NCBI GenBank assembly: GCA_943737045.1
Contig: CALSFV010000281.1
Location: forward strand, 75,001-139,000
DNA length: 64,000 nucleotides
Reading direction: 5' to 3'
Source of the DNA: Parapristionchus giblindavisi
Taxonomy: Eukaryota; Nematoda; Chromadorea; Rhabditida; Diplogasteridae
Positions within the stretch are counted from its first letter, which is position 1; each line of letters opens with the position of its first letter. This document shows, piece after piece, positions 1 to 64,000 of the stretch. Both the position numbers and the translations under genes were made by a program. Under the pieces are notes generated by a model. It worked only from the letters and a program-made list of their open reading frames with translations, was not told the origin of the DNA and did not search any database.

Positions 1-18
1 TAATGAAGTTATTCACAG

Positions 19-969
19 ACTCACCGGCAAAGGCGTTAAACGGGCGAATGCATGGGGTGCCGGCGATCAATACATCAACGTGCGCATCAATGTACCAAAG
101 TAAGTTTTGATTATTGGTTTTTCATCTGAATGATAAAATACATCGAATAAATTAACACTCTATCCAGTTGTATCCTTTTTCCCTTGGTTGAAACGTGAAA
201 TTGGCGGGTAGTATTGTTATACGAATATTGTATTAAGCATACGTGGGCATCCTTTGCGCAGTGAATTAAAATCGGGTGGGTCAGTGCTTATAAGTAGAAG
301 GACTCCCCCTTATCCCATTTTTGTGTGAATTTGGCTAAATCGGGTTTGTCGGGTGCCGTAACCGGTCTTGTCGGGTATGGTAATTGGTATTGGTAAAGTT
401 AACGTGTCTCCTTCAGATACTTGAACGCGGAGCAACGTCGTCTGATGAAGGGATGGGCAAAGATCGATAAACCGAAGACGGGTACGGTACGGGGAATGGA
501 AGAGGAAGAGGAGAAGGAGAAGAAGATGAAGAAAGCAGAAGAAGAGAAGATGAAGAAGGAGAATGAGAAGAGTAATGTAAAGAGTGAACAGAAAACGACT
601 GAGAAACACGAACAAGGTTTGTACTTTGATCTTTGATCTCGTATTTGATCTTTGATCTGTCAACTCGTATTTTGTACTTTGATCTTTGATCTCGTATTTG
701 ATCTTTGATCTGTCAACTCGTATTTGATCTTTTGCTCTTTGATCTCTGTCGTACGGTAGATCGTGCCTGTAAACACGGAAGTGTCGCATATATCGATGTA
801 TACTATCGTCCACATACCATGATTTCCTTAAAAAACCAGCGACATTTCCTTGTTTGCAGGCACGACGAGTACAACAGAAGAGGAAGACGGGTGGTTGGGC
901 AAGATCAAAAGGAGCATATTCATATTATTTATTCAATATATCGATTTTGTCTTCTTTTTCGATCGTTAG
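19..969 (+). pseudogene. dnj-10: dnj-10-like 3' fragment, copy 1 (D7, D8, D9a)
   Basis: Three exons of a mitochondrial DnaJ (DNAJA3/Tid1, nematode DNJ-10 type) co-chaperone. D7 (19-99) encodes LTGKGVKR then GDQYINVRINVPK, the end of the substrate-binding C-terminal domain. D8 (417-616) encodes YLNAEQRRLMKGWAKIDKPK followed by a Glu/Lys-rich tail. D9a starts at 860 after TTTGCAG and encodes GWLGKIKRSIF. Splice phases agree: D7 ends with two bases, D8 completes that codon and ends with one. A deletion near 921 fuses D9a to downstream spacer, so the frame runs on to a TAG at 967-969 and the usual Gly-stop and alternative exon D9b are lost. The window edge cuts the upstream part. The family is clear; the copy is probably non-functional. 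Confidence 0.85.
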
Positions 970-1410
970 GCCACTAAATCATTATCATAAATAGTTGTTT
1001 GTTCATTTATTGATTGATTTTTCATTGATTGCGCCGTAGATAAATATATGAATAGCAAATGAATTACTCGAAATTGTTACCCCGTTTTGTTGTTGCGAAT
1101 GTTATAGAGTTAAAAATACATTATTTCTCTCTCAATTAGTCTTTATCAATCAATAAATAATATACAAATTACCTATAGAAATACTCGTACAAAAGGGGTC
1201 AGATCACAGGAACGAACATTAATTGATACAAGTCAATCGATATACTTAGTACTTAATCCACTAAGACACTAAGGCTTAAGGCATAAGTCGATAAGTAAGT
1301 ACTTAAGGTCACTGTTGAGTGTATCATGCACTCATTACTATGGCTAGATGATCAGATGGGGCCACTCGTGATGGGAGGGCAGTGTGTCGAGAGACCTGTC
1401 AATGAAATGG

Positions 1411-1865
1411 CTACACTCACAGAAATTTCCCTTATATGTAAGGGAATAATTCCCTGGCTAAGGTACCCCAAGAGAATTATTCCCAGTTATATAAGGGAAT
1501 TATTTCCCTTACCTGTAAGGGAATTATTGCCTTACATTTAAGGGATTTGAAATAGATTTAAAAAATAAGAAAAATTGGCAAAGTTGATTCACACTGGGTA
1601 GGAATCGAAACTACGAGGTTCGGATCACTACACAACAGTCTTGCCACCAAGCCATGTTCGAACTCTCATAAAACTTGATGATAGCTGTAGTCGGACGCGC
1701 TCATACATGCATTGGAAATGCCTTATATGTAAGGCAATTTGGTAAGGGAATAATTCCCTAGTAAAAATTGCCTTACATATAAGGGATTGTGTTGAGATAA
1801 GGGAATTATTCCCTAAGGGAATCGCAGTTCCAAAACTTCCCTTAGGGAATTTTCTGTGAGTGTAG
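1411..1865. mobile_element. MITE with 15-bp TIR CTACACTCACAGAAA
   Basis: CTACACTCACAGAAA at 1411-1425 is repeated exactly in inverse at 1851-1865. The 455 bp interior is full of short palindromes made from TTCCCTTA and TAAGGGAA, and contains a tRNA-derived segment. It has no coding capacity and is inserted at the acceptor side of a pde-12 Plast exon. The superfamily is uncertain. Confidence 0.7.
1562..1665 (-). repeat. tRNA-derived SINE-like segment
   Basis: On the minus strand, TGGCTTGGTGGCAAGA resembles a pol III A box and AGTTTCGATTCC a B box, followed by CCCAGTGTGAATCAACTT. A related tail, CCCAGTGCAAATCAACTT, follows a B box at 45020-45060, so this is probably a dispersed SINE family. 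No full cloverleaf is recoverable. Confidence 0.5.
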
Positions 1866-2700
1866 TAGAAAGGTAAGATCCAGCAATGATCATGATTTTG
1901 TGCAGTGCATTTTTGTATTCGATCAATCAATCATTCAATAATATTACTGTCATACCTCTTTTCTATTAGGTTGTTCAGCCACTTCCACTCCTTCCACTCC
2001 ATTAGCCCATATGTAATCGATACATCCATTGAAACTGCAATTCTGAGAATATCATCAATTGATCTTTGATCTTTGGTGGACGATCAATCTTTCATTTTTG
2101 TCATGATTAAATTGCATGCCTGCACAAGAAATTACAATTCCATCATAACGCCCGTTATTCTAATAGTCATGAAACATGAAATTGCCTTTTAGGTAAAGGG
2201 ACCGAAACCTTTGTCAATGGCCTCTTCTATGCTATCTTGTTGTTAGAGAACAGAGAAATAGTGTGCGCGATGACGAGGCCATTGAGAAAGGTTACGCTCA
2301 CTTTAAAGTCATGCGTGGCATTGCCGCGAGCGACAAGACCCACCAGATTTAGCCAAAATTCAGTCAACAATAAAGAAAGTGGGTAGGAAGTCCCTCAACC
2401 TGATTTTAATTTCCAGAGTCAAAGATTGCCCACGAATGCATTGTGAAAGCTGAAAGTCCTAAAAAAGCACATACCTTTCCATCCTTATCCGTATAGGCTG
2501 TACAATTGGTGAATGGAGGAGTGCCAGAGATGTTCTTCAGTTGGAGATCATACGGTAACTGAAAATCGATAATGCCCTTTCATTGATCTTTGATCTTGGA
2601 TATTCTTTAAAAGGCAGCTAATAAAGATAAAATGGTGTCTAAAACACTTATTTTAAAAGAAATTTTGAACTTATGTATATGGGATTAAATTAATGACTGA

Positions 2701-3092
2701 TGGCGCACTAAAAAATAGTGGAAAACGGAAAATGGCGACTTTCCGGGGTCTAAAAAAGTACACTGGAAAACCGAAAATGGAAACTCGAAATTTGAATTCG
2801 CGGGTGCGAATAAGGCGCGGGAATTCAAATTCTGACATTCTAACTGGATTTTCTGCGGTTATAAAACTTATATAAAACCGAAATTTTATTTTTTCGACCT
2901 TTATGAAGCGTAAGAACTTAAATTCCTACTTAACATCCTTTTTAAACCGCAGAAAACCGCAGTTGAAAAGCCAGAATTTGAATTCCCGCACCTTTTTTCG
3001 CGCCCGCGAATTCAAATTGTCGAGTATCCATGTGCATTTTTAGATCCTGGAAAGTCGCCATTTTCCGTTTTCCACTATTTTTTAGTGCGCCA
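2701..3092. mobile_element. Foldback MITE, TIR TGGCGCACTAAAAAATAG
   Basis: A 392 bp element. The first ~45 bp (TGGCGCACTAAAAAATAG, then AAAACGGAAAATGGCGAC) recurs in inverse at the right end, and weaker inverted similarity continues inward (GGAATTCAAATT, AACCGCAGAAAACCGC). There is no ORF. Confidence 0.75.
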
Positions 3093-3109
3093 TTAATTAC
3101 TAACGACAA

Positions 3110-3375
3110 TTTCCTGCAATATATCTCGGCATACTGTACGGCTTTAAAGGTTTATAGTATCCCCAGATCTACCGTACCTCACATTTTCTCATCCATCTTC
3201 AATATTATTCGAGTTTCTCGAATAATAATAATAATATTTATGCGTTGTACGAGAAAACACGGTACGGAATAGATAAATAAATTAAAAAATTATTGCCATG
3301 ACTCTTAGTAGATTATTCAGCCACCTCCACTCCTTCCACTCCATTCGCTCAGATGTAATCGATACATAATTATTT
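3110..3375 (-). pseudogene. pde-12: pde-12 intron/exon debris
   Basis: 3110-3215 matches the P1-P2 intron and the 3' edge of P1 (ATCTCGGCATACTGTACG, then CATTTTCTCATCCATCTTC). 3306-3370 matches part of P3 (CCACCTCCACTCCTTCCACT). Both are truncated and separated by an AT-rich tract, so no product is possible. Confidence 0.6.
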
Positions 3376-3390
3376 CATGGCAAAGCCTTA

Positions 3391-3597
3391 CTCTGGTATT
3401 TTGAAACTTAAAGTCTACTTAAATTACGTCACAAACTTTAAGTAGACTTTAAGTAAACTTAAAGTGAAAGAACATTTGACGAAATGCATTACAGTATACC
3501 ACAGAACTTTAAGTAGACTTGCGTTTTACTTTAAGTTTACTTAAAGTCTACTTAAAGTGCGGAGTTTAAGTAGACTTTAAGTTTCAAAATACCAGAG
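3391..3597. mobile_element. 207-bp MITE with 33-bp perfect TIR and TA duplication
   Basis: Begins CTCTGGTATTTTGAAACTTA and ends with its exact inverse over 33 bp (3391-3423 and 3565-3597). It is flanked by TA on both sides (3389-3390, 3598-3599), as for Tc1/mariner-type elements. The interior repeats AAGTCTACTTAAAG and its inverse. No coding. Confidence 0.85.
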
Positions 3598-3679
3598 TAG
3601 GATTCATCTGATTGGCAAATACAAATACCGATGAAACTAATGCCGCACAAGAAACGTCGATCTACCAAGTGCAGGCAAT

Positions 3680-3934
3680 CTTATATCAAATTTGTACACG
3701 CGATTGCGAGTTTCCGATGTCAAAAGAAGTCGAAAAGTGAAAGAAAACGAAATTCCGGATTTACTTCGTTTTTAAAACGTAGAAATTGGCAGTCGGAAAG
3801 TCGGAATAAATGAATTCCCGCACACTCGCGCCCGCGAATTCAAATATCGTCTTTCCATTTTCGGTTTTCCAGGATACAGTTTATCACTCGGAAATTCGCT
3901 TTTTTCGGTTTTCCACCACATTTTAACGCGCCAT
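3680..3934. mobile_element. Truncated second copy of the TGGCGC foldback MITE
   Basis: Shares GAATTCCCGCAC, CGCGCCCGCGAATTCAAAT and a GGTTTTCCAC...GCGCCATTA terminus with the element at 2701-3092. The left end is missing or diverged. Confidence 0.55.
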
Positions 3935-4514
3935 TAGACTCATTTTGATGCGAAAAATTACAATTTTTAAATTAACGAAAAATAACGATTTTTCCTAGAT
4001 CGGCTCTACAATGTTTTATCGATTGATCAATATTATTTATTGATTGATGGATCTTATATTAATATCTTTTCTCTTCGTCCTTATCATCCCTCCCTCTCCT
4101 GTTTCACAATTCATTTATCCTCATCCAAATGTGTTAGAGAAATTGAATTTTTTTTAAATCAATAAATCGATATTGCCAATATCGATTGTTAGGCCATTAA
4201 ATCATTGTCATTAAAATAATCATTGATAGCTCCGTGGATAAATGTATGAATAGCAAATGAATTACTCGAAATTGTTACCCCATTTTGTTGTTGCGAATGT
4301 TATAGAGATAAAAATACATTATTTCTCTCTCAATTAGTCTTTATCAATCAAGAAAACATTAAATAATATACAAATTGCCTATAGAAATACTCGTATAAAC
4401 TGGGTCAGATCACAGGAACGAACATTAATTGATACAAGTCAATCGATATACTTAGTACTTAATCCACTAAGACACTAAGACTTAAGGCATAAGTCGATAA
4501 GTAAGTACTTAAGG

Positions 4515-5845
4515 TCACTGTTGAGTGTATCGTGCACTCATTACTATGGCTAGATGATCAGATGGGGCCACTCGTGATGGGAGGGCAGTGTGTCGAGAGA
4601 CCTGTAATGTTCATGTTTCAATCAATTCATATACTCCCAAGGAGGCAGTCGAGTATGATAATAAAACAACATAATGTAATATTAGTATAACAGCATAATT
4701 ATTAAAATATTCGATGAGATGCGTCGTACAAAGATATGATTATGATATTGAGCAGTGCATTTTTGCATTCAATCAATCGATAATATTACTGTTTTTCTAT
4801 TTGGTTATTCAACCACTTCCACTCCTTCCACTCCATTTGCCCAGATGTAATCGATACATCCATCGAAGCCGCAATTCTGAGAATATCATCACTTGATCTT
4901 TGATCTTTGGTGGACGATCAATCTTTCCTTTTTGTGATAATTATAATAGTTGTAGGTCACATAATATATGATAATTACAATTCCATAATAATTCCCGCTA
5001 TTCTAATAGCCACGAAACATGAAATTCCCTGTTATCAAAGTTCAAATTCCTCAACATTTCACACCTTTCCTTCTTTATCCGTATAGGCTGTACAATTGGT
5101 GAATGGAGGAGTGCCAGAGATGTTCTTCAGTTGTTGATCATACGGTAACTGAAAATCGATAATGCCCTTTCGTTGATCTTTGATAACCTTTGAAAGGCGA
5201 TAAATTAAGAGAAAATAGGATCTAAAGAGTTTTCTCATATTCTCCTTTTTGAAAACTGAATATATGGTTATGGAATTAATTTAAAGGCTTAATGATTGAC
5301 GTCAAGATCATACACATTTTCAACATACTCCTACAGTATCTCTAGGCATACTGTACGCCCCTAAACGATCTACAGTATCCCCAAATCTACCGTACCTCAA
5401 ATAGTGCACCTCCCATTTTCTCGTCCATCTTCCAGCAGGGATCATCCTCCTCCACCACTCTTCTCGACAGTAACTGGTGCACCGATCCGCAGGGTGTACT
5501 GTTGAGATCGGCGCCCAATAGGACGCGTACGCGACGCGTTCCGCTCGGAAGCGGTCGAGACGCGTGCGGCAATTTCGCGAAACAACAATAGCATTTGCAG
5601 AACCTATATATAACAATTGTCATTTGAAATCTTATTAATAATAACAGTAATAATGATAATGATAATAATTACCGATCTTCCTTTTACAATTTTGAACATT
5701 TCCGTTTCTTAAACCAGCTGTTTTTACGAGAGAAACATTCTAAAAAAACCCATACCTTAACATGATCATGTCGTTGATCATGATGAAGATGAGTGGTAGC
5801 AGCGATGATGACGTCATTTGTGAGAGTATCAACCAACTCGACCAT
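4515..5845 (-). pseudogene. pde-12: pde-12-like fragment, copy 2 (P0 to Plast)
   Basis: Five exons read right to left. P0 (5756-5845) is an intact 90 nt exon with ATTHLHHD, equivalent to the family NTHL motif. P1 (5396-5603) carries LLGADLNSTPCGSV, equivalent to the catalytic GDFNSTP block, but is 208 nt instead of 210 because a GC is missing in the Arg-rich stretch, a frameshift. P2 is 5065-5148. P3 (about 4793-4876) has lost its donor in a small deletion. Plast is 4515-4601, intact with PSDHLAIV and ending TQQ-stop. At least two lesions make it a pseudogene. It lies tail to tail with the dnj-10 3' spacer on its left. Confidence 0.85.
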
Positions 5846-6042
5846 CTACAATCTAACTCTAATGATCCTATTTCATGGTAATACTGTAGTGTACGCTTAC
5901 TAGCAAATACAAATACCACAGAAATTAATGGCGCACAAGAAACATCGATCTACCAGGCACAGGCAATTTTTGTCAGCATCTCTTTTGCCCCGCTATTCCC
6001 ATCTCTCTCGCATTTTGAACTAACGTGTTTCCTAGTTTGCAG

Positions 6043-6305
6043 GCACGACAGAAGAGGAAGACTAGAGATCAAGAGTTAGGCAAGATCAAAAGGAGCATAT
6101 TTGGATGATGGTAGATTATCGATTGATTGATAGACTATCGATTGATTGATAGATTATAGCTTGATGCATGGACTTGACACTTTAACTAACTTAAGTTTGT
6201 TTGACTTAATTGATGATTACAGAATCGCCGAAGAGTGAGGATAAGAGCGAGGCTTCGGCACCCGAAGGCGAGAAGGGAAAGGAGAAAAAGGCTTCTAGCT
6301 CATAG
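6043..6305 (+). pseudogene. dnj-10: dnj-10-like terminal exons, copy 2
   Basis: D9a (6043-6107) follows TTTGCAG but has an in-frame TAG soon after EEED, where other copies read GWLGKIKR. D9b (6223-6305) follows ATTACAG and encodes SPKSEDKSEASAPEGEKG then ASSS-stop, two codons longer than the other copies. Upstream exons are absent; the sequence before D9a is pde-12 intron. Confidence 0.75.
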
Positions 6306-6473
6306 TGTATCTACGTTTTATCGATCGATCAATATGATTTATTGATTGATGGATCTCATATTAATATCTCTTCTTCCCTTTTCTCTCTCCTTGTGCACCC
6401 CTTTCATGCTCATCCAAATATGTGTTAGACAAATTGAATTTTTAAAAATCAATATATCGATTTTGTCTTCTTT

Positions 6474-7210
6474 ATCGAACCATCGAAAGGAGTCCCTTCC
6501 GATGGTTCGTGGTACAGATTAACCGACGGATACTGTAAATATGCGACAATTTTCCAGTTCAGACTCTCTCGTTCTCTGACCAAGTGATCGATATTTCTCG
6601 ATGAAATCCCAAGGGAGTTCCTGATGGACTGAATTTATCCCATTAGATTAGATTTTGTACTCGTCCATTGGGCCAAACTGAAACACTCTCATATATGATC
6701 TACGAGCATTCAAATGCATTTTTTGGACGTCACTCAGCCAAATGCCAACGAAATACGCCACTGAAGAGTTGCATATTCACATTTTTTTTATCTGAAAGTA
6801 GGCGAGGAAATACATATTTCATCTGTTGAACAATTTTCCATAGCTCTACTGTGAGCCGTGAAAATCGTCTTGGAAGGAGCTTCAACGACGAACTTTGACG
6901 TGAGCTCCTTTAGAGATGTTTGATCTATCGTCCTTGCTACTATGGATCAGGGATGTCGTACCCAAGCTCGATCGAAAACTGGAGAAAAGAGGTGGTCAAC
7001 TCAAAAATGTGCAATCTCCGCCGTTATCTCCCTCTCCCCTCCCATTCTCTCTCCCTCTCGTCCATCATCTCTCTCCCTCCTTCATCCTCCTCCTCTCCTC
7101 CATCAATCCCCTTCCTCTCCCTCTACTCGTGTCCTTCTCCCCCAAAGCACTCTATCTCCATAGTGACCGCGCGCTCGCCTCTCCCCCATAGCACTCGCTC
7201 ACTCGTCACC
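6474..7210. other. Unassigned insertion, pyrimidine-rich at right
   Basis: Breaks the normal dnj-10 3' spacer after 6473. It starts with a perfect hairpin around CGAACCATCG (6475-6515). 7015-7190 is a C/T-rich tract (CTCCC and CTCTCTCC runs) that gives long open frames of low complexity. I recognise no protein. Confidence 0.4.
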
Positions 7211-7216
7211 GCTATC

Positions 7217-7290
7217 GAGCCCCGTGGTATACTGGTTACCGCTTCTGTCTTCTGATCGAAGTGTCGATGGTTCGACTCCCGGTCAGAGCA
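7217..7290 (+). repeat. tRNA-like / SINE head with A and B boxes
   Basis: TGGTATACTGGTTA fits a pol III A box and GGTTCGACTCC is a perfect B box 40 nt later. Acceptor and T-stem pairing is poor, so I read it as a tRNA-derived SINE or tRNA pseudogene, not a working tRNA. Confidence 0.5.
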
Positions 7291-7453
7291 GTTGCCTTTT
7301 GTCAATTTGTTCTGAGCTCTCCTCCTCTCCCCTCTTGTCTGAAAATGGGAGAATAGAGACCAATAATTAAATCGCGGACATTTTCTCACCGAAGTCGCTT
7401 ACCAAATAGTACTAAGTAAGGGATTGAGTGGATTGATTACTTGATGATTGCAG

Positions 7454-7530
7454 AATCGCCGAAGACTGAGGATAAGAGTGAGGCGTCCGAAGGCGAGAAG
7501 GGAAAGGAGAAGAAGGCTTCTAGCTCATAG
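7454..7530 (+). pseudogene. dnj-10: dnj-10 alternative last exon D9b, copy 3
   Basis: Preceded by GATTGCAG. Encodes SPKTEDKSEASEGEKGKEKK then ASSS-stop in the phase used by D8. No upstream exon is present nearby, so it is an orphan exon followed by ~200 bp of the conserved 3' region. Confidence 0.7.
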
Positions 7531-7728
7531 TGTATCTACGTTTTATCGATCGATCAATATGATTTATTGATTGATGGATCTCATATTAATATTTCTTCTT
7601 CGCATCTCTGTCTCCTTGTGCACCCTTGATTCGTCCTCATCCAAATATGTGTTAGACAAATTGAATTTTTAATCAATATATCGATTTTGTCTTCTTTATC
7701 GATTGTTAGGCCATTAAATCATAATATG

Positions 7729-8975
7729 GAAAAACGAAAGCTGAAATATGTGTAAAAGTTTTAGATGAAGAGTAATAACAAAGATCAAAAGTACAAAGTT
7801 CATACATTCAAACCAAGAACAGACGTAGAGAGGTAGATCACTAGTCATCTCACGCTCAACCAATCAATCTCTAGTACTCTCTCACTTCTCCACACTCTCT
7901 CACATATGCGACGCGCACTCTCTCTACTTACAAACGGCAATCAAATGATCATTTCCTCATTATGTATCCTTGCTTTTATGTATACAATATTAGTATTAGC
8001 GTAGCGAAATCTCAATCAATTTTCAATCGTTCACTCTTTAACCTTATTAAGTTCTTCTTCTTTCCTTTGAAAAAACGTTTTATTGAAAACTGTCCTGTGT
8101 GGGTCATCCTACTGATGAGGCCCATCCCACACGGGCCGGTCCAGTGTCTAGGACCAGGGCCGAAACACTGGATCGTTTTTTATCTCTAGATAGTCAGTCT
8201 TTACATAGTTTATCTTCTAACACAACCTACTTTAAAACCATTCTTTCATTACTTTAACTCTAATATGTATTAATAGCACTCTATCTACACGGCGGCTCAA
8301 TGATACTAACTAAGGAGCTCCCGCAATCTCAAACTGAGTATCGCAAACTAAGGGACTCTCCCGGAGCGAAAGTAATATACGATATGAATGAGCGCTGTTC
8401 GCCATAGGAACGCTTCAGACTAAAACTATCATCGAGTTTGACGAGTTGTGATAAACATATATTCTTACTCTACAGAGAAAGGGCTTTCAAATAAGCTATA
8501 AATGATTACATTTCGCCACCTTAAGTCAAAAGAGACTCCTTGTTAGCGTAAAATAAAAATTTGACGGTTATTTCTAAAAAAACGTCAAATTTGAGCAGTG
8601 TTCTCCACTAATGTGGCAAGGTTTCCTAAGTACAGTATACTATAATAAGAGGGTCAAATAATTCCAGAATGTTCATTATAAAGTTTAATTCTTCATTATT
8701 GACGACGGCGGATAAAATGATCTCCAAAATATCCAATTTCAAGTTTTCTCCGAAGAAATGGTGTATCGATTACTAAAAGGCGTCTGCTGTATGGACCAAA
8801 CTGTAGATGTTTGACAAGGCCGTTCTGCTTAATAGATAATTTTTATACCAAAAGATCTATATATTTCGAATCAGCATTTAAAGCTCTTTTACATGAGATC
8901 ATCTTATTTTCCGTTTCCGCATCACATCTACAGTCTGCTCCATTTAGCATACGCCTTTTACTAAATGATACACCA
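7729..8975 (+). mobile_element. Insertion carrying a PLE-like 3' end with hammerhead-like RNA
   Basis: Interrupts the dnj-10 3' spacer, which stops at 7728 and resumes near 8976. No protein is recognisable. It resembles the region downstream of the Penelope-like ORF at 49232: a pyrimidine-rich leader, GTAGATCAC, then the two-hairpin hammerhead-like RNA, then TTATCTCTAG. The right end has inverted repeats (8747-8797 against 8934-8984, TTTCTCCGAAGA). I infer a 5'-truncated relative of the 46.6 kb retroelement, possibly compound. Confidence 0.5.
8094..8175 (+). ncRNA. Split-strand hammerhead-like ribozyme, copy 1
   Basis: Hairpin A pairs 8094-8103 with 8126-8135 (10 bp); its loop holds stem I 5' (8107-8111), CTGATGA (8112-8118) and stem II 5' GGCCC (8119-8123). 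Hairpin B pairs 8137-8147 with 8165-8175; its loop holds C17 (8148), stem I 3' (8149-8153), stem II 3' GGGCC (8157-8161) and GAA (8162-8164), with A8165-U8147 as the 15.1-16.1 pair. All conserved hammerhead core residues are present, but strand order is not that of type I, II or III. Predicted cleavage is after C8148. Catalysis is inferred. Confidence 0.6.
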
Positions 8976-9308
8976 ACTCTTCGGAGAAATCAATATATCG
9001 ATGTTGTCTTCTTCATCGATTGTTAGGCCATTAAATCATTATCATGAATAGTTGTTTGTTCATTTATTGATTGATTTTTCATTAATATCTCCGTAGATAA
9101 ATGTATGAATAGCAAAAGAATTACTCGAAATTGTTACCCCGTTTTGTTGTTGCGAATGTTAGAGAGATAAGAATACATTATTTCTCTCTCAATTAGTATT
9201 TATCAATCAATAATTTAATAAATAATATATGTATCACGTACTTAAAAAGTACTTAATCCACTAAGACACTAAGGCTTAAGACATAAGTCGATAAGTAAGT
9301 ACTTAAGG

Positions 9309-11475
9309 TCACTGTTGAGTGTATCATGCACTCATTACTATGGCTAGATGATCAGATGGGGCCACTCGTGATGGGAGGGCAGTGTGTCGATAGACCTGTA
9401 ATGTTCATGTTTCAATCAATTCATATACTCCCAAGGCGGCAATCGGAGGCAATATAATTATGGCCTTGTGACAATAGTACACTTATAATCGAGCAATGAT
9501 AGTGTGCATTTTTGTATTCAATCATCCAATCAATAATACCACCATACCTCTTTTCTACTAGGTTGTTCAATCACTTTCACTCTTTCCACTCCATTAGCCC
9601 AGATATAATCGATACATCCATCGAAGCCGCAATTCTGAGAATATTATCAATTGATCTTTGATGGACGATCAATAATTCATTTTGCGATAATTAGTAAAAA
9701 CAAAATGATATTACAATTCCTTCGCAATGCTCGCTATTCTAATAGCCATGAAACATGAAATTGCCATGTTGTCAAAGCACAAATTCCCCAACACCACACA
9801 CCTTTCCATCCTTATCCGTATAGGCTGTACAATTGGTGAATGGAGGAGTGTCAGAGATGTTCTTCAGTTGGAGATCATACGGTAACTGAAAATCGAAAAT
9901 GCCCTTTCATTGATCTTTGATATCCTTTATATCATATCCGAGTGTCCTTCTCGCGTGATTGTTCGAGGTGGAGTCTTAGCTTCCGCAGTTGGAGACTGTA
10001 GGCATATACCGTAACGGTCGCACCCTCGAGGAGGAGTTCCCAATACTCGACTCCCCGTGCCGAATACCAGATGTACACCATCACTTTTTGGCGGTGAAAA
10101 TCGGGTTTGGGGGCATCTGCTGGCTATTCGTGATCACCGAACCAGTCTCTTCGTAATCATAGAACATCCACTTTTCATCACAGGTTATAACGTCTACCAG
10201 CCAAGCATTCCGACGACGTAGAGTTAGAAAAGTCGTTGTCATGTCCTGTCGGCGATCCTTGTCGTAGTCGGCTAGGACGTGGGGTAGACATCTTCCCTAT
10301 TTTCACTTATTTCCGAGAGTGTGAAGGCCATGTACCACAGTGCTCTGGTTGACCCCAAGTGCCATTGCAGCATCACCGGTATCGGGATACGGATCAGCCT
10401 CTTCCTCTTTGAGCAATCGATCGAGGTCCACCTCCGATAGTCGACTGGGTTGGTCTTCATCTTCGATTGAAAAGTCCTGTTTCGCGAATTTGACGACCCA
10501 CTTTCTCACCGCTGTTACGTGAGGTACATGTGAGGGGTACACCTCTGCTAGGCCATGTTGAAAGTCAGGGCGTTTCAAGCCCAAGAGGAAGAGGAATAAA
10601 ATAACGTTGAGAATTTGAATTCCGTCGGAGGCGAAATAGGTTTTCTCGCCTGGAGGACACGCGGGAACTGAATCGAAAACAACCGCAGGATGTTCGAGGG
10701 ACAGCCTATCTAGTGTAAACAGCATGGATGCATGCAATAACAACAGAGCAAAAACGAGGCGACTGAAGTTGGGACAAAAAAACGAGCGTTACTTATGAAT
10801 TCACCTAATAAAAGAGTTTTCTCATATTCTTCTTTTTGAAAACTGAACATATGGTCATGGGATCAATGGCTAAATGATTGACGACAAGTCCATGCATATC
10901 TCCAAAATGCTTCTACAGTATCTCTCGGCATACTGTACTCCTCTGAAGGATCTACAGTATGCCCAAATCTACCGTACCTCAAATCGTGCACCTCCCATTT
11001 TCTCATCCATCTTCCAGCATGCGTCATCCTCCTCCACCAATCCTCTCGACAGTAACTGGTACACCGATCCGCAGGTTGTACTGTTGAGGTCCGCGCCCAA
11101 GAGGACGCGTACGCGACGCGTTCCGCTCGCGGAAGCGGTCGAGACGCGTGCGGCGATTTCGCGAACCACCAGAAGCACTTTTGTTAGTTCACAGTTATCA
11201 TTTTAAATCTTATTATTATTATTAATAATATTAATTGTCAGCTCAACTGCAAAAACGCCGTACAGCTTTGAAAATTTCCCATTTTCTTAAACCAGGCAGT
11301 ATCTGGTTTCATCCCCTATATATCTCTCATAATCAGTCGTTCAATATAGTGTGCTTATATTAATATTATCGTGACAAATATTCCAATTAACATGTTCATG
11401 TCGTGGATTGTGATGAAGATGAGTGGTGACAGAGATGATGACGTCATTTGTGATAGAATCAGCCAATTCGATCAT
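9309..11475 (-). pseudogene. pde-12: pde-12-like fragment, copy 3 (left arm of palindrome 1)
   Basis: Exons read right to left: P0 (about 11388-11475, donor GT lost), P1 (10978-about 11178, first codons replaced, retains LLGADLNSTTCGSV), P2 (9802-9885, intact), P3 (9548-9634, intact) and Plast (9309-9395, with TGA for Arg near the end). A truncated mariner occupies the P1-P2 intron. Its mirror copy at 18055-20259 shares the same lesions, so these predate the inverted duplication. Confidence 0.8.
9930..10808 (-). mobile_element. mariner, 3'-deleted (left arm)
   Basis: Right end has the 30-bp-plus TIR (TTAGGTGAATTCATAAGTAA). The minus strand encodes the transposase N-terminal helix-turn-helix region: DPYPDTGDAAMALGVNQSTV preceded by LSEVDLDRLLKEEEA. 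The left ~390 bp including the other TIR is deleted at a junction with ATAT microhomology near 9930. Compared with the 1258 bp copy at 53172-54429 it lacks one end and cannot move by itself. Confidence 0.85.
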
Positions 11476-11939
11476 CTATAGTAAATTAATAATTATTAGA
11501 CTGTACTTAGACTAATATATGTTATGCAATCATTGTAATTTTTATCCCAGTATCTCAAGGTTTGAGTTTCTGGCCAATTCGACATGCTGATCTACAAGGA
11601 TGATTATATAAGAAATCTTGTGAGGGCGCGGAAAATGTATGCAGGCAATGCCAATCAATTCCAATTCTACTACTTAAGAATTCTTGAAAAAATCAATCGA
11701 TACTCACATGTAAATGCAAGAGTGGTTCTTTTTTATCTGATGTTGAAGTTTGCTATATATTTTTTATTATTCTTTCATATTTTCAAAATTTTAAATTTTC
11801 ATTTTGTCATTCATAGGATGTATTCCACTATGTAGTTGAGCGCCCTATGAAGTTTTCGACCTATCCTCATCTGGTAAATATTGCTTGAAATACTACATTG
11901 GGTTAATGATTGATTGATTATACCTTTCCATATTTCCAG
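11476..11939. other. Spacer between pde-12 and dnj-10 fragments
   Basis: AT-rich. 11584-11835 is open but unlike any family I know. GATTTACAT-type sequence near 11711 on the minus strand weakly resembles the donor end of pde-12 exon Pm1, so it may be decayed pde-12 sequence. Confidence 0.3.
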
Positions 11940-13028
11940 ACAGCAAATGTTCGTGTAGTCGAGAACTGCAACAAGTGGTTTGTTGATTTATTATTGATTT
12001 TTCGTTTTAATGATGTTTTAAATATTGATCTATTTTTGAATGAATCTAGTGCGCTAGATGTAGTCTCGGCCACTATCTTGAATCTCGAACAGTAAGCATT
12101 TTAGTCGGTGGTGCCCGATTTTCTCCACTAATGAATACGATGTTTCTACCGTAACCTCTTCCTATTCAGGTCTCGTGTCCCTACTGTAACGGTACGGGAA
12201 TGCAGACGCAGAAGCTGCAGGGTGGATACTTCTATCAACAACCGTGCACGAGATGCTCTGGTAGTGGACAGTACAATAAGAACCTATGTCAGGTACGGTG
12301 GAGATGTTGGTTACTATAAGGGAAGTACGGTAGAAATGTTGGTTACTGTAGGGGAGTACGGTAGTCTGGATTGTAAAAAAAACATGGTGATGATGATGAT
12401 TTCAGGAATGCGAAGGCCATGGTCGAACGGTGCAACGACGATAGATCAGCCTGCAGGTTTGATGTTTCACGAGGATTATTTATTCACTCATTCAATTAAT
12501 ACCATAATTATACTTTGCCACGTGAAAGCGAAAAATGTATGTTCGTTTAGATTTGGGCCGGTACACACGACAAGGAGACTATTCGATATCAGACTGGAAA
12601 GGTTCATTTTTTGTTCAATAACTCCTGTAACCTGTAACTCATCGAACTTCATAAATTCTTTTCTTTTACTACTCATTTGCGAAACGTGAATTCAGCTGTT
12701 ATCTTGGTAGATTGTTTGGAGACAAAATTGGGGCGATTATAATTGTAAGAATAATAGTAATAGTAATAATAAATATAGATAAATAAATTATAATTATAAT
12801 TATAAAATATTTGGAGACGCTCGTCCATTTCAACGTCGCCCGATCAAACAAATTCACGAGAAGTGGAGATGATATCAACATTGATGTCAATGTAAGTTTA
12901 TTGATTATTTATTTTATCTTTAGAATTTATTGATTGATTCTTCAGATTACGGTAGCACAAGCGATCCTCAGGGGTAAGGTGCTTGTCCCTGGCATCTACG
13001 AGGATACCAGCATTCAGGTCTCACCCGG
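11940..13028 (+). pseudogene. dnj-10: dnj-10-like central exons, copy 4 (left arm)
   Basis: Carries the DnaJ zinc-finger and C-terminal domain exons. D1 (11940-11977) breaks off after ENCNK. D2 (12170-12292) is intact: CPYCNGTG, LQGGYFYQQ and CTRCSGSG are two CxxCxGxG zinc motifs. D3 (12406-12456) encodes ECEGHGRTVQRR but has TAG at 12442-12444 where the family has Gln. D4 (12551-12601) encodes AGTHDKETIRYQTGK. D5 (12817-12891) encodes HFNVARSNKFTRSGDDI with a six-base in-frame deletion. D6 (12946-13028) encodes ITVAQAIL and VPGIYEDTSIQVSPG, then is cut by a rearrangement into pde-12 P1. Its mirror carries the same stop. Confidence 0.85.
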
Positions 13029-13129
13029 AGAAATTTTCTGAAGAGAACATTTCTGAAGTACTCGTACAGTATCTCTCGGCATACTGTACGTCTCTAAAGG
13101 ATCTACAATATCTCCCAAATCTACCGTAC

Positions 13130-13557
13130 CTCAAATCGTGCACCTCCCATTTTCTCATCCATCTTCCAGCATGGATCATCCTCCTCCACAACTCCACTCG
13201 ACAGTAACTGGTACAGAACGAACATTTCATTTTATGATAAAAAAATAGATGTATGTTCAAATAACCGCGCGCCAGGACAATTACAATTCCATCATAATTC
13301 CCACTATTCTAATAGCAACGAAACATGAAATTGCCTTGTAGTTAGTTCATACGCGGCAGGCATTGTCGCTAGCCCCAGATTTTTTAGACCCACCAGATTT
13401 AGCCAAAATTCAGTCAAAAATAAAAAAAAGAGTAGGTAGGAAGTCCAGAAGAAGAAAACCCGATTTTAATTTCCAGCGTCAAAGATTGCCCACGAATGCA
13501 TGGTTAAAGTTCAAATTCCCCAATAGCACGCACCTTTCCCTCCTTATCCGTATAAAA
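13130..13557 (-). pseudogene. pde-12: pde-12 P1 and P2 scraps
   Basis: 13130-13214 is the 3' third of P1 (VVEEDDPCWKMDEKMGGARF), cut at its left by fusion to dnj-10 D6. About 13532-13557 is the start of a P2-like segment. 13370-13500 resembles a dnj-10 D7-D8 intron. Confidence 0.6.
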
Positions 13558-13695
13558 CACGCTGAGAAAATCGACATAGGTGCGGTATCGATGAAAAATA
13601 GATTTTTTTGTTTTATGTATGATAATTACAGGCTCCATGAGTGTAGTTCACTGGTACTTGGAAATTCCTTCCAATTGAAAATTCGCTTCAGGGGG

Positions 13696-14255
13696 TGACC
13701 ACACAACGATTTGGCGCCTTTTCCTAAATGGTTTATTTCGAATCCAATCAATGCTTTAAACCTTACCACCCTTGAGAAACGACGTTCTATTGCTGATTTG
13801 TTTTTTATATACAATTCTTTAAATAGGAATTATGAATTTGATGATTCTTTTATGTATTCTAAAATTCCTCTCTATCGTAGTCATCGCTTTTCACATCACC
13901 CATTCCGTATAACCATACCATATAATATCCCCAGTACCAAGACAACCTGTGCAAGTAGAGTAATTCATATCTGGAATAGTCTTCCCACTGATATCGTTAC
14001 ATCTTCTCCTATTCGTTTTAAATCTTTCCTTAATTCTGTTGAGATTGATCCCCTGTTGCCCTGCACACTTCTACGTCATTTATAATTATTCCACCCCATA
14101 CATCATTTCCCCATTTCCCACCCCATTTCCCTGCTGCCTTCAACCGATTCGCTGATAACGCGACGGACCTCCATCGACCTATATTTATTACATATCTGTG
14201 CTATTGTTCATTTGTTATGATGGAAATAAAGAAAGAAAGAAAGAAAAGAAAGAAA
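13696..14255 (+). mobile_element. 5'-truncated LINE, reverse transcriptase C-terminus
   Basis: The 13711-14085 frame ends with CASRVIHIWNSLPTDIVTSS then FKSFLNSVE, the C-terminal block of many CR1/RTE-type non-LTR retrotransposons (R.I.WN.LP..V). It is followed by a ~115 bp 3' UTR with GCGACGGACCTCCATCGACC and a tail ATGGAAATAAAGAAAGAAAG. Only the last 124 residues remain, consistent with incomplete reverse transcription. The mirror is at 15275-15834. Confidence 0.75.
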
Positions 14256-14819
14256 TCGATTCGGGAGTGGGTGCAGTCGACTCCTTGGCTAATTCTAAGA
14301 AACTATTGTCAAGGTGATTTTTTTGATCACCGGTCAACGAAGGTTGGAAATGGGAATTATCGAAAAAAATTTTACATTAAATTAATTCTCACTATTTTCC
14401 CATAGCCCAGGTAAATTTTTTATTTGCTCAATATCTTCTACATATTATATTACACCTTTAGTTTAAAATTGATAATTTTTAAAAAAAGGTGAAATTTGTA
14501 AACGAATCGTTTTTGTAACGACTAACTGAATTGTGGTGTGCTCCTACAGTAATCCCTAATCAGTTACTTTGTTTTTTTTCTCGCTAGTTTTAAGCATATT
14601 TTCAGCGCTTTGCTTTACAATGTTAGAGGTATATGATTATTCTGCACCATCGGAGTATATCTGGATTACATTACTGATCGTACTTGTACTGTAAATTTTA
14701 CTCACTTTCGTATCCGAACCAGCTTGCGAACTAGTTACCATACTCATGTCATTTCGTACTTTTTCTTCTCGGTTTTATAGACTGATCAGAGAATTAGAGA
14801 GAACACGTAAATTACAGTA
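14256..14819. other. Palindrome 1 inner arm and centre
   Basis: 14256-14700 and its inverse from about 14820 flank a ~120 bp unpaired spacer. No gene seen. Contains GTACAAGTACGATCAG-type sequence repeated in inverse on either side. Confidence 0.6.
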
Positions 14820-15274
14820 CAGATACAGTACAAGTACGATCAGTAATGTAATCTCCAGATATACCTTGCAGTTGCACTCCGATGGTGCAGAATAATCATA
14901 TACCTATATACATTGTAAAGAAAAGCGCTGAAAATATGCTTAAAAATAGCGAAAAAACCAAATTAACTGATTAGGGATTACTGTAGGAGCACACCACAAT
15001 TCAGTTAGTCGTTACAAAAACGATTCGTTTACAAATTTCACCTTTTTTTAAAAATTATCAATTTTAAATTAAAGGTGTAATATAATATGTAGAAGATATT
15101 GAGCAAATAAAAAATTTACCTGGGCTATGGGAAAATAGTGAGAATTAATTTAATGTAAAATTTTTTTCGAAAATTCCCATTTCCAACCTTCGTTGACCGA
15201 TGATCAAAAAAATCACCTTGACAATAGTTTCTTAGAATTAGCCAAGGAGTCGACTGCACCCACTCCCGAATCGA

Positions 15275-15834
15275 TTTCTTTCTTTTCTTTCTTTCTTTCT
15301 TTATTTCCATCATAACAAATGAACAATAGAACAGATATGTAATAAATATAGGTCGATGGAGGTCCGTCGCGTTATCAGCGAATCGGTTGAAGGCAGCAGG
15401 GAAATGGGGTGGGAAATGGGGAAATGATGTATGGGGTGGAATAATTATAAATGACGTAGAAGTGTGCAGGGCAACAGGGGATCAATCTCAACAGAATTAA
15501 GGAAAGATTTAAAACGAATAGGAGAAGATGTAACGATATCAGTGGGAAGACTATTCCAGATATGAATTACTCTACTTGCACAGGTTGTCTTGGTACTGGG
15601 GATATTATATGGTATGGTTATACGGAATGGGTGATGTGAAAAGCGATGACTACGATAGAGAGGAATTTTAGAATACATAAAAGAATCATCAAATTCATAA
15701 TTCCTATTTAAAGAATTGTATATAAAAAACAAATCAGCAATAGAACGTCGTTTCTCAAGGGTGGTAAGGTTTAAAGCATTGATTGGATTCGAAATAAACC
15801 ATTTAGGAAAAGGCGCCAAATCGTTGTGTGGTCA
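15275..15834 (-). mobile_element. 5'-truncated LINE, right-arm copy
   Basis: Mirror of 13696-14255 with an identical predicted peptide (15445-15819). The A/T-rich tail is TTTCTTTCTTTATTTCCATC. Confidence 0.75.
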
Positions 15835-16501
15835 CCCCCTGAAGCGAATTTTCAATTGGAAGGAATTTCCAAGTACCAGTGAACTACACTCATGGAGCCT
15901 GTAATTATCATACATAAAACAAAAAAATCTATTTTTCATCGATACCGCACCTATGTCGATTTTCTCAGCGTGTTTTATACGGATAAGGAGGGAAAGGTGC
16001 GTGCTATTGGGGAATTTGAACTTTAACCATGCATTCGTGGGCAATCTTTGACGCTGGAAATTAAAATCGGGTTTTCTTCTTCTGGACTTCCTACCTACTC
16101 TTTTTTTTATTTTTGACTGAATTTTGGCTAAATCTGGTGGGTCTAAAAAATCTGGGGCTAGCGACAATGCCTGCCGCGTATGAACTAACTACAAGGCAAT
16201 TTCATGTTTCGTTGCTATTAGAATAGTGGGAATTATGATGGAATTGTAATTGTCCTGGCGCGCGGTTATTTGAACATACATCTATTTTTTTATCATAAAA
16301 TGAAATGTTCGTTCTGTACCAGTTACTGTCGAGTGGAGTTGTGGAGGAGGATGATCCATGCTGGAAGATGGATGAGAAAATGGGAGGTGCACGATTTGAG
16401 GTACGGTAGATTTGGGAGATATTGTAGATCCTTTAGAGACGTACAGTATGCCGAGAGATACTGTACGAGTACTTCAGAAATGTTCTCTTCAGAAAATTTC
16501 T

Positions 16502-17590
16502 CCGGGTGAGACCTGAATGCTGGTATCCTCGTAGATGCCAGGGACAAGCACCTTACCCCTGAGGATCGCTTGTGCTACCGTAATCTGAAGAATCAATCAA
16601 TAAATTCTAAAGATAAAATAAATAATCAATAAACTTACATTGACATCAATGTTGATATCATCTCCACTTCTCGTGAATTTGTTTGATCGGGCGACGTTGA
16701 AATGGACGAGCGTCTCCAAATATTTTATAATTATAATTATAATTTATTTATCTATATTTATTATTACTATTACTATTATTCTTACAATTATAATCGCCCC
16801 AATTTTGTCTCCAAACAATCTACCAAGATAACAGCTGAATTCACGTTTCGCAAATGAGTAATAAAAGAAAAGAATTTATGAAGTTCGATGAGTTACAGGT
16901 TACAGGAGTTATTGAACAAAAAATGAACCTTTCCAGTCTGATATCGAATAGTCTCCTTGTCGTGTGTACCGGCCCAAATCTAAACGAACATACATTTTTC
17001 GCTTTCACGTGGCAAAGTATAATTATGGTATTAATTGAATGAGTGAATAAATAATCCTCGTGAAACATCAAACCTGCAGGCTGATCTATCGTCGTTGCAC
17101 CGTTCGACCATGGCCTTCGCATTCCTGAAATCATCATCATCACCATGTTTTTTTTACAATCCAGACTACCGTACTCCCCTACAGTAACCAACATTTCTAC
17201 CGTACTTCCCTTATAGTAACCAACATCTCCACCGTACCTGACATAGGTTCTTATTGTACTGTCCACTACCAGAGCATCTCGTGCACGGTTGTTGATAGAA
17301 GTATCCACCCTGCAGCTTCTGCGTCTGCATTCCCGTACCGTTACAGTAGGGACACGAGACCTGAATAGGAAGAGGTTACGGTAGAAACATCGTATTCATT
17401 AGTGGAGAAAATCGGGCACCACCGACTAAAATGCTTACTGTTCGAGATTCAAGATAGTGGCCGAGACTACATCTAGCGCACTAGATTCATTCAAAAATAG
17501 ATCAATATTTAAAACATCATTAAAACGAAAAATCAATAATAAATCAACAAACCACTTGTTGCAGTTCTCGACTACACGAACATTTGCTGT
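16502..17590 (-). pseudogene. dnj-10: dnj-10-like central exons, right-arm copy
   Basis: Mirror of 11940-13028: D6 16502-16584, D5 16639-16713, D4 16929-16979, D3 17074-17124, D2 17238-17360, D1 remnant 17553-17590. The zinc-finger cysteines in D2 are intact, and D3 carries the same premature TAG as the left arm. The stop therefore predates the inverted duplication. Confidence 0.85.
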
Positions 17591-18054
17591 CTGGAAATAT
17601 GGAAAGGTATAATCAATCAATCATTAACCCAATGTAGTATTTCAAGCAATATTTACCAGATGAGGATAGGTCGAAAACTTCATAGGGCGCTCAACTACAT
17701 AGTGGAATACATCCTATGAATGACAAAATGAAAATTGAAAATTTTGAAAATATGAAAGAATAATAAAAAATATATAGCAAACTTCAACATCAGATAAAAA
17801 AGAACCACTCTTGCATTTACATGTGAGTATCGATTGATTTTTTCAAGAATTCTTAAGTAGTAGAATTGGAATTGATTGGCATTGCCTGCATACATTTTCC
17901 GCGCCCTCACAAGATTTCTTATATAATCATCCTTGTAGATCAGCATGTCGAATTGGCCAGAAACTCAAACCTTGAGATACTGGGATAAAAATTACAATGA
18001 TTGCATAACATATATTAGTCTAAGTACAGTCTAATAATTGTTAATTTACTATAG

Positions 18055-20259
18055 ATGATCGAATTGGCTGATTCTATCACAAATGACGTCATCATCTCTG
18101 TCACCACTCATCTTCATCACAATCCACGACATGAACATGTTAATTGGAATATTTGTCACGATAATATTAATATAAGCACACTATATTGAACGACTGATTA
18201 TGAGAGATATATAGGGGATGAAACCAGATACTGCCTGGTTTAAGAAAATGGGAAATTTTCAAAGCTGTACGGCGTTTTTGCAGTTGAGCTGACAATTAAT
18301 ATTATTAATAATAATAATAAGATTTAAAATGATAACTGTGAACTAACAAAAGTGCTTCTGGTGGTTCGCGAAATCGCCGCACGCGTCTCGACCGCTTCCG
18401 CGAGTGGAACGCGTCGCGTACGCGTCCTCTTGGGCGCGGACCTCAACAGTACACCCTGCGGATCGGTGTACCAGTTACTGTCGAGAGGATTGGTGGAGGA
18501 GGATGACGCATGCTGGAAGATGGATGAGAAAATGGGAGGTGCACGATTTGAGGTACGGTAGATTTGGGCATACTGTAGATCCTTCAGAGGAGTACAGTAT
18601 GCCGAGAGATACTGTAGAAGCATTTTGGAGATATGCATGGACTTGTCGTCAATCATTTAGCCATTGATCCCATGACCATATGTTCAGTTTTCAAAAAGAA
18701 GAATATGAGAAAACTCTTTTATTAGGTGAATTCATAAGTAACGCTCGTTTTTTTGTCCCAACTTCAGTCGCCTCGTTTTTGCTCTGTTGTTATTGCATGC
18801 ATCCATGCTGTTTAGACTAGATAGGCTGTCCCTCGAACATCCTGCGGTTGTTTTCGATTCAGTTCCCGCGTGTCCTCCAGGCGAGAAAACCTATTTCGCC
18901 TCCGACGGAATTCAAATTCTCAACGTTATTTTATTCCTCTTCCTCTTGGGCTTGAAACGCCCTGACTTTCAACATGGCCTAGCAGAGGTGTACCCCTCAC
19001 ATGTGCCTCAAGAAATAGCAGTGAGAAAGTGAGTCTTCAAATTCAAGAAACAGGATTTTTCCCTCGAAGATGAAGACCAACCCAGTCGACTATCGGAGGT
19101 GGACCTCGATCGATTGCTCAAAGAGGAAGAGGCTGATCCGTATCCCGATACCGGTGATGCTGCAATGGCACTTGGGGTCAACCAGAGCACTGTGGTACAT
19201 GGCCTTCACACTCTCGGAAATAAGTGAAAATAGGGAAGATGTCTACCCCACGTCCTAGCCGACTACGACAAGGATCGCCGACTGGATATGGCAAAGACTT
19301 TTCTCACTCTACGTCGTCGGAATGCTTGGCTGGTAGACGTTATAACCTGTGATGAAAAGTGGATGTTCTATGATTACGAAGAGACTGGTTCGGTGATCAT
19401 ACCATACCGTACCCATACCGTACTCGGCACTTATTTCCGGAATTTACCCCATTTATCACGAAGGGATTCACAAACTGCCGGGTAGAAGGCAGAATGTGAC
19501 CGATACGAATGGAAAATATTTCTAAAATTCTCCTTGTTTTGTTACATTTTTGTGACAATTTTTTTTTGGAAAGCGAAAAACGAGCGTTACTTATGAATTC
19601 ACCTAATAGACGCAATTATATCTTGATTTCTTGCCTTTCAAAGGATATCAAAGATCAATGAAAGGGCATTTTCGATTTTCAGTTACCGTATGATCTCCAA
19701 CTGAAGAACATCTCTGACACTCCTCCATTCACCAATTGTACAGCCTATACGGATAAGGATGGAAAGGTGTGTGGTGTTGGGGAATTTGTGCTTTGACAAC
19801 ATGGCAATTTCATGTTTCATGGCTATTAGAATAGCGAGCATTGCGAAGGAATTGTAATATCATTTTGTTTTTACTAATTATCGCAAAATGAATTATTGAT
19901 CGTCCATCAAAGATCAATTGATAATATTCTCAGAATTGCGGCTTCGATGGATGTATCGATTATATCTGGGCTAATGGAGTGGAAAGAGTGAAAGTGATTG
20001 AACAACCTAGTAGAAAAGAGGTATGGTGGTATTATTGATTGGATGATTGAATACAAAAATGCACACTATCATTGCTCGATTATAAGTGTACTATTGTCAC
20101 AAGGCCATAATTATATTGCCTCCGATTGCCGCCTTGGGAGTATATGAATTGATTGAAACATGAACATTACAGGTCTATCGACACACTGCCCTCCCATCAC
20201 CAGTGGCCCCATCTGATCATCTAGCCATAGTAATGAGTGCATGATACACTCAACAGTGA
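18055..20259 (+). pseudogene. pde-12: pde-12-like fragment, right-arm copy
   Basis: P0 18055-18142, P1 18352-18552 (LLGADLNSTPCGSV, so the Asn-Ser-Thr-Pro block is better kept than in the left arm), mariner in the intron, P2 19683-19766, P3 19934-20020, Plast 20173-20259 with SDHLAIV and the early TGA. The P0 donor is missing as in the left arm. Confidence 0.8.
18722..19606 (+). mobile_element. mariner with internal deletion (right arm)
   Basis: Both TIRs (TTAGGTGAATTCATAAGTAA) and flanking TA are present. The plus strand encodes the helix-turn-helix region and, further on, the catalytic segment VITCDEKWMFYD (first Asp of the mariner DDD triad). About 390 bp is deleted after GGTTCGGTGATCA, removing the rest of the catalytic core. 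It is 885 bp instead of 1258 bp and is mobile only in trans, if at all. Confidence 0.9.
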
Positions 20260-20783
20260 CCTTAAGTACTTACTTATCGACTTACGCCTTAAGCCTTAGT
20301 GTCTTAGTGGATTAAGTACTAAGTATATCGATTGAATTGTATCAATTAATGTTCGTTCCTGTGATCTAACCCCCTGTACGAGTATTTCTATAGGCAATTT
20401 GTATATTATTTATTGATTTATTGATCGATAAAGACTAATTGAGAGAGAAATAATGTATTTTTATCTCTATAACATTCGCAACAACAAAACGGGGTAACAA
20501 TTTCGAGTAATTCATTTGCTATTCATACATTTATCTACGGATCTATCATTGAAAAATCAATCAATAAATGAACAAACAACTATTTAGGATAATGATTTAA
20601 TGGCCTCACAATCGATAAAGAAGACAAAATCGATATATTTATTAAAAATTCAATTTGTCTAACACATATTTGGATGAGGATGAATCAAGGGTGCACAAGG
20701 ATACAGAGAAGGGAAGAAGAGATATTAATATGAGATCCAATAATCAATAAATCATATTGATCGATCGATAAAACGTAGATACA

Positions 20784-21835
20784 CTATGAGCTAGAAGCCT
20801 TCTTCTCCTTTCCCTTCTCGCCTTCGGACGCCTCACTCTTATCCTCACTCTTCGACGGATTTGCAATCAGTCAAACTTCGATGGTGGTTCTACAGATTCC
20901 CATTGAGCAGAGGTTCACTGTCTAGAACCTAATGGCCGAAAAAGTGAATCTCGCCGCTACTAATAACTACATATTTCTAATTTACAAATATCTCATTTCA
21001 TGGGTTTTTCATGTTTATTATGATCTATATCTTTTTCATTCAATTAAAGCTAGTTTCCAGAAGTCTCAAGTCAACGAATCAATCAATAATCTACCATCAT
21101 CCGAATATGCTCCTTTTGATCTTGCCTAACCACCCGTCTTCCTCTTCTGTCGTGCCTGCAAACAAGGATATTTCGCTGGTTTTTAAGGAAATCATGGAAA
21201 GTGGTCGATAGTAAAGATCGATATATGCGACACTTTCGTGTTTACACGCACAATCTACCGTACGACAGAGATCAAAGATCAAATATGAGATCAAAGATCA
21301 AATACGAGTTCAAAGATCAAAGAAAAAGTACGAACCTTGTTCGTGTTTCTCAGTCGTTTTCTGTTCACTCTTAACATTACTCTTCTCATTCTCCTTCTTC
21401 ATCTTCTCTTCTTCTTCTTCTTCTTCTTTGTTCATCTTCTTATCCTTCTCCTCTTCCTCTTCCATTCCCCGTACCGTACCCGTTTTCGGTTTATCGATCT
21501 TTGCCCATTCCTTCATCAATCGGCGTTGCTCCACGTTCAGGTATCTGAAGGAGACACGTCAACTTTACCGACACGAATTACCATACTAGACAGGACCCAC
21601 TCGGTTTCAGCAGCCGTCAAACTCGATATAGCCAAAATTAGCATAGAACGATACTACCCGCTAATTTCATGATTCAACCATTTCAAAAAGGATGCAACTA
21701 GATAGAGTGTTATTAATACAATCGGATCGTGAAAAATCAATAATCAATACTTACTTTGGTACATTGATGCGCACGTTGATGTATTGATCGTCGGCACCCC
21801 ATGCATTCGCCCGTTTAACGCCTTTGCCGGTGAGT
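20784..21835 (-). pseudogene. dnj-10: dnj-10-like 3' fragment, copy 5 (D7 to D9b)
   Basis: D7 21755-21835 intact (GVKRANAWGADDQYINVRIN). D8 21336-21544 is 209 nt with an enlarged Glu/Lys tract, still in frame. D9a 21097-21155 encodes EEEDGWLGKIKRSIFG-stop. D9b is about 20784-20860, but its acceptor reads TTGCAA, so the alternative end should not be spliced. D1 to D6 are absent; left of D7 the sequence passes into the D6-D7 intron and then pde-12 P1. Confidence 0.85.
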
Positions 21836-22026
21836 CTGTGAATAACTTCATTATCATAGGTCGAATAACTAGGTTACACATTTTCAAAATGCGGCTTCGT
21901 AGTTTGTAACGTAGTTTTCGACCTACGGCCTCACCTCCTATGCTTGTGACGTCACTTTTGTCGACGAACCGATTGTCAATACAGTGTCAACGCCCATGCA
22001 TACGGCCTCTGGAGCACATGTCGAAT

Positions 22027-22834
22027 CGTCACGACCGCATCCGCGTGCGGAACGCGTCGCGTACGTGTTCTATTGGGCGCGGATCTCAACAGAACACCGT
22101 GTGGATCGGTGTACCAGTTATTGTCGAGAGGAGTGGTGGAGGAGGATGATCCATGCTGGAAGGTGGACGAGAAAATGGGAGGTGCACGATTTGAGGTACG
22201 CTAGATTTGAGCATACTGTAGATCCCCTTTAGATCATACTATATGCCGAGAGATACTGTAAGAACAGTTCGGAAATGTACATGAACTTGTCATCAATAAT
22301 TAAGTAAGTAAATTAATTCAATAAGCATATGTTAAATTTTCAAAACGGAGAAAACTTTAGTCTTTTAGACGCTATTTTCTCTTGATTTATCGCATTTCAG
22401 AGATTGCCAAAGATCAAAGATCATCGAAAGGACATTATCGATTTTCTTTCATTTTTTCAGTTACCGTATGATTTACAACTGAAAAACATCTCTGGCACTC
22501 TCCATTCACCAATTGTACAGCCTATACGGAAAAGGATGGAAAGGTCTGATGTTGAGGAATTGAACTTTGACAACAGGGAATTTCACGTTTCGTGGCTAGT
22601 AGAATAGCGGGAATTGTGATGGAATTGTAATTATCATATATTGGGTGGCCTACAGCTATTATAATTATCACAAAAAAATGAAAGATTGATCGTCCACCAA
22701 AGTTCAAAGATCGATGATATCGATGATATTCTCAGAATTGCGGTTTGGATGTTTGAATTGATGGATGTATTGATTACATCTGGGCAAATGGAGTTGAAGG
22801 AGTGGAAGTGGCTGAACAACCTAGTAGAAAAGAG
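22027..22834 (+). pseudogene. pde-12: pde-12-like fragment, copy 4 (P1 to P3)
   Basis: P1 begins abruptly at about 22027, fused to dnj-10 intron sequence, and ends at 22195 (LLGADLNRTPCGSV: the Ser after Asn is Arg). P2 22461-22543 lacks one base, a frameshift. P3 22736-22834 has a 12 bp insertion that creates a TGA. Plast is deleted. The P1/dnj-10 fusion is shared with 44788-44956. Confidence 0.8.
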
Positions 22835-22835
22835 G

Positions 22836-23345
22836 TATGACAGAAATATTATTGATCGATTGAATACAAAAATGTATTCAATTGGATTAAGTACTAAGTA
22901 TACCGATTGAATTGTATCAATTAATCTTCGTTCCTGTGATCTGACCCCATCTCTACGAGTATTTCTGTAGGCAATTTGCACATTATTTATTGATCGATAA
23001 AGACTAATTGAGAGAGAAATAATGTATTTTTATCACTATAACATTCGCAACAACAAAACGGAGTAACAATTTCGAGTAATTCATTTGCTATTCATACATT
23101 TATCTACGGCACTATCAATGGAAAATCAATCAATAAATGAACAAACAACTATTCATGATAATGATTTAATGGCCCTACAATCGATAAAGAAGACAAAATC
23201 GATATATTGATTTTTGAAAATTCAATTTGTCTAACACATATTTGGATGAGGATGAATCAAGGGTGCACCAGGAGACAGAGAAGGGGAAGAAGAGATTAAT
23301 ATGAGATCCATTCCTCAATAAATAATATTGTTCAATCGATAAAAC
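22836..23345. repeat. Conserved dnj-10/pde-12 intergenic spacer, inverted
   Basis: Contains the recurring TAAAGACTAATTGAGAGAGA and ACAACAAAACGGAGTAACAA segments and the dnj-10 3' UTR in reverse. No gene. Confidence 0.6.
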
Positions 23346-23551
23346 GTAGTAGAGCGGATCTAGGAAAAATCGTTTTTTTTTTCGTTAATTTAAAAATTGT
23401 AATTTTTCGCATCAAAATGAGTCTTATATAGGGTCAATCCTCACAATATGAGGGGATGAAAATGTAAGATTGTCTGCACTTGGTTGATCGACGTTTCATG
23501 TGCGGCATTAGCTTCCTCGGTATTTGTATTTGACAATCATATGAATCCTAA

Positions 23552-23649
23552 TTCGGTGTTACATTTTTCAAAACGTGCGCACGCCGTAACGACGGAGACG
23601 CGGCGGAGGGTGTTACGGCGTGCGCCCGTTTTGAAAATGTAACACCACC
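23552..23649. mobile_element. 98-bp hairpin MITE with TAA duplication
   Basis: GGTGTTACATTTTTCAAAAC and GCGCACGCCGTAAC are repeated in inverse around an 18 nt GC-rich loop. TAA flanks both sides (23549-23551, 23650-23652), suggesting a PIF/Harbinger-type 3 bp target. The insertion point in the host repeat coincides with that of the MITE at 3391-3597. Confidence 0.75.
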
Positions 23650-23675
23650 TAATGCTTTGCCATGAAATAAATATG

Positions 23676-23953
23676 CATCGATTACATCTGGGCGAATGGA
23701 GTGGAAGGAGTGGAAGTGGCTGAACAACCTAATAGAAAAGAGGTATGACATTAACTTATTTATTTATTTATTCCATCAAATATAATGTGAAGGAGAGATA
23801 TGTATAAGGTCAGAAAAGGGATAGATGTATTTCCGTCGCATAAGGTGATTTCGGTCTTGGCAAGGTAGCAGTTTTCAATTCAAAGGGTTACAGGTACGAA
23901 TTCGAGAAACTTGAACGATAATATTGAAGATTTATGGAAGTGCACGATTTGAG
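23676..23953 (+). pseudogene. pde-12: pde-12 P3 scrap with LINE 3' end
   Basis: 23676-23741 is the 3' two thirds of P3 followed by GTATGAC. 23745-23900 is the reverse complement of a LINE 3' end (TTATTCCATCA, CCGTCGCAT). 23935-23953 is the last 19 nt of P1. Confidence 0.5.
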
Positions 23954-24209
23954 GTAGATTTGGGGATACTGTAAAACCTCTAAAGCCGCACAGTTGCCGA
24001 GAGATACTGTAGGAACAGTTGGGTTATATTGAAGAACTTGTCGTCAATAATTCAGCCATTAAATTAATCCCATAACCATATGTTCAGTATTGAAAAAAGG
24101 AGAATATGAGAAAACTGTTTTAGAAAAAAACTCTATATTATCTTGATTTGCTGCCTTTCAAAGATGATCAAAGATCAAAGATCAACGAAAGGACATAGTA
24201 GATTTTCAG

Positions 24210-25271
24210 TTACCGTATAATCTACAACTGAAGAAGGCACTCCTCCATTCACCAATTGTACATCCGGCACTAGGTCGAATGATAACCGTTGAATAAGAAC
24301 AGACTGGATGATAACCGGAAGCTACCGGATGAGAACTGAGCGTATGAGAACCCACTCAATGAAAACTGAGCGCTTAAGAACCGAGTGAATGAGAACCCAC
24401 AGGATGATAACCCACTAATTGAGAACTGAGCGTATTAGAACCGACCGAATGAGAACCTACTGAATGAGAACCGACCGGATGAGAACCCGCTGAATGAGAA
24501 CGTGTCGGATGAGAACTCAGCGGTCATTTCATGCCAAATTTTGAGCAGATCACGGGTAGATCAGTCTGACATTACAAAATGTGTCGGATGAGAACTCAGC
24601 GGACATTTTATGAAAAACTTATTCAAAAGTCGATCGAGCATTGATTAAACAAGTACCCAATAATCACCCAGGCGCCAGGACGCCGGCGCCGGCGCCCAAA
24701 TAAAAAATTGTTCTAAAGTTGTCAAATCAATTGAGCATTGATCAAACAAGTAATAAATGGTCACAAAGGCGCCAGGACGCTGGCGCCCGCGCCCAAATAA
24801 AAATTTATTAAAATTTTATCAAATCGATTAAGCATTGATAAAACAAGTACCAGAACATTTTTTTATTTGGGCGCGGGCGCCGGCGTCCTGGCGCCTGGGT
24901 GATGATTGGGTACTTGTTTCATCAATGCTCTATCGATCTGACAACTTTCGAACAATTTTTTCATAAAATGACCGCTGAGTTCTCATCCGACACGTTCTCA
25001 CTCAGTTGGTTCTCATCCGGTCGGTTCTCATTCAGTGGGTTCTCATTCAGTGTGTTCCCATCCGGTGGGTTCTCATTCAGCCGGTTATCATCTAGTGTGT
25101 TCTCATACGCACAGTGCTCATCGGGTGGGTTCTTATCCTGTAGGTTCTCATTGAGTGGGTTATCATACGCTCAGTTCTCATCCGGTAGCTTCCGGTTATC
25201 ATCCAGTCGGTTCTTATTCAACGGTTATCATTCGACCTAGTGCCGTACATCCTATACGGATAAGGATGGAA
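24210..25271 (+). pseudogene. pde-12: pde-12 P2 split by a foldback element
   Basis: P2 starts at 24210 after TTTTCAG, lacks nine bases (AACATCTCT), is interrupted at 24264 and resumes at 25252-25271. Its donor has changed from GGTGTG to GATTTG. Clearly dead. Confidence 0.75.
24265..25245. mobile_element. 981-bp foldback element made of GATGAGAAC repeats
   Basis: Starts CGGCACTAGGTCGAATGATA and ends with the inverse, flanked by TACATC duplications (24259-24264, 25246-25251). Each ~300 bp arm is a run of ~14-16 bp repeats of the type GGATGAGAACCCACT. The centre has GCGCC-rich inverted blocks (GGCGCCAGGACGCCGGCGCC and relatives) and spacers ending ACAAGTACC. No transposase; the superfamily is not known to me. 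Confidence 0.85.
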
Positions 25272-25339
25272 AGATTTGAGATTTTGGGGAATTTGAACTT
25301 TGATAACAAGACATTTTCATGTTTCATGACCATTGACCA

Positions 25340-25440
25340 CCATTCTACCTTTCAAAATATCAACCACTTCCCATTCAACATTAGCCTCACGAACTATTGA
25401 TATTTGGAATAATCTCCCTGATGCTATTGTGCAGGCTTCA
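25340..25440 (+). mobile_element. LINE reverse-transcriptase C-terminal scrap
   Basis: One frame reads TLASRTIDIWNNLPDAIVQA, the same WN.LP C-terminal block seen at 13711-14085 but from a different family member. It replaces part of the P2-P3 intron. Confidence 0.6.
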
Positions 25441-26079
25441 CCAACAGTAATATTATTGATCGATTGATTGAATACAAAATGCACTGCGAAAGATCATAAT
25501 CATTGCTTGATCTTACCTTTGGACTAGCAATTTCATTGGCTTCGATTGTCGCCTTGTGAATATATGAATTGGTTGAAACATGAACATTACAGGTCTCTCG
25601 ACACACTGCCCTCCCATCACGAGTGGCCCCATCTGATCATCTAGCCATAGTAATGTATAACATTCGCAACAATAAATTGGAATAACAATTTCGAGTAATT
25701 CATTTGCTGCTGGTGGTTCACGAAATCGCCGCACGCGTCTCGACCGCTTCCGCAAGCGGAACGCGTCGCGTACGCGTCCTATTGGGCGCGGATCACAACA
25801 GTACACCCTGCTGATCGGTGAACCAGATACTGTCGAGAGGAGTGGTGGAGGAGGATGATCCATGCTGGAAGATGGATGAGAAAATGGGAGGTGCACGATT
25901 TGAGGTACGGTAGGTTTGGGAATACTGTAGGTCCTTTAGAGGCGTACAGAATGCCGAGAGATACTGTATGAGTATGTTGAAAATGTGCATGATCTTGATA
26001 TCAATCATTAAGCCTTTAAATTAATTCCATAACCATATATTCAGTTTTCAAAAAGGAGAATATGAGAAAACTCTGTTAG

Positions 26080-26466
26080 ACCCTCTTCTATTAAACTACT
26101 TAGAGGCAAATTTAGGATTTCAAATAAGAAAAATCACTATTTCAATACATATATTACAAGAAATGGGTTGAATTTCTCCAATTCAGGGTCCCGTTTCCAA
26201 TACAGGCACAATAACTTCTTTTTTGCGAGCGGCCCGTTTGCTTACAAAACCCGAAAATAGAATCTCCTTTGATGTTGGAGACTGATCTGCATGTCCTGTT
26301 GTCGCCTATTCATACAGATTCTCTTCCCTCCCCCCCCCCCCAATTCTATCGTCCCTTAAGAACACTGATATCTCCTTCTAGGCTCAATCCATAAGCACTA
26401 TTTCATTCCATTCCTTATTTTCTTCACTTGTTTATTTATTTGTTTCACATCATTTGTTCGCTAAAT
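26080..26466. other. Insertion in pde-12 intron, unassigned
   Basis: No ORF or repeat recognised apart from a C run near 26332-26341. Confidence 0.3.
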
Positions 26467-26467
26467 G

Positions 26468-26468
<1 letters not shown>

Positions 26469-26556
<88 letters not shown>
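26469..26556. repeat. (AT)n microsatellite
   Basis: About 88 bp of alternating AT interrupted by a single G near 26514. Confidence 0.95.
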
Positions 26557-26558
<2 letters not shown>

Positions 26559-27579
26559 TCTTGATTTATCGCCTTTCAAAGAATATCAAAGATCAACGAA
26601 AGGACATTATCGATTTTCCTTTCAATTATCGATTTTCAGTTACCGTATGATCTACAACTGAAGAACATCTCTGGCACTCCTCCATTCACCAATTGTACAG
26701 CTTATACAGATAAGGAGGGGAAGGTGTAATGTTGGGGAATTTGAACTTTAACCAGGCATTCGTGGGCTATCTTTGACGCTGGAAATTTAAATCGGGTTGA
26801 GGAATTTCCTACCCACTCTTTATTGTTGACTGAATTTTGGCTACATCTTGTGGTTCTTCTCGCTAGCGACAATGACTGCCACTTTAATTACAAGGCAATT
26901 TCATGTTTCATGGCTATTAAAATAGTTTTCATTTCGATGGATTTGTAATAGTCGTGGCCTAGTTGGTTTTTTATTTTAATTATACCAAAAATGAAAGATT
27001 GACAATCCAGCGAAGGCTAAAGATCAAAGTTCAATTGATGATATTCTTAGAATTGCGGTTTCGATGGATGTATCGATTACATATGGGCGAATGGAGTTGA
27101 AAGAGTGGAAGTGGCTGAACAGCCTAATAGAAAAGAGGTATGACAGTAATATTATCGATTGGTTGATTGAATACAAAAATGTACTGCACAAGATAATAAT
27201 CATATATTTGTACGACTCATCGGGTATTTTAATAATCATGATATTATACTAATAATATAATGCGATGTTTATTTGTCATTGCCCTCGACTGCATCCGTGG
27301 GAGTATATGAATTGGTTGAATCATGAACATTACAGGTCTCTCGACACACTGCCCTCCCATCACGAGTGGCCCCATCTGATCATCTAGCCATAGTAATGAG
27401 TGCACGATACACTCAAGAGTGACCTTAAGTACTTACTTATCGACTAACACCTTAAGGAAAATAAGATAAAACTCTCGTAGACGCTATTTTATCTTGATTT
27501 TTTGCCTTTCAAAGGTTATCAAAGATCAAATATCAACGAAAAGACACTATCGATTTTCCTTTCAATTGTCTATTTTCAG

Positions 27580-28148
27580 TTACCGTATGATCTCCAACTG
27601 AAGAACATCTCTGGTACTCCTCCATACATCAATTGTACATCCTATACGGATAAGGATGGACAGGTGTGTGGTGTTGGGGAATTTGTGCTTTGACAACATG
27701 GCAATTTCATGTTTCATGACTATTAGAATAGCGGGCATTGCGAAGGAATTGTAATATCATTGTGGTTTATCTAATTATCGCAAAATGAAGTATTGATCGT
27801 CCACCAAAGATCAAAGATCAACCGATGATATTTTCAGAATTGCGGTTTCGATGGATGTATCGATTACACATGGGCTAATGGAGTAGTTGTAGTGGAAGTG
27901 GCTGAACAACCTAGTAGAAAAGAGGTATGACAGTAATATTATCGATTGATTGAATGCAAAAATGCCCTGAACATAATCACAATCGGATATTTTAATAATT
28001 ATGCTATTATACTAATAATATATTGCGATGTTTATTTATCGTTGAAACATGAACATTACAGGTCTCTCGACACACTGCCCTCCCATCACGAGTGGCCCGA
28101 TCTGATCATCTAGCCATAGTAATGAGTGCACGATACACTCAACAGTGA
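27580..28148 (+). pseudogene. pde-12: pde-12-like fragment, copy 7 (P2, P3, Plast)
   Basis: P2 27580-27663 (PPYINCTSYTDKDGQ), P3 27838-27924 and Plast 28062-28148. Frames and splice sites are intact, but P1 and everything upstream are missing: the copy starts within the P1-P2 intron, joined to the end of the previous Plast. Confidence 0.8.
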
Positions 28149-28329
28149 CCTTAAGTACTTACTTATCGACTAACACCTTAAGTCTTTGTGTCTTAGTGGA
28201 TTAAGTACTAAGTATATCGATTGACTTGTATCAATTAATGTTCGTTCCTGTGATCTGACTCCGTTTGTACGAGTATTTTTATAGGCAATTTGTATATTAT
28301 ATATAGATTTATTGATTGATAAAGACTAA

Positions 28330-28671
28330 TTCTTCTTTCTTCATCTTCTCTTCTTCTTCTTCTTTCTTCATCTTCTCTTTTTCTTCTTCTTTCTTCATCT
28401 TCTCTTCTTCTTCTTCTTCTTTCTTCATCTTCTCTTCTTCTTCTTCTTTCTTGATCTTCTCTTCTTCTTCTTCTTTCTTCATCTTCTCTTCTTCTTCTTC
28501 TTTCTTTATCTTCGCTTCTTCTTCTTCTTTCTTGATCTTCGCTTCTTCTTCTTCTTTCTTGATCTTCTCTTCTTCTACTTCTTCTTTCTTTATCTTCTCT
28601 TCTTCTTCTTCTTTCTTTATCTTCTCTTCTTCTTCTTCTTTCTTCATCTTCTCTTCTTCTTCTTCTTTCAC
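28330..28671 (-). repeat. Minisatellite, 342 bp, dnj-10 D8-derived
   Basis: Minus-strand unit GAAGAAGAAGAGAAGATGAA, 27-33 bp, encoding EEEEEKMKK repeats. It matches the Glu/Lys stretch of dnj-10 exon D8 and the large array at 55806-60911. Its left flank is the recurring TAAAGACTAATT; its right flank is a Plast fragment beginning at codon TAL. Confidence 0.9.
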
Positions 28672-28743
28672 TGCCCTGCCATCACGAGTGGCCCCATCTG
28701 ATCATCTAGCCATAGTAATGAGTGCACGATACACTCAACAGTG
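28672..28743 (+). pseudogene. pde-12: pde-12 Plast fragment
   Basis: Encodes TALPSRVAPSDHLAIVMSAR to stop, with its 5' end replaced by the minisatellite. Confidence 0.75.
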
Positions 28744-29270
28744 ACCTTAAGTACTTACTTATCGACTTATGCCTTAAGCTTAAAAGCCTTAGTGTTTTAG
28801 TGGATTAAGTACTAAGTATATCGATTGAATTGTATCAATTAATCTTCGTTCCTGTGATCTGACCCCATCTCTACGAGTATTTCTGTAGGCAATTTGCACA
28901 TTATTTATTGATTGATAAAGACTAATTGAGAGAGAACTAATGTATTTTTATTTCTATAGCATTCGCAACAACAAAATGGGGTAACAATTTCGAGTAATTC
29001 ATTTTCTATTCATACACTTATCTACGGAGCTTTCAATGAAAAATCAATCAAGAAATGAACAAACAACTATTTATGATAATGATTTAATGGCCTAACAATC
29101 GATAAAGAAGACAAAATCGATATATTGATTAAAAATTCAATTTGTCTAACACATATTTGGATGAGGATGAATCAAGGGTGCACAAGGAGACAGAGAAGGG
29201 AAGAAGAGATATTAATATGAGATCCATCAATCAATAAATCATATTGATCGATCGATAAAACGTAGATACA

Positions 29271-31208
29271 CTATGAGCTAGAAGCCTTCTTCTCCTTTCC
29301 CTTCTCGCCTTCGGACGCCTCACTCTTATCCTCACTCTTCGAAAGATTTGCAATCAGTTAAACTTCGATGGTGGTTCTACAGATTCCCATTGAGCAGAGG
29401 TTCACTGTCTAGAACCTTATTGCCGAAACAGTGAATTACGCCGCTGCTAATAACTACATATTTCTAATTTACAAATATCTCATTTCATGGGTTTTTCATG
29501 TTTATTATGATCTATATCTATTTCAGTCAATTAAAGCTAATTTCCGGAAGTCTCAAGTCAACGAATCAATCAATAATCTACCATCATCCGAATATGCTCC
29601 TTTTGATCTTGCCTAACCACCCGTCTTCCTCTTCTGTCGTGCCTGCAAACAAGGCTATTTCGCTGGTTTTTTAAGGAAATCATGGAAAGTGGTCGATAGT
29701 AAAGATCGATATATGCGACACTTTCGTGTTTACACGCACAATCTACCGTACGACAGAGATCAAAGATCAAATATGAGATCAAAGATCAAATACGAGTTCA
29801 AAGATCAAAGAAAAAGTACGAACCTTGTTCGTGTTTCTCAGTCGTTTTCTGTTCACTCTTTACATTACTCTTCTCATTCTCCTTCTTCATCTTCTTTTCC
29901 TCTTCTTCTTTGTTCATCTTCTTCTCCTTCTCCTCTTCCTCTTCCATTCCCCGTACCGTACCCGTTTTCGGTTTATCGATCTTTGCCCATTCCTTCATCA
30001 AACGACGTTGCTCCACTTTCAGGTATCTGAAGGAGACACGTCAACTTTACCGACACGAATTACCATACTAGACAGGACCCACTCGGTTTCAGCAGCCGTC
30101 AAACTCGATATAGCCAAAATTAGCATAGAACGATACTACCCGCTAATTTCATGATTCAACCATTTCAAAAAGGATGCAACTAGATAGAGTGTTATTAATA
30201 CAATCGGATCGTGAAAAATCAATAATCAATACTTACTTTGGTACATTGATGCGCACGTTGATGTATTGATCGTCGGCACCCCATGCATTCGCCCGTTTAA
30301 CGCCTTTGCCGGTGAGTCTGTGAATAACTTCATTATCATAGGTCGAATAACTAGGTTACACATTTTCAAAATGCGGCTTCGTAGTTTGTAACGTAGTTTT
30401 CGACCTATGTTCATTTGGTCGAGAATTCCATGAACGCAGATAAACGGTTTGTCGACAAACGTGACGTCACAACCGTATGCGAAGGATCTTTGGCCTACGG
30501 TTGTGACGTCACGTTTGCCAACGTTCATGGATACGACAATAGAAGGCATGGCACAGTGCAAAATTCACCTCAAAACAATATTTTGGAATTGTATTCTTTC
30601 ATTCATTCAGTGACCTTTGGAACATTTTCAGATAGATGTCAGAATAAATCTATAACTACAAGTCTACCGTACCTCAACTTCGTATGACTACTGAAGTTGA
30701 GGTACGGTAAACTTGTAGTTATACAGGGTGAGACCTGAATGCTGGTATCCTCGTAGATGCCAGGGACACGCACCGTACCACCGAGGATCGCTTGTGCTAC
30801 CGTAATCTGAAGAAGAATCAAACAATAAATTCTGAGCTAATCAATAAAGTATACATAATCAATAAACTAACATCGACATCAACGTAGATATCATCTCCAC
30901 TTCTCGTGAATTTGTTTAATCGAGCGACGTTGAAATGGACGAGAACTTGCGTCTCAAAATATTTTATTATTTTTAGTATTTATTTATATTTATTATTACT
31001 ATTAATATTTTTCATACAATTATGCTCGCTCCAATTTTTCCAACAATAAACCAGTTGAATTCAAGTTTCACGAATGACAAATAAAACAAAGATTTTATAC
31101 AATCCAGTTGTAGCCTAATGACGTGATAAGAAAAAATTAAAAGAACAAAAAATGAACCTTTCCAGTCTGATATCGAATCGTCTCTTTGTCGTGTGTACCG
31201 GCCGAAAT
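29271..31208 (-). pseudogene. dnj-10: dnj-10-like fragment, copy 6 (D4 to D9b)
   Basis: D4 31158-31208 (SAGTHDKETIRYQTGK), D5 30872-30952 (QVLVHFNVARLNKF), D6 30733-30806 (ITVAQAILGGTVRVPGIYED), whose 3' part is broken by a small inverted duplication at 30668-30710, D7 30237-30317, D8 29824-30026 (203 nt, open), D9a 29584-29642 (KIKRSIFG-stop), and D9b about 29271-29345 with TTGCAA instead of a CAG acceptor. Nearly intact apart from D6. It mirrors the better copy at 40034-42007. Confidence 0.85.
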
Positions 31209-31254
31209 CTAAACGAACATAATTTTTTGTTGTGGTCTCGGAGTACAGTAGCGC

Positions 31255-31550
31255 CGGAAAGTCAGTGCCAACTTTTTTTGTTTTTGCTATATTTTGTGAA
31301 CCAAGCGTGCTATCGGGCCGCTCTCGCGAGTTCTTATGCAAAATTTATCGAGGAATCCGGACCTGATATTGTGGACTCATGAAAATTTCTCATTATTGCG
31401 CAATGATGACGCAATCGAAGTGCACTTTTTTGAGAAATCATAACTAATTAAAGACGAATACGAGATTCAATTATATTGTTGTGAGGGAGCAAATTAAGTA
31501 AATTCAGTTATGCATTAATACAGTAATGATAGAATAACCATGAAATAAGG
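31255..31550. mobile_element. Tc1/mariner-type element fragment
   Basis: TACAGTAGCGCCGGAAAGTC resembles a Tc1-like terminus next to TA and interrupts the intron upstream of D4. The far end merges into pde-12 P0 sequence. A mirror copy occupies about 39705-40000. Confidence 0.45.
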
Positions 31551-31570
31551 TCATAACAATTAGATTGTAG

Positions 31571-33728
31571 ATGATCGAATTGGCTGATTCTCTCACAAAA
31601 AAGATCAAATACGAGATCAAAGATCAAATACGAGATCATAGATCAAAGATCAAATACGAGATCAAAGATCAAATACGATATCAACGTAATTTTTTTAAAG
31701 TATTTTGTCAAATTTTCAATGCACCCTCTCCCTGTGTTGGAAAAAACGCTGTGATTTCCCGTACCCGGTAGATCGAAGTTTCATCTGCGCCATTAGTTTC
31801 TGTGCTATTTGTATTAGTCAATGAGACTGAGCTATAGAATATCCATGAAATGAATTCATAACAGTTCGATTGTAGATGATCAAATTGGCTGATTCTCTCA
31901 CAAATGAGTCCTCATCGCTGCTACCACTCATCTTCATCACGATCCACGACATGAACATGTTAAGGTCTGGGTTGATTGGAATATTTGTCATGATAAAAAG
32001 CACATTATATTGAACGACTGATTATGCGAGATATATAGGGGATGAAACCAGATACTGTCTGGTTTAAGAAAACGGGAAATGTGCAACATTGTTCTGTTTT
32101 GTGCAATTAGGCTGAAGAATAGATTGACAATGAGATTTCAATTGACAATTGTTATCTATAGGTTCTTCAAATACTGCTGGTGGTTCGGGAAATCGCCGCA
32201 CGCGTCTCGACCGCTTCCGCGAGCGAAACGCGTCGCGTACGCGTCCTATTGCGCGCGGATCTCAACAGTACATCGTGCGGATCGGTGTATCAATTACTGT
32301 CGAGAGGAGTGGTGGAGGAGGATGATCCATATTGGAAGATGGATGAGAAAATGGGAGGTGCACGATTTGAGGTACGGTAGATTTGGGGTTACGGTAGATC
32401 CCTTGGGGCCTTGCAGTATGCCGAGAGATACTGTAGGAGCACTTTGGAAATGTGCATGGACTTGTCTTTTAGCCATTAAATTAATCACATGACCATATGT
32501 TCAATATTCAAAAGGAGAATAAGAGAAAACTCTTTTATGTAGATCCTATTTTCTCTAGATTTATCGCCTTTCAAAGATTATCAAAGATCAAAGAAAGCTC
32601 ATCATCGATTTTCAGTTACCGTATGATCTACAACTGAAGAACATTTCTGGCACTCCTCCATTCACCAATTGTACAGCTTATATGGATAAAGAAGGAAAGG
32701 TTTGTGCTGTTAGGAATTTGAACTTTGACAACATGGCAATTTCATGTCTCATGACTATTAGAATAGCGGGTGTTCCGATTAGAGATGTTCGTTAATGAAA
32801 ATTTTCGTTAATTCGTTAAGTCGTTAAATTAACAAAAAATAAGTCGTTAATTTTCGTTAATTTCGTTAACTTTTGTTAATGCTCAGTGTGTATTTTTTTC
32901 TCGAAACACGTTTATTTATTAGAACAACATGAACAGTGATGTCCCATAAATCGATATATCAATTGTTTTTAAATGAATACAGAAAACAGAAAAAAGAAAG
33001 ACATTGGACAAAAAAAACAGAAAAAAAGAAAGAAATTGGACAAAAAAATTGATTTTGCCTAGAAGAGGGTAGGTAGATGTGTAGGAAAAATACGCTTCTC
33101 CAGCATCCAGCCACTCATTTTCATTAACGAAAAAATTAACGAAAATGAACTTATTTTCGTTAATTCGTTAATCGTTAAATTTAACGAAAAATATCGTTAA
33201 AATTAATGATTTTCGTTAATTCGTTAATCGTTAATACCATCTCTGGTTCCGATGGAATTGTAATGGGCCTGTCTTCTCTGTTCTTACAACTAATTATCGC
33301 AAAAATGAAAAATTGATCGTTGCACAAATATCAAAGATCAAAGATCAATTGATGATCTTCTCAAAATTGCGACTTCGATGGATGTATCGATTACATTTGG
33401 ACGAATGGAGTAGAAGGAGTGGAAGTGGCTGAACAACCTAGTAGAAAAGAGGTATGAAAGTAATATTATCGATTGATTGATTGAATACAAAAATGCACTG
33501 CACAAAATCATAATCATTGCTTTGTACGACTCATCTCATCGGATATTATATTGCCATTGCCTTCAATTGTCAAGCGCTATATCCATTACATTTCACGCCA
33601 TTTTATGAATATATGAATTGATTGAAACATGAACATTACAGGTCTCTCGACACACTGCCCTCCCATCACGAATGGCCCCATCTGATCATCTAGCCATAGT
33701 AATGAGTGCACGATACACTCAACAGTGA
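31571..33728 (+). pseudogene. pde-12: pde-12-like fragment, copy 8 (P0 to Plast; left of palindrome 2)
   Basis: A broken P0 at 31571-31603 runs into AAAGATCAAATACGAG repeats. A second P0 (31876-31964) is 89 nt instead of 90, a frameshift near its middle. P1 32162-32371 is full length and open, but reads LLRADLNSTSCGSV. P2 32616-32699 is intact. P3 33365-33451 has an acceptor changed from CAG to CAA. Plast 33642-33728 is intact. A hAT-like MITE lies in the P2-P3 intron. Confidence 0.85.
32780..33245. mobile_element. hAT-type MITE of CGTTAA repeats, left arm
   Basis: 8 bp target duplication GTTCCGAT at 32772-32779 and 33246-33253. Termini TAGAGATG / CATCTCTG. Subterminal runs of TTCGTTAATTCGTTAA on both sides. 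466 bp, no transposase. Confidence 0.85.
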
Positions 33729-34275
33729 CCTTAAGTACTTACTTATCGACTTATGCCTTAAGCTTAAAAGCCTTAGTGTTTTAGTGGATTAAGTACTATC
33801 GACTATTATTGATTAGTATTATCGATTGTGTATCAATTAATGTTCGTTCCTGTGATCTGACCCGTTTGTACGAGTATTTCTGTAGGCAATTTGTATATTA
33901 TTTATTGATTTATTGATTGATAAAGACTAATTGAGAGAGAAATAATGTATTTTTATCACTATAACATTCGCAACAACAAAACGGGGTAACAATTTCGAGT
34001 AATTCATTTTCTATTCATACATTTATCTACGGAGCTTTCAATGAAAAATCAATCAAGAAATGAACAAACAACTATTTATGATAATGATTTAATGGCCTAA
34101 CAATCGATAAAGAAGACAAAATCGATATATTGATTAAAAATTCAATTTGTCTAACACATATTTGGATGAGGATGAATCAAGGGTGCACAAGGAGACAGAG
34201 AAGGGAAGAAGAGATATTAATATGAGATCCATCAATCAATAAATCATATTGATCGATCGATAAAACGTAGATACA

Positions 34276-35346
34276 CTATGAGCTAGAAGCCTTCTTCTCC
34301 TTTCCCTTCTCGCCTTCGGACGCCTCACTCTTATCCTCACTCTTCGGCGATTCTGCAATCATCAAGTAATCAATCAATCAATCAATCAATCGATAATTTA
34401 TCAAATCAATCAATAATCTACCATCATCCGAATATGCTCCTTTTGATCTTGCCCAACCACCCGTCGTCCTCTTCTGTCGTACTCGTCGTGCCTGCAACAC
34501 AGTATTCTGGTCCAAGCAATTTTTCTTCCAAAGCAAGACAAAGGAGAGACCATTGCATTCGAGAGAGTTTGTATGTTGAGCGGTCGTTCTTGCTTTGAAA
34601 GTCATGAGAACGCTGTGGCAAACAAGGAAATGTCGCAGTTTTTTTACTAAATCATGATATATGGTCGATAGTAAAGATCGATATATGCGACACTTTCGTG
34701 TTTACAGGCACAATCTACCGTACGACAGAGATCAAAGATCAAAGATCAATACGAGTTCAAAGATCAAAGATCTAAGCACTTACCTTGTTCGTGTTTCTCA
34801 GTCGTCTTCTGTTCACTCTTAACATTACTCTTCTCATTCTGCTTCTTCATCTTCTCTTCTTCTTCTTTCTTCATCTTCTTCTCCTTCCCTTCTTCCTCTT
34901 CCATTCCCCGTACCGTACCCGTCTTCGGTTTATCGATCTTTGCCCATTCCTTCATCAATCGACGTTGCTCCGCGTTCAGGTATCTGAAGGAGACACGTTA
35001 ACTTTACCGATACCAATTACCATACCCGACAAGACCGGTTACGGCACCCGACAAACCCGATTTAGCCAAATTCACACAAAAAATAGGATAAGGGCGAGTG
35101 GGAGTCCTTCAACTTATAAGCACTGACCCACTCGATTTTAATTCACTGCGCAAAGGATGCCCACGTATGCTTAATACAATATTCGTATAACAATACTACC
35201 CGCCAATTTCACGTTTCAACCAAGGGAAAAAGGATACAACTGGATAGAGTGTTAATTTATTCGATGTATTTTATCATTCAGATGAAAAACCAATAATCAA
35301 AACTTACTTTGGTACATTGATGCGCACGTTGATGTATTGATCGCCG
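34276..35346 (-). pseudogene. dnj-10: dnj-10-like 3' fragment, copy 7 (left arm)
   Basis: D9b 34276-34352 (77 nt, good acceptor GATTGCAG), D9a 34424-34491 (TSTTEEDDGWLGKIKRSIFG-stop), D8 34784-34983, D7 truncated at 35308-35346 by the palindrome breakpoint. A 120 bp TIR element lies immediately upstream of the D9a acceptor. Confidence 0.85.
34498..34617. mobile_element. 120-bp TIR element at a splice acceptor, left arm
   Basis: Termini CACAG / CTGTG with partly matching TTCT. Flanked by TTGC. It is inserted inside the polypyrimidine/AG region of the D8-D9a intron, and a TTGCAG acceptor remains on the exon side. The window end (63957-64000) starts another copy. Confidence 0.65.
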
Positions 35347-35657
35347 GCTCTGTACCATGTCTGCCATTTCTAAGTGCAAGAATTGGGAGACCATTCACAC
35401 CAGAGGTCGTATGCATGAATGTTGACAATCGGTTGTCGGCCAACGTGACGTCACAACTGTACGGGGAGGATCTTTGGCAAACGGTCACCGCCTATGCTTT
35501 TGACGTCACTTTGTCGATGAACCGTTTATCAACGCTCATGCACATGGCCTGTGTGCCTTCGACCAAACGAACTCTTGGACTCTTGTTAAATATGTTTATG
35601 AATGAATGAATGAAATGAATTGCTCTGTAATGGGTATGATAATGAAGTTATTCACAG
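35347..35657. other. Palindrome 2 spacer (dnj-10 D6-D7 intron)
   Basis: Unpaired centre. Contains GTGACGTCAC and TTTGACGTCAC on either side of GGATCTTTGGC, a recurring imperfect hairpin of this intron. No gene. Confidence 0.5.
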
Positions 35658-36770
35658 ACTTATCGGCAAAGGCGTTAAACGGGCGAATGCATGGGGTGCC
35701 GGCGATCAATACATCAACGTGCGCATCAATGTACCAAAGTAAGTTTTGATTATTGGTTTTTCATCTGAATGATAAAATACATCGAATAAATTAACACTCT
35801 ATCCAGTTGTATCCTTTTTCCCTTGGTTGAAACGTGAAATTGGCGGGTAGTATTGTTATACGAATATTGTATTAAGCATACGTGGGCATCCTTTGCGCAG
35901 TGAATTAAAATCGAGTGGGTCAGTGCTTATAAGTTGAAGGACTCCCACTCGCCCTTATCCTATTTTTTGTGTGAATTTGGCTAAATCGGGTTTGTCGGGT
36001 GCCGTAACCGGTCTTGTCGGGTATGGTAATTGGTATCGGTAAAGTTAACGTGTCTCCTTCAGATACCTGAACGCGGAGCAACGTCGATTGATGAAGGAAT
36101 GGGCAAAGATCGATAAACCGAAGACGGGTACGGTACGGGGAATGGAAGAGGAAGAAGGGAAGGAGAAGAAGATGAAGAAAGAAGAAGAAGAGAAGATGAA
36201 GAAGCAGAATGAGAAGAGTAATGTTAAGAGTGAACAGAAGACGACTGAGAAACACGAACAAGGTAAGTGCTTAGATCTTTGATCTTTGAACTCGTATTGA
36301 TCTTTGATCTTTGATCTCTGTCGTACGGTAGATTGTGCCTGTAAACACGAAAGTGTCGCATATATCGATCTTTACTATCGACCATATATCATGATTTAGT
36401 AAAAAAACTGCGACATTTCCTTGTTTGCCACAGCGTTCTCATGACTTTCAAAGCAAGAACGACCGCTCAACATACAAACTCTCTCGAATGCAATGGTCTC
36501 TCCTTTGTCTTGCTTTGGAAGAAAAATTGCTTGGACCAGAATACTGTGTTGCAGGCACGACGAGTACGACAGAAGAGGACGACGGGTGGTTGGGCAAGAT
36601 CAAAAGGAGCATATTCGGATGATGGTAGATTATTGATTGATTTGATAAATTATCGATTGATTGATTGATTGATTGATTACTTGATGATTGCAGAATCGCC
36701 GAAGAGTGAGGATAAGAGTGAGGCGTCCGAAGGCGAGAAGGGAAAGGAGAAGAAGGCTTCTAGCTCATAG
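35658..36770 (+). pseudogene. dnj-10: dnj-10-like 3' fragment, copy 7' (right arm)
   Basis: D7 35658-35738 complete (LIGKGVKRANAWGAGDQYIN), D8 36063-36262, D9a 36555-36622, D9b 36694-36770. All four are open in compatible phase with GT/AG boundaries, so the D7-D9 end of the protein could be read. D1 to D6 and the J domain are missing. Confidence 0.85.
36429..36548. mobile_element. 120-bp TIR element at a splice acceptor, right arm
   Basis: Mirror of 34498-34617: CACAGCGTTCTCATGACTTT to ATACTGTG, followed by TTGCAG and exon D9a. Confidence 0.65.
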
Positions 36771-37317
36771 TGTATCTACGTTTTATCGATCGATCAATAT
36801 GATTTATTGATTGATGGATCTCATATTAATATCTCTTCTTCCCTTCTCTGTCTCCTTGTGCACCCTTGATTCATCCTCATCCAAATATGTGTTAGACAAA
36901 TTGAATTTTTAATCAATATATCGATTTTGTCTTCTTTATCGATTGTTAGGCCATTAAATCATTATCATAAATAGTTGTTTGTTCATTTCTTGATTGATTT
37001 TTCATTGAAAGCTCCGTAGATAAATGTATGAATAGAAAATGAATTACTCGAAATTGTTACCCCGTTTTGTTGTTGCGAATGTTATAGTGATAAAAATACA
37101 TTATTTCTCTCTCAATTAGTCTTTATCAATCAATAAATCAATAAATAATATACAAATTGCCTACAGAAATACTCGTACAAACGGGTCAGATCACAGGAAC
37201 GAACATTAATTGATACACAATCGATAATACTAATCAATAATAGTCGATAGTACTTAATCCACTAAAACACTAAGGCTTTTAAGCTTAAGGCATAAGTCGA
37301 TAAGTAAGTACTTAAGG
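36771..37317. repeat. Conserved dnj-10 3' UTR plus convergent spacer
   Basis: Starts after the D9b stop with TGTATCTACGTTTTATCGAT, continues through AAATATGTGTTAGACAAATT, TTACCCCGTTTTGTTGTTGC and TCAATTAGTCTTTATCAATC, and ends at the pde-12 stop codon. Recurring copies are at about 970-1308, 4020-4514, 8976-9308, 20260-20783, 28149-28329, 28744-29270, 33729-34275, 42008-42533, 44440-44690, 60912-61087 and 62116-62642. It has no gene of its own. Confidence 0.8.
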
Positions 37318-37800
37318 TCACTGTTGAGTGTATCGTGCACTCATTACTATGGCTAGATGATCAGATGGGGCCATTCGTGATGGGAGGGCAGTGTGTCGAG
37401 AGACCTGTAATGTTCATGTTTCAATCAATTCATATATTCATAAAATGGCGTGAAATGTAATGGATATAGCGCTTGACAATTGAAGGCAATGGCAATATAA
37501 TATCCGATGAGATGAGTCGTACAAAGCAATGATTATGATTTTGTGCAGTGCATTTTTGTATTCAATCAATCAATCGATAATATTACTTTCATACCTCTTT
37601 TCTACTAGGTTGTTCAGCCACTTCCACTCCTTCTACTCCATTCGTCCAAATGTAATCGATACATCCATCGAAGTCGCAATTTTGAGAAGATCATCAATTG
37701 ATCTTTGATCTTTGATATTTGTGCAACGATCAATTTTTCATTTTTGCGATAATTAGTTGTAAGAACAGAGAAGACAGGCCCATTACAATTCCATCGGAAC

Positions 37801-38266
37801 CAGAGATGGTATTAACGATTAACGAATTAACGAAAATCATTAATTTTAACGATATTTTTCGTTAAATTTAACGATTAACGAATTAACGAAAATAAGTTCA
37901 TTTTCGTTAATTTTTTCGTTAATGAAAATGAGTGGCTGGATGCTGGAGAAGCGTATTTTTCCTACACATCTACCTACCCTCTTCTAGGCAAAATCAATTT
38001 TTTTGTCCAATTTCTTTCTTTTTTTCTGTTTTTTTTGTCCAATGTCTTTCTTTTTTCTGTTTTCTGTATTCATTTAAAAACAATTGATATATCGATTTAT
38101 GGGACATCACTGTTCATGTTGTTCTAATAAATAAACGTGTTTCGAGAAAAAAATACACACTGAGCATTAACAAAAGTTAACGAAATTAACGAAAATTAAC
38201 GACTTATTTTTTGTTAATTTAACGACTTAACGAATTAACGAAAATTTTCATTAACGAACATCTCTA
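37801..38266. mobile_element. hAT-type MITE of CGTTAA repeats, right arm
   Basis: Mirror of 32780-33245 with the same ATCGGAAC (inverse) duplications. Confidence 0.85.
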
Positions 38267-39219
38267 ATCGGAACACCCGCTATTCTAATAGTCATGAGAC
38301 ATGAAATTGCCATGTTGTCAAAGTTCAAATTCCTAACAGCACAAACCTTTCCTTCTTTATCCATATAAGCTGTACAATTGGTGAATGGAGGAGTGCCAGA
38401 AATGTTCTTCAGTTGTAGATCATACGGTAACTGAAAATCGATGATTAACTTTCTTTGATCTTTGATAATCTTTGAAAGGCGATAAATCAAGAGAAAATAG
38501 GATCTACATAAAGAGTTTTATCTTATTCTCCTTTTGAATATTGAACATATGGTCATGTGATTAATTTAATGGCTAAAAGACAAGTCCATGCACATTTCCA
38601 AAGTGCTCCTACAGTATCTCTCGGCATACTGCAAGGCCCCACCGTAAATGGGAGGTGCACGATTTGAGGTACGGTAGATTTGGGATCTACCGTAACCCCA
38701 AATCTACCGTACCTCAAATCGTGCACCTCTCATTTTCTCATCCATCTTCCAGCAGGGATCATCCTCCTCCACCACTCCTCTCGACAGTAACTGGTACACC
38801 GATCCACAGGGTGTACTGTTGAGATCCGCGCCCAATAGGACGCGTACGCGACGCGTTCCGCTCGCGGAAGCGGTCGTGACGCGTGCGGCAATTTCGCAAA
38901 CCACCAACAGCATTTGCAGAACCTGTAGATAACAATTGTCATTTGAAATCTCATTGTCAATCTTTTCTTCAGCCTAATTGCACAAAACAGAACAATGTTG
39001 CACATTTCCCGTTTTCTTAAAGCAGACAGTATCTGGTTTCATCCCCTATATATCTCTCATAATCAGTCGTTCAATATAGTGTGCTTTTTATCGTGACAAA
39101 TCGTGACAAATATTCCAATCAACCCATACCTTAACATGTTCATGTCGTTGATCATGATGAAGATGTGTGGTAGCAGCGATGATGGCGTCATTTGTGAGAG
39201 AATCAGCCAATTGGATCAT

Positions 39220-39575
39220 CTACAATCTAATTGTTATGATCTTATTTCATGGTTATTCTATAGTTTATTGTTACTATCACTGGCAAATACAATTCCCAAT
39301 GAAACTAATGGCCAGACAGTATCTGGTTCCATCCCCTATATATACTGTTTTAACCAATGAGACGTCGATCTACCAGGTACATGTAATGATTAATTCCATA
39401 TATGTGATAATTAATCACTGATAGATTAAATTTATTGAGTGAATATTGGCTTAATCGGGTGGGTTTCGGGTCGCCAACACCGGGACGTTCCTGTCGCGAG
39501 AGACAATTCCGCCCACGTATGATCAATTCCAATTCTAACTACTCACGAATACTGTTTTAACCAATCGAAGCTCAC
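39220..39575. other. pde-12 Pm1-P0 intron region, no gene seen
   Basis: AT-rich with repeats of TATCTGGTTCCATCCCCTAT; part resembles a dnj-10 D7-D8 intron. Confidence 0.4.
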
Positions 39576-39704
39576 ATGTACTAGAGTGGGTCGAGTACGG
39601 AAGAACGTCCGCGCCTCCTCATCCGTCCGCTCGAGTAGCGCGCGGACGTCCGCGTTCCGCGCATCATCCACGACATCCGTCAGCCAACGCGTCCAACCAA
39701 ATAA

Positions 39705-40000
39705 GTAATGTAATCATTACTGTATTAATGCATAACTGAATTTACTTAATTTGCCCCCTCACAACAATATAATTGAATCTCGTAGTCGTCTTTAATTAGT
39801 TATGATTTTTCAAAAAAGTGCACTTCGATTGCGTCATCATTGCGCAATAATGAGAAATTTTCATGAGTCCACAATATCAGGGCCGGATTCCTCGATAAAT
39901 TTTGCATAAGAACTCGCGAGAGCGGCCCGATAGCACGCTTGGTTCACAAAATATAGCAAAAACAAAAAGTTGGCACTGACTTTCCGGCGCTACTGTACTC
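39705..40000. mobile_element. Tc1/mariner-type element fragment, mirror copy
   Basis: Inverse of 31255-31550, ending GGCGCTACTGTACTC next to dnj-10 intron sequence before D4. Confidence 0.45.
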
Positions 40001-40033
40001 CGAGACCACAACAAAAAAATTATGTTCGTTTAG

Positions 40034-42007
40034 AATTCGGCCGGTACACAAGACAAAGAGACGATTCGATATCAGACTGGAAAGGTTCATTTTTTGTTCT
40101 TTTAATTTTTCCTTATCACGTCATTAGGCTACAACTGGATTGTATAAAATCTTTGTTTTATTCGCCATTCGTGAAACTTGAATTCAACTGGTTTATTGTT
40201 GCAAAAATTGGAGCGAGCATAATTGTATGAAAAATATTAATAGTAATAATAAATATAAATATACTAAAAATAATAAAATATTTTGAGACGCAAGTTCTCG
40301 TCCATTTCAACGTCGCTCGATCAAACAAATTCACAAGGAGTGGAGATGATATCTACGTTCATGTTGATGTCAGTTTATTGATTATTTATAGTTTATTGAT
40401 TAGCTCAGAATTTATTGTTTGATTCTTCTTCAGATTACGGTAGCACAAGCGATCCTCGGTGGTACGGTGCGTGTCCCTGGCATCTACAAGGATACCAGCA
40501 TTCAGGTCTCACCCGGAACCAGTAGTCATACGAAGTTGAGGTACGGTAGACTTGTATTGATTTATTTATTCTGAGATCTATTTCAATATGTTCCAAAGGT
40601 CACTGAATAAATAAAAGAATACAATTCCAAAATATTGTTTTGAGGTGAATTTTGCACTGTGCCATGCCTTCCATTGCCGTATCCATGAACGTTGGCAAAC
40701 GTGACGTCACAAACGTAGGCCAAAGATCCTTCGCATATGCTTGTGACGTCACGTTTGTCGACAAACCGTTTATCTGCGTTCATGTAATTCTCGACCAAAT
40801 GAACATAGGTCGAAAAGTACGTTACAAACCACGAAGCCTGACCGCATTTTGAAAATGTGTAACCTAGTTATTCGACCTATGATAATGAAGTTATTCACAG
40901 ACTCACCGGCAAAGGCGTTAAACGGGCGAATGCATGGAGTGCCGGCGATCAATACATCAACGTGCGCATCAATGTACCAAAGTAAGTATTGATTATTGAT
41001 TTTTCACGATCCGATTGTATTAATAACACTCTATCTAGTTGTATCTTTTTTGAAATGGTTGAATCATGAAATTAGCGGGTAGTATCGCTCTATTCTACAG
41101 GGGGGCATCCGAACGAAAAATGGTTAATTTAATAGGGGGCCTTCACTTTTTCGTCATTGGTGGGGTTCATTCCACGAATTTTCGAAAAGCCTCAATTTTA
41201 CTTGGGGTACCTCATGTTGTATGTGCTGGGCTGTATTATTATGCGTACTTTGTAATGGGCATACGTGGACAATCTTTGTTGCTTGACACTAAAATCACGT
41301 GGGTGAGTGCTAAGTTGATCGACTCCCTATTCACCTTTTCCCCATTTTTGAGTGAATTTTGGCTAAATCGGGTTTGACGGGTGCTGAAACCGGATGTGTC
41401 CCTTCTTTAATCGGTATCGGTAAACTTGACGTATCTCCTTCAGATACCTGAACGCGGAGCAACGTCGATTGATGAAGGAATGGGCAAAGATCGATAAACC
41501 GAAGACGGGTACGGTACGGGGAATGGAAGAGGAAGAGGAGAAGGAGAAGAAGGAGGAAGAAGAGAAGATGAAGAAGGAGAATGAGAAGAGTAATGTTAAG
41601 AGTGATCAGAAAACGACTGAGAAACACGAACAAGGTAAGTGCTTTGATCTTTGATCTTTGAACTCGTATTGATCTTTGATCTCTGTCGTACGGTAGATTG
41701 TGCCTGTAAACACGAAAGTGTCGCATATATCGATCTTTACTATCGACCATATATCATGATTTAGTAAAAAAACTGCGACATTTCCTTGTTTGCAGGCACG
41801 ACGAGTACGACAGAAGAGGACGACGGGTGGTTGGGCAAGATCAAAAGGAGCATATTCGGATGATGGTAGATTATTGATTGATTTGATAAATTATCGATTG
41901 ATTGATTGATTGATAACTTCATGATTGCAGATCCGATAAAGAGTGAGGATAAGAGTGAGACGTCCGAAGGCGAGAAGGGAAAGGAGAAGAAGGCTTCTAG
42001 CTCATAG
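40034..42007 (+). pseudogene. dnj-10: dnj-10-like fragment, copy 8 (D4 to D9b, best preserved)
   Basis: D4 40034-40084 (SAGTQDKETIRYQTGK), D5 40288-40368 (TQVLVHFNVARSNKF), D6 40434-40540 (ITVAQAILGGTVRVPGIYKD, then PGTSSHTKLR), D7 40901-40981, D8 41444-41634 (191 nt, a shortened Glu/Lys tract), D9a 41796-41863 (KIKRSIFG-stop), D9b 41931-42007 (DPIKSEDKSETSEGEKG, ASSS-stop). All frames are open, phases match, and GT/AG sites are present. This covers the family C-terminal domain and tail, but zinc-finger exons D1-D3 and the J domain are not upstream. It is therefore a 5'-truncated duplicate. Confidence 0.85.
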
Positions 42008-42679
42008 TGTATCTACGTTTTATCGATCGATCAATATGATTTATTGATTGATGGATCTCATATTAATATATCTTCTTCCCCTTCTCTGTCTCCTTGTGCA
42101 CCCTTGATTCATCCTCATCCAAATATGTGTTAAAGAAATTGAATTTTTAATCAATATATCGATTTTGTCTTCTTTATCGATTGTTAGGCCATTAAATCAT
42201 TATCATAAATAGTTGTTTGTTCATTTATTCATTGATTTTTCAATGATAATTCCGTAGTTAAATATATGAATAGCAAATGAATTACTCGAAATTGTTACCC
42301 CGTTTTGTTGTTGCGAATGTTATAGAGATAAAAATACATTATTTCTCTCTCAATTAGTCTTTATCAATCAATAAATCAATAAATAATATACAAATTGCCT
42401 ACAGAAATACTCGTACAAATTTGTCAGATCACAGGAACGAACATTAATTGATACAAGTCAATCGATATACTTAGTACTTAATCCACTAAGACACTAAGAC
42501 TTAAGGCATAAGTCGATAAGTAAGTACTTAAGGTCACTGTTGAGTGTATCGTGCACTCATTACTATGGCTAGATGATCAGATGGGGCCACTCGTGATGGG
42601 AGGGCAGTGTGTCGAGAGACCTGTAATGTTCATGTTTCAATCAATTCATATACTACCAAGGCGGCAATCGGATGCAATA

Positions 42680-42828
42680 GCACTTTAAGCCGAAAATCAA
42701 CGAAAATGCTGCGAAAAATAAAAAAAAGAGTCCATATTTAAAATATCACTTATCATCAATAAAATGCGTCCATAACACTGTTTGCGAAAAAAAAACATTA
42801 AAATTTGCTTAAAATCCTCGAAAATGCC
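42680..42828. other. AT-rich insertion replacing part of P3
   Basis: Contains CGAAAATCAACGAAAATGCT and a partial inverse (TTAAAATCCTCGAAAATGC). Possibly a small transposon; not classified. Confidence 0.35.
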
Positions 42829-43167
42829 CAGATATAATCGATACATCCATCAAAGCCGCAATTCTGAGAATATCTTCAATTGATCTTTGATGATCTCTGT
42901 TTCATTTTTGCGATAATTATTTGTACGTTACCCCAACTCACTCAGCACAATTAAAATACCATCACAATGTCCGCTATTCTACTAATCATGAAACATGAAA
43001 TTGCCATGTTGCTAAAATACAAATTGCTTACCTTTCCCTCCTTATCCGTATAAGCTGTACAATTGGTGAATGGAGGAGTGCCAGAGATGTTCTTCAGTTG
43101 TAGAACACTCGGTAACTGAAAATCGATAATGTCCTTTCGTTAATCTTTGATCTGTGATATTCTTTGT

Positions 43168-43500
43168 AAGACGATTAATTTATTTTTATTTATTTATCGT
43201 ACACCGCAAGGGTGTTTCAACAAGTACAAAGTGTTCGAGTGCAAGAAAATATGAGAAAGAATAAAATTATTAAAAGGGAGGTGGATGGGGATGGGGGGAA
43301 GGTGAGAGATCAATTGATCACGCCTTCTGCTACAGTCAGGAAGAGTGAATAGGGGAGGAGCCACTTGTGCGGTGGAGCGGCCGCAAATCCAATTTATATC
43401 GTATTGGATCTCTGAGTGAGCAGGGTGGGAGAGATCAAAGATCAAGTCGACCGGGAAGATGGGACGGGGATTACAAATTTGGGACAGCAACACCTAGTTT
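43168..43500 (-). mobile_element. LINE 3' end (second family)
   Basis: On the minus strand ends GAAACACCCTTGCGGTGTAC then ATAAATAAATAAA, typical of a non-LTR retrotransposon tail. The 300 nt open frame here is low-similarity sequence I cannot assign. Confidence 0.5.
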
Positions 43501-44689
43501 ATTCGGAAGATCAGGGAAAACAATTAGATGACATTTAATACAAAGATGACGTTTAATACATAATCAAGGATAGCATCTAAAAGACGAAGAGTTTGTCATA
43601 TTCTTTTACAACCTTGAACATATGGTGATAAAAATAATGGCTAAATGATTAACGACAAGTCCACGCACATTTCTAAAATACACCTACAGTATACATCGGA
43701 ATACTGTACGCCCCTAAAGGATCTAAAGTATCTCCAAATCTACCGTACCTCAAATCTTGCACCTCCCATTTTCTCGTCCATCTTCCAGCAGGGATCATCC
43801 TCCTTCACCACTCCTCTCGACAGTAACTGGTACACCGATCCGCAGGGTGTACTTTTGAGATCCGTGCCCAATAGGACGCGTACGCGACGCGTTCCGCTCG
43901 CGGAAGCGGTCGAGACGCGTGCGGTGATTTCGCGAACCACTAGCAGCATTTGCAGAACCTATTGATCGCAATTGTCATTTGAAATCTCATTGACAATCAC
44001 AATTGTCATTCGAAATCTCATTAATAATAATAATTGCCAATATTCCCTTGTACAACTTTGAACATTTCCCGTTTTTTTTAGTATCTGGTTTCATCCCCTA
44101 TATATCTCTCATAATCAGTCGTTCAATATAGTGTGCTTTTTATCGTGACAAATCGTGACAAATATTCCAATCAACCCATACCTTAACATGTTCATGTCGT
44201 GGATCGTGATGAAGATGAGTGGTAGCAGCGATGATGACGTCATTTGTGAGAGTATAACTCGATCATCTACAATCAAATTGTTAAATATCAGAATGTATAA
44301 ACATATATTATGCATTCATAGTAATTGTACAACTTGGAAATGTTAGAAATATCAGCAAATAGTGTGCTTCATGGTGTTTCGGTCGCTGCTTCTACAATAA
44401 ATCTGTTATGCATCGTTACATTTGTCTTAACAAATCTATAGTAAATTACTCGAAATTGTTACCCCTTTTTGTTGTTGCGAATGTTATAGAGATAAAAATA
44501 CATTATTTTCCTCTCAATTAGTCTTTATCAATCAATAAATCAATAAATAATATACAAATTGCCTATAGAAATACTCGTACAAACGGGGTCAGATCACAGA
44601 CGAACTTCATTGATACAAGTTAATCGATATACTTAGTACTTAATCCACTAAGACACTAAGACTTAAGGCATAAGTCGATAAGTAAGTAC

Positions 44690-44956
44690 TTAAGGTCACT
44701 GTTGAGTGTATCGCGCACTCATTACTATCTCTCGGCATATAGTATGATCTAAAGGGGATCTACAGTATGCTCAAATCTAGCGTACCTCAAATCGTGCACC
44801 TCCCATTTTCTCGTCCATCTTCCAGCATGGATCATCCTCCTCCACCACTCCTCTCGACAATAACTGGTACACCGATCCACACGGTGTTCTGTTGAGATCC
44901 GCGCCCAATAGGACACGTACGCGACGCGTTCCGCACGCGGATGCGGTCGTGACGAT
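44690..44956 (-). pseudogene. pde-12: pde-12 fragments, copy 10
   Basis: 44690-44727 is the end of Plast, joined to the P1-P2 intron. P1 at 44788-44956 reads LLGADLNRTPCGSV and is fused to dnj-10 D6-D7 intron sequence at exactly the breakpoint seen at 22027. Confidence 0.75.
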
Positions 44957-45009
44957 TCGCCATGTGCTCCAGAGGCCGTATGCATGGGCGTTGACACTGT
45001 ATTGACAAT

Positions 45010-45075
45010 CGGAAACTGAACCTCGTGGGTTCGAATCCCGCCCAGTGCAAATCAACTTTGCTGATTTTTCATAGT
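45010..45075 (+). repeat. tRNA-derived SINE tail
   Basis: GTGGGTTCGAATCCCGC forms a good T arm with a perfect B box, followed by CCAGTGCAAATCAACTT. The 5' half is missing. Confidence 0.5.
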
Positions 45076-45165
45076 GCGGGAGGCTTCAAGCCAAAGTTAA
45101 ATGTAGGGGTTGTCTTCCAATGAACCGCCGTGATCTAATTGTACCCTTTTCCCCTTGGTTGAAAC

Positions 45166-45686
45166 CAGGGTTGGGATTTAACGTTAACGGATTTAACGGA
45201 TTTAACGGTATTCATCCGTTAAATTAATTTTTAACGGAATCCGTTAAAATGTTTCCGTTAAATCCGTTAAAAATAAATTTAATATTTTTTAGTAAAAAAA
45301 GGTAGAAAACATGCTATTTGTATAAGTTTTATGCTTTTAAAATTTATATTTCGAGTACTCTGTTCTCAATATAGCGTTATACAAGTACTATATTCGAATT
45401 GATCATCGAAAGCAATTCACTTTCGTTACCGGCTCTTCTTCTTTAGTTTTCGCATTTTTTTTGCGAAATGCTTTATATTGATTATTTTACTTTGTTTTCG
45501 GAAATGTACTGTTACTACTCCTAATATTGAGTATTAAAAATGAAGAAATATCGAAATTAGTCGATTTCCACAATTTCTTTGGTATTTTAACGGATTTAAC
45601 GGATTTAACGGAATTTAACGGAATTTGAAACCGTTAATTTAACGATTTAACGGATCCGTTAAATTTTGATTTAACGCCCAACCCTG
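45166..45686. mobile_element. hAT-type MITE of TTTAACGGA repeats
   Basis: 8 bp duplication GTTGAAAC (45158-45165, 45687-45694). Termini CAGGGTTGGG / CCAACCCTG. Ends consist of GATTTAACGG repeats in inverse orientation. 521 bp, no transposase. Confidence 0.88.
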
Positions 45687-46079
45687 GTTGAAACATGAAA
45701 TTTGCGGGAAGTATTGTTATGCCTACTTTGTAATGGGCATACGTGGGCAATCTTTGTCGCTTGAAACTAAAACCGGGCGGGATATTGTAAAGTTGAGGGA
45801 CTCCCTACTCACTTTTTTGAGTGAATTTTGGAACCGGTTGGGTCATGCCGGGTATGGTAATTGGTATCGGTTAAGTTGACGTGTCTTCTTCAGATACCTG
45901 AACGCGGAGCAACGTCGATTGATGAAGGAATGGGCAAAGATCGATAAACCGAAGACGGGTACGGTACGGGGAATGGAAGAGGAAGAGGAGAAGGAGAAGA
46001 AGATGAAGAAAGAAGAAGAAGAGAAGATGAAGAAGGAGAATGAGAAGAGTAATGTTAAGAGTGAACAGAAGACGACTGA

Positions 46080-46615
46080 CAAGGGAACTATCCCAACTTA
46101 AAGGCAGACTCCGAGCTAATTTTACTCTCCGCTTTGGCATTACTCTCTCGCAGACAATGAAAGCGAGACAGTGTGGCCAGAGCGGAGAGTTTCAAATTAG
46201 CTTGGGGTGTCGCTTTAATGTGGCCATATGACATGGGAATAATTTACCGGAATCAGTTTTCGATGCTGCTTACGAATCCGTTTTCAAACGTTGCCCAATC
46301 GAGCTGAGATTCGAGAAAATCGATATTCACATTCGCTAGTTTATTCGGAAATTCGTGAGAATTCCCATATAAACCATCACAATGCGTTCATAAACTCATC
46401 CATCAATAATCCAAACACCTCCTGCTGTAATTTAGTAGATATTGTAGGTAAGTTGTGAATTTTCGAATCAAATAGTCGAATTTCAAGATCGATTTTCTCG
46501 AATCTCAGCTCGATTGGACAACGTTGGAAAACGGATTCATAATCAGCATCGAAAACTGATCCAGGTAAATTATTCCCGTGTCATATGGCCACATTAAGTT
46601 GAGAGAGTTCCCTTG
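46080..46615. mobile_element. Foldback MITE, TIR CAAGGGAACT, 3-bp TGA duplication
   Basis: TIR begins CAAGGGAACTCTCCCAACTT in the consensus; inverted similarity continues through GTGGCCATATGACATGGGAA and AATCGAGCTGAGATTCGAGA. TGA occurs at 46077-46079 and 46616-46618. A related copy starts at 54952. A PIF/Harbinger-like origin is possible from the 3 bp duplication. Confidence 0.75.
46102..46214. mobile_element. 113-bp nested MITE with TTAA duplications
   Basis: Inserted in the left TIR of the surrounding MITE. TTAA flanks both sides (46098-46101, 46215-46218). Ends AGGCAGACTCCGAGCTAATT and the imperfect inverse, with CTCTCCGCTTTGGC / GCCAGAGCGGAGAG inside. A TTAA target fits piggyBac-type elements. 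Confidence 0.65.
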
Positions 46616-46640
46616 TGAGAAACACGAACAAGGTGAGCAC

Positions 46641-49232
46641 TTTGATCTTTACAGGTCGTGTGGACGACTGAGTGGGTTCGCCACTCGCGGTGTGACATCC
46701 CAGACACTAAAGCTGCGCTTCTCGAAACATAGACAATCATTCAGCACTAAAACCGAACTGGGAGCTCGTTGCAAAACATACTTGAGCAAACACTTCAAGG
46801 AGCATGGTCACGATAGTGAAAGTTTTAGAATAGATATTCTTGATCATGCAAAAACAGATAATCAATTACGTGAGAAAGAGTTATTGTGGATTAAAGCTCT
46901 GAACACAGCATATCCACTTGGTTTGAACGATTCGATAAAACATTTTGGAAATATCAGTGATGAGATTAATCCACTTGAAAAACGAACACACCCTTACTAC
47001 ACTCTTCCATACACTGGTGGAAACTATCGTAAAAGAGGAAACAGACAAAAGCGTAGAAGAAAAACAGCATCAAGATGCACTGAATCAGTTGAGGATTTAA
47101 TCTCCAAAATAAGTCTGTTAGACACTCGTGAACTATTTATATACGGTAGATCCCTGTCACAACATAATCTCAGAAAACTCGAATTTTTCGCGGCAACAAG
47201 TGATTTTCAATCATTGCCTCATGTAGACAGATACAAAATATTCTCTATTGTCTGCAATCACCATTGGAGGCATTACAAAGAAGAAAAACGAGTCATTCGA
47301 AATGAAGAAAGATTCTTAATCGAGTTTTATGGCAATTTAATGGAAAGGTTACCACTCGTTAAATATCTAAATTCAACATACGCAAAGGACCTATACCGGA
47401 GTATACTTGGTGTGGATAAAGAGTGTCCTCGAATTGCACTTACTTACTCTCTTTCAAGCCCTACTTCAACTATTTTATGCAACTATGGGTCCTTCTTGAA
47501 ACACCTTGACAGATCGATAATTGACAATATACTCTCGACATCCTCTTGCATTTGTAGTAATTTTAAAGAGTCTGTGGATCAGTCGCTAGGACACATTTGT
47601 ACAGGAAGTACCTCATTCATAAAAGACGAAAAGCTCAAAAAGATTATGGACAGAGGAACGAAATTCCGATTGCAGTCGTTTGTCAGAAGGGATGAATTTT
47701 TAGACGCATTAAAACTATCTTGTTCACAATTAATCGATAGAATAGCCAGTCGTAATAAGCAAAATCAAAATACAGAAAATGTGAAAAATACTCTCTTTAA
47801 GTTCATTGAAAGAAAAATTAATTTCAACACAAAATATGCAAATAAAAATGCAGCTACGATTGAACGAAATTCTCCAGCAATAAAGTTCCTACACAAACAC
47901 TTTGTTGTCACAATGGTCGACAAAGCATCCGGAAATTATGCAATAACTTGCAAAAAACTATACTTGGAGTTTATGGAAAGAGAAATGAACACTAATGACG
48001 ACGGAGAAAGAACATACGAGCCTGTGGAAAATTTCGACCCTATCCAGAAGATCAAAGAGCATGAAAAATTCACAAAAAGTTTCAACATCCAATCATTAGA
48101 AAACTATTCTCTGCCACGAATTTACGGTATTCCAAAAATGCATAAAAATCCGGTTAAATTTAGATTCATAACAGGAGCTCATAATAGCAGCTTAAAACCG
48201 ATATCGATACATTTACAAAAAATTTTGATTTTCTTACAAAATCACTTCCGCAATTATTGCAGTAATACAACGAGCCTTTCGAAAACAAATCATTATTTCT
48301 CAGTTCAGAATACTTTCAAAGTTATTCACAACATTCAAACAATCAAAGATAAAAATACGAATGTGTTTTGCGCAGACTTTTCATCTCTTTTTACAAACCT
48401 GCCACACAAAGTTGTCAAAGAAAAACTATTCTATTTAATCGATCTTCTTTTTAAAAATGCAGAATCTGACTACATTGTTGTCAAAGGAAACCGTATTCAT
48501 TACGACCAAAATAATAGTTCAAGGAGCGGTCTGTCCTTCCATAGTAATGATGTGAAACTAATCATCGACTACATTTTGAATAACAGTTATGCATTCTATG
48601 GAGGTACATACTACAAACAGAAAAAAGGAATTCCTCAGGGAAACAATGCCTCACCACAAATAGCAGATCTTACGTTAGCCGTAATGGAATTTCAATATAT
48701 TAAAGAGAAGGTTAAGCATAATCACCCACTTGCCTATCACCTAAATAGAACATTCCGTTACATTGATGATCTATTACATGTTTCAACCAAAACTGAAGAA
48801 TTTGTAAAAATAACCAAAGAAATGTATCATCATTCATTAACATTAGAACAAACAAATCATTCGATGACTTCCACCTCTTTTCTAGATCTCAATATCGAGT
48901 TAAGGCAGGGTACACCAAAGATTTCGCTCTACAACAAAACTGATGATTATACTTTTAATGTGATAAGATATCCGAATTTCGAATCCAATGTTCCTTTGAA
49001 GATAGGATTGAATACCTTCTATGGAGAAGTAGTTAGAATCTTTCGAAACTGTTCACACAAAGATGATTTCTTGGAAAGAGTAGTCTCGCTCACACAGTAT
49101 TTTACTAATATAGGATATCCAAAACATGTCATTTGTTCGACAATTTTTAAGACACTAAGAAAGAATCCCTCAATGTCTATCAAGTACAGCATTCCCAATG
49201 CTGACATTTGCACAATTGTTCTTAGAAATTAA
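46641..49232 (+). CDS. Penelope-like GIY-YIG endonuclease / reverse transcriptase
   Basis: A frame open from 46578; the first ~21 codons come from the MITE and host exon D8, so the element's own part starts near 46641. In order: second half of a GIY-YIG endonuclease (TSQTLKLRFSKHRQSF, then ELLWIKALNTAYPLGLND, residues ~44-115; the GIY strand itself is missing), a linker with CIC near residue 325 (the CxC motif of N-terminal-endonuclease Penelope elements), then an RT with LPRIYGIPKMHKNPVKFR (~510), CADFSSLFTNLP (~597), GIPQGNNASPQIADL (~684) and the catalytic FRYIDDLLH (~727). No stop or frameshift over 2.6 kb suggests a young copy. The domain order fits the Naiad group; clade placement needs a tree. 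Confidence 0.8.
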   Translation, partial: FDLYRSCGRLSGFATRGVTSQTLKLRFSKHRQSFSTKTELGARCKTYLSKHFKEHGHDSESFRIDILDHAKTDNQLREKELLWIKALNTAYPLGLNDSIKHFGNISDEINPLEKRTHPYYTLPYTGGNYRKRGNRQKRRRKTASRCTESVEDLISKISLLDTRELFIYGRSLSQHNLRKLEFFAATSDFQSLPHVDRYKIFSIVCNHHWRHYKEEKRVIRNEERFLIEFYGNLMERLPLVKYLNSTYAKDLYRSILGVDKECPRIALTYSLSSPTSTILCNYGSFLKHLDRSIIDNILSTSSCICSNFKESVDQSLGHICTGSTSFIKDEKLKKIMDRGTKFRLQSFVRRDEFLDALKLSCSQLIDRIASRNKQNQNTENVKNTLFKFIERKINFNTKYANKNAATIERNSPAIKFLHKHFVVTMVDKASGNYAITCKKLYLEFMEREMNTNDDGERTYEPVENFDPIQKIKEHEKFTKSFNIQSLENYSLPRIYGIPKMHKNPVKFRFITGAHNSSLKPISIHLQKILIFLQNHFRNYCSNTTSLSKTNHYFSVQNTFKVIHNIQTIKDKNTNVFCADFSSLFTNLPHKVVKEKLFYLIDLLFKNAESDYIVVKGNRIHYDQNNSSRSGLSFHSNDVKLIIDYILNNSYAFYGGTYYKQKKGIPQGNNASPQIADLTLAVMEFQYIKEKVKHNHPLAYHLNRTFRYIDDLLHVSTKTEEFVKITKEMYHHSLTLEQTNHSMTSTSFLDLNIELRQGTPKISLYNKTDDYTFNVIRYPNFESNVPLKIGLNTFYGEVVRIFRNCSHKDDFLERVVSLTQYFTNIGYPKHVICSTIFKTLRKNPSMSIKYSIPNADICTIVLRN

Positions 49233-49570
49233 TGAAACATCTTATCTGCTCTCTTCTGTGGTCTGACTTATTGATTAGGGGTGACTAAAACATAAGATCA
49301 ATACTACACTCAGACAGCAGGCGAGACAGAGGATGGGTAGATCACAAATCGATTTTGCGGTTCCCATGTACACTCCTCTCACATCATAACCCATCCCTTC
49401 CCTTCTCCTCTTTTATCACTCAACCATTCTCTAATGTCTCATTATCCTTATTTATTAGTTACCACTTAGTTTTCTGTTCCTCTCTTAGATCTCTCTCATA
49501 GGATCTTTGCGTGTCGTTCTAGGATACTTGCGCGTTATTTCCTTTTTTAAACATTACTCAAATAATTGTT

Positions 49571-49650
49571 CTCCTGGGGCTTGTCTACTGACGAGGCCCA
49601 CCCCCAGGGGAGTGGTCGGTGTCTAGACCAAGGGCCGAAACACCGATCAC
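49571..49650 (+). ncRNA. Split-strand hammerhead-like ribozyme, copy 2
   Basis: Hairpin A (49571-49579 with 49602-about 49611) loops out GTCTA (49583-49587), CTGACGA (49588-49594) and GGCCC (49595-49599). Hairpin B (49612-49622 with 49640-49650) loops out C17 (49623), TAGAC (49624-49628), GGGCC (49632-49636) and GAA (49637-49639). Loop-loop pairing gives stem I (5 bp) and stem II (5 bp). Compared with copy 1, N7 differs (T to C), and two stem I pairs and several stem III pairs change compensatorily. It lies in the 3' region of the Penelope-like element. Activity is inferred. Confidence 0.65.
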
Positions 49651-49842
49651 GTTTCTCTAGGCTTTTATAAAACTATTAGACTATCTTAATAATAATTAAG
49701 CAAATTTGAATTATTGAATATTTTATCTCTGTCGTACTGTAGATTGTGCCTGTAAACACGAAAGTGTCGCATATATCGATCTTTACTATCTACCATATTC
49801 CATGATTTCCTTAAAAAAACCAACGACATTCCTTGTTTACAG

Positions 49843-49910
49843 GCACGACGAGTACGACAGAAGAGGAAGACAGGTGGTTAGGGAAGATCAAAAGAAGCAT
49901 ATTCGGATGA
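49843..49910 (+). pseudogene. dnj-10: dnj-10 D9a, copy 9
   Basis: Follows TTTACAG. Encodes TSTTEEEDRWLGKIKRSIFG-stop. This is the terminal exon belonging to the D8 at 45894-46632, separated from it by the retroelement. D9b is absent downstream. Confidence 0.8.
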
Positions 49911-50157
49911 TGGTAGATTTTTGATTGATTGATAGATTATCGATCGATTGACTCTTGGACTTGACACTTTAACTAGAAAATGTGAATAAGCTCTATGCGG
50001 GCACAGTTTTCTTTTGCGGAATTGCCCCTCATCGCTTAATAAATTTAGCTGTCATCCAAACATTTCGAATCGAAATATTTAGAATAGTTGATCTCCTGTT
50101 GTTCAGCACGAAAAACTGGTCAGTTATGTATTTCAAAATGTGAATCAACGCTCATCT
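49911..50157. other. dnj-10 intron remnant and unassigned sequence
   Basis: Begins as the D9a-D9b intron (GACTTGACACTTTAACTA), then sequence I cannot assign. Confidence 0.35.
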
Positions 50158-50279
50158 ATTCTTATTCTTATTCTTTATTCCATCATAATATACGAAACAG
50201 GGAAATAGTGACATAAAAGGAATTGATGGATGTCCGTCGCTAATGTAGCGATATCGGTGAGGGTTTTTGGGTACAGTTA
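50158..50279 (-). mobile_element. LINE 3' end (same family as 13696-14255)
   Basis: On the minus strand reads CGACGGACATCCATC then TATGATGGAATAAAGAATAA. Only the 3' UTR and tail remain. Confidence 0.6.
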
Positions 50280-52409
50280 GTAGGGTTGCCGTTGCGTAGG
50301 CGTAGTCGAATTTACCGCGCCCTCTTCCCATCTATTGCCCCTCTCTCGGCATTTCCCGCACGAGAGATAATTGACAGCCGGAGGGTGCGTAGTCCCCGCA
50401 CCTTTGCGGGGACTTCGCACTCTTTCTCGCCTCTCCATGACCCTATCCCTACTCTCTCTTCGCTCCACCCGGCTCGTCCCCATTGAGGCACGTTTGAAGA
50501 CATATCCAACTCCCCTCTCATCTGAGAGCTTGGCTGTCAACAGCAAAGTTGTAGCTCACATCGACCCGGTTCTGATTTTTTTTGGAAGAGTCGATACGAT
50601 CAAAACAAATGAAATTACATTCGTTCTACGGTTTCAGATGGAAATCGAAACAATTACCGTTCAAAATAAGTGTTGGTGTGGACATTTGAATTTCACTCAA
50701 TGATCATAGAAATCAGATTTCCCCCTGAATATTTATTATGTTGAGTTCCTGTCATTCCATCTATTTTTAATTTCAATGATTAAATGTCTCGAGAGGGACA
50801 TTGTTAACCTCTCATGGTCCGCTCTTCCACTCTCGTCGCTCTGCTGGTTGTGAGATTATCTATGACAGATCAATAAAAATTCGCATACCATAAATATACG
50901 ATGTCCCGGTGTCCGAGACTGTTACATTGTTTTCATTTTTCACGGTCTTGATGCAGTATTTATTATCTAAGTGTTTTAGTGTAGATTTTTTTGCCCAATG
51001 CACTTATGTATAATAATAAAAAATTGGTAAACTGTAGCGCACTGTAGAATGTTTCTGTAAATGTGCTAACATCATGATTTCACCTTATTATGGATGTATC
51101 TCATTACATGACACCATTCATTGAACTTACACAGATCGTGGGGATACAAATGATGTGTTTAAATTGTTAAGTATCATTTTAAACAAAGTAAAGTATTGTT
51201 TGAAATATTTTTTGAGATATTTTTCTGAATTTTTGTAGCTAAAATATTTTTAAAATTATTTTCAAAAAATCTATACAAGGGAAGTCTTTTTAGTCTCAGT
51301 GAGACTTTTGAATAAGAGTATTTTTCCTCGATAGGTATAGGAAAAATATGATAGGAGCCAAAAAATTAGCTGCTGCCATGCACTTTCAGATTTTATATAA
51401 TTAATTTTAATTTTGTAATTTTTTTAAAAAAATGTTGAAAACATCACAAAATGTAGGCGACAAGCAGTATATGAAATAAGGAGCCCCTGAAAGAGCCGTG
51501 AAAACTTAACGGCGTCAAAAATAATGCATGCGCACTTGAAAATTGCATTTTCACAAAATTAAAATTAATTATAAAAAATCTGAAAGTGCATGGCAGCAGC
51601 TAATTTTTTGGCTCCTATCATATTTTTCCTATACCTATCGAGGAAAAATACTCTTATTCAAAAGTCTCACTGGGACTAAAAAGACTTCCCTTGTAAGCCG
51701 TGCATTCGATAGCTAATACTGTCAAGATTCCACGCAAAAAAAAGTCTCGGACAGCAGGACATCGTATATTTATGGTATGCGAATTTTTATTGATCTGTCA
51801 TAGATAATCTCACAACCAGCAGAGCGACGAGAGTGGAAGAGCGGACCATGAGAGGTTAACAATGTCCCTCTCGAGACATTTAATCATTGAAATTAAAAAT
51901 AGATGGAATGACAGGAACTCAACATAATAAATATTCAGGGGGAAATCTGATTCCTATGATCATTGAGTGAAATTCAAATGTCCACACCAACACTTATTTT
52001 GAACGGTAATTGTTTCGATTTCCATCTGAAACCGTAGAACGAATGTAATTTCATTTGTTTTGATCGTATCGACTCTTCCAAAAAAAATCAGAACCGGGTC
52101 GATGTGAGCTACAACTTTGCTGTTGACAGCCAAGCTCTCAGATGAGAGGGGAGTTGGATATGTCTTCAAACGTGCCTCAATGGGGACGAGCCGGGTGGAG
52201 CGAAGAGAGAGTAGGGATAGGGTCATGGAGAGGCGAGAAAGAGTGCGTAGTCCCCGCAAAGGTGCGGGGACTACGCACTCTCTCGCAGTGATAGGCCAAA
52301 CTACGAATTTAGGAAGGGAGAGAGTGTCTCTCACGGGCGATTGCTAGAGAGAAGGGAAGGGATGGCAATTGGGTGCGTAAAATTCGCCCCCGTTCCTGCA
52401 ACCCTAACA
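50280..52409. mobile_element. 2.1-kb foldback element
   Basis: Arms of ~620 bp (about 50280-50900 and 51760-52409) are inverted copies (coordinates sum to ~102663). Ends TAGGGTTGC / GCAACCCTA. Each arm has a strong hairpin of GTGCGTAGTCCCCGCA and its inverse (50391-50430, 52242-52282). The middle holds a second inverted pair (51285-51440 and 51550-51700, CTCGATAGGTATAGGAAAAA). Open frames of 60-124 codons are mirror images without recognisable family; I do not call genes. Confidence 0.75.
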
Positions 52410-52526
52410 GTTAGTCTTTATCAATCAATAATTTAATAAATAATATATGTATCACGTACTTAAAAAGTACTTAATCCACTAAGACACTAAGACTTAAGGC
52501 GTTAGTCGATAAGTAAGTACTTAAGG

Positions 52527-54808
52527 TCACTCTTGAGTGTATCGTGCACTCATTACTATGGCTAGATGATCAGATGGGGCCATTCGTGATGGGAGGGCAG
52601 TGTGTCGAGAGACCTGTAATGTTCATGTTTCAAGGAATTTATATACTGCCAAGGCTTCAATCGGAGGCAATATAATTGTGGACTTGTGTCAATAGTACAC
52701 TTATAATCGAGCAATGATTGTGTGCATTTTTGTATTCAATCATCCAATCAATAATACCACCATACCTCTTTTCTACTAGGTTGTTCAACCACTTTCACTC
52801 ATTCAACTCCATTAGCCCAGATATAATCGATACATCCATCGAAGCCGCAATTCTGAGAATAATATCAATTGATCTTTGATCTTTGATGGACGATCAATAA
52901 TTCATTTTGCGATGATTAGTAAACACAAAATGATATTACAATTCCTTCGCAATGCTCGCTATTCTAATAGCCACGAAACATTAAATTGCTTTTTCCCCCA
53001 ACACCACATACCTTTCCATCCTTATCCGTATAGGCTGTACAATTGATGTATGGAGGAGTACCAGAGATGTTCTTCAGTTGGAGATCATACGGTAACTGAA
53101 AATCGAAAATGCCCTTTCATTGATCTTTGATATCCTTTGAAAGGCAAGAAATCAAAATAAAATTGCGTCTATTAGGTGAATTCATAAGTAACGCTCGTTT
53201 TTCGCTTTCCAAAAAAAAAATTGTCACAAAATGTAACAAAACAAGGAGAATTTTAGAAATATTTTCCATTCGTATCGGTCACCTTCTGCCTTCTACCCGG
53301 CAGTTTGTGAACCCTTCGTGATAAATGGGGTAAATTCCGGAAATAAGTGCCGAGTACGGTATGGGTACGGTATGGTATGGTATGGCTCGGTCTTTGAAGC
53401 TTTGCCCTTTGAGGAAGTGATGGAGCGCCCCGAAAAGGTGACAACCATAGTCGGCAAGGTCTAGTAAGTACGGAGGGTGGGGGAGTACAGTTCAGTCATA
53501 TTCCGTTAGCCCAGCCTGAGTCGTTTTTCTGGTATGATGTCGAGCGTTTTCATGTTGAAATTATATCCGAGTGTCCTTCTCGCGTGATTGTTCGAGGTGG
53601 AGTCTTAGCTTCCGCAGTTGGAGACTGTAGGCATATACCGTAACGGTCGCACCCTCGAGGAGGAGTTCCCAATACTCGACTCCCCGTGCCGAATACCAGA
53701 TGTACACCATCACTTTTTGGCGGTGAAAATCGGGTTTGGGGGCATCTGCTGGCTATTCGTGATCACCGAACCAGTCTCTTCGTAATCATAGAACATCCAC
53801 TTTTCATCACAGGTTATAACGTCAAGCATTCCGACGACGTAGAGTTAGAAAAATCGTTGTCATGTCCTGTCGGCGATCCTTGTCGTAGTCGGCTAGGACG
53901 TGGGGTAGACATCTTCCCTATTTTCACTTATTTCCGAGAGTGTGAAGGCCATGTACCACAGTGCTCTGGTTGACCCCAAGTGCCATTGCAGCATCACCGG
54001 TATCGGGATACGGATCAGCCTCTTCCTCTTTGAGCAATCGATCGAGGTCCACCTCCGATAGTCGACTGGGTTGGTCTTCATCTTCGAGGGAAAAGTCCTG
54101 TTTCTCGAATTTGACGACCCACTTTCTCACCGCTGTTACGTGAGGCACATGTGAAGGGTACACCTCTGCTAGGCCATGTTGAAAGTCAGGGCGTTTCAAG
54201 CCCAAGAGGAAGAGGAATAAAATAACGTTGAGAATTTGAATTCCGTCGGAGGCGAAATAGGTTTTCTCGCCTGGAGGACACGCGGGAGCTGAATCGAAAA
54301 CAACCGCAGGATGTTCGAGGGACAGCCTATCTAGTGTAAACAGCATGGATGCATGCAATAACAACAGAGCAAAAACGAGGCGACTGAAGTTGGGACAAAA
54401 AAACGAGCGTTACTTATGAATTCACCTAATAAAAGAGTTTTCTCATATTTTTCTTTTTGAAAACTGAACATATGGTCATGGGATCAATGGCTAAATGATT
54501 GACGACAAGTCCATGCATATCTCCAAAATGCTTCTACAGTATCTCTCGGCATACTGTACTCCTCTGAAGGATCTACAGTATGCCCAAATCTACCGTACCT
54601 CAAATCGTGCACCTCCCATTTTCTCATCCATCTTCCAGCATGCGTCATCCTCCTCCACCAATCCTCTCGACAGTAACTGGTACACCGATCCGCAGGGTGT
54701 ACTGTTGAGGTCCGCGCCCAAGAGGACGCGTACGCGACGCGTTCCGCTCGCGGAAGCGGTCGAGACGCGTGCGGCGATTTCGCGAACCACAAGCAGCATT
54801 TGCAGAAC
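52527..54808 (-). pseudogene. pde-12: pde-12-like fragment, copy 11 (P1 to Plast)
   Basis: P1 54599-54808 is a full 210 nt exon (LQMLLVVREIAARV, LLGADLNSTPCGSV). A complete mariner fills the P1-P2 intron. P2 53012-53095 is open, P3 52766-52852 has a TGA inside (GVE-stop), Plast 52527-52613 is open and ends TQE-stop. It is a direct copy of the 9.2-11.2 kb region, so the mariner insertion predates that duplication. Confidence 0.85.
53172..54429 (-). mobile_element. Full-length mariner, coding broken
   Basis: 1258 bp with TA on both sides (53170-53171, 54430-54431) and TIRs starting TTAGGTGAATTCATAAGTAA. The transposase lies on the minus strand: helix-turn-helix DPYPDTGDAAMALGVNQSTV, then the ITCDEKW region near 53800, but a continuous frame does not exist. 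It is the reference for the deleted copies at 9930-10808 and 18722-19606. Confidence 0.9.
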
Positions 54809-54951
54809 CTGTGGATAACAATTGTCATTTAAAATCTCATTGTCAATCTTTCCTTCAAGTCAATTGCAAATACACACAACAGTTTTGAAAATTTCCAGTG
54901 TCTTAAACCAGACAGAATCTGTAATTGTACAACTTAATTTCTTAAATGTTA

Positions 54952-55300
54952 CAAGGGAACTCTCCCAACTTAACAATAAGGTGGCCATATGACATGGGAA
55001 TAATTGACCTGAATCAGTTTTCGATGCTGATTTTCCAACGTTGTCCAATCGAGCTGAGATTCGAGAAAATCGATCTTGAAATTCGACTATTTGATTCGAA
55101 AATTCACAACTTACCTACAATATCCACTAAATTACAGCAGGAGGTGTTTGGATAATTGATAGATGAGTTTATGAACGCATTGGGATGTCTTATATAAGAA
55201 GCCTCACGAATTTCGAATAAACTAGCGAATTTTAATGTCGATTTTCTCGAATCTCAGCTCGATTGGGCAACGTTTGAAAACGGATTCGTAATAGTTTGTA
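54952..55300. mobile_element. CAAGGGAACT MITE, second copy
   Basis: Starts CAAGGGAACTCTCCCAACTT and contains GTGGCCATATGACATGGGAA and the AATCGAGCTGAGATTCGAGA / inverse pair seen at 46080-46615. The right TIR is lost. Confidence 0.65.
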
Positions 55301-55350
55301 ACGTACTTTTTGAATTCTTAGGTAGTGTTTTTTGTATTACACATCTTGGA

Positions 55351-55484
55351 AAAGTAGTGTTAATTTTGCGATTGTAAAAGTAGTTGGAAAAGTAGCATAG
55401 TTTCGTAATTTTATCGTAAGAGTTTGTCAATTGCGAGGCTATGCTTCTTTTCCATCTACTTTTACAAGATTTTAACACCACATG
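55351..55484. mobile_element. Small foldback repeat
   Basis: TTGTAAAAGTAGTTGGAAAA and its imperfect inverse around ~40 bp. Unclassified. Confidence 0.45.
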
Positions 55485-55717
55485 AGTATAATTTGTTAAA
55501 AAAATCGTCCTTTATCTTTCTTTCGAAGAGGCAGTCAGAGGAAAGACCAAGGTTCGCATCGTCTTTTTGTATTAAAAAGACGTATAATTAAATTATTCGT
55601 TAAATATTCAATATGTCTGTACATTACCATAAAAGGTTTGCTTTTCATTTTACTCCTTCTAAAAATATTTTAAAACTTTTTGTCTCTCTTGATATAACTT
55701 TCCTTATCCCCATACAG

Positions 55718-55785
55718 CAAACTTTCCCATGGTTGAGGACTGTAACAAGTGCAAGGGTACTCAAGTTGAGCCTGGATTTACGATG
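55718..55785 (+). pseudogene. dnj-10: dnj-10 zinc-finger exon D1
   Basis: Follows CATACAG. Encodes FPMVEDCNKCKGTQVEPGFT then M, the first CxxCxGxx zinc motif of the DnaJ Cys-rich domain, ending in phase 0, compatible with D2. The following intron is only ~20 bp before the polypurine array begins, so D2 to D9 have been replaced. Confidence 0.75.
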
Positions 55786-55805
55786 GTTTTATTGATTTTT
55801 CATTT

Positions 55806-58800
55806 ATTGAAGAAGAAGAGAAGATGAAGAAAGAAGAAGAAGAAGAGAAGATGAAGAAAGAAGAAGAAGAAGAGAAGATGAAGAAAGAAGAAGAAGAAGA
55901 GAAGAAGAAGAAAGAAGAAGAAGAAGAGAAGATAAAGAAAGAAGAAGAAGAAGAGAAGATGAAGAAAGAAGAAGAAGAAGAGAAGATAAAGAAAGAAGAA
56001 GAAGAAGAGAAGATGAAGAAAGAAGAAGAAGAAGAGAAGATAAAGAAAGAAGAAGAAGAAGAGAAGATAAAGAAAGAAGAAGAAGAAGAGAAGATAAAGA
56101 AAGAAGAAGAAGAAGAGAAGAAGAAGAAAGAAGAAGAAGAAGAGAAGATAAAGAAAGAAGAAGAAGAAGAGAAGATAAAGAAAGAAGAAGAAGAAGAGAA
56201 GATAAAGAAAGAAGAAGAAGAAGAGAAGATAAAGAAAGAAGAAGAAGAAGAGAAGAAGAAGAAAGAAGAAGAAGAAGAGAAGATAAAGAAAGAAGAAGAA
56301 GAAGAGAAGATGAAGAAAGAAGAAGAAGAAGAGAAGATAAAGAAAGAAGAAGAAGAAGAGAAGATAAAGAAAGAAGAAGAAGAAGAGAAGATGAAGAAAG
56401 AAGAAGAAGAAGAGAAGATAAAGAAAGAAGAAGAAGAAGAGAAGATGAAGAAAGAAGAAATAGAAGAGAAGATGAAGAAAGAAGAAGAAGAAGAGAAGAT
56501 AAAGAAAGAAGAAGAAGAAGAGAAGATGAAGAAAGAAGAAGAAGAAGAGAAGATAAAGAAAGAAGAAGAAGAAGAGAAGAAGAAGAAAGAAGAAGAAGAA
56601 GAGAAGATAAAGAAAGAAGAAGAAGAAGAGAAGATGAAGAAAGAAGAAGAAGAAGAAGAAAGAAGAAGAAGAAGAGAAGATGAAGAAAGAAGAAGAAGAA
56701 GAGAAGATAAAGAAAGAAGAAGAAGAAGAGAAGATGAAGAAAGAAGAAGAAGAAGAGAAGATGAAGAAAGAAGAAGAAGAAGAGAAGATAAAGAAAGAAG
56801 AAGAAGAGAAGATGAAGAAAGAAGAAGAAGAAGAGAAGATGAAGAAAGAAGAAGAAGAAGAGAAGATAAAGAAAGAAGAAGAAGAAGAGAAGAAGAAGAA
56901 AGAAGAAGAAGAAGAGAAGATAAAGAAAGAAGAAGAAGAAGAAGAGAAGATGAAGAAAGAAGAAGAAGAAGAAGAAAGAAGAAGAAGAAGAGAAGATGAA
57001 GAAAGAAGAAGAAGAAGAGAAGATAAAGAAAGAAGAAGAAGAAGAGAAGATGAAGAAAGAAGAAGAAGAAGAGAAGATAAAGAAAGAAGAAGAAGAAGAG
57101 AAGATGAAGAAAGAAGAAGAAGAAGAGAAGATGAAGAAAGAAGAAGAAGAAGAGAAGATAAAGAAAGAAGAAGAAGAAGAGAAGATGAAGAAAGAAGAAG
57201 AAGAAGAGAAGAAGAAGAAAGAAGAAGAAGAAGAGAAGATAAAGAAAGAAGAAGAAGAAGAGAAGATGAAGAAAGAAGAAGAAGAAGAGAAGATAAAGAA
57301 AGAAAGAAGAAGAAGAAGAGAAGATGAAGAAAGAAGAAGAAGAAGAAGAGAAGATGAAGAAAGAAGAAGAAGAAGAGAAGATGAAGAAAGAAGAAGAAGA
57401 AGAGAAGATGAAGAAAGAAGAAGAAGAAGAGAAGTTGAAGAAAGAAGAAGAAGAAGAGAAGATGAAGAAAGAAGAAGAAGAAGAAGAGAAGATGAAGAAA
57501 GAAGAAGAAGAAGAAGAGAAGATGAAGAAAGAAGAAGAAGAAGAAGAAGAGAAGATGAAGAGAAGAAGAAGAAGAAGAAGAAGAAGAAGAAGAAGAAGAA
57601 GAAGAAGAAGAGAAGATGAAGAAAGAAGAAGAAGAAGAGAAGATGAAGAAAGAAGAAGAAGAAGAAGAAGAGAAGATGAAGAAAGAAGAAGAAGAAGAAG
57701 AAGAAGAAGAAGAAGAAGAAGAAGAAGAAGAAGAAGAAGAAGAAGAAGAAGAAGAAGAAGAAGAAGAAGAAGAAGAAGAAGAAGAAGAAGAAGAAGAAGA
57801 AGAAGAAGAAGAAGAAGAAGAAGAAGAAGAAGAAGAAGAGAAGATGAAGAAAGAAGAAGAAGAAGAAGAAGAGAAGATGAAGAAAGAAGAAGAAGAAGAG
57901 AAGATGAAGAAAGAAGAAGAAGAAGAAGAAGAAGAAGAGAAGATGAAGAAAGAAGAAGAAGAAGAAGAAGAGAAGATGAAGAAAGAAGAAGAAGAAGAGA
58001 AGATGAAGAAAGAAGAAGAAGAAGAAGAAGAAGAAGAAGAAGAAGAAGAAGAAGAAGAAGAAGAAGAAGAAGAGAAGATGAAGAAAGAAGAAGAAGAAGA
58101 AGAGAAGATGAAGAAAGAAGAAGTAGAAGAGAAGATGAAGAAAGAAGAAGAAGAAGAGAAGATGAAGAAAGACGAAGAAGAAGAAGAAGAAGAAGAGAAG
58201 ATGAAGAAAGAAGAAGAATAAGAAGAGAAGATGAAGAAAGAAGAAGAAGAAGAGAAGATGAAGAAAGAAGAAGAAGAAGAGAAGATGAAGAAAGAAGAAG
58301 AAGAAGAGAAGTTGAAGAAAGAAGAAGAAGAAGAGAAGATGAAGAAAAGAAGAAGAAGAAGAGAAGATGAAGAAAGAAGAAGAAGAAGAAGAAGAAGAAG
58401 AAGAGAAGATGAAGAAAGAAGAAGAAGAAGAAGAAGAGAAGATGAAGAAGAGAAGATGAAGAAAGAAGAAAGAAGAGAAGATGAAGAAAGAAGAAGAAGA
58501 AGAAGATGAAGAAAGAAGAAGAAGAAGAAGAAGAAGAGAAGATGAAGAAAGAAGAAGAAGAAGAAGAAGAAGAAGAAGAAGAAGAAGAAGAGAAGATGAA
58601 GAAAGAAGAAGAAGAAGAGAAGATGAAGAAAGAAGAAGAAAGAAGAAGAAGAAGAAGAAGAAGAAGAAGAAGAAGAAGAAGAAGAAGAAGAGAAGATGAA
58701 GAAAGAAGAAGAAGAAGAGAAGATGAAGAAAGAAGAAGAAGAAGAAGAAGAAGAGAAAATGAAGAAAGAAGAAGAAGAAGAGAAGATGAAGAAAGAAGAA

Positions 58801-60911
58801 GTAGAAGAGAAGATGAAGAAAGAAGAAGAAGAAGAGAAGATGAAGAAAGAAGAAGAAGAAGAAGAAGAGAAGATGAAGAAAGAAGAAGAAGAAGAAGAAG
58901 AAGAAGAGAAGATGAAGAAAGAAGAAGAAGAAGAGAAGATGAAGAAAGAAGAAGAAGAAGAAGAAGAAGAAGAAGAAGAAGAAGAAGAAGAAGAAGAAGA
59001 AGAAGAAGAAGAAGAAGAAGAAGAAGAAGAAGAGAAGATGAAGAAAGAAGAAGAAGAAGAGAAGATGAAGAAAGAAGAAGTAGAAGAGAAGATGAAGAAA
59101 GAAGAAGAAGAAGAGAAGATGAAGAAAGAAGAAGAAGAAGAAGAAGAGAAGATGAAGAAAGAAGAAGAAGAAGAAGAGAAGAGAAGAAGAGAGATGAAGA
59201 AAGAAGAAGAAGAAGAAGAAGAAGAAAAGAAGAAGAAGAAGAGAAGATGAAGAAAGAAGAAGAAGAAGAGAAGATGAAGAAAGAAGAAGAAGAAGAGAAG
59301 ATGAAGAAAGAAGAAGAAGAAGAAGAAGAAGAAGAAGAAGAAGAAGAAGAAGAAGAAGAAGAGAAGATGAAGAAGAAAGAAGAAGAAGAAGAAGAAGAAG
59401 AAGAAGAAGAAGAAGAAGAGAAGATGAAGAAAGAAGAAGTAGAAGAGAAGATGAAGAAAGAAGAAGAAGAAGAGAAGATGAAGAAAGAAGAAGAAGAAGA
59501 AGAAGAGAAGATGAAGAAAGAAGAAGAAGAAGAAGAGAAGATGAAGAAAGAAGAAGAAGAAGAGAAGATGAAGAAAGAAGAAGAAGAAGAAGAGAAGAGA
59601 AGAAGAAAGAAGAAGAAGAAGAGAAGAAGAAGAAAGAAGAAGAAGAAGAGAAGATGAAGAAAGAAGAAGAAGAAGAAGAGAAGATGAAGAAAGAAGAAGA
59701 AGAAGAAGAGAAGATGAAGAAAGAAGAAGAAGAAGAAGAGAAGATGAAGAAAGAAGAAGAAGAAGAAGAGAAGATGAAGAAAGAAGAAGAAGAAGAGAAG
59801 ATAAAGAAAGAAGAAATAGAAGAGAAGATGAAGAAAGAAGAAGAAGAAGAGAAGATGAAGAAAGAAGAAGAAGAGAAGATGAAGAAAGAAGAAGAAGAAG
59901 AAGAAGAAGAAGATGAAGAAAGAAGAAGAAGAAGCGAAGATGAAGAAAGAAGAAGAAGAAGCGAAGATGAAGAAAGAAGAAGAAGAAGAAGAAGAAGAAG
60001 AAGAAGAGAAGATGAAGAAAGAAGAAGAAAGAAGAGAAGATGAAGAAAGAAGAAGAAGAAGAGAAGATGAAGAAAGAAGAAGAAGAAGAAGAAGAAGAAG
60101 AAGAAGAGAAGATGAAGAAAGAAGAAGAAGAAGAGAAGATGAAGAAAGAAGAAGTAGAAGAGAAGATGAAGAAAGAAGAAGAAGAAGAGAAGATGAAGAA
60201 AGAAGAAGAAGAAGAAGAAGAGAAGATGAAGAAAGAAGAAGAAGAAGAAGAAGAAGAAGAAGAAAGAAGAAGAAGAAGAGAAGATGAAGAAAGAAGAAGA
60301 AGAAGAGAAGTTGAAGAAAGAAGAAGAAGAAGAGAAGATGAAAAAAAGAAGAAGAAGAAGAAGAGAAGATGAAGAAAGAAGAAGAAGAAGAAGAGAAGAT
60401 GAAGAAAGAAGAAGAAGAAGAAGAAGAAGAGAAGATGAAGAAAGAAGAAGAAGAAGAGAAGATAAAGAAAGAAGAAATAGAAGAGAAGATGAAGAAAGAA
60501 GAAGAAGAAGAGAAGATGAAGAAAGAAGAAGAAGAAGAAGAAGAAGAAGAAGAAGAAGAAGAAGAAGAAGAAGAGAAGATGAAGAAAGAAGAAGAAGAAG
60601 AGAAGATGAAGAAAGAAGAAGAAGAAGAGAAGATGAAGAAAGAAGAAGAAGAAGAAGAAGAAGAGAAGATGAAGAAAGAAGAAGAAGAAGAGAAGATGAA
60701 GAAAGAAGAAGTAGAAGAGAAGATGAAGAAAGAAGAAGAAGAAGAGAAGATGAAGAAAGAAGAAGAAGAAGAAGAAGAAGAGAAGATGAAGAAAGAAGAA
60801 GAAGAAGAGAAGATGAAGAAAGAAGAAGTAGAAGAGAAGATGAAGAAAGAAGAAGAAGAAGAGAAGATGAAGAAAGAAGAAGAAGAAGAGAAGATAAAGA
60901 AAGAAGAAGTA
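55806..60911 (+). repeat. 5.1-kb polypurine array derived from dnj-10 exon D8
   Basis: Roughly 170 tandem units of GAAGAAGAGAAGATGAAGAA type, basic length 27 bp, extended in 3 bp steps (more GAA) and coding EEEEEKMKK. D8 contains the same KMKKEEEEKMKK segment. Variant units mark higher-order blocks: ATA for ATG (mostly 55.9-57.3 kb), GTA (58122, 58801, 59079, 59439, 60152, 60711, 60829) and GTT (57433, 58311, 60309). It is almost pure A/G on this strand. Very long frames on both strands are by-products. The right edge joins AGTCTTTATCAATCAATAAA of the gene spacer. Confidence 0.95.
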
Positions 60912-61087
60912 GTCTTTATCAATCAATAAATCTATAAATAATATACAAATTGCCTATAGAAATACTGGTACAAACGGAGTCAGATCACAGGAACGAACAT
61001 TAATTGATACAACTCAATCGATATACTTAGTGCTTAATCCGCTAAGACACAAGACTTAAGCGTAGGTCGATAAGTAAGTACTTAAGG

Positions 61088-61429
61088 TCACTGTTGAGTG
61101 TATCGTGCACTCATTACTATGGCTAGATGATCAGATGGGGCCACTCGTGATGGGAGGGCAGTGTGTTGAGAGACCTGTAATGTTCATGTTTCAAGGAATT
61201 CATATATACGCAAGGCTGCCATCGAAGTCAATAGTAAGTACTTATACGTGGAAGTGGTATTGTAAGTGGAAAGTACACAGATATGATAAAGCAATGATTA
61301 TAATCTTTTTGCAGTGCATTATATTCAATCAATCAATCGATAATATTACTACCATACCTCTTTTCTATTAGGTTGTTCAGCCACTTCCACTTCTTCCACT
61401 CCATTTACCCAGATATAATCGATACATCT
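61088..61429 (-). pseudogene. pde-12: pde-12 Plast and truncated P3, copy 12
   Basis: Plast 61088-61174 intact (VSQHTALPSRV). P3 61358-61429 is cut by a transposon after the codons for the CIDY region. Confidence 0.75.
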
Positions 61430-61796
61430 TTTTTTCCGTAAAATTCGCAAAATTTTCGAAAAACAAATTTTACGTCAAAATTATAAGAGATTGTCCCAAA
61501 GGAATTTCTTGATAATAGATATAAAACACTCGAATATTCATAAACGACTCTCTTATACAAGTTACGGACGATATGCAAGAATTTGTAGCTAAAACCTTGG
61601 AGACAATGTTATATGAATCCCCCAAAGATTGAGTTTACGACAATTCTTGACAATAATTTCACCAATTATTCAGTTTTTTGCATTTTTTCGTTTCGTTAAA
61701 TTTTTAACACTTCGTAAAATTTTACGACGTAAAAGTTTTACGAAAAAAAGTCGTAAAATCGTAAAATTCGTAAAATCGTAAAACGTAAAATGCACA
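61430..61796. mobile_element. MITE of CGTAAAAT repeats, left-truncated
   Basis: Right end GTAAAATGCACAGCCCTG matches the CAGGG.TG terminal style of the hAT-type MITEs in this window. Tandem GTAAAATCGTAAAATTC precedes it. The left TIR was not found. Confidence 0.55.
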
Positions 61797-62038
61797 GCCC
61801 TGACAAATACCAATGAAACTAATGGCGCACATGAAACTTCGATCTGATTTAATCATAAATTTTCATACCGTCATAATGCAAGGATCGACCCACTTTATAA
61901 GGATCAGCTTTTATGCGAAAAAATAACAATTTAAGCGAAAAACAACGATTTTCAGTTAAAAACGACCACCTATTAAAAAAATTCTGTGACGGCGCCGAAA
62001 ATGATGGAGTTGAGACATGACACATTTGATGATTGCAG

Positions 62039-62115
62039 AATCGCCGAAGAGTGAGGATAAGAGTAAGGCGTCCGAAGGCGAGAAGGGAAAGGAGAAGAAG
62101 GCTTCTAGCTCATAG
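62039..62115 (+). pseudogene. dnj-10: dnj-10 alternative last exon D9b, orphan
   Basis: Follows GATTGCAG. Encodes SPKSEDKSKASEGEKG, then ASSS-stop. No D8 upstream. Followed by the standard 3' UTR. Confidence 0.7.
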
Positions 62116-62642
62116 TGTATCTACGTTTTATCGATCGATCAATATGATTTATTGATTGATGGATCTCATATTAATATCTCTTCTTCCCTTCTCTGTCTCC
62201 TTGTGCACCCTTGATTCATCCTCATCCAAATATGTGTTAGATAAATTGAATTTTATAAATCAACATATCGATTTTGTTTTCTTTATCGATTGTAGGGCCA
62301 TTAAATCATTATCATAAATAGTTGTTTGTTCATTTATTCATTGATTTTTCATTGATAGCTACGTAGATAAATGTATGAATAGCAAATGAATTACTCGAAA
62401 TTGTTACCCCGTTTTGTTGTTGCGAATGTTATAGAGTTAAAAATACATTATTTCTCTCTCAATTATTCTTTATCAAAAAAAAATCAATAAATAATATACA
62501 AATTGCCTATAGAAATACTCGTACAAACGGGGTCAGATCACAGGAACCAACACTAATTGATACAAGTTAATCGATATACTTAGTACTTAATCCACTAAGA
62601 CACTAAGGCTTAAGGTGTTAGTCGATAAGTAAGTACTTAAGG

Positions 62643-62729
62643 TCACTGTTGAGTGTATCGTGCACTCATCACTATGGCTAGATGATCAGATGGGGCCATT
62701 CGTGATGGGAGGGCAGTGTGTCGAGAGAC
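62643..62729 (-). pseudogene. pde-12: pde-12 Plast, orphan, broken acceptor
   Basis: Open and ends TQQ-stop, but the acceptor ACAG has become ACAT. Confidence 0.7.
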
Positions 62730-62788
62730 ATGTAATGTTCATGTTTCAATCAATTCATATGTACCCAAGATGGCAATCGGAGGCAATA

Positions 62789-63956
62789 CAGTACCGTGCA
62801 AAAGTGCGGCCCAAAAAATTGAATTGTTATAACTTTCTTCGTACTTGACCGATCGGCCTCCAGTTTGTTTTATTAAATAGTATGGCCATTGGAGGAATTT
62901 GTATGGTATCGATTAGTAGCTACGATGATGAAATGATTTCATCATACTTGAAATGCCGAGGTGTGATCGTAAAAATACGTTTATTCTTAGGTAGATTTTT
63001 TCTGTTAGTCCAATTTTTTTGTGAGGAACGAACAACTATCGGTGAACTTTTTAAGCCATTAACCACGTTGATTGCATACCGCTCCGAGGAATTAGCTAAT
63101 TTCGCATGACCCATGAAAATTTCGTAAAAATGCCATAACTCAGTCTGTAGTTGAGCTACGGACCTCCGATTCAGCAAGTATTATCGTTTAGTCATGGGGC
63201 AGCACCATGCCAATTTTTTAACGATTCCGACTCTTGAAGAGAAAAATCGAAAAATTTATCATACAGTGTTTTGGGTCTTACGGTATTTCTGAGCCGCTTT
63301 TTTCTAAAATTCTGAAAAGTTGCCATGACGTGCCTAGACATGTACCTAACATGTCCGCAAAGTGGCGAGATTACAGCTATTCAATTGCGACTTTGCCAAT
63401 AAAAATACCATTGACGATCAAAGTGGGCTGAGCCTAATTTCGATAGTTCGAGATTCCTAAGGAGGTGCTCGAAAATGAAATAACGACAAGAAAAGTGAAG
63501 GAAATAACGAGAAATGCTTGGTCGGGACTTCCTTTGAATCGATAACAGATTGGAATCTGCTGGGCATACTCTCCACCAACTTTTCCAGCACCTCCTGACG
63601 AATCCGTCCACTTTGACTTCCCATGGTATTTTTATTGGTAAAGTCGTAATTAAATTGCTGTAATCTCGCCACTTTTCAGACATGTTAGGTACATGTCTAG
63701 GCACGTCATAGCAACTTTTCAGATTTTTAGAAAAAGCGGTTCAGAAATACCGTAAGACCCAAAACACTGTATGCTAAATTTTTCGAATTTTCTCTTCAAG
63801 ATCCAGAATTCTTCGAAAATTGCCATGGTGCTGCCCCATGACTAAACGATAATACTTGCTGAATCGGAGGTCCGTAGCTCAACTACAGACTGAGTTATGG
63901 CATTTTTACAAAATTTTCATGGGTCATGCGAAATTAGCTAATTCCTCGGAGCGGTA
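62789..63956. mobile_element. Tc1-like foldback element
   Basis: Starts CAGTACCGTGCAAAAGTGCG after TA. About 340 bp (63077-63420) is inverted at 63615-63956. Between them the minus strand encodes VLEKLVESMPSRFQSVIDSK, the C-terminal block of Tc1-type transposases (SMP.R...VI). The catalytic region is gone. The right end runs into another MITE. Confidence 0.7.
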
Positions 63957-64000
63957 TCACAGCGTTCTCATGACTTTAAAAGCAAGAACGACCGCTCATC
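63957..64000. mobile_element. CACAG TIR element, cut by window end
   Basis: CACAGCGTTCTCATGACTTT then AAAGCAAGAACGACCGCTC matches the element at 36429-36548. Confidence 0.7.

What the first reader, a model, noticed from the sequence alone, without database searches (positions are those of the whole stretch)
49571..49650. Hammerhead core rebuilt from two kissing hairpins downstream of a Penelope-like element
Two adjacent hairpins have loops that pair with each other. Together they supply CTGACGA, GAA, the A-U 15.1-16.1 pair, C17 and the G-C 10.1-11.1 pair in the geometry of a hammerhead. The strand order is stem I 5'/core/stem II 5', then stem III 3'/C17/stem I 3', then stem II 3'/GAAA/stem III 5'. 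That differs from the circular order of types I, II and III. Stems I and II are joined at their outer ends, by hairpin A on one side and a three-base linker on the other. As I recall the literature, N-terminal-endonuclease Penelope elements are reported to lack canonical hammerheads, so a permuted version would have been missed by standard models.
Basis: partly seen in the sequence, partly recalled or inferred. Interest (0 to 1): 0.93.

Follow-up and report, generated by a model that had tools for sequence, protein, structure and literature searches.

The report
Rearranged self-cutting RNA in jumping genes
A self-cutting RNA (hammerhead ribozyme) whose three parts are joined in a scrambled order, a form reported so far from two environmental sequences, appears to be a conserved part of a group of retrotransposons with hundreds of copies in this nematode genome.

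Summary
At 49570-49650 two adjacent hairpins have loops that pair to give a complete hammerhead core in strand order C-S-G. A second, diverged copy lies at 8094-8175. A descriptor scan finds both; at the stem lengths they reach, 300 dinucleotide shuffles gave none.

It is conserved. Six Penelope-like element (PLE) families sampled in this nematode genome (44-62% protein identity) and one from another organism (35-36%) carry it downstream of the ORF. Changes are compensatory in stems I, II, III and in the helix bridging I and II. A letter pattern matches 542 places, its reversed control none. Tandem elements place one ribozyme on each side of an ORF. Intact ORFs have an N-terminal GIY-YIG domain.

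The topology is not new: Eckert et al. 2023 named it "type CSG" and showed two sequences cleaving in vitro, found only in metagenome DNA. New, as far as eight paper searches reach, are its home (N-terminal-endonuclease PLEs), the covariation over seven families, and a likely job: cutting tandem PLE transcripts into units. Rfam hammerhead models miss it. Cleavage itself is untested.

The parts
46689..49232 (+). Coding part of a 5'-truncated Penelope-like element, family F1 (reverse transcriptase and the end of the GIY-YIG domain); the open frame itself runs from 46569, its first part being flanking DNA
   Evidence: (RVT_1 E 2.1e-7)
49570..49579 (+). Hairpin A, 5' strand (helix bridging stems I and II)
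   Evidence: two-sided changes at 7 of 7 counted pairs over seven families
49583..49587 (+). Stem I, 5' strand GTCTA
49588..49594 (+). Hammerhead core CTGACGA (block C)
49595..49599 (+). Stem II, 5' strand GGCCC
49602..49611 (+). Hairpin A, 3' strand
49612..49622 (+). Stem III strand of block S, ending in U16.1
49623..49623 (+). C17; predicted cleavage between 49623 and 49624
   Evidence: position by analogy with the hammerhead; not tested
49624..49628 (+). Stem I, 3' strand TAGAC
49629..49631 (+). Three-base linker CAA from stem I to stem II
49632..49636 (+). Stem II, 3' strand GGGCC
49637..49639 (+). GAA (block G)
49640..49650 (+). A15.1 and the other stem III strand
49728..49731 (+). Usual 3' end of F1 copies, about 105 nt after the predicted cut
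   Evidence: most copies end at 49726-49733; exceptions named in the full report
8094..8175 (+). Second C-S-G hammerhead, family F2, in a PLE remnant (7744-8264) without its ORF; predicted cut after 8148
   Evidence: 97.9% identical to L044

Best explanation
It is a type-CSG hammerhead ribozyme (a non-circular permutation) carried near the 3' end of N-terminal-endonuclease Penelope-like retrotransposons. Hairpins A and B form; their loops kiss through stems I and II and close a normal hammerhead core that cuts after C17. In head-to-tail elements a read-through transcript holds one ribozyme on each side of the ORF, so cutting releases a unit of about 4.3 kb (F1) with ORF and both UTRs; its 5' end carries the second half of the ribozyme plus the element's last 105 or so nt, its 3' end the first half. 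Shown here: structure, covariation, conservation, PLE linkage, tandem layout. Inferred: cleavage, and its use in transcript processing and perhaps circularisation.
For: Complete core in C-S-G order at two window places, 0 of 300 shuffles at the same stem lengths. All 12 fetched regions downstream of ORFs of four further families carry it, as do F7 and a PLE at 35-36% protein identity from another organism (L054). Two-sided pair changes: stem I 3 of 5, II 2 of 5, III 6 of 8, A 7 of 7; 174 of 175 cells paired. Independent count for stems I and III: 97.6% paired against 77.3% in shuffles and 30-41% when slid. 542 pattern matches, reversed control 0. In the 7 of 21 family pairs whose downstream regions align at all, the motif is what aligns, plus one 43-base stretch. 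Two ribozymes 4283 bases apart around an ORF in L009. Two published type-CSG RNAs cleave in vitro.
Against: No cleavage data for these sequences. F3 has only four pairs in stem I; F4, F5 and F7 have an extra U between A9 and stem II. A competing hairpin (-5.9 kcal/mol in F1, -6.6 in F3, -7.4 in F6) excludes stem I, whose own duplex is worth -3.4, -0.7 and -3.1, and is the MFE fold there. Published type-CSG rates are low, 0.004 and 0.03 per min. In a canonical PLE, hammerhead mutants still inserted in vitro and no RNA ends were seen at the cut site in RNA-seq (PMC11167929). 7 of 40 F1 places no longer pass the scan.
Confidence: 0.88

Rival explanations
1. A conserved two-hairpin RNA that the element's protein recognises (packaging, or placing reverse transcription near the 3' end), with a hammerhead-like core that does little or no cutting.
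For: It lies about 105 nt before the usual 3' end of F1 copies. In a canonical PLE, hammerhead activity was not needed for insertion in vitro, and RNA binding and initiation lie near its hammerhead (PMC11167929, passages).
Against: A mere recognition structure would not need CUGANGA, GAAA and the A-U 15.1-16.1 pair, which seven families share while stem letters change. The two roles do not exclude each other.
Confidence: 0.08
2. A decayed ribozyme: once active, now carried along without function.
For: Some F1 copies have broken cores or stems (5 of the 7 failing places were read).
Against: Cores stay intact and stems are compensated across families whose surrounding UTRs no longer align; 33 of 40 F1 places pass the scan.
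Confidence: 0.03
3. Chance resemblance of two hairpins to a hammerhead.
For: Hairpins are common, and 9 looser hits appeared in 300 shuffled windows.
Against: 0 strict hits in 300 shuffles of the window and 0 in 1000 of L054; covariation across seven families.
Confidence: 0.005

Closest known systems
Type-CSG hammerhead ribozyme, CSG-1 and CSG-2 (Eckert et al. 2023, PMC10085705; abstract and sections 4, 13, 15, 16, 17, 18 part 1 read)
   Same: Block order C-S-G, conserved core, a helix bringing stems I and II together; similar size (published 77-78 nt with flanks; here 81 nt, L054 79 nt).
   Different: Published: two similar sequences, only in metagenome DNA, no host named in the sections read. 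Here: seven PLE families, hundreds of genomic copies, a known kind of element and covariation in four helices. Sequences of CSG-1 and CSG-2 could not be compared (supplement not open).
Type-SGC and type-GCS hammerheads (same paper)
   Same: Non-circular permutations with a pseudoknotted core; SGC also has a linker of typically three bases and a bridging helix.
   Different: Different block order; HRIMA-1 (SGC) came from metatranscriptomes, GCS is one bacterial candidate.
Minimal type I hammerheads of canonical PLEs and Terminons (PMC7761336, passages; Cervera 2014 and Lunse 2017 recalled, not held)
   Same: Hammerhead in the repeated UTR of tandem PLEs.
   Different: Canonical circular order, minimal helix III; here the order is permuted, stem III is long, and the endonuclease is N-terminal.
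N-terminal-endonuclease PLEs, Naiad and Chlamys (Craig et al. 2021; recalled, not held)
   Same: N-terminal GIY-YIG, CxC between endonuclease and RT, tandem units, insertions near short tandem repeats.
   Different: That clade is recalled as lacking canonical hammerhead motifs; here it carries a non-canonical one.

Membership tests
Type-CSG hammerhead ribozyme | Blocks in 5'-3' order C, S, G | tested here: met
Type-CSG hammerhead ribozyme | CUGANGA, GAA-A15.1/U16.1, H at 17 | tested here: met
   Seven of seven family representatives (for six, for F7); F4, F5 and F7 have one extra U after A9
Type-CSG hammerhead ribozyme | Stems I, II, III supported by covariation | tested here: met
   F3 has four pairs in stem I; the measure 'further pair types' was reached by 46 of 500 shuffles, the other four by 0
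Type-CSG hammerhead ribozyme | Helix joining the outer ends of stems I and II | tested here: met
   Hairpin A
Type-CSG hammerhead ribozyme | Self-cleavage after position 17 | not testable with these tools
   needs bench work
Hammerhead types I, II, III (Rfam) | Circular strand order; Rfam score above gathering | tested here: not met
N-terminal-endonuclease PLE (Naiad-like) | GIY-YIG N-terminal of the RT | tested here: met
   Pfam in F1 and F7; by motif in F2-F5 and F6. Pfam found nothing in F6 at E<=0.01, and no RVT_1 in F7 or F6; their RT was read from PQG and YxDD motifs
N-terminal-endonuclease PLE (Naiad-like) | CxC motif between endonuclease and RT (recalled) | tested here: met
   seven of seven families
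N-terminal-endonuclease PLE (Naiad-like) | Tandem units with pseudo-LTRs | tested here: met
N-terminal-endonuclease PLE (Naiad-like) | Insertion bias for microsatellites (recalled) | tested here: inconclusive
   TTTGATC-like repeats in 6 of 19 5' flanks; no control run; the 3' count (13 of 19) is inflated by the element's own end
N-terminal-endonuclease PLE (Naiad-like) | Insertion-in-fingers domain in the RT (recalled) | not tested
   no structure job was run

The most novel reading that the evidence does not exclude
The C-S-G hammerhead is the ancestral ribozyme of the N-terminal-endonuclease PLE clade as a whole, which is why that clade seems to lack hammerheads: a retroelement group with permuted protein domains has kept a permuted ribozyme since before F6 split from the nematode families, and the orphan type-CSG sequences from metagenomes are pieces of such elements.
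Probability: 0.5. Interest if true: 0.88.

Novelty: new variant of a known kind. Interest (0 to 1): 0.85.

Why it matters
Of the two permuted hammerheads that Eckert et al. judged likely valid, type CSG was the weaker: two sequences, modest covariation, metagenome DNA only. This gives it an organism, an element, covariation over seven families and a testable role. It also proposes that a PLE clade said (as recalled) to lack hammerheads carries one that standard models cannot see, so ribozyme censuses built on circular strand orders would undercount. Hundreds of copies in several families offer material for kinetics, mechanism and structure.

Tried and rejected
Chance: rejected by shuffles and homologues.

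A canonical hammerhead misread: rejected; with stems >=4 no canonical order in the window or L001-L053, no Rfam gathering hit in the window, only a 14.5-bit Hammerhead_3 match over hairpin B and no hammerhead match at E<=5 in L054 400-760. With stems loosened to 3, spurious 2-1-3 orders appear in L050, L052 and L053; taken as noise.

Topology new to science: rejected on reading PMC10085705. Its supplement was not open to me, so CSG-1 and CSG-2 could not be compared letter by letter.

Prior report of a link between type CSG and PLEs: none seen in paper searches (listings; most subscription papers and preprints are outside the library). Craig 2021, Cervera 2014 and Lunse 2017 are not held.

A conserved off-switch hairpin (stem I strand with GANGAG): six pairs in F1, F3, F6, five in F2, three in F4 and F5, about two by eye in F7; kept as a side observation.

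Relatives in viral contigs: none. Genome contigs: one, L054. Searches with the F7 and L054 proteins, two looser patterns and an 18S search did not complete (and repeats), so more divergent families, and PLE families without the motif, are unknown. Canonical Rfam families over the whole genome: 0 matches, but only 73 of 31781 and 67 of 34965 candidates were scored and no control genome rang, so this shows nothing. Covariance model R1 was built and not used.

Full report
WHAT IS THERE. The sequence at 49570-49650 reads as claimed. Two hairpins stand side by side: A (49570-49611) and B (49612-49650). Loop A holds GTCTA-CTGACGA-GGCCC. Loop B holds C17-TAGAC-CAA-GGGCC-GAA. GTCTA pairs with TAGAC (stem I), GGCCC with GGGCC (stem II), and the stem of hairpin B is stem III, ending in the A-U 15.1-16.1 pair. 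The 5'-3' order of the three hammerhead strands is C (CUGANGA), S (substrate), G (GAAA). MFE folding, which cannot draw the kissing stems, gives two adjacent hairpins in this copy and in five relatives, z -3.1 to -5.7.

CHANCE. Shuffled windows: 0 hits in 100 at stems I>=4, II>=4, III>=6; 9 hits in 300 at III>=4, and 0 with I>=5, II>=5, bridging helix>=8. A scan for all six strand orders with stems >=4 found no canonical order in the window or in L001-L053.

THE HOST AND THE ELEMENT. The genome (251 Mb, 703 contigs) holds 351 exact copies of the nematode SL1 spliced leader, part of them in a tandem array of about 1.17 kb, reversed control 0 (SL1 letters recalled), so the host is a nematode. 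The window's 101-base stretch matches 40 places there apart from one 32-base piece (a lower bound). 33 of the 40 pass the scan; 7 do not (in L020, L023, L027, L034, L037, L039, L040), and the five of those that were read carry changes in core or stems. The upstream ORF is a Penelope-like element. An intact relative in L009 is 981 aa with GIY-YIG at 120-207 (E 7.4e-7) before RVT_1 at 620-847. The window copy is cut off at about 46689, inside the endonuclease.

CONSERVATION. The protein search lists further families in the same genome at 54-57% identity (51 of 625 candidates scored). Regions downstream of 12 of these ORFs, from four families (F2-F5), were fetched and 12 of 12 carry the motif. 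A pattern search found 264 + 278 = 542 matches, reversed control 0 + 0, and showed one more family, F7, with the motif on both sides of a 938-aa ORF, 4531 bases apart. The pattern tests letters, not pairing. In the genome-contig collection one PLE relative was found, L054, in a bin labelled Flavobacteriaceae and most likely eukaryotic DNA; protein identity 35-36% to the six nematode families. It carries the motif at 531-609, about 300 nt after a stop codon, with stem I GTCAA/TTGAC, stem II GACCCC/GGGGTC, A at position 17 and a one-base bulge in stem III. Its contig ends in a 119-base direct repeat, as a tandem or circular assembly would. Shuffles of L054: 1 of 1000 gave a loose hit, 0 a strict one. 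In a tree of 16 proteins L054 and the nematode families fall in one supported group with P0001-P0003, whose DNA was not seen; L054's branch is long.

COVARIATION. Over seven families, one representative each: positions where a standard pair changes on both sides are stem I 3 of 5, stem II 2 of 5, stem III 6 of 8, bridging helix A 7 of 7; 1 of 175 cells is unpaired (F3, stem I, pair 5). Pairing one family's strand with another's lowers the mean number of pairs from 4.86 to 3.93, 5.00 to 4.24, 8.00 to 5.74 and 7.00 to 3.45. In this count stem III of F6 was re-registered by hand around its bulge, stem II of F4, F5 and F7 was counted one base on to allow for the extra U, and helix A's register was the best-pairing one. 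The separate tool, on a MAFFT alignment without such help, stems I and III only: 97.6% of cells paired against 77.3% in shuffles (0 of 500 reach it) and 30-41% when slid; covariation score 0.599 against 0.189 (0 of 500); the measure 'further pair types' was reached by 46 of 500. The tool warns that related sequences can beat shuffles. Between families, blastn of the downstream region finds a match in 7 of 21 family pairs; those matches are the motif, plus one 43-base stretch between F2 and F3; F6 aligns with none.

LAYOUT AND MECHANISM. Most F1 copies end at 49726-49733 (L017 at 49722 and L025 at 49736; L041, the second copy of L023 and L035 end earlier) and begin at many places, as expected of 5'-truncating target-primed reverse transcription. 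The predicted cut lies about 105 nt before that end. Tandem elements put ribozymes 4283 bases apart in L009, and 13 same-strand pairs 4.2-4.7 kb apart can be read in the part of the 542 places that one search lists. A read-through transcript would be cut at each ribozyme into ORF-bearing units. The halves left on the two ends of a unit are complementary through three stems, so closing into a circle is possible; this is inference. By analogy: two published type-CSG RNAs cut at 0.004 and 0.03 per min; a canonical PLE hammerhead cut only with its protein present, its mutants still inserted in vitro, and no RNA ends at its cut site were seen in RNA-seq (PMC11167929, passages).

A SIDE STRUCTURE. 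In F1, F3 and F6 a six-pair hairpin, and in F2 a five-pair one, joins the stem I strand and linker to GANGA(G) of the core, excluding stem I. It appears in the MFE fold of F1, F3 and F6, not of F2, F4 or F5. N7 is C facing G or U facing A in it. In F4 and F5 it is three pairs, in F7 about two by eye. It may be an off state, or simply a competitor that slows cleavage; not all families have it.

WHAT IS KNOWN. Eckert et al. 2023 (PMC10085705; abstract and sections 4, 13, 15, 16, 17, 18 part 1 read) define the six block orders, name this one CSG, and report two similar natural sequences, both cleaving, found 'exclusively in metagenomes (i.e. in DNA)', and no RNA of the study in a known organism's genome except the GCS candidate. 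Canonical PLEs carry minimal type I hammerheads of unknown role (PMC7761336, passages). That N-terminal-endonuclease PLEs lack canonical hammerheads is recalled from Craig et al. 2021, not held. No paper linking the two was seen. So the topology is known; the home, the breadth and the proposed role are new as far as these searches reach.

LIMITS. No cleavage data. One distant organism only. PLE families without the motif could not be looked for, because later genome searches did not complete. Rfam searches of the whole genome for canonical hammerheads gave nothing, scored few candidates and rang in no control.

Noticed in passing
L049, L054, window 49580-49595: Competing hairpin between the stem I strand and GANGAG of the core in F1, F2, F3 and F6, with N7 paired to a matching base; a possible off state.
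   Followed up: partly
L021, L029, L031, L033, L037, L038: F1 copies flanked by TTTGATC-like short tandem repeats, hinting at an insertion preference; no control run.
   Followed up: partly
L025 (C4) and L035 (C202): Inverted arrangements of F1 elements: L025 holds two head-to-head copies with intact ribozymes on opposite strands at the outer ends, about 5.7 kb apart; in L035 two copies meet tail to tail inside the ribozyme.
   Followed up: no
window 55770-60953: Long purine-rich minisatellite, open in several frames on both strands, giving EEEEKMKK-type and FFFLHLL-type translations.
   Followed up: no
window 10303-10788 (-) and 53924-54409 (-): Two nearly identical 161-codon open frames on the minus strand, by eye like a mariner-type transposase; not tested.
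   Followed up: no
G000 C145: Tandem array of SL1 spliced-leader copies with a period of about 1.17 kb.
   Followed up: no
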